DNA of 21,418 bases from a virus, in the IMG/VR virus record IMGVR_UViG_3300045996_000551, positions 1 through 21,418 of that record. One strand, given 5' to 3'. The notes under the pieces were generated by a model. It was not told where the DNA came from. It did not search any database and worked only from the letters and a program-made list of their open reading frames with translations. Each line of letters starts with the position of its first letter. Position 1 is the first letter of the stretch. The translations under genes and the position numbers were made by a program. This document shows positions 1 through 21,418 of the stretch, piece after piece.

Positions 1-33
1 CGCGTTCCTGGCGGCCACACTGGACGCCACCGG

Positions 34-459
34 TCAGCCCCCGGCCAGCCGAGGACCGTCGCCCGGATCCGCCGTGCGCACACCGACCTGCGTGCCGAAC
101 CGCTGTGCCAGCTGCCGGTAGTCGCCGATGTTCCGCGGGATCACGGTGATCCCGAGCGCGGCGAGCCCGGCCAGCACGACCTCGTACACCTCGGCCATCG
201 TCAGGCCGCCGTCGATCACCACTGTCAGCACGGCCATGCCCGCGACCAGAAACGTGACCACAGACTTGGCGTAGCCGCCGATGCCGGCCGGCAGGTTCGG
301 CACCACCGCGGTCCCGACCGCCGAGACACCGATCCCCGTGATGACCGTCCACTCTCGAGGGGAGATCACGTTGTCGGTCAGTGCGGCGACCGCCGCGGTC
401 AGCACGGCGACGAGCACCACACCGGCCGCCTTCTTGTACTTCCTGATCAGCTCGAGCAT
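34..459 (-). CDS. Putative holin (four hydrophobic segments)
   Basis: This 141-residue protein has four hydrophobic stretches, at about residues 11-28, 37-54, 65-83 and 91-108, after a short basic N-terminus (RKYKK). The soluble tail carries R and D residues. Size, topology and a position two genes after the endolysin fit a phage holin, which forms holes in the cytoplasmic membrane so that the endolysin can reach the cell wall. The two halves look alike: a 'SPREW' segment followed by a helix ending 'AVVPN', and a 'TMAEV' segment followed by a helix ending 'TVIPRN', suggesting an internal duplication. The ATG has AGAGGA about seven bases upstream, and the start lies three bases after the stop of the preceding small gene. 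Family membership is inferred from features and context; another small phage membrane protein is the alternative. Confidence 0.75.
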   Translation of the reverse strand: MLELIRKYKKAAGVVLVAVLTAAVAALTDNVISPREWTVITGIGVSAVGTAVVPNLPAGIGGYAKSVVTFLVAGMAVLTVVIDGGLTMAEVYEVVLAGLAALGITVIPRNIGDYRQLAQRFGTQVGVRTADPGDGPRLAGG

Positions 460-462
460 GGG

Positions 463-690
463 TCAGTCCTCTTCGGTGAAGGTCAGGGTGTAGTGCTTGC
501 CGGCCTCGAACTGCTCGGCCACCTCGGGCTTCACGGTCATGGTCAAGCTGAGCGCGGGTGTGAACCGGGCCCATTCCTGGTTGCGGCCGTCGTTGTAGTC
601 CGGCACGAACGTCAGCTGGACCTGTTCGTTCTCGGTCCCTTCAGACTGGACGTTCTTGGCCTGGCACGTGATCTTCGCGGTGGTGCTCAT
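463..690 (-). CDS. Small beta-rich phage protein of unknown function
   Basis: This 75-residue protein has alternating polar and hydrophobic residues through most of its length (for example 'KITCQAKNV', 'VQLTFVPDY', 'LSLTMTVKP', 'HYTLTFTEED'), so a single small beta sandwich or barrel is likely. It has no signal peptide, no membrane segment and one cysteine. Its ATG overlaps the stop of the endolysin gene by four bases (ATGA), and the holin gene follows after three bases, so it is translationally coupled within the lysis block. I do not recognise a named family. Its conserved-looking composition and tight coupling argue that it is a real gene, but its role in lysis or in the particle is unknown. 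Confidence 0.7.
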   Translation of the reverse strand: MSTTAKITCQAKNVQSEGTENEQVQLTFVPDYNDGRNQEWARFTPALSLTMTVKPEVAEQFEAGKHYTLTFTEED

Positions 691-1073
691 CCGTCGGTCC
701 CTTCGGTGGTGGGGTTGGCCAGCCGGTCCACGATCGCGTCCACGATCGCTTCGGCCTGGTCGGTGTTGTCCTCGCCGAGCGCCGCCAGAACGGCGGCCAT
801 GATCAGCGGCCGCTGGACGACGTCGATCGCCGTGGCGATCTCCTCGGCGGACGGGGTGTGCTCGGCGACCGCTCGGTCGATCAACTCGGCGAGCTGCGCC
901 GGGGTGATGTCCTTGTCGGCGGAGATCGCCGCGAGGATCGCCGCGTCGCGGGCCGCAGCCTTCTCGACCGCGCTGTCGAAGTTCGCCACCACCGCGGCGA
1001 GTGACGTCTGGCCACCCAGCACGGAGCCCTGGCGGGCGACCTTCGCGTACAGAATGTCGGCAGCGGTGGGCAT
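687..1073 (-). CDS. Possible nested CDS: C-terminal endolysin subunit from internal start
   Basis: In frame with the endolysin, the codon for M157 is an ATG preceded by AGGAGG with a five-base spacer. This is one of the best ribosome binding sites in the window. Starting there would give a 128-residue, mostly helical protein beginning MPTAADILYAKVA. That is the usual look of a free-standing phage protein N-terminus, and it comes directly after the end of the peptidase domain. Two readings are possible. One is a fused gene that still makes the second protein separately. The other is an endolysin that assembles from full-length chains and separately translated C-terminal chains, as is known for some phage endolysins. 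The purine-rich stretch also encodes Q-E-D-D, so coincidence cannot be excluded. Confidence 0.5.
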   Translation of the reverse strand: MPTAADILYAKVARQGSVLGGQTSLAAVVANFDSAVEKAAARDAAILAAISADKDITPAQLAELIDRAVAEHTPSAEEIATAIDVVQRPLIMAAVLAALGEDNTDQAEAIVDAIVDRLANPTTEGTDG

Positions 1074-1541
1074 GTCGTCCTCCTGGGACAGTCGGGCGGC
1101 TACGCGCGCAACAGCGGCGTGGCCGGCGTTGATCTCGAAATGCATCTCGTCGGGCCGGCCCTGGTAATCGCCGCCCCAGCGCACGACGTGTTCGACCTCG
1201 GCGAGGATCTGGCGGATCTCGGCCGCCTGGCGAGCGGTGAACGTGCCGCGGACGCCGAGCGGGTGCCGGGTGGCGTTCCCGTCCACCGCCGTGGCGCTCG
1301 CGTGGTTGCTCGTCGTCGTGCCGCCCCGGATCGGCCGGGCGGCGTACCCCCAGTCATCCAACTCGCCCCGCGTGCCGTCCAGCTCGAGCGACTCGACCCG
1401 GGCGTGAACCTGAGAGAGCACATGGATCAGCACGTCGCCGGCGGGCCCGTCGGCGACCGTGACCCGCACGTCCGCCGTGCCCGGCACGAGCCGGGACCGT
1501 CGCGGTGGGTCTGTCGGCCATCCGTTCTGCGATGTCGCCAT
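687..1541 (-). CDS. Endolysin with M15-type zinc peptidase domain and helical C-terminus
   Basis: This 284-residue protein has an N-terminal catalytic domain (about residues 20-150) with the signature of the M15 (VanY / L-Ala-D-Glu endopeptidase) family. The visible motifs are 'SNHASATAVDGN' with H80 and D87, and 'DEMHFEIN' with H134, which together are the expected zinc ligands. A 'RWGGDY' segment precedes the last ligand, as is usual. The family cuts peptide cross-links of peptidoglycan. Where related proteins usually have a glycine in the first motif, this one has A83. Residues 157-284 form a separate mostly helical domain with no recognisable cell-wall binding repeats. A strong internal start precedes it (see nested feature 687-1073). 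The ATG at 1541 has GGAGGT four bases upstream, overlapping the previous stop. No signal peptide is seen, so export through the holin is expected. Confidence 0.85.
   Translation of the reverse strand: MATSQNGWPTDPPRRSRLVPGTADVRVTVADGPAGDVLIHVLSQVHARVESLELDGTRGELDDWGYAARPIRGGTTTSNHASATAVDGNATRHPLGVRGTFTARQAAEIRQILAEVEHVVRWGGDYQGRPDEMHFEINAGHAAVARVAARLSQEDDMPTAADILYAKVARQGSVLGGQTSLAAVVANFDSAVEKAAARDAAILAAISADKDITPAQLAELIDRAVAEHTPSAEEIATAIDVVQRPLIMAAVLAALGEDNTDQAEAIVDAIVDRLANPTTEGTDG
1074..1083 (-). promoter_or_regulatory. Internal ribosome binding site within endolysin gene
   Basis: On the minus strand the sequence reads CCAGGAGGACGACATG, with AGGAGG at 1079-1084 and the ATG at 1073-1071. The match to the 16S anti-Shine-Dalgarno sequence is as good as that of the tape measure or tail terminator genes, although it lies inside an open reading frame. 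Confidence 0.55.
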
Positions 1542-1542
1542 G

Positions 1543-2391
1543 TCAACCTCCGAGGATCGGCAGGTCCGGCCCGTCGTCGGGCGGGGTGCTGCTCGTGATG
1601 CACAGGTAGCCGGTCACCGTGCCGCCGTCGGCCGCACGGACCTCGGCTTCACCGAAGCTGCCGCGGCCCTGGCACAACGCGGCCGGAAGGAAATCGGGGT
1701 TGGCCTCGACGAACGCGACGAACGCCATCTGAATGTCGGCCTCGGTCGGCGTGCGCCCGTCGACACCGTCCCTTCCGGGCTCACCCTGGACGCCCTGCTC
1801 GCCCTGCGGACCCCGACACTCAGGCCGCACCGCCGGATCACAGTCCGCGCCCGGTGGACCGGGCGGGATCGGGTTCGTCGCCAGGTAGCCGGCCAACGTC
1901 GCCGACAGCTGCGCGGTCGACGGGCCGGGCGGAGGGTTGGTCGCCATATGCCGCGCGATCGCCGCACCCAGCTCGGCCGCCGTCGGCGACGGATCCGGGA
2001 TCGACGCCAACACCCTCGCCGTCGCCGCCGCCACGATCACGTCCAGGTCCGCGCCCTCGCCGGGCTCCGGAATATCCACGGGCTCCTGACCGCGGCGCTC
2101 CAGTTCGTCGTTTGCTGCCTCGCCCTGCGGCTTGGCCTGTTCGGCCGCGGCCTGCAGGTCGTCGATCTGCGCGCCCTGCCCAAGAACCTGGAAGGCCAGC
2201 CATCCGATCAGCGCCACGATCACCAACGTCACGGCCGCGTTGGCGCCGACAATCTTCGGCCACCACGCCCGGAGTTCGTCGCGTGCTGCTGCCTTCGCGG
2301 TCTCTGGCGCGGTGTCGGCCACCTCGTGCATGGCGTCACCGAGCGCGTCGAGCGCGTGCTGGCCGCGAGTGCGCGGGTCCTCATCGCTCAC
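1543..2391 (-). CDS. Membrane protein with helical repeats and collagen-like segment
   Basis: This 282-residue protein has an N-terminal cytoplasmic-type helical segment (1-45), one clear membrane helix (about 48-70), a probable coiled coil (72-100) and an acidic proline-rich linker. Then come short repeats: helices of about 12 residues ending in 'ATNP' or similar followed by prolines, at about 138-158 and 160-181, with looser copies at 116-134 and 218-236. A collagen-like run of seven G-X-Y triplets lies at 194-214. Cysteines at 184, 192, 240 and 264 are all on the distal side of the membrane helix and could form disulfides. The GTG start overlaps the stop of the upstream gene (GTGA). The position just before the endolysin suggests a role at the envelope during lysis, for example spanning the wall, but this is inference. 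I do not recognise a named family. Confidence 0.8.
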   Translation of the reverse strand: MSDEDPRTRGQHALDALGDAMHEVADTAPETAKAAARDELRAWWPKIVGANAAVTLVIVALIGWLAFQVLGQGAQIDDLQAAAEQAKPQGEAANDELERRGQEPVDIPEPGEGADLDVIVAAATARVLASIPDPSPTAAELGAAIARHMATNPPPGPSTAQLSATLAGYLATNPIPPGPPGADCDPAVRPECRGPQGEQGVQGEPGRDGVDGRTPTEADIQMAFVAFVEANPDFLPAALCQGRGSFGEAEVRAADGGTVTGYLCITSSTPPDDGPDLPILGG

Positions 2392-2675
2392 GACGCGTCG
2401 TCCCTTCGTCGTTTCTCCAACCGGCGGCGCAGCTCGGCCACCTCACGGTCACGTTCGTTCAGCCGGCGCTGCAGGTCGTCCATCGCGTCCTGCACGATCG
2501 CGAGCGCCGCGTCAGCACGATCAGCAGCCGCATGCGGATCGGGTACCGCCGACGGTTTCGGTCCCCGCTTCACCCGCTCGGCGAGCGCCGGCCCGAACAT
2601 CACGCCGATCAACGCGATCACGGCCAGGACAATCGCCAGCCACGGCGGAGTCGACGGCGGCACCCGGACCCCCAT
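2388..2675 (-). CDS. Small membrane protein with C-terminal coiled coil
   Basis: This 95-residue protein has a short N-terminal segment, one membrane helix at about residues 12-30 ('WLAIVLAVIALIGVMF'), and a highly charged helix from about 48 to 92 with heptad spacing ('LQRRLNERDREVAELRRRL'), which should form a coiled coil. It is the first gene of the lysis block and overlaps the next gene by GTGA. Topology resembles accessory holins or inner-membrane spanin-like proteins, but no family signature is seen. The start is uncertain: the ATG at 2675 has a poor ribosome binding site, while a GTG at 2663 lies just after a G-rich run. Immediately upstream is an 89-base gap to the divergent plus-strand gene, so this gene may have its own promoter. 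Confidence 0.7.
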   Translation of the reverse strand: MGVRVPPSTPPWLAIVLAVIALIGVMFGPALAERVKRGPKPSAVPDPHAAADRADAALAIVQDAMDDLQRRLNERDREVAELRRRLEKRRRDDAS

Positions 2676-2764
2676 TCGTTACGCCGGAACCCGTAGCGAA
2701 ACCGGCATTCCCGGCGACATACCTGGCGAGATGCCCCCTTCGTGGGCTAGTTATGGGAGACCTG
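2676..2764. other. Divergent intergenic gap between lysis block and plus-strand gene
   Basis: This is the only place in the window where two genes diverge. It must hold the start signals of the plus-strand gene, and probably of the lysis genes, unless late transcripts read through antisense. A short inverted repeat (GCCGG at 2683-2687 and CCGGC at 2702-2706) is present. I could not identify a convincing -35/-10 pair on either strand. Confidence 0.4.
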
Positions 2765-3211
2765 ATGCGACGCACGAACCTCGCCGTGACCGGCGTGCTC
2801 ACTCTCGCCGCGGGTGCGCTCGTAGCCGTCGGTGTTGCCCTGTCGGGCGAAGCACCAGCCGAGCAGCCCGACACCCGGCCCGCTGGCCAGGTCGTCGCCG
2901 ACGAGCCGGTGACCACCACAACCGTGCCCGACACCACGCCGGCCGCGCCGCTACCGCAGGACGGGCCCGCGCCAGCGGATGATGGTCCCGTGAACGCACC
3001 GAACCCCGCCGACGCGCCCGCCGACGTTCCCGCCGACGTTCCTCCTGCCGGCGTCCCCTACGACAGCGACGGCGCCAACGTCGTCCCCAACCCGACCGAT
3101 CTCGGCCCTGGCGAAGTCGCACCGCTCCCGCCAACCGAGGCAGGACCGCAGCCAGAGCCGCCCATCGAGATCCCAGTGGAAGCGCAGCCGCCTGGACCTA
3201 CCGGTCCCTGA
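2765..3211 (+). CDS. Proline-rich secreted or membrane-anchored protein (moron-like)
   Basis: This is the only plus-strand gene in the window. The protein (148 residues from the ATG at 2765) begins with a basic N-terminus (MRRTN) and a hydrophobic stretch at about 6-27, which is a signal peptide or membrane anchor. About 120 residues very rich in proline, alanine, aspartate and glutamate follow, with short repeats such as 'PADAPADVPADVP' and a 'TTTTV' run. There is no cysteine, so it is not a lipoprotein. GGGAG lies five bases upstream of 2765; an in-frame ATG at 2753 is an alternative. The tail should be extended and acidic outside the membrane. It ends two bases before the stop of the convergent minor tail gene. 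An independently transcribed gene in a late operon fits a moron, for example one altering the host surface or blocking superinfection, but no function can be read from the sequence. Confidence 0.65.
   Translation: MRRTNLAVTGVLTLAAGALVAVGVALSGEAPAEQPDTRPAGQVVADEPVTTTTVPDTTPAAPLPQDGPAPADDGPVNAPNPADAPADVPADVPPAGVPYDSDGANVVPNPTDLGPGEVAPLPPTEAGPQPEPPIEIPVEAQPPGPTGP
3194..3207 (+). terminator. Short hairpin at convergent gene ends (weak terminator candidate)
   Basis: GGACC at 3194-3198 and its complement GGTCC at 3203-3207 form a five-base stem with a four-base loop, just before the stop codon of the plus-strand gene and next to the convergent stop of the minor tail gene. There is no T-run on either side, so this is a weak candidate. 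Confidence 0.25.
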
Positions 3212-3213
3212 CG

Positions 3214-3987
3214 TCACGACTGCCGCAATCCGCAGCCGTTGATGCTGCAGGCGACCTGACCAGTACCCGATGACGCAGCCGTCAAGGTGACGGCCACGAA
3301 CGAGTTGTTCATCAAGGCCGAGATGTCGTACGGGCCTCGCCGGTTGACCACTAGGCCGCCGCCAACCACCCAGGACCCGATCTCGGTGCCTGCGACCTTC
3401 AGCCTGTACGTGGTGGTGTTGCTCCCGGACGCTTGGCCCCACACACCGTCTACCTCGATCTTCGGATGTGAGACGAACAGGATCCGGCCTTCCCACATGG
3501 TCCGTTCAGTGGCTGAGGCAGCGATGTTGTAGTAGTCGAACGTCCCGGCCGCCATCGAGATCCGCGGCTCGAGCGGAACGGGGATCCACGGCCGTGCGAG
3601 TCCGCCGACCAGGGCGTCGGAGGAGATGACCTCATTGCCCAGGTGGTCGAAGAACGCCCAGGCGATCAGGTTGGGGTCGCCTTCAACGGGGAACGTGCTG
3701 AAGATGGCCGTGCCGTCGGCGCGCCGCATCTGCACGCCCTGGTAGTCGGTGACACCACCTGCAACTAGGGGTCCTGTGTAGAAGGTGCGCACGCCGTCCG
3801 CGAGTGAGACCTGGAACGCGCCGCCACCCTGCACGCGGAGGCCACCGGAGGAGATCACGGCGCTGTAGAGGGTTCTCCTCTGGTCCTCGGACAGGCGCCC
3901 CAGGATCGCGGCGAAGATCGCCTCGAGCGAGTCCGCGCGCACTGGCACGTTGCCGGGGGCGACGTTGCCCGGGATGGGAAGCGTCAT
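3214..3987 (-). CDS. Minor tail protein, probable tail-tip or fibre component
   Basis: This 257-residue protein is last in the tail module. The N-terminus ('LPIPGNVAPGNVPVRADSLEAIFAAILGRLSEDQRRTLYSAVISSGGLRV') is a helical adaptor-like segment followed by a beta-rich region with 'GGAFQVS' and 'MRRADGTAIFS'. The C-terminal part (about 150-257) reads as a beta sandwich with aromatic residues and two cysteines near the end ('ACSINGCG'). That part could be a receptor-binding or carbohydrate-binding domain, though I see no named motif. It starts with ATGA overlapping the preceding gene, with AGGAGGT upstream of the ATG, and so is co-translated with the tail-tip genes. The role is inferred from position, length and architecture. 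No enzyme signature is visible. Confidence 0.65.
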   Translation of the reverse strand: MTLPIPGNVAPGNVPVRADSLEAIFAAILGRLSEDQRRTLYSAVISSGGLRVQGGGAFQVSLADGVRTFYTGPLVAGGVTDYQGVQMRRADGTAIFSTFPVEGDPNLIAWAFFDHLGNEVISSDALVGGLARPWIPVPLEPRISMAAGTFDYYNIAASATERTMWEGRILFVSHPKIEVDGVWGQASGSNTTTYRLKVAGTEIGSWVVGGGLVVNRRGPYDISALMNNSFVAVTLTAASSGTGQVACSINGCGLRQS

Positions 3988-5183
3988 CCGGTCACCTCCT
4001 GCAGCACGAGCGACACGGTCGAAGTGGACTGTCCCGGTTGGATCGCGATGATGCGCTGGTCGTACTGGCCGTCAGGGATCCACTCGTGGCCCCGAACCCC
4101 GAACCGAGCGGTGTCTCCGCTGGCGATCAGGTCGACTGTGGGTGACCCGGTCAACTGGTTGCGGCCGTTGGTGCCGTCGATCCGGACCTCGGCCGACCAC
4201 AGCTTGGTGGGCCGGCAGTAGGTCAGCACGTTGGCCTGCGCCCAGCTGGACAGCTCGGCGAGCTCGATGGTGGAGGTGTGGCTGCCGTCGACGCTCTCCA
4301 GCATCGGCCAGCCGACGTCGGTGAGCGATGTGTCCTCGGCGACACCGGTCAATAGTCCGCGTTCCATGCCGTTGCCGCGCACAAAGCTGCGGAACTGCTG
4401 GCGGCTCCCATCGACCTGCTCGCCGAGTTGGGTAAGGGACTGGCCGTAGTCGAAGCTGTGCGGCCGGCCGAGGTTGCCCAAGTGCGGGTTGCCGATCCGC
4501 ATGACCCACTCGACCGCCATGTGGGTGTTGTCGGTGAACCGCGGCCGGAACTCGATCTCTGGTGCGTCGAGCCCTTGGGTCAGCTTCCCGAGTCTTTCAC
4601 CGACGTACGCAAGGTCGAACCCGGGAAACACTCTGGTCTCGGTGCCGGCGATGTCGGCCGGCAACACGATCGGCAGGTCGCCGAGGCGGGCCATATCGTT
4701 CTGGATCAGACGCTTCGCGATGGTGTGCAGCGACAACGGTCCGAGCGTCGTGTCCGCGGCGACGTCGGTGATGTCGGTGCCCAGCCACGCCGGGTTCGCG
4801 AGCACCCGTTTCGTGGTGAACAGCCCCCAGATCCCGGCACACTGCGCCTGGACTGCCGGGCCGCCGGGACCGTCCTGGTACTCGTAGGTCACGACGGGGC
4901 CGGCCTGGAATATGTGCGATCCCCAGGAGACGCCTAACGAGAACCGCCACGGGTCCAGGTAGGACCGGAGCGAGTCCTTGTCGATGGAGTTGGTTCCGAT
5001 CGGCACGGTGACCTGCAGGTCACCGAGCAGGTTGATACCCGAGGTCGGTCGGGGGACGCCGCTGTACGGGATGTCGCCGACGATGCGCCCCGTTACGGTG
5101 TCGACGACGAACGCCCGGCGAGGGATGGCCGGCGCGACCGGGTCCGGTGCAGCGAGCGAGTCCGCCGCGAGCAGCGAGGTCAC
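3984..5183 (-). CDS. Tail-associated minor tail protein, ReqiPepy6 Gp37-like
   Basis: This 399-residue protein resembles the actinophage family typified by Rhodococcus phage ReqiPepy6 Gp37, which occupies the tail-tip hub position of siphoviruses. Family-like features are an N-terminal strand set with 'VVDTVTGRIVGDIP', a 'DPWRFSLGVSW' segment, a central 'GLFTTKRVL' stretch, and a C-terminal region with 'GHEWIPDGQYDQRIIAIQPGQSTSTVSL', the kind of ending seen in proteins that close a hub ring. I chose the GTG at 5183 because it overlaps the previous stop as GTGA, although no strong ribosome binding site is present; translation is likely coupled. Reading further upstream in this frame only mirrors the previous gene. 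No peptidase or lysozyme motif is visible. Confidence 0.7.
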   Translation of the reverse strand: MTSLLAADSLAAPDPVAPAIPRRAFVVDTVTGRIVGDIPYSGVPRPTSGINLLGDLQVTVPIGTNSIDKDSLRSYLDPWRFSLGVSWGSHIFQAGPVVTYEYQDGPGGPAVQAQCAGIWGLFTTKRVLANPAWLGTDITDVAADTTLGPLSLHTIAKRLIQNDMARLGDLPIVLPADIAGTETRVFPGFDLAYVGERLGKLTQGLDAPEIEFRPRFTDNTHMAVEWVMRIGNPHLGNLGRPHSFDYGQSLTQLGEQVDGSRQQFRSFVRGNGMERGLLTGVAEDTSLTDVGWPMLESVDGSHTSTIELAELSSWAQANVLTYCRPTKLWSAEVRIDGTNGRNQLTGSPTVDLIASGDTARFGVRGHEWIPDGQYDQRIIAIQPGQSTSTVSLVLQEVTG

Positions 5184-6370
5184 GGCGAGTAGACAATTCC
5201 GGAGAGAGGGATCGTCGGGCCCGTGTCCTTGATCTTCAGCTCGCCCGGGTTGGCGGCGGAGCAGTCGAACGTGACGGTTCCGCCGCCGATGGCGACATGG
5301 ATGGCTGCCATGACCCGTAGTTCGTGGTCGCTGGTGGCGGGGTACTCGACGGACCACTCGACCGTCTCAGGGACACCGGATCCCTCGGCGCGCGTCCAGA
5401 CACCGAGCAGGTCAGCGCTAGTGACCAGCGGTTCGGTGCCGTTGGTGGTGTAGCGCAGGTGGATTTCTGCCACGGACGACGCCGCGGTGCCACGGACGAC
5501 GCCACGCCCTGAGATCTTGTAGGTCCGGCCAGCGAGCACCTGGCCAGCGGTATTGAAGATCCGAGTGGCGGTGGCGGCGGTCGTGGCGGTGGTGGTGATC
5601 AGGCTCGTACGCCGGTTCCGCGCGATGACCGCGTTAACGGTCGGCTTCCATTTGCCGTCCGCACACCAGATTTCTTCGATGTACGGCACCGCCGTGTTGG
5701 CGGCAATCTGAGCGGCAGTCGCCATTCGAAGGCGTCGTTCGGACACGAACAGCCCGGGGTCGGACAAGCTGTCGCCGGGCAGCAACGGCCGCGGCGCGCC
5801 GTTCAGGCTGGTGCTCTTGCGGAGGTCGGTGATGTTGCCGCTCGTTACGGCGTTGGTGTTCGCCGGTCGGAGGATCTGCGCGATCGGGATCGCGTCGGTC
5901 GGGATGGCTGGCACGGCGGGACTTCCGGACGCGATGCCGTTGACGTGATCGATGTATGGCCCGTGCGGCCCGCCCGAGCTGTCGCCGATCGCGTGGTCGT
6001 ACAGCCGCGCGAAGATCACGTCGATGCGCGGGTTGGTGACGTTCGCGTCGTCCAGGTCGTAGTTCGAGACCGTGGTCTCCTGCATGAGGATGTACGGGCC
6101 CTGGCCGGTCCGGTGCACCACGCACCGGCCGGGGTACATCTGCACCGCAGAGTCGGGCGAGCCGAGAGCCAGAACTTTCAGGTCGACGTACTGGTTGGTG
6201 GTGAGCCCGACGTAGCTCCTGGGGAGGATCCCCGGCCGGACACCAGGTCCGATCGCGTCGGGCAGCAACAGGCTGGCGAGTAGCTGTGTGCGGATGTCCC
6301 TGGCGTTGTTCCGGGGGGTGACACCGTCCGGTTCCATCAGCGGGATGGCGTCGGTCATCGCGAGGGGCAT
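5180..6370 (-). CDS. Minor tail protein, baseplate or fibre adaptor
   Basis: This 396-residue protein begins MPLAMTDAIPLMEPDG. Its central part has the pattern 'PRIDVIFARLYDHAIGD', then a 'VNGIASGSPAVPAIPTDAIPIAQI' segment and 'ITDLRKS'. Many tail fibre and upper-baseplate proteins of actinophages share this arrangement (an adaptor domain for attachment to the tail tip). The C-terminal half (about 265-396) is threonine- and alanine-rich and beta-like and may be the variable or receptor-facing domain. I chose the ATG at 6370 because GAGGAG sits seven bases upstream and only twelve bases separate it from the previous gene; the frame stays open further upstream, but that part only mirrors the previous gene. 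Function is inferred from motif resemblance and from its place between the distal tail protein and the hub-like protein. Confidence 0.65.
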   Translation of the reverse strand: MPLAMTDAIPLMEPDGVTPRNNARDIRTQLLASLLLPDAIGPGVRPGILPRSYVGLTTNQYVDLKVLALGSPDSAVQMYPGRCVVHRTGQGPYILMQETTVSNYDLDDANVTNPRIDVIFARLYDHAIGDSSGGPHGPYIDHVNGIASGSPAVPAIPTDAIPIAQILRPANTNAVTSGNITDLRKSTSLNGAPRPLLPGDSLSDPGLFVSERRLRMATAAQIAANTAVPYIEEIWCADGKWKPTVNAVIARNRRTSLITTTATTAATATRIFNTAGQVLAGRTYKISGRGVVRGTAASSVAEIHLRYTTNGTEPLVTSADLLGVWTRAEGSGVPETVEWSVEYPATSDHELRVMAAIHVAIGGGTVTFDCSAANPGELKIKDTGPTIPLSGIVYSP

Positions 6371-6381
6371 GCGGAACTCCT

Positions 6382-7308
6382 CTATTTCCAGGCGTGCGGC
6401 CACGCCGCGACGAGTTCGGCATCTGGGGATGGCGCCGGCGCGCGGAACGCGACGTTGATCGACGACTGCGGCGGGATCGTGAAGAAGTCGGCGCGGGCCA
6501 GGTTGGGCTTTTGGTTGCCGCCGTTGAGGGTTACCGATCCGGTACCTGTGTTGATCTCCAGCACGGACTCGTCCGGGACCGTGCCGGTCCACTCGATCGT
6601 TTCGCCGGTGTCGGTGCGCTCGATGATCGGGCCGGTGACCGGGCCGTGAATGGAGAACACGATCGGCGCGTAGCCGGTGCCGTCGTTGGTGAGGACGAAC
6701 ACCCCGTTCTCCCCGGCGCCCGACTGCCACACGACGCCGGTCGTTCCGGCAGGACCGTTCCACTGCAGGTTGGCCCAGTTGATTCCGCCGGGCGCATCCC
6801 GCGCGAGCCGCGTCGATGCGGTGTTCAGGACGGCCGAGTAACGCTGCGGGTCCGGAGCGGCGAACTGCAGCGAGAAGTCCACTTGCAACGGTGACCGGTC
6901 GTAGCGGACCCGCACCAACGGTTCGTCGTCCAGTTCAACGAACGCAACCCGGTCCTCGCCGCTCCGGGCGTCGGTGTGCCGGAGCGGGTACAGCAGCTGT
7001 TCGTTGCCGCACAGCGCCCGCAGCTGGTCCCCGACCCGCAGAGCTGCGGCCGTGTCGGGCAGGCCTTCGGGCGTGGCGGGGATGTCCACGTATCCGGCCA
7101 GCACGTAGACCTTCTCGGCCCGCCAGTTCGGCGCCCGGTAGCTGCCTGACGCAGCCGGCTTCGCGGTCCGCGCCGACCTCGGCGTCGCGCCGCTCTCCCA
7201 CCCAGTGGGGGTGTCGACCACCCAGTAGCAGCCGTCGGCATCCGTGGTTCCGAACACGGTCCCGTCGATCGTCCAGGTCTCGACGTCGTCCATCAGCGGA
7301 GTGGTCAC
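6382..7308 (-). CDS. Distal tail (Dit-like) minor tail protein
   Basis: This 308-residue protein lies directly after the tape measure, where siphoviruses encode the distal tail protein that joins the tail tube to the tip. The N-terminal half has the usual beta-barrel pattern: 'PNWRAEKVYVLAGYVDIPATPEGL', a helical 'AALRVGDQLRALCGNEQLLYPL', 'RVRYDRSPLQVDFSLQF', and the typical 'AAPDPQRYS' that ends the first domain. The C-terminal half is a beta sandwich with 'VVWQSGAGENGVFVLTNDGT' and 'SVTLNGGNQKP', probably a galectin-like second domain. The GTG at 7308 overlaps the tape measure stop (GTGA) and has AGGGGTG six bases upstream, a better choice than the ATG at 7335. One molecule ring per tip is expected from the family. 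Confidence 0.8.
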   Translation of the reverse strand: MTTPLMDDVETWTIDGTVFGTTDADGCYWVVDTPTGWESGATPRSARTAKPAASGSYRAPNWRAEKVYVLAGYVDIPATPEGLPDTAAALRVGDQLRALCGNEQLLYPLRHTDARSGEDRVAFVELDDEPLVRVRYDRSPLQVDFSLQFAAPDPQRYSAVLNTASTRLARDAPGGINWANLQWNGPAGTTGVVWQSGAGENGVFVLTNDGTGYAPIVFSIHGPVTGPIIERTDTGETIEWTGTVPDESVLEINTGTGSVTLNGGNQKPNLARADFFTIPPQSSINVAFRAPAPSPDAELVAAWPHAWK

Positions 7309-10300
7309 GGCGTCACCCCTGGCTTCGTGTTCCACGCCAGCACCCGGGACGTCTTCGCCGCGATCGAGTCCAGGCTGTCGGTCGGTGCGCCGTAGTTGTT
7401 CACCGTGATGCCGCCGCTGCTGGTGCCGTCGCCGCCGACCGGCAGGATCGACCCGAGCGAAGACTCCGCCGCACCCGCCAACGTCCGGGCCGCGGCACGC
7501 ACCGCTTCGACCCGGTTCAACATGCCCTCGGCGAACCCCTCCGCGAGCGCCTGCCCTCGATACGGCGTCCAGCCGCGACCCGAGAACGGGCCCTCAACCG
7601 CAGGCGACGACGGGAAGTTGTTCGCGGCCGCCTTGGCCAGCGCTCGGGCCGCGTTGCGAACCTCGTTCTCGGCCGAGCGGATGCCGTCGGCGAACCCCTT
7701 ACCCAACGACGCACCAGAGGCGTAGAACGAGGCCCTCGCGAACGTCTCACGTGCCTTGTCCGCGAGCTTCTGTGCCTCGTTCGCCGTCTGCTGGCCGGCG
7801 CGACCCATCGCGGTCGGCAGCTCACCGAACTTGCCCTTCGCGATCTCGGTCGCCCGCCCAAGGTCGCCAGTGAGGTAACGGGCGATCAGCGCCGTGTACT
7901 GGGCGATCTTGTCGGCCTTGCGTGCCTCTGCAGCGACGATCGCCTTCTCTGCGGCCAACGCCGCCTCGATCGCGCCCTCGAACGCCCTACGCTGGTCTTC
8001 CTCGGCCTGTATCGCGGCCTCGCCTGTGCGCTGGAACTCTTTCTGGACTCTTCCTGTGGACTCGGCGAGGTGCTCCGACCACGCGGCCGCGATGCCCGTG
8101 CCCTCGCGGAATCGGCCCTCGGTTAGTCCGAACAGCTCTTCGACCTCGCTGGCGAACTCGCCGACGATCTGGACCAAGCCGCCGACGATGTCGGCTACCA
8201 GGCCCAGGACCAGGCCCAGGATCTCGATGAACGGGCCCAACACCTGAGTCCACACCACGAACAAGTCGACGAGCGGAGCGATCAGCGGTACCAGTGCCAC
8301 CAGTAGGTCGAGCAACGGTGGCAGCAGCGTCTCGATCATCGGGAGCAGCGCGTCGACCAAATCGAGGAACGCGTCGACGAGGTCCGGTAGATGGGGCGCC
8401 AGCGCGTCGACCAACTGCTCGACCACGTCGGCGAGGACCGGCGCGATCTTCCCGAGCACCCGCGCGAGCGCGGTCAGGATGGTGCCACTCAGCTCGGCCA
8501 GGTCCGGCAAGATCGGCGCCAGCTCGGTGATCAGGTCACCGAAGGCCTCGGCCATCGCGACGATGCCGTCGATCAGCTCCGGGTTGCTCAGGGCCTCGGC
8601 CAGGTTTTCGGCGAGCACCTCGGCGACGTCGGCGAAGGCGGGGCCGACGCGCTCGAGGATGGTGCCGAGCGACTCGCCGAGGACTCCGACCAGCTCGCCG
8701 AGTGCGGGCAGGGCAGGCGCCAGCGCCTCGAGGAAGCTGCCGAACCCTTCGGCGAACGCCAGGATGCCAGGCTCGGCGACCCTCAAGGCTTCACCGATGG
8801 CCTTGAGAACGACCGAGACGGACGGGCCGACGATCGTGCCGATCTCGGCGAGGATTGGCAGGATGTCGTTGGCGAACAACAGGAACAGGTCCTCGAGGAC
8901 CGGCATGATCGCTTCGGCGGCCTGCTGCGCGGACTTGAAGAAGTTCCCGAACGCCTCCTGGCCGGCGGCCGAGGCGGTGAAGTTCTCGAACCGCTCGGTG
9001 ATCTGCTCGATGATGTCCAGCAGACCGGCGCCGGAAGTGTTGCCAGCACTGAGGATGTTGCCGAACCCGACGGCGACGTTCCCGATGATCGTGCCGAGCT
9101 GGGTCAGTGTGTCCAGCGCCCGCTGGATGAACGCTTCGAGCTGCCCGGTTTCCCGCGCGTTGGAGATGAAGTCGCGGAACTTCTCGGCGATGGTCGTGAA
9201 CCCGCCGGCAAGTTCCGGTAGGAACCCGGATCCGACTGCGGCGATGTCGCGCAGGGCCTCGGAGAACAGGGCGCCGGCGGGTGCGAGTTCGGCGAAGGCC
9301 TTCGTGATGTTGGAGGCCATCAGTTCGGTGTCGGCGACGCTGCGCGCGCTGGTCGCGAACGCCACCCACTCCCGCGCGCCGAGGTTGAGCTGTGCCGCGA
9401 CACCGGATAGCGCGGTCTTCAGGCCGGGGAGCTGCGCGTCGGCGAGCGTCGTGATGGTGTCGGCCATGTCGCGGAACAGGGAGTCCTGCACCGCCATGCG
9501 CAGCTCGCGCCACGCCGGCCCCAAATTGCGCACCGCGACCGCGGTCGCCTGCGCCTCCGGGCTCAGGTTCTTCAGGGCCTCGCGGAACTCGTCGATGTCA
9601 TCGGCTTTGATCGCGTCGCCGATGCCCTCGAAACCCACGACCAGCGCGCCGATGGCCGCCGCCCCTGCCGCACCCACCGCGGGCAGGAGAGCGACCGCAC
9701 CAACCGCGTCGGATAGCGCCGCGGCGAGCGTGACGATCCCGCCGGCCGCGGCCTGGCCGCCGAGCGTGGCGAGACCGAGGCCGGACAGCGCGCCGCCGAG
9801 CGCGAGGACCTGCGCGGTCACCTGCACGATGTTGCGGATCTCCAGGTCGAACTCGATGTCCATCCCGGACAGCCGGCGCCGCATCGACTCCAGCCGGCCG
9901 CGCAGCACCGGTTCCTGGGACGGCGGGATCGACGCCTCGACCGCGGCGATCTGGTCACGCAGTTTGCGGCGCAGCTGGTCGGCCTGCTCCGGGTCGACCG
10001 GGATCTCGATGCGCAGCGTCCGCTCGATCTCCAAGATCTGCGCGTTGAGCTGCGCGCGCATCCGCGCACCGTCGGCCGTGGTCGGGATCTCCATGGCCAG
10101 CTGGCTGGTCAACCGCCGCAGGTCGTTCTGCAGCTGCCTGCGGAAGGCGTCGTCGAGCGGGTTCTCAACCTTGACCGGAACGTCGACGGTCGGGATCGAG
10201 CCCTGCACGGCGGTGATCTGCTCACGCAGTTTCCGCCGCAGCTCGGTCGCCTTCTCCGGGTCGGTCGGGATCTCCACCCTGACCGACTTCTCGATCTCCG

Positions 10301-10655
10301 CGATCTGCGCGCCCAACTCGGCACGCAGCTTGTCCCCGTCGGCCGACGCCGGGATCTGGAGGTCCAGCTGGCCGGCCAGGGCTCGCAGCTCGGCCTGCAG
10401 CCGCGCCCGGAACCGCGCGTCGATCGGGTTCTCGGCCTCGGTCGGCACCTTGACCGGCGGCGCGTTCTCCGTCTTCTCCCGCTGCTTGCGGATCGTCTCG
10501 TCGAACCCGCGGTCGTCGAGCACGACCGGCAGGACGACACGCAGCGTGCGCTCGACCCGCTGCAGGTACTTCTCGAGCGACCGGGCGAACACAGACGTGT
10601 CCGGGAGTGCGCGGACGCCGATTCTGGCGCGTTCCACGACTCCCGGACTGGTCAT
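7305..10655 (-). CDS. Tape measure protein
   Basis: At 1116 residues this is the longest gene in the window, placed after the frameshifted chaperone as in most siphoviruses. Such proteins set tail length and leave with the DNA; at roughly 0.15 nm per residue the tail would be near 165 nm. Charged helices at 20-265 contain about two and a half copies of an 89-residue repeat. A glycine/alanine-rich hydrophobic stretch (about 278-350) is a candidate membrane-inserting part. A long hydrophobic helical region of loosely repeated 'LAPALPDLAELV'-like units spans about 640-830. The end has 'SSPAVEGPFSGRGW' flanked by two copies of a 31-residue helix (981-1011, 1034-1064). The start overlaps the upstream stop as ATGA, with AGGAGGT eight bases upstream. 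No lysozyme or peptidase domain is recognisable. Confidence 0.95.
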   Translation of the reverse strand: MTSPGVVERARIGVRALPDTSVFARSLEKYLQRVERTLRVVLPVVLDDRGFDETIRKQREKTENAPPVKVPTEAENPIDARFRARLQAELRALAGQLDLQIPASADGDKLRAELGAQIAEIEKSVRVEIPTDPEKATELRRKLREQITAVQGSIPTVDVPVKVENPLDDAFRRQLQNDLRRLTSQLAMEIPTTADGARMRAQLNAQILEIERTLRIEIPVDPEQADQLRRKLRDQIAAVEASIPPSQEPVLRGRLESMRRRLSGMDIEFDLEIRNIVQVTAQVLALGGALSGLGLATLGGQAAAGGIVTLAAALSDAVGAVALLPAVGAAGAAAIGALVVGFEGIGDAIKADDIDEFREALKNLSPEAQATAVAVRNLGPAWRELRMAVQDSLFRDMADTITTLADAQLPGLKTALSGVAAQLNLGAREWVAFATSARSVADTELMASNITKAFAELAPAGALFSEALRDIAAVGSGFLPELAGGFTTIAEKFRDFISNARETGQLEAFIQRALDTLTQLGTIIGNVAVGFGNILSAGNTSGAGLLDIIEQITERFENFTASAAGQEAFGNFFKSAQQAAEAIMPVLEDLFLLFANDILPILAEIGTIVGPSVSVVLKAIGEALRVAEPGILAFAEGFGSFLEALAPALPALGELVGVLGESLGTILERVGPAFADVAEVLAENLAEALSNPELIDGIVAMAEAFGDLITELAPILPDLAELSGTILTALARVLGKIAPVLADVVEQLVDALAPHLPDLVDAFLDLVDALLPMIETLLPPLLDLLVALVPLIAPLVDLFVVWTQVLGPFIEILGLVLGLVADIVGGLVQIVGEFASEVEELFGLTEGRFREGTGIAAAWSEHLAESTGRVQKEFQRTGEAAIQAEEDQRRAFEGAIEAALAAEKAIVAAEARKADKIAQYTALIARYLTGDLGRATEIAKGKFGELPTAMGRAGQQTANEAQKLADKARETFARASFYASGASLGKGFADGIRSAENEVRNAARALAKAAANNFPSSPAVEGPFSGRGWTPYRGQALAEGFAEGMLNRVEAVRAAARTLAGAAESSLGSILPVGGDGTSSGGITVNNYGAPTDSLDSIAAKTSRVLAWNTKPGVTP
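7464..7715 (-). repeat. Duplicated 31-residue helix near tape measure C-terminus
   Basis: Residues 981-1011 and 1034-1064 of the tape measure align over 31 positions with about 15 identities (for example 'LGKGFADGI' with 'LAEGFAEGM' and 'VRNAARALAKAA' with 'VRAAARTLAGAA'). The 22-residue 'FPSSPAVEGPFSGRGW' turn separates them. Confidence 0.75.
9915..10433 (-). repeat. Tandem 89-residue repeats in tape measure N-terminal region
   Basis: Residues 75-163 and 164-247 align with each other: 'ENPIDARFRARLQAELRAL' with 'ENPLDDAFRRQLQNDLRRL', and 'VRVEIPTDPEKATELRRKL' with 'LRIEIPVDPEQADQLRRKL'. A half copy ('VERTLRVVLPVVLDD') lies before them at residues 34-48. The period is about 267 bases. Confidence 0.85.
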
Positions 10656-11646
10656 CCGCCAGCACCTCCTGCGCGTCGTCGGAGTGCTGCTCGGGGTGCT
10701 TTTCGCAATGCGTCCCGGCCAGTGGCGTTGCGGATCTTGGGCCGCGGCGCGGGATCAGGGCGCTTGCCCTTGCCGCCGCCGCGTTGCCAGTTCGCTCCGG
10801 AGACGGCGTCCAGGATGTTGGAGAGCAACATCCGTTCGTACGTCCAGTTCCGCCAACCCATCTTCTTTGTCCGATCACCACTGTCTGGTGTGGACTCCAT
10901 GACGGCCGCCCAGTAAGCGCCGCCCTCCGGAAGATGGGGGAGCAGCCGCAGAACCCGGTCGGCCGTGACCCCGGTGGCCCACCGGTACAGGTCGAGCAGG
11001 TTGATGCCGATGCCCTGCAGGTCGTACAACAGCTCGTCGCCGTACTGGTCGATCTCTTTGCCTAGCTCGAAGCTTTTCCCACCTGCGTCCTACGCGCGTA
11101 GCGAAGGAACATCGACAGGACGTCCGAGTCGTCGGCAGTGGACAGCCACGCACGGAAGACGTCGGCGTCCTCGGCGGCCAGCACGAGCACCTCCTCGAAC
11201 CCGCCGACGACACGCGTCACCAGGGCCGCGCGGCGCGTGGCGGCCGCCACGCGACGGAAGTCGACCGGCCCGCGGTGCGCCTGGTCGACGGCCGCGACGA
11301 TCGCGTCACGACCCATGTCCTTGGTGACCTCGACGCCCTTGTCCGCTGCGTACGTGGACCAAGCCGCGCGGCCGGCGTTCCCCTTCGGACGGTCAGGATC
11401 CGGGACGGCCGGCTCGGCGACGGTCTCGGGCTCGGGCTCGTCGCGCTGCCCCTGGAGTTCGGGCAGCTTCTCGATCACGTCGGCGTAGGCGTCCAAAATG
11501 GCCGCCCGGTCGACGCGCGGCAGCGCCAGCAGCGGTCGCATCTCCGGCCAGTCCTCCGGCCACGGCTCTGCCGCCAGAGCGGCTTCCTCGGCCATCTCGG
11601 CGGCACGGTCGACAGGCGGAGCGTCCTTCTGGGGTGCAGGCTTCAT
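10652..11646 (-). CDS. Tail assembly chaperone, -1 frameshift fusion product (G-T type)
   Basis: The upstream chaperone frame (11646 to 11074) is joined by a -1 ribosomal shift at GGGAAAA (11080-11074) to a second frame running from 11074 to the stop at 10652. This predicts a 331-residue fusion: 191 residues from the first frame, then SFELGKEIDQYGDELLYDLQ and onward. The second frame has no good start of its own (a TTG at 11029 is the nearest), which supports production by frameshift only. In lambda the equivalent gpG and gpGT bind the tape measure and recruit tail tube subunits, and the ratio of the two matters. The C-terminal part is rich in R, K, P and G. The stop overlaps the tape measure start (ATGA), so shifted ribosomes may couple to it. 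Confidence 0.85.
11062..11646 (-). CDS. Tail assembly chaperone, unshifted product (G type)
   Basis: This 194-residue protein ends at the TAG three codons after the slippery site. Layout: a proline- and alanine-rich acidic N-terminus, a helical part around 'EMRPLLALPRVDRAAILDAYADVIEKLPEL' (35-65), a linker of E, P and A, a small 'RPKGNAGRAAWSTYA...VEVTKDM' module (84-121), and a helical C-terminal domain ('VVGGFEEVLVLAAEDADVFRAWLSTADDSDVLSMFLRYA', 147-184) typical of tail chaperones before the shift site. I chose the ATG at 11646; a longer version to 11715 would read through a strong stem-loop and lacks a ribosome binding site. The GAGAGTGAG before 11646 is only a moderate match. The adjoining tape measure is its expected client. 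Confidence 0.85.
   Translation of the reverse strand: MKPAPQKDAPPVDRAAEMAEEAALAAEPWPEDWPEMRPLLALPRVDRAAILDAYADVIEKLPELQGQRDEPEPETVAEPAVPDPDRPKGNAGRAAWSTYAADKGVEVTKDMGRDAIVAAVDQAHRGPVDFRRVAAATRRAALVTRVVGGFEEVLVLAAEDADVFRAWLSTADDSDVLSMFLRYARRTQVGKASS
11074..11080 (-). other. Programmed -1 frameshift slippery site GGGAAAA
   Basis: In the first chaperone frame the codons read GTG GGA AAA GCT, so the heptamer G GGA AAA is in the canonical X XXY YYZ register. After a -1 slip the codons GGG AAA re-pair and reading continues AGC TTC GAG. The zero-frame stop TAG is at 11064-11062. A small AGCT-TCG-AGCT hairpin could form directly downstream. Confidence 0.9.
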
Positions 11647-11694
11647 CGCAGGCTCACTCTCGGAGATAGGGATGGGCGCAGGCTGCAAGTGGCC

Positions 11695-11728
11695 CGGCGG
11701 CCGACCCGCCTGCACAAGTCGGCCGCCG
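11695..11728 (-). terminator. Perfect stem-loop after major tail protein gene
   Basis: The arms 11718-11728 and 11695-11705 are exact complements over 11 bases (minus strand CGGCGGCCGAC and GTCGGCCGCCG) with a 12-base loop. The element starts nine bases after the major tail protein stop and ends 49 bases before the chaperone start. No T-run follows, which is common for actinobacterial terminators. It probably acts as an attenuator or RNA-stabilising element. Confidence 0.65.
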
Positions 11729-11736
11729 AGGTCTCG

Positions 11737-12300
11737 TTAGGCCAGAACCTCGAACCGCTCGCCGATCCAGCCGTTGGGCTCGGTGCCCTGCAGCCAGGTC
11801 ATGCGCAGCGGGAACGTCATGAAGCCCTCGGCTGCGTTTCCCAGCGCGCCGGTGCCGATGATCGAGGCCCGCGCCTTGTACTGGGCGGCCACCTCGTCGC
11901 CGTCGAAGTAGACGATCACCACGGCCTTCTCGATCGGCACGTTCGTGGCCGGCTCGTTGAAGATGCCCGCCCCGGGCGTGGTGCCGCCGCCGTAGAAGTA
12001 CTCCAGCGTCTCGGAAAGCACCTGGATCGAGCTGATGTTCATGCCCTCGACGATCGCCGAGATCGACTCGCGCAGCCGCGGGTTCTGCCGGCTGCCACGG
12101 ACCGTGGACTCGCCGCCCTCACGGAACGGCGCGAAGTCGTTCTCCAGGCTGGTGTGTCCGAAGTTGACCCACCCGGTCAGGGTCGGTGTCGGCAGCGTGA
12201 GCGCTGCGATCTCGACCGGTGTCGGCGGGGTGGTGTTCGGGTCAGCGACGAAAATATGGGCAACCGCCGCCTCCATCGGGGAGTCGTCGTCGAGTGCCAT
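11737..12300 (-). CDS. Major tail protein (tail tube subunit)
   Basis: This 187-residue protein sits between the tail terminator and the frameshifted chaperone, the usual place of the tube protein. The sequence fits a tube beta sandwich: 'AHIFVADPNTTPP' and 'WVNFGHTSLENDF' near the N-terminus, 'SAIVEGMNISSIQVLSETLEYFYGG' (a characteristic helix of tube proteins) in the middle, and 'IEKAVVIVYFDGDEVAAQYKARASI' and 'FMTFPLRMTWLQG' towards the end. The ATG has a strong GGAGGAACC just upstream, consistent with high expression, and a strong stem-loop follows the stop. There is no C-terminal Ig-like extension, unlike many long-tailed phages. Fairly sure from order, size and pattern. Confidence 0.9.
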   Translation of the reverse strand: MALDDDSPMEAAVAHIFVADPNTTPPTPVEIAALTLPTPTLTGWVNFGHTSLENDFAPFREGGESTVRGSRQNPRLRESISAIVEGMNISSIQVLSETLEYFYGGGTTPGAGIFNEPATNVPIEKAVVIVYFDGDEVAAQYKARASIIGTGALGNAAEGFMTFPLRMTWLQGTEPNGWIGERFEVLA

Positions 12301-12351
12301 GGTTCCTCCACAGTGGATGAGGGGTGGTCAGGACTGCAGGCAGGTTGAAGC

Positions 12352-12768
12352 TCAGGTCGACCGGGGTGGCCGGGTTCCGATCTCGAAGGTGCTGAAGTTG
12401 CGCCACACCGCGTCCATGCCGGACGGGATGCGCTGCGGGCCGGACAACTTCCGGAAGCGGGAGATGTGGCCCTCGGCGGTGACGGTCTGGGAACGCCAGG
12501 CCGTCCAGAGCCCGACTCGGCACGCCTCGGCCAAGTCGGCGCAGCCGCGGCGAGAGTCGGCGGTCATACAGTGCACGTCCACGATGGACAGACCACCGAA
12601 CTGCGGATGCCGGTCGGCACCACCGCGACCGATCATGATCACCAACGGCAGGTGGTCGGATGCGTCGGCTTCCTGCTCGGTGCGGACCCGAACGCTGTCG
12701 CCGAGGAATTCAGCGAGCAGCAGCCGGGCCAAGCTGTCGGCGTCGGGGAGCATGCGCGGGTAGGTCAT
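12352..12768 (-). CDS. Tail terminator / tail completion protein
   Basis: This 138-residue protein has an alpha/beta pattern: 'LPDADSLARLLLAEFLGDSVRVRTE', a strand 'LPLVIMIGRGG', then 'GLSIVDVHCMTADSRRGCADLAEACRVGLWTAW' and a final strand 'FSTFEIGTRPP'. This arrangement of a short N-terminal helix, strand and long helix matches the tail terminator group, which caps the tail tube and connects it to the head. It lies immediately before the major tail protein, as expected. The start at 12768 has the best ribosome binding site of the region (AGGAGGT four bases upstream). Reading frames further upstream only mirror the neighbouring genes. The call is from pattern and context, not from a diagnostic motif. 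Confidence 0.75.
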   Translation of the reverse strand: MTYPRMLPDADSLARLLLAEFLGDSVRVRTEQEADASDHLPLVIMIGRGGADRHPQFGGLSIVDVHCMTADSRRGCADLAEACRVGLWTAWRSQTVTAEGHISRFRKLSGPQRIPSGMDAVWRNFSTFEIGTRPPRST

Positions 12769-12776
12769 CGCACCTC

Positions 12777-13067
12777 CTACAGGTCGGCGGCCCGGCCCAA
12801 GATGTTCAAGCCCTCGACGAATTTCCCATTCGGTGCGAGGTGGCCGAGTTCGGCGGCGATCGCGCCTCCGTCGTCGTCGACGAGCAGGACGAGCCAGTCG
12901 GTCTTGCCGCCGAACTCGACCTCGATCCGCATCGATCCGGTGTCGCGGTGCTCGGCGAGCAGCGCTCTGGCCTTGTCGGCCGTGGCTTCGGCGAGCTGGC
13001 GGACCGCTTCGAGCACCTCTGGCAGGTGCGCGACGTGGTCGTTGAGTTTCGGGTGGACCCAGGCCAT
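12777..13067 (-). CDS. Neck/connector protein, DUF5403-like
   Basis: This 96-residue protein starts MAWVHPKLNDHVAHLPEV. Then come a helix ('VLEAVRQLAEATADKARALLAEHRDTG') and strands 'MRIEVEFGGKTDWLVLLVDD' ending with 'IAAELGHLAPNG'. This pattern is that of an actinophage family I know as DUF5403, which occupies the gene position of HK97 gp10-type neck proteins. The ATG shares one base with the previous stop (TGATG), so translation is coupled, and the tail terminator gene starts nine bases after its stop. The exact role in the head-tail junction is not established; it may act during joining of heads to tails. Confidence 0.75.
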   Translation of the reverse strand: MAWVHPKLNDHVAHLPEVLEAVRQLAEATADKARALLAEHRDTGSMRIEVEFGGKTDWLVLLVDDDGGAIAAELGHLAPNGKFVEGLNILGRAADL

Positions 13068-13420
13068 CAGGTGCCGGCGGCCTTGCGGGCCTTGATCCGG
13101 TATGTGCGGTGCGCGGTCGCGTCGGACCCGTTGTGGCGGCCCGGGTCGCCGACCAGGTCCCATGTCCGGCCGTCCCACTCGACCCGCGCCCACGCTCCGA
13201 TCGGGACGGTCTCGCCACGGTTCGGCCGGAACCGGTACGTCGTGTCGACGACCTGACTGGTTCCGCCCTCGGTGGACGTGTCGTTCCCGATCGGCTGCAC
13301 CGAGCCCATGACCGGGACACCGACGTCGCCGGCGCGCCACACCGAGTTCTCTTCGGGATCGGTGGTCTCGACCATCGGGTAGATGACCACCAGCTCGTTG
13401 CCCTCGTCGAGCAGACTCAC
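13067..13420 (-). CDS. Head closure / head-tail stopper protein
   Basis: This 117-residue beta-rich protein ('ELVVIYPMVETTDPEENSVWRAG', 'PVMGSVQPIG', 'TTYRFRPNRGETVPIGAWARVEWDGRTWDLVGDP') resembles small barrel-forming head-closure proteins that plug the portal-connector channel after packaging. The pattern 'W..VEWDGRTWDLVGDPGRHNGS' is common in the family from actinophages. I chose the GTG at 13420 because it overlaps the previous stop as GTGA and has GGAG five bases upstream. Starting at 13462 would add about 14 residues but overlap the previous gene by 46 bases. It is located between the connector and the DUF5403-like gene, as expected. Confidence 0.75.
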   Translation of the reverse strand: MSLLDEGNELVVIYPMVETTDPEENSVWRAGDVGVPVMGSVQPIGNDTSTEGGTSQVVDTTYRFRPNRGETVPIGAWARVEWDGRTWDLVGDPGRHNGSDATAHRTYRIKARKAAGT

Positions 13421-13845
13421 CACAGCTCCGGCCGGCGTGGTGGGCACGGGTCGCGACGCCACGCGGTCGCCAACACCGTGTCGGTGCTGGAAACGGCGTA
13501 GGTGGACGACTTCCCGTACCCGAGTTCCTCCAGGTCCTCGTCCGTGACGGTCAGCTCACCCGATGCCGACCGGGTGTCCCGGCCGTACGAGTAATCGCCG
13601 TCCGTCTCCGTGCGGTAGCCCTCAGGGTTCCGCAACACCCTGATGACCATCCGGACGATGACGTCGCCGACGTCCTCCGGGGCGAGCTGGCCGCCGGCCA
13701 CACGGGCATCCAGACCGGGCGCACGCCGCCGCAGCAACCGGTGCGCCCGGTCCAGCTTGTCCTGGACGTACGGAACGCGGGACTCCGGCACAGGCCGGTT
13801 CCAGGCGCTCCGCACGTCCTCGACGCCGGCGTAGACCGCAGCCAT
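13417..13845 (-). CDS. Head-tail connector, Gp19/Gp15/Gp42 family
   Basis: This 142-residue protein begins with a helical domain ('YAGVEDVRSAWNRPVPESRVPYVQDKLDRAHRLLRRRAPGLDARV') followed by 'DVGDVIVRMVIRVLRNPEGYRTETDGDYSYGRD' and 'LTVTDEDLEELGY'. That is the known pattern of the phage Gp19/Gp15/Gp42 adaptor family, in which the 'RNPEGYRxExxGxYSYxxD' stretch is diagnostic. These proteins form the ring attached below the portal. The ATG lies four bases after the stop of the preceding small gene, and no clear ribosome binding site is seen, so coupling is likely. The last about 15 residues are rich in R and P and overlap the start of the closure gene. Confidence 0.85.
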   Translation of the reverse strand: MAAVYAGVEDVRSAWNRPVPESRVPYVQDKLDRAHRLLRRRAPGLDARVAGGQLAPEDVGDVIVRMVIRVLRNPEGYRTETDGDYSYGRDTRSASGELTVTDEDLEELGYGKSSTYAVSSTDTVLATAWRRDPCPPRRPELW

Positions 13846-13849
13846 GGGA

Positions 13850-14170
13850 CTACTTGCCCTGCTGCTTGGCCGCGAGGTGCTCGTCGACGGCCGCCTTGAT
13901 GTCGTCGCGGTTCATCTGGCCGGTCACCTCGACCTTGCCGGTCGCGTAGGTGGCCCACTCCTCCCGGGACGCGTTGCCGCGCGGCCGGTTCGGATCCTGA
14001 TCGGTCTCGGCCGGCGGTGCCGGCGGCTCGTCGGCCACCGGCACCGGGATCTCGGAGCCTTCGGCCCACACGTCCGGGTTGGTGATCTTCTTCGCGACCT
14101 CGGCCGACAGTTCGTCGGAGGGTCCGTACCGGACGCCGTCGACGTGCACGTAGGTGTTCAGCTTCCGCAT
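13850..14170 (-). CDS. Small head protein with module shared with tail chaperone
   Basis: This 106-residue protein has an N-terminal 'YVHVDGVRYGPSDELSAEVAKKITNPDVW' (residues 7-35), a pattern often encoded right after the actinophage major capsid gene. A proline-rich acidic linker follows, then residues 60-97 with 'RPRGNASREEWATYA' and 'VEVTGQMNRDDIKAAVD'. The last segment closely matches residues 84-121 of the tail assembly chaperone encoded about 2.5 kb downstream. The C-terminal module looks like a small helix-extension-helix fold. The start has AAGGAGAG seven bases upstream, overlapping the capsid gene stop codon. Function is unknown; a minor head or adaptor role is suggested only by position. 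Confidence 0.7.
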   Translation of the reverse strand: MRKLNTYVHVDGVRYGPSDELSAEVAKKITNPDVWAEGSEIPVPVADEPPAPPAETDQDPNRPRGNASREEWATYATGKVEVTGQMNRDDIKAAVDEHLAAKQQGK

Positions 14171-14182
14171 GGTGAGCTCTCC

Positions 14183-15226
14183 TTATGCGACGTCGGCGAC
14201 CATCAGGGCGCGCGGGTTGGCGATAACCGGCATCCCCACCGCGTCCACGAACGTGAACTCGCGGTACGGCGGGCCGGACTTCTCGACCACGCCCACGATC
14301 CCCGGTGCGTTCTCAAACGACAGCTCGGCGAGGTTCGAGTTCACCAGCTCGAGCGCCGTGGCCGAGATTCCCCACGCGGTGTAGCCAAGGTCGGCCGGGT
14401 CCGCCGGGGTGAGCAGGAACCGGTCGTCCGGGATGATCCGCGTCGTGACGCCGTCCACGTCGACCTTCGCGTCGTAGGTGCGGACGGCCGGCAGGCCCTC
14501 CGACTCGAGCAGCGCGTTCAGCTCGCCGATCGTGACCCGGGTGCGACCCGCCGTGGCGCCGTGGACCGCGTCGATGACTTCCTTGTTCCGCTGCATCAGC
14601 CGCGACATCCGGTTTGACGTCCACCCCGCGCCCGCGGCCGAACCGCGGTCGTTGGTGTAGACGTCGTTCCACGCCACCAGGTCGCTCAGGACCGTGGCGT
14701 TCGTGGTGTCCGTCCACAGAACGCTCGGCGCGACCAGGTGCCCTTCGGGCGCGCCGTAATCGGCCTCGAGCCCGCCCGGCTCACCCGCGTCGCCCATCAT
14801 CGTGAACTTGAAGTCGGTCAACACGTCGCCGCGCGCCAGCTCCATACGGTTGAGAACCTCGCGGGTGAGGTTCTCGGCGTCGTTGTAGATCGCCTGGACG
14901 AGCGCGTTGTTGTTCGTGCCACCGGTGCGGGAGAACTCGAGCTGCAGGCGCTCATACTCGCCCTTGGACAGCGAGGTCGACAGCGGCGGCAGCTTGACCT
15001 TCTTCGTGCTCGCAGTGTCCCGCTCGGACACGTGCAGCCGGCCGTCGTACGTGCGGAACCGGGCCACACGGTTGGTGCGCGTCAGCTCCTCGAAGTCGAT
15101 CTCGTTGTCGTTGAAGTAGCGGTTCGGTAGCAGCTGGTCCAGCACGAACCCCGTCGTGGTCGGGACCTCCCGAACGAAGGTGGTGATGGCATCCGGGGCG
15201 ACCGGGCCGTCGAAGACGATTGCCAT
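14183..15226 (-). CDS. Major capsid protein, lambda gpE-like family
   Basis: This 347-residue protein builds the icosahedral head. The N-terminal pattern 'TTTGFVLDQLLPNRYFNDNEIDFEELTRTNRVARFRTYDG' and the middle 'EYERLQLEFSRTGG', then 'REVLNRMELARGDVLTDFKFTM', are typical of the phage capsid E group (HK97 fold). The C-terminal part has 'IGELNALLESEGLPAVRTYDAKV', 'RIIPDDRFLLTPAD' and 'GVVEKSGPPYREFTFVDAVGMPVI', the usual P-domain and axial-domain sequence. There is no long cleavable N-terminal delta domain, and no protease gene is visible; the separate scaffold gene upstream serves instead. The ATG has GGAG six bases upstream and lies 35 bases after the decoration gene. Confidence 0.93.
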   Translation of the reverse strand: MAIVFDGPVAPDAITTFVREVPTTTGFVLDQLLPNRYFNDNEIDFEELTRTNRVARFRTYDGRLHVSERDTASTKKVKLPPLSTSLSKGEYERLQLEFSRTGGTNNNALVQAIYNDAENLTREVLNRMELARGDVLTDFKFTMMGDAGEPGGLEADYGAPEGHLVAPSVLWTDTTNATVLSDLVAWNDVYTNDRGSAAGAGWTSNRMSRLMQRNKEVIDAVHGATAGRTRVTIGELNALLESEGLPAVRTYDAKVDVDGVTTRIIPDDRFLLTPADPADLGYTAWGISATALELVNSNLAELSFENAPGIVGVVEKSGPPYREFTFVDAVGMPVIANPRALMVADVA

Positions 15227-15261
15227 GATGTCTCCTAGTCAGAGGCTTGTCAGGGCGCCGG

Positions 15262-15966
15262 TCAGGGCACGTAGTGGATGAGCTTGCAGTCGGCCTGCCC
15301 GCTGGCGTTCAGGCCGAACGGCAGCTTGGACAGCTTCACGAAGCCGTGGACGAGCAGCGCGCCGCCGACGTCCTTCGTGGTGTCCGCCGGGTTCGGCACC
15401 TTCACCGACGAGAACAGGTGACCGGCGCACACCTCGAGGCCGCCGGAACCCTCTGTGCCGCCAGCCGTGGCGGTCCCGATCGTCACCGTGCCCGTGCCGC
15501 CGGTCGGTGTTGCGGTCATCGCGGCGACGTCGGTGCCGGCCAGCGCACCGCCGAACGTCACCGTGTAGACACCACCCGGGTTGCCCGTGACGGTGATCGC
15601 ACCGGCCGGGATGTTGCTCAGCGCCTCGAGCGCCGCCTTGATCTGCGCCGGGGTGGCCTGGTCGTCGAGCGATGCGGTCGTCTGACCGTTCCAGGTCAGC
15701 GTGAACGACGTCAGACCCGAACCGCCCTCGGTGATGGTCTGGACCTCGTTCGACACCGTGTACGGCCCGTACAAGCCGCTCGCGGTGAGCTTCGCCAGGT
15801 TGGTTCCGGACGGGATGTAGCCGTTCGGGTAGTGGACGCCCGCGGTGAACGCGGACACGTCGAGGACGATGGACGGAGTCGTACCCGGATCGGTGCCGTG
15901 CGGGCTCAGCAGCCACGAACGGTTCTCGACCTGGTACGGGGTGGACATCACCGAGATGTCGGTCAT
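15262..15966 (-). CDS. Head decoration protein with inserted beta domain
   Basis: This 234-residue protein lies just before the capsid gene, as decoration (capsid-stabilising) proteins usually do. The flanks (about 1-72 and 172-234) match that role: 'YQVENRSWLLSPHGTDPGTTPSIVLDVSAF', 'YPNGYIPSGTNLAKLTASGLYGPY' and then 'GGLEVCAGHLFSSVKVP' and 'GGALLVHGFVKLSKLPFGL'. Between them, residues about 73-171 hold an independent beta domain with 'NEVQTITEGG', 'FTLTWNGQTT', 'ATPAQIKAALEALSNI' and 'ITVTGNPGGVYTVTFGGAL'. I recall this module recurring in other phage and surface proteins. The ATG at 15966 has GAGAGAG upstream and follows the scaffold stop by 13 bases; longer readings mirror the scaffold gene. 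Without the insert the length would be normal for the family. Confidence 0.82.
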   Translation of the reverse strand: MTDISVMSTPYQVENRSWLLSPHGTDPGTTPSIVLDVSAFTAGVHYPNGYIPSGTNLAKLTASGLYGPYTVSNEVQTITEGGSGLTSFTLTWNGQTTASLDDQATPAQIKAALEALSNIPAGAITVTGNPGGVYTVTFGGALAGTDVAAMTATPTGGTGTVTIGTATAGGTEGSGGLEVCAGHLFSSVKVPNPADTTKDVGGALLVHGFVKLSKLPFGLNASGQADCKLIHYVP

Positions 15967-15979
15967 GGCTCTCTCGCTC

Positions 15980-16735
15980 TCAGGATTGGGTGGTCTGGGC
16001 CGGCTTGCCGAATCGGCGCTGCGCCTCAGCCAGGCCCGCCGCGCTGTTCGATGCGGCGTGCTGGCGGCGGTAGCCCTGGTCATTCCCACCGGGCGCTCCC
16101 GCGCCGCCGTTGGTGGCCATGCGCGACTTCAGCGTTTCGGCCTGCTGCTTCGCCTTGTCGGCGTCGACAGCGGTGATGAACTCGGCCATGTCGGCCGGCA
16201 GCCCTGCGGCCGCCGCGGCGTTCGTGCGGATCTGCGCGATCTCGAGGCCCTGTGCCTTGACGGCCAGTTCGTCGCGCTCCTTGGTGAGCCGCTCCACTTC
16301 GGACAGCTCGGCGTCCTTTCGCTTCTGCAGCTCCGCCTGCGCGTCGCGGAGCGCCTTCAGTTCGGCCGCCTCTTGGCCCGGGGTGAGACCGAGACCCTTG
16401 ACCGTGGTCTCGTGCTTCCGTGCGTGGTGCTTCCAGTAGGCGGTCTGTTGCGCGGGGGTCATCTCCGCCGTCGGCGTGTTCGCCGGGTAGCCGCGGTCGT
16501 CGTCCGTGTCGGACCCGCCGCCGTTGGCGCCTGCGCTTGTCCCGCCCTGTTGTCCTGCAGGTGCGCCGCCGGCCACGCCAGCGCCGCCCGGGGCGCCTGC
16601 GGGGGCGCCTGGTTGGACACCGGCCGGTCCGGCCGCCGGCCCGCCGCCACCGGCGGCACCAGGACCGCCGTCGAGAGGTGCGGATCGGCCGAGACGCGCC
16701 CAACGCTGACCGGACATCCTGAACTGCCTGGACAT
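15980..16735 (-). CDS. Capsid scaffolding protein
   Basis: This 251-residue protein has a long low-complexity N-terminal part made of G, A, P and Q (about 22-75), an acidic patch ('DTDDD'), and then 'TPAQQTAYWKHHARKHE' (93-109), which is typical of actinophage scaffolding proteins. A charged coiled coil runs from about 120 to 165 ('AELKALRDAQAELQKRKDAELSEVERL'), a second helical part follows to about 206, and the end carries a short basic helix ('AEAQRRFGK'). Scaffolds guide procapsid assembly, the last helix often binding the capsid protein, and then leave or are degraded. The ATG has GGGAG five bases upstream, and a palindromic motif (16743-16753) overlaps the leader. It precedes the decoration gene and follows the MuF gene. 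Confidence 0.88.
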   Translation of the reverse strand: MSRQFRMSGQRWARLGRSAPLDGGPGAAGGGGPAAGPAGVQPGAPAGAPGGAGVAGGAPAGQQGGTSAGANGGGSDTDDDRGYPANTPTAEMTPAQQTAYWKHHARKHETTVKGLGLTPGQEAAELKALRDAQAELQKRKDAELSEVERLTKERDELAVKAQGLEIAQIRTNAAAAAGLPADMAEFITAVDADKAKQQAETLKSRMATNGGAGAPGGNDQGYRRQHAASNSAAGLAEAQRRFGKPAQTTQS

Positions 16736-16742
16736 AGAAACT

Positions 16743-16753
16743 CCCGTGTCGGG
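16743..16753 (-). promoter_or_regulatory. Palindromic motif CCCGWCACGGG in scaffold gene leader
   Basis: CCCGTGTCGGG (plus strand) lies eight bases upstream of the scaffold ATG, and the last Gs of the minus-strand copy form part of its ribosome binding site. The same 13 bases (CTCCCGTGTCGGG) occur in the leader of the small terminase gene. It could be an operator or an RNA hairpin masking the ribosome binding site. Inference from recurrence only. Confidence 0.35.
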
Positions 16754-16786
16754 TGGTGAGGAACCGCTCGCCGTGCCGGCAGGCGG

Positions 16787-17617
16787 TCAGGCCGGCCGCG
16801 GCGCAGGTACGCCGTCGGGGCCGGTGAACAGGTGACGGGCCACGGTCAGAACGGGCCCGAACTCGCCGTGCTCGCGGACGAGCAGCAGCTTGCGGTAGTC
16901 GATCTCGCGGCCGGACCGGTCGGAGATTCCGAACCGCGCGACGATCGCCTCGTGCGCCCGCTCGAGCAGTTGCTCGTTGAGCACCTGGCCGGGATCCCGA
17001 TCGCCGGGGATCGGCTCGACCACGCAGTCGCAGCCCGGGTGGATCGGCATCAGCTCGCCAGTTCGGTACCGCTGAGTCGACGCGACGATGCACATCGCGC
17101 AGTTCTCGTCTCCAGTCAGGCCTCGCCGGTAGAACGCCGGCGCCCGGTCATCGCCGGCGAGCACCTGGCGGGCGGCTTCCCGCTCGGCCAGCTCCAGGTC
17201 GGTGACGCCGATCAACATCGCCCGCCGCTCGCCAGCGGTGACGGCCTCCGTGAGCGACTTGTCCTCGCTGAGCTGCCGGTAGATCTCCGTGAACGGCCGC
17301 GCGTACACCGTCTCCGGCGGCACGCCGCGTAGCGCTTCCCCAGAGACCGTGTCCACCTGGATCGGCGCCGGCGCGCGCAGGTCACCAGAGAGGTCGGCGA
17401 GCACCCTGCTCTCGTAGGCCCACATCAGCGACGCACTCGATCGCTGTGCACCTATCGCGACCGGTGTGAACTCGCGCACGAACCGCGCACGATCAGCGTC
17501 CCGGAAGGACTCCGCCGCGGCGAACCAGCGGCGGATCCACTCGACCAGCGCGCGGCGCAGCGTCCGGCGGCCGGCGATCACCTGCCGCAGCAGCGCCGCA
17601 CGCTCGACCTCGCCCAC
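16787..17617 (-). CDS. MuF-like minor head protein
   Basis: This 276-residue protein is helical through its first half ('LVEWIRRWFAAAESFRDADRARFVREF') and ends its core with a cysteine-histidine cluster: 'CAMCIVASTQRYRTGELMPIHPGCDC', with C173, C176, H193, C196 and C198. That signature and the position straight after the portal are those of Mu gpF/SPP1 gp7-type minor head proteins, which are packaged in small copy number and help DNA ejection or procapsid formation. The cluster probably binds zinc. The GTG start is three bases after the portal stop; no strong ribosome binding site is present, so coupling to the portal is likely. There is no fused toxin domain at the C-terminus, unlike some MuF proteins. 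Confidence 0.85.
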   Translation of the reverse strand: MGEVERAALLRQVIAGRRTLRRALVEWIRRWFAAAESFRDADRARFVREFTPVAIGAQRSSASLMWAYESRVLADLSGDLRAPAPIQVDTVSGEALRGVPPETVYARPFTEIYRQLSEDKSLTEAVTAGERRAMLIGVTDLELAEREAARQVLAGDDRAPAFYRRGLTGDENCAMCIVASTQRYRTGELMPIHPGCDCVVEPIPGDRDPGQVLNEQLLERAHEAIVARFGISDRSGREIDYRKLLLVREHGEFGPVLTVARHLFTGPDGVPAPRPA

Positions 17618-17620
17618 CGA

Positions 17621-19084
17621 CTACGCCAGACCGACCAGGTCGGCCGGCACCGCAGGCACCAGCTCACCGGCCGGCACGGTTGCCGGCTGCTGGCCGGGTG
17701 CCTGGAACGTCGGGGCAAGCGCGTTCTGCATCGCCTCGGTCGCGGCCTCCGCGCGCAACCGGGACACGCGCTGCGGGGACTCGCCCATGTCCTCGGCGAC
17801 CATTGGCAGCGGCCACCCCATGCTCCGCTTCTTCACACCCATGTCGGCGAGCACCGCGGGGTTGAGGTGCCGGGGGTCCGCCCACCGCACCTCGTGCTGG
17901 GAGAAGTCGGGATCCACGCCGGCGACCATCGCGGCCAGTCCAAGGGCCTCCTCGATGCCTTCACCGCCGTCGGTGTTCAGCTCGCGGACCTTCTCGACGT
18001 GGTTGGCGTCCAGCGCCATCACCGTGTCCGTCGAGACGTTCACCAGATCACCAGGCATGTAGTACGCCGGCGTCGAGGTAAGCACGAACAGGGTGCGGAT
18101 CTCGAACTCGTGCCCGCGGATCAGGTTGGTCAGGTCGGCCGGCTGCAGCTGCCCGAAGCCGCCCTTGTCGTTCTCGTTGACCCACACCCCGGCGCCACCG
18201 CGCGGGAACGGGTTCTCCGCGATCTCCATGCCGGTGATCGGATCGACCGACTTTTTGACCTTCGCGCCGGTCGCGAACGCCTGCGGCTGAGCCATCAGCC
18301 GCTCGACGAACATCCGGTTGAGGACCTGCAGGTTGAAGCGGTCCTGGATGTCGCGGACTTCCCAGAAGTCGGGCTCGGGTTCCTCGCCGAGGTCCGGGAT
18401 GTACTCGAACGGCACGATCGGCGGCCGGTCGAACACCGTCTCCCGGGCGTCGCCGTCCTCTGTCCAGTTCGACGAACCCCACGCCATCGTCCGCGTCGCC
18501 GACCACGTGTCCGTCTTGAACCGGTGGTTCGTCGCCTTGCCGTTGGCCCCCTCAGGGGCGAGGTACAGGCTTGCGCGTCCGACCTCATCGATGTCGTCGA
18601 ACCAGACCTTCAGCGCCGCGCGCACGTCGCCGGTGGCCGGATCCAGCTCCGTGATCACCTCGGTCGGGTGCTCCACCGTGATGAGCGGGCGCCGCTTCGT
18701 ACGGGGGTGTTCGCCGATCATCAGGAACCCGCGGCCGGTCGACTGCACCGAGCGGAACAGCATCTTCTGCTTGGAGTCCCACCGGTTGCGCTGCAACCAG
18801 GACCACGCCCGCGTGTCCTCCTCGCCCTTGGCGTCGGTCACCCCGATGTTCAGCTGCCGGGCCACCGTGGCGCGCACAACCATCTTGCACATGTTCGTGC
18901 GGGCCTTGCGCTGGAACTCCAGCCACGCACGCCGGTCCTCGACCGGCACCTGCGGAAGCAGTTGCTCACCGCGGTAGTACATCCGGTACGCCGCGAGATC
19001 CTTCTGCCGTGCGCGCAGCCGACGGCCGAGGCGAAGCAGCCACCACGCCGGCGACAGCTTGGTATCGGCATCGATCAGCGGCAC
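17621..19084 (-). CDS. Portal protein, SPP1 gp6-like
   Basis: This 487-residue protein forms the dodecameric ring through which DNA enters and leaves the head. Typical features are an N-terminal helix with 'RARQKDLAAYRMYYRGEQLLP', 'FQRKARTNMCKMVVRATVARQLNIGV', a central 'VFDRPPIVPFEYIPDLGEEPEPDFWEVRDIQDRFNLQVLNR', and the clip/crown region with 'FVLTSTPAYYMPGDLVNVS' followed by helices. I chose the GTG at 19084 because GAGGGGAG lies five bases upstream; the in-frame ATG at 19099 has none. The frame stays open much further upstream (to 19894) only as a mirror of the terminase gene. The C-terminal tail is rich in P and A. Gene order (terminase, portal, MuF) is as expected. Confidence 0.92.
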   Translation of the reverse strand: MPLIDADTKLSPAWWLLRLGRRLRARQKDLAAYRMYYRGEQLLPQVPVEDRRAWLEFQRKARTNMCKMVVRATVARQLNIGVTDAKGEEDTRAWSWLQRNRWDSKQKMLFRSVQSTGRGFLMIGEHPRTKRRPLITVEHPTEVITELDPATGDVRAALKVWFDDIDEVGRASLYLAPEGANGKATNHRFKTDTWSATRTMAWGSSNWTEDGDARETVFDRPPIVPFEYIPDLGEEPEPDFWEVRDIQDRFNLQVLNRMFVERLMAQPQAFATGAKVKKSVDPITGMEIAENPFPRGGAGVWVNENDKGGFGQLQPADLTNLIRGHEFEIRTLFVLTSTPAYYMPGDLVNVSTDTVMALDANHVEKVRELNTDGGEGIEEALGLAAMVAGVDPDFSQHEVRWADPRHLNPAVLADMGVKKRSMGWPLPMVAEDMGESPQRVSRLRAEAATEAMQNALAPTFQAPGQQPATVPAGELVPAVPADLVGLA

Positions 19085-19104
19085 GGCAACTCCCCTCATT
19101 GGAC

Positions 19105-20760
19105 TCAGAACGAGTAGGAGCCGGCCTCTTCGAGCGGCTCGGCCAGGCCGGCCGCGATCGCGGCAAGCCGCGCCTGCCACGCCAGGATCGCGGCCACCGC
19201 GGCGTCGATCTTCTTGTCGGACTCCGGATGCGCCTTCGCGATCTGCATCCCGGCGCGGGACATGCGCCGTCGGGCGTTGACCAGGTGCCGTGTCAACGCC
19301 GACGACCCGTCGTGCGTGCACTGCCTCTTCACGATGGCCGTGTGCAGCTCGTCGGTCGCCCGGACGATCTGCGTCGCACTGCCGCCGGTCATCCACCAGT
19401 GGATCGGGTTGTCCCGGGTGGCCTTCACCTTCAGCCGGTCGTGGTACTTGGCCTCCCACGACACCAGCCAGGTCGCCCACTTCGCCGGGTCCCCGAAGAA
19501 CCCGACCACGTTGTAGTCCTTGAAGGTCTGGTGGACCTCGGCGTCCACCTCGATCTCCGGGACCATCCAGTCCCGGCCCTCGGGCCCTGCGGGTTGCTCC
19601 CACACCCGAACCTCGAACAGGTGGCCATCCGACACGCGGCACCCGACCAGCGCGGTGGCATCGGTCACGGCCTCCGAACGCTTCAGCGAACCGTCGAACC
19701 CCAGCGTGATCATCTCGCCCGGCTCGACCCACTTCGCCAGATCTCGACACGCGCCGACCTGCGGTTTGGTCAACCAGCTGTCGGACGCGTGCGTGACCTG
19801 GTTCAGGAAGTCCGAACGCGACTCCTGGACGTCCGAGGTCGGGTCCCAGATCGTGGCGACCAGGTGGTCGAGGTCCGAGTGCCCAGGCGGGCACGGCGGA
19901 TCATGCAGCACGCACCCGTCGGGGTGTGCCGACGAGTCGCCGTACGCGATCCGCAGACCGAGCACGAGCGAATCGCGGTCGACCAGGCTGGTCGTCTCCG
20001 GTGCTTCGCGGTGGTCGTAGTGCAGACCGTCGTCACGCGCCTTACCGGACTGGATCGACTCCCAGAACGCCGCGGAGTGCTCGGCCACGCTCTCCAGACC
20101 GGGGATGAACGCGTTCGGCGACTCGACGAACGATCCGCCGATCTTCGCCGTGTTGTTCTTGATCTTCTGGAACAGGTTCAGTCCACCGTTGGACTTCACC
20201 CACTCCTCGGTCTGGTCCAGGGCCGCGAACACCGGCTTGCCACCCTTGGTGGTGCTCGCCGCGCTGGTGATCGGCTCGATCCGGCCCTTCGGCAGGTTGA
20301 CGAACGTGTCCAGCGGTTCGATGTCGTACTCGTCGAGGACCGGGCCTTCGCGCAGCATCTCCAGCAGCGGGTCCCAGGTGTTCCTGGTCTGCTTCTCGGA
20401 CACGGCGGCGACCTGCACGATGGGCGTGCGGACCAGCGACCACGGCTTGCCGACTGGCTGCCCGTCCGCGTCCCACCCGTCCGGCACAACCGGCCCCAGC
20501 GCCTCCACGGCCATCATCGCGGCCAGCAGTGGCGACTTCCCCCACCCGCGCGGCCGCGAGATCACCCCGCGTCGGCGTCGGCGCTTCCCGGTCCGGGGGT
20601 CCAGCTCGTAGAACCGGAGCAGGAAGTCCTCCTGCTCCAGGTATGGCAAGAACGGTTCGTACTCGATCCGGTCCGGAGCCGCCAGATAGGCCGTGATCCA
20701 GTCGATGACGACGTAGCCGAGCGTCGGAACCTCGCCAGGCTCCGACGGCTTCCACGGCAC
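19105..20760 (-). CDS. Terminase large subunit
   Basis: This 551-residue protein is the packaging motor with an ATPase and a nuclease domain. ATPase: a Walker A-like 'RPRGWGKS' at 69-76, and a Walker B-like 'PVFAALDQTEEW' at 176-187 with D182 and E185/E186. Nuclease: 'MITLGFDGS' (first metal aspartate), 'VVGFFGDPAKW' in the middle, and 'KKIDAAVAAILAW' near the C-terminus (last aspartate), the expected three-part RNase H-like arrangement. The GTG at 20760 is three bases after the small subunit stop with GGGGTGA upstream, so both subunits are co-translated. Whether packaging is by cos or headful cannot be read from this. The long plus-strand frames over this gene are mirrors. Confidence 0.94.
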   Translation of the reverse strand: MPWKPSEPGEVPTLGYVVIDWITAYLAAPDRIEYEPFLPYLEQEDFLLRFYELDPRTGKRRRRRGVISRPRGWGKSPLLAAMMAVEALGPVVPDGWDADGQPVGKPWSLVRTPIVQVAAVSEKQTRNTWDPLLEMLREGPVLDEYDIEPLDTFVNLPKGRIEPITSAASTTKGGKPVFAALDQTEEWVKSNGGLNLFQKIKNNTAKIGGSFVESPNAFIPGLESVAEHSAAFWESIQSGKARDDGLHYDHREAPETTSLVDRDSLVLGLRIAYGDSSAHPDGCVLHDPPCPPGHSDLDHLVATIWDPTSDVQESRSDFLNQVTHASDSWLTKPQVGACRDLAKWVEPGEMITLGFDGSLKRSEAVTDATALVGCRVSDGHLFEVRVWEQPAGPEGRDWMVPEIEVDAEVHQTFKDYNVVGFFGDPAKWATWLVSWEAKYHDRLKVKATRDNPIHWWMTGGSATQIVRATDELHTAIVKRQCTHDGSSALTRHLVNARRRMSRAGMQIAKAHPESDKKIDAAVAAILAWQARLAAIAAGLAEPLEEAGSYSF

Positions 20761-20763
20761 CGA

Positions 20764-21231
20764 TCACCCCGCGGTCGCACCCGACGCGGACTCTCCGGTC
20801 GGCATCGACACCAACGCGCCGCGGCGCTCACGACTCGACTTCGGCGGCGTCCGCTCGACGCCGTCGGCCTTATCCGCGTCGGCGAACGTGATCCGCAGCC
20901 GCGCACGGTCCTCGAGAGTCGCGCCGAACTTCGCCACCCGCAGCCGCAGCTCGGCTCCGAGGTCGGTACGTCCACTCCAGAACAACGCGTGGATCAGTGC
21001 CGTGTCGACGAGGAACGACCAGTCCGTCGCCGTCATCAGCTCGGCCTGCGCCGAGTCGCCCCACATCGCCCACCAGGTGCGCGTAGCCGCCGGCCACCGG
21101 AACTTCGAACCCATCCGCGGCAACGGCGGCTGGTCGGCCGGCTTGAACGTGAGCACCGTGCCCGGAACGCCATCCTTGTTCCGCCGCGCCCGCTTCCCCT
21201 CCGGCTTCGGCGGAGGTCCCATGCCAGACAT
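20764..21231 (-). CDS. Terminase small subunit
   Basis: This 155-residue protein begins MSGMGPPPKPEGKRARRNKDG, the basic proline-rich start typical of actinophage small terminases. It continues with 'WPAATRTWWAMWGDSAQAELMTATDWSFLVDTALIHALFWSGRTDLGAELRLRVAKFGATLEDRARLRITF', the helical DNA-recognition and oligomerisation core. Its role is to recognise the packaging site and regulate the large subunit. The last about 30 residues are charged and possibly disordered. The ATG has GGGAGAG six bases upstream and is the first gene after the right-hand leader; an internal ATG four codons on is a minor alternative. The large subunit follows after three bases. Confidence 0.88.
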   Translation of the reverse strand: MSGMGPPPKPEGKRARRNKDGVPGTVLTFKPADQPPLPRMGSKFRWPAATRTWWAMWGDSAQAELMTATDWSFLVDTALIHALFWSGRTDLGAELRLRVAKFGATLEDRARLRITFADADKADGVERTPPKSSRERRGALVSMPTGESASGATAG

Positions 21232-21241
21232 TGATCACTCT

Positions 21242-21252
21242 CCCGTGTCGGG
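21242..21252 (-). promoter_or_regulatory. Palindromic motif CCCGTGTCGGG, first leader copy
   Basis: CCCG-TGT-CGGG lies 10 bases upstream of the small terminase ATG and, with the flanking T and A, forms a five-base stem. It is identical to the copy before the scaffold gene and ends in the ribosome binding site, so an RNA hairpin here could hide it. Confidence 0.4.
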
Positions 21253-21263
21253 ACGTGCGCCGG

Positions 21264-21274
21264 CCCGTGACGGG
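21264..21274 (-). promoter_or_regulatory. Palindromic motif CCCGTGACGGG, second leader copy
   Basis: CCCG-TGA-CGGG differs by one loop base from the neighbouring copy and starts exactly 22 bases away, about two helical turns. This spacing suits paired binding of a protein on one face of the DNA. Confidence 0.35.
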
Positions 21275-21418
21275 ATGCGGCGCAGGGCTGAACAAGGTGG
21301 CCGACCAGGCGAGGGATACTCGGCAGCCGGGCACTTACACCGAGGCAGCAGGCCGCGTACAACCGCAGGTCAGACCGGTCGAGCAAGATCCCCAGACCCG
21401 TACAGAGCCTCAGCCGCA

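Follow-up and report, generated by a model that had tools for sequence, protein, structure and literature searches.

An in-frame internal start site between the M15 peptidase domain and the predicted helical tail of a phage endolysin

The endolysin gene and its surroundings

The window, by which we mean the whole stretch of 21,418 nucleotides of viral record IMGVR_UViG_3300045996_000551 that was analysed, carries an endolysin gene on its minus strand (687..1541), with the start codon ATG at 1541-1539 and the stop codon TGA at 689-687. The 284-residue product of 29.8 kDa matches Peptidase_M15_4 (PF13539, E=2.3e-10) over residues 73-137 and the endolysin family phrog_1512 (E=9.9e-34). Its start codon is preceded by a Shine-Dalgarno (SD) sequence GGAGG (1547..1551, minus strand; SD energy -9.9) and the spacer TTGAC. 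The catalytic domain, of the L-Ala-D-Glu / D-Ala-D-Ala type, comprises residues 1-156 (1074..1541, minus strand) and has the motifs SNHASATAVD and DEMHFEI. The M15 zinc ligands are present as HxxxxxxD plus the C-terminal histidine of DEMHFE, and H80, D87 and H134 are invariant in alignments.

A second ribosome binding site lies within the gene. The SD sequence AGGAGG (1079..1084, minus strand; energy -10.3) is embedded in Gln-Glu codons and is followed by the five-nucleotide spacer ACGAC (1074..1078) and by an in-frame ATG, Met157 (1071..1073), a joint position that is conserved in relatives. The remaining 128 residues (687..1073, minus strand) constitute the C-terminal tail and the predicted short product, of 13.0 kDa, pI 4.1 and five predicted helices. 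This agrees with an earlier note on this DNA, which had described an AGGAGG with a five-base spacer and an in-frame ATG in a feature at 687-1084; the coordinates were correct, and the strand, absent from that note, is the minus strand, with the site reading from 1084 to 1071. The note had also placed the internal ATG at the end of the M15 domain. In the AlphaFold2 model residues 1-156 form an M15 fold with pLDDT mostly >90 and confidence falls sharply from residue 157, so the internal start coincides exactly with the domain edge.

The internal site has the same geometry as the start of the gene itself (AGGAGG-ACGAC-ATG and GGAGG-TTGAC-ATG) and is as strong (-10.3 vs -9.9). The called genes of the window contain 303 internal in-frame start codons, of which Met157 has the second best SD energy and the best of any ATG. 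The strongest, -11.0, belongs to a GTG at 18806 (minus strand) inside a portal-like ORF (17621-19894), where chance is a possible explanation. AGGAGG followed by ATG at a spacing of 3 to 10 nucleotides occurs four times in the window, where 0.76 occurrences are expected, and the other three sites coincide by position with ORF starts. Synonymous-codon shuffling of the endolysin gene was uninformative as evidence for selection and did not reject chance: AGGAGG was retained in 83% of shuffles, because Gln-Glu-Asp-Asp spells AGGAGG in a GC-rich codon set. The site in a single gene therefore proves nothing, and the test must be comparative.

The stop codon of the endolysin gene overlaps the ATG of a downstream gene for 75 residues (463..690, minus strand; phrog_6978, E=2.9e-11), the product of which aligns with the C-terminal quarter of phrog_6978. 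The ATGA overlap at 687-690 suggests that the two genes may be translationally coupled. A small membrane protein (34..459, minus strand) is a candidate holin of the lysis cassette, with a weak match to the holin/anti-holin family phrog_126 (E=0.008) and a match to phrog_17055 (unknown, E=7.6e-11). Directly upstream of the endolysin gene lies a gene for a 282-residue protein (1543-2391, minus strand) that probably has an N-terminal transmembrane helix and also contains a short, collagen-like run of Gly-X-Y, itself preceded by a gene for a 95-residue, likely membrane or coiled-coil protein (2388-2675). M15 proteins 60-72% identical to that of the window are found in genomes of Pseudonocardiaceae (L201-L211; Actinophytocola, Actinokineospora, Amycolatopsis and Labedaea), many of them tailless and ending right after the domain. 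Their occurrence in these genomes suggests that the host of the phage may belong to the Pseudonocardiaceae.

The joint in M15 homologues and other lysins

M15 homologues were chosen by protein from viral contigs and GTDB genomes, in a non-redundant set with closed tails. Homology among them mostly ends at residues 151-156, at the internal start, and the tails beyond form a mosaic. A joint site was counted as strong when an SD sequence and start of -8 kcal/mol or below lay 15-34 residues past HFEI. Such a site was present in 20 of 35 homologues with non-PGBD tails vs 0 of 43 with PG_binding_1 tails (Fisher p=1.6e-9), PGBD tails being assigned by motif pattern rather than by a full profile scan. 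Although the catalytic domains of the PG_binding_1-tailed endolysins (e.g. L002, L005, L008-L010) are 70-80% identical, these enzymes differ from the window endolysin in that their tails have recognisable wall-binding repeats and their joint lacks an internal start. No PG_binding_1 repeat was matched by Pfam in residues 157-284, which places the window endolysin outside that class. About 40% of the non-PGBD M15 tails have no strong site at the -8 threshold, and some of these have a weaker one (L007, L069, L419, L424, L444).

Counted per codon in the first batch of homologues, strong sites came to 18/532 at the joint, against 2/2613 in the remainder of the tails and 2/3498 in the catalytic domains, with a joint zone that was fixed after this batch had been seen. 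A later batch contained eight non-PGBD tails, three with a strong site (L410, L417, L430) and three with a weaker SD-like run before the start (L419, L424, L444). An SD core followed by an in-frame start at the proper spacing was found for 21 of 27 cores at the joint vs 2 of 38 elsewhere in the same genes (p=9e-10). These counts bear on the idea that the SD-like run serves only as a translational pause, during which the catalytic domain folds before the tail is made. The run does stand exactly at the domain boundary, as a pause would require, but a pause needs no start codon, and the two-domain PGBD lysins do without such a run. We regard a pause alone as scarcely credible and reject it on the difference between 21/27 and 2/38.

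A blind scan for the DNA motif AGGAGGACGACATGCC across all viral contigs gave at least 119 stretches. Of these, 23 had fewer than 60 upstream ORF codons and were mostly ordinary gene starts, and 96 lay in frame within longer ORFs, mostly endolysins, in which the site follows the catalytic domain and precedes a tail of about 100 residues. Pfam domains over the 96 listed internal sites were Amidase_2 (42), GH25 (7), M23 (5), VanY (4), CHAP (2), Rv2525c-like GH (2) and M15_4 (1), and PHROG endolysin families matched widely among the listed ORFs. Both the scan and the tail sets include near-duplicates from related metagenomes, which are not independent events.

Matches outside the lysins include a Mu-like I protease (L185:2897-3955, minus strand) and S78 head proteases (L096:7489-9648, minus strand; L132:3326-4594, plus strand), in all of which AGGAGGACGACATGCC is in frame where nested scaffold starts are expected. 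In phage head genes such as Mu I/Z and lambda C/Nu3, an internal start in the same frame lies behind the catalytic part and gives rise to a helper, the scaffold. Since in-frame nested scaffold genes are established in the head-protease class, these matches are a useful positive control. A phage protein family of about 370 residues (phrog_760, unknown; L313:5073-6188, minus strand, L353, L378, L385 and relatives) has KEDD followed by MPVSDEQFKSLSDEVK, with AAGGA before an in-frame ATG; this may perhaps be another nested gene.

The amino acids at the joint vary around a constant SD and start, and read EDDM, EDPM, GGDV, PEVDV, QEALM, EEDAM, EEDPFM, EEEFM, KERDPM, EENDV or EDDSM. This variation is relevant to a second alternative, in which the acidic EEDD-M is a linker or processing site at the protein level and the SD sequence a by-product of its codons. 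The shuffles lend that idea some support, as QEDD in GC-rich codons yields AGGAGG in 83% of them. However, the SD and start persist with GGDV, PEVDV, QEALM, EEDPFM and EEEFM, and L410 and L004, which have homologous tails on unrelated linkers with no common linker residues, both have an SD and ATG. PGBD-tailed relatives also need a linker, yet are without the site. As a control we scanned for GAAGACGACATGCC, in which GAA replaces GAG so that the peptide EDDMP is the same and the SD is broken at that codon. Among the 120 stretches found, about ten are endolysins, as judged by eye from sequence, and in these an SD core persists, either overlapping the changed codon or lying immediately before it, as in CAGGAGGAAGACGACATG; the weakest retained core is GGAGAAGAC, in L354. 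No SD core was found in three of three unrelated non-lysin proteins checked. Because the SD and start survive both the change of peptide and the GAA control, the linker-only explanation was rejected, and we hold it to be very improbable. On these alignments, conservation at the joint is at the nucleotide level, of the SD rather than of the peptide.

Pairs of related lysins indicate how tails are exchanged at this place. L256 and L260 are a pair of lysins from a single Blastococcus strain, whose DNA is about 98% identical up to and including the ribosome binding site, the ATG and 6 further nucleotides, and then diverges. L128 and L153 join different amidase parts to a tail that is 94% identical, the identity starting at GAGGAGGACGACATG, and L127 and L155 have a common amidase with different tails. 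By these comparisons, phages exchange tails and catalytic domains at the joint, where the ribosome binding site and start remain in place.

Among isolates, the site is present in Streptomyces phage OnionKnight (S. lividans), where PQEDD is followed by MDAGDVW from the start codon on, and in Streptomyces phage Dagobah (S. coelicolor M600), where GQEDDS is followed by MDRHETADAVW. Both of these phages can be propagated on laboratory strains, which opens the claim to direct testing. A strong ATG site at the joint was absent in eight isolates (Urza, LuckySocke, Endor1, BRock, Darolandstone, Galactica, South40 and Treat), in all of which inspection of the sequence points to terminal repeats of the PGBD or LysM type; the joint of Treat has a GTG with SD energy -7.7. 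Taken over relatives with different tails and catalytic domains, the comparisons support selection for an in-frame internal start at the joint, and conservation of the internal ribosome binding site, the lack of which the earlier note had listed among the findings that would refute it, is borne out in relatives with non-PGBD tails.

The tail and its relatives

Structure prediction gave an all-helical tail, with helices at residues 4-18, 25-52, 58-70, 76-99 and 101-119 (mean pLDDT 78, pTM 0.43). The sequence is 24% alanine, and counting alanine, 7/8 and 7/7 of the a/d positions of helices 2 and 4 are hydrophobic in this Ala-rich sequence. Such a pattern would fit association as a bundle or coiled coil. 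The tail gave no convincing match in Pfam, in PHROG, among PDB sequences or by structure, and so does not resemble a recognised wall-binding domain; the earlier description of a tail without recognisable wall-binding repeats holds for both Pfam and PHROG. Foldseek of the tail model against viral models returned nothing below E=3. A PDB sequence-profile search with the tails gave only weak helical-bundle matches, to vinculin (best E 0.04), which were taken as compositional and rejected.

The closest relatives of the tail are the tails of the M15 lysins L260 and L256 (E=3.6e-8), with which it has GEDNxDQAxAIVDA in common. Its links to an actinophage tail family with the motif MPTAxEVAKAV, which accounts for 58 of 114 tails, are weak (L174, 1.9e-4; L184, 4.3e-4). 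The window tail alone had no match in 50,697 phage records or in viral contigs, so that the search for stand-alone homologues of the 128-residue part, which the earlier note had proposed, gave none. Searches of single tails against phage records by tblastn were mostly empty and yielded Dagobah, a relative of OnionKnight. When tail homologues of L098 were selected by protein and not by SD, 52 of 52 were fused and 45 of 52 had a strong SD and start. No stand-alone tail gene was found among these 52 homologues or in the loci that were retrieved, which contain 23,257 ORFs, and the suggestion in the note that a formerly separate gene had been fused was not supported.

The same result weighs on a third alternative, in which the internal ribosome binding site and start are a functionless leftover of the in-frame fusion of a once separate tail gene. 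Such a history would fit with tails being exchanged as units, and with the shared block of L128 and L153, which opens with the ribosome binding site and continues into the tail, as a complete translational unit would. In L256 and L260, however, the tails differ and the ribosome binding site remains attached to the catalytic part. Moreover, a dead ribosome binding site should decay, and this one is kept while the peptide varies, and shifts where GAA appears. Together with the lack of stand-alone tails in the sets searched, these points make a leftover unlikely.

A predicted endolysin of two polypeptides

We consider it likely that the gene encodes a two-polypeptide endolysin, in which a full enzyme and a separately started tail are made and the tails assemble with full-length chains. 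Ribosomes starting at 1541 would produce the complete enzyme, in which the M15 peptidase carries the helical tail, and a second initiation at the internal AGGAGG-N5-ATG (1073) would produce the 13 kDa tail alone. Translation from the internal start is, in our judgement, highly probable given the comparative sequence data. The tail would be a self-associating helical module, with full-length chains complexed with free tails; self-association seems slightly favoured, although the tail model has a pTM of 0.43 and no structural match. The complex might then bind the cell wall, or another cell target, through several tails at once, and assembly with free tails might activate or time it. That multivalent wall targeting is the purpose is a conjecture to which we give a little under an even chance. 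Of the separate C-terminal subunit put forward in the earlier note, the internal start thus stands, as selected at the joint by comparison, and the 13 kDa product and its role as a subunit are our inference.

The principle of internal-start endolysins is already known, with proven precedents (PMC3111421, PMC4777826, PMC9430671, PMC12203907), and internal starts have been predicted in about half of Gram-positive phage endolysins (Pinto et al., PMC9430671). In CTP1L, CD27L, CS74L, Lys170, LysIME-EF1 and LysP7951, as in the window endolysin, one gene has an in-frame internal SD and start between the catalytic and the C-terminal domain, and relatives of CTP1L conserve a GGAGG-type SD like that of the joint site (PMC4777826, PMC9430671). 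The window endolysin has the features of two-polypeptide endolysins, namely an identifiable peptidoglycan hydrolase domain (PF13539; phrog_1512), a strong-SD in-frame start between domains and not inside one, and the same relative position of that start in relatives, the last only in those with non-PGBD tails and in 20/35 at the strict threshold. In these six enzymes the short product is the C-terminal domain only, as predicted here. Theirs is a recognised wall-binding domain, whereas the window tail is predicted to be all-helical with no known binding fold, and the hosts of that group are Firmicutes, whereas the joint-site lysins found here belong to actinobacterial phages and prophages.

In CTP1L, Lys170 and LysP7951, free C-terminal domains associate with the full-length chain, with a gain in activity or avidity (PMC4777826, PMC9430671), and by analogy the short tail may assemble with the full-length enzyme. 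The actinophage endolysin Ms6 LysA (Lysin384/Lysin241) also has a proven in-frame internal start behind a consensus ribosome binding site, comparable to the window site, but there the site precedes the PGRP catalytic domain and the short form is an active enzyme, whereas the short form predicted here has no catalytic domain (PMC3111421). A fourth alternative is that the short product is made and acts alone, as a regulator of lysis timing or a wall decoy, without binding the full-length enzyme. The forms of Ms6 and of LysJavan488 are not shown to interact, and lysis timing in Ms6 needs both (PMC3111421, PMC9430671). On the other side, a short form without a catalytic domain resembles those of CTP1L, Lys170 and LysP7951, each of which assembles into a mixed complex (PMC9430671), and independent action has, we think, a minor but appreciable chance of being correct. 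The short product is probably an oligomerising or targeting subunit, and if Ms6 and phi2638A are a guide, the timing of lysis should be altered when either form is missing (PMC3111421, PMC12203907).

The nested genes Mu I/Z and lambda C/Nu3 follow the same logic as the window endolysin, but in capsid maturation and not in lysis. The papers that we found on endolysin internal starts concern mainly phages of Firmicutes and mycobacteriophages, with short products of familiar domains. Streptomyces lysins of PMC11705968 were N-tagged and have LysM or PG-binding tails, and therefore do not bear on tail-only products. No actinophage or Streptomyces precedent of a tail-only short product was found in the open literature, most subscription journals being outside the search. 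What appears to be new, from the sequence comparisons, is an uncharacterised helical tail as the putative short product, a codon-embedded ribosome binding site ('EDDM') that recurs at the joint in seven hydrolase families, and the exclusion of this site from enzymes with PGBD tails.

More tentatively, actinophages may draw on a pool of exchangeable small helical tails, each carrying a codon-embedded ribosome binding site and start ('EEDD-M') that can be joined to amidase, GH25, M23, VanY, CHAP or M15 domains, with the ribosome binding site as the recombination joint. Lysins of this design would do without peptidoglycan-binding repeats and would rely instead on tails that are always made both fused and free and that self-assemble as subunits for targeting or activation. 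PGBD-tailed lysins lack the site and lysins with other tails have it, and with so clean a separation tail exchange could test what the short form is for. If the two-polypeptide reading is true, the short product would escape notice in N-terminally tagged constructs or be lost on codon optimisation, a point of importance for obtaining active lysins against actinobacteria. Many actinophage lysins annotated as single proteins would then be two-subunit enzymes, and a tail class of no known function would be their second subunit.
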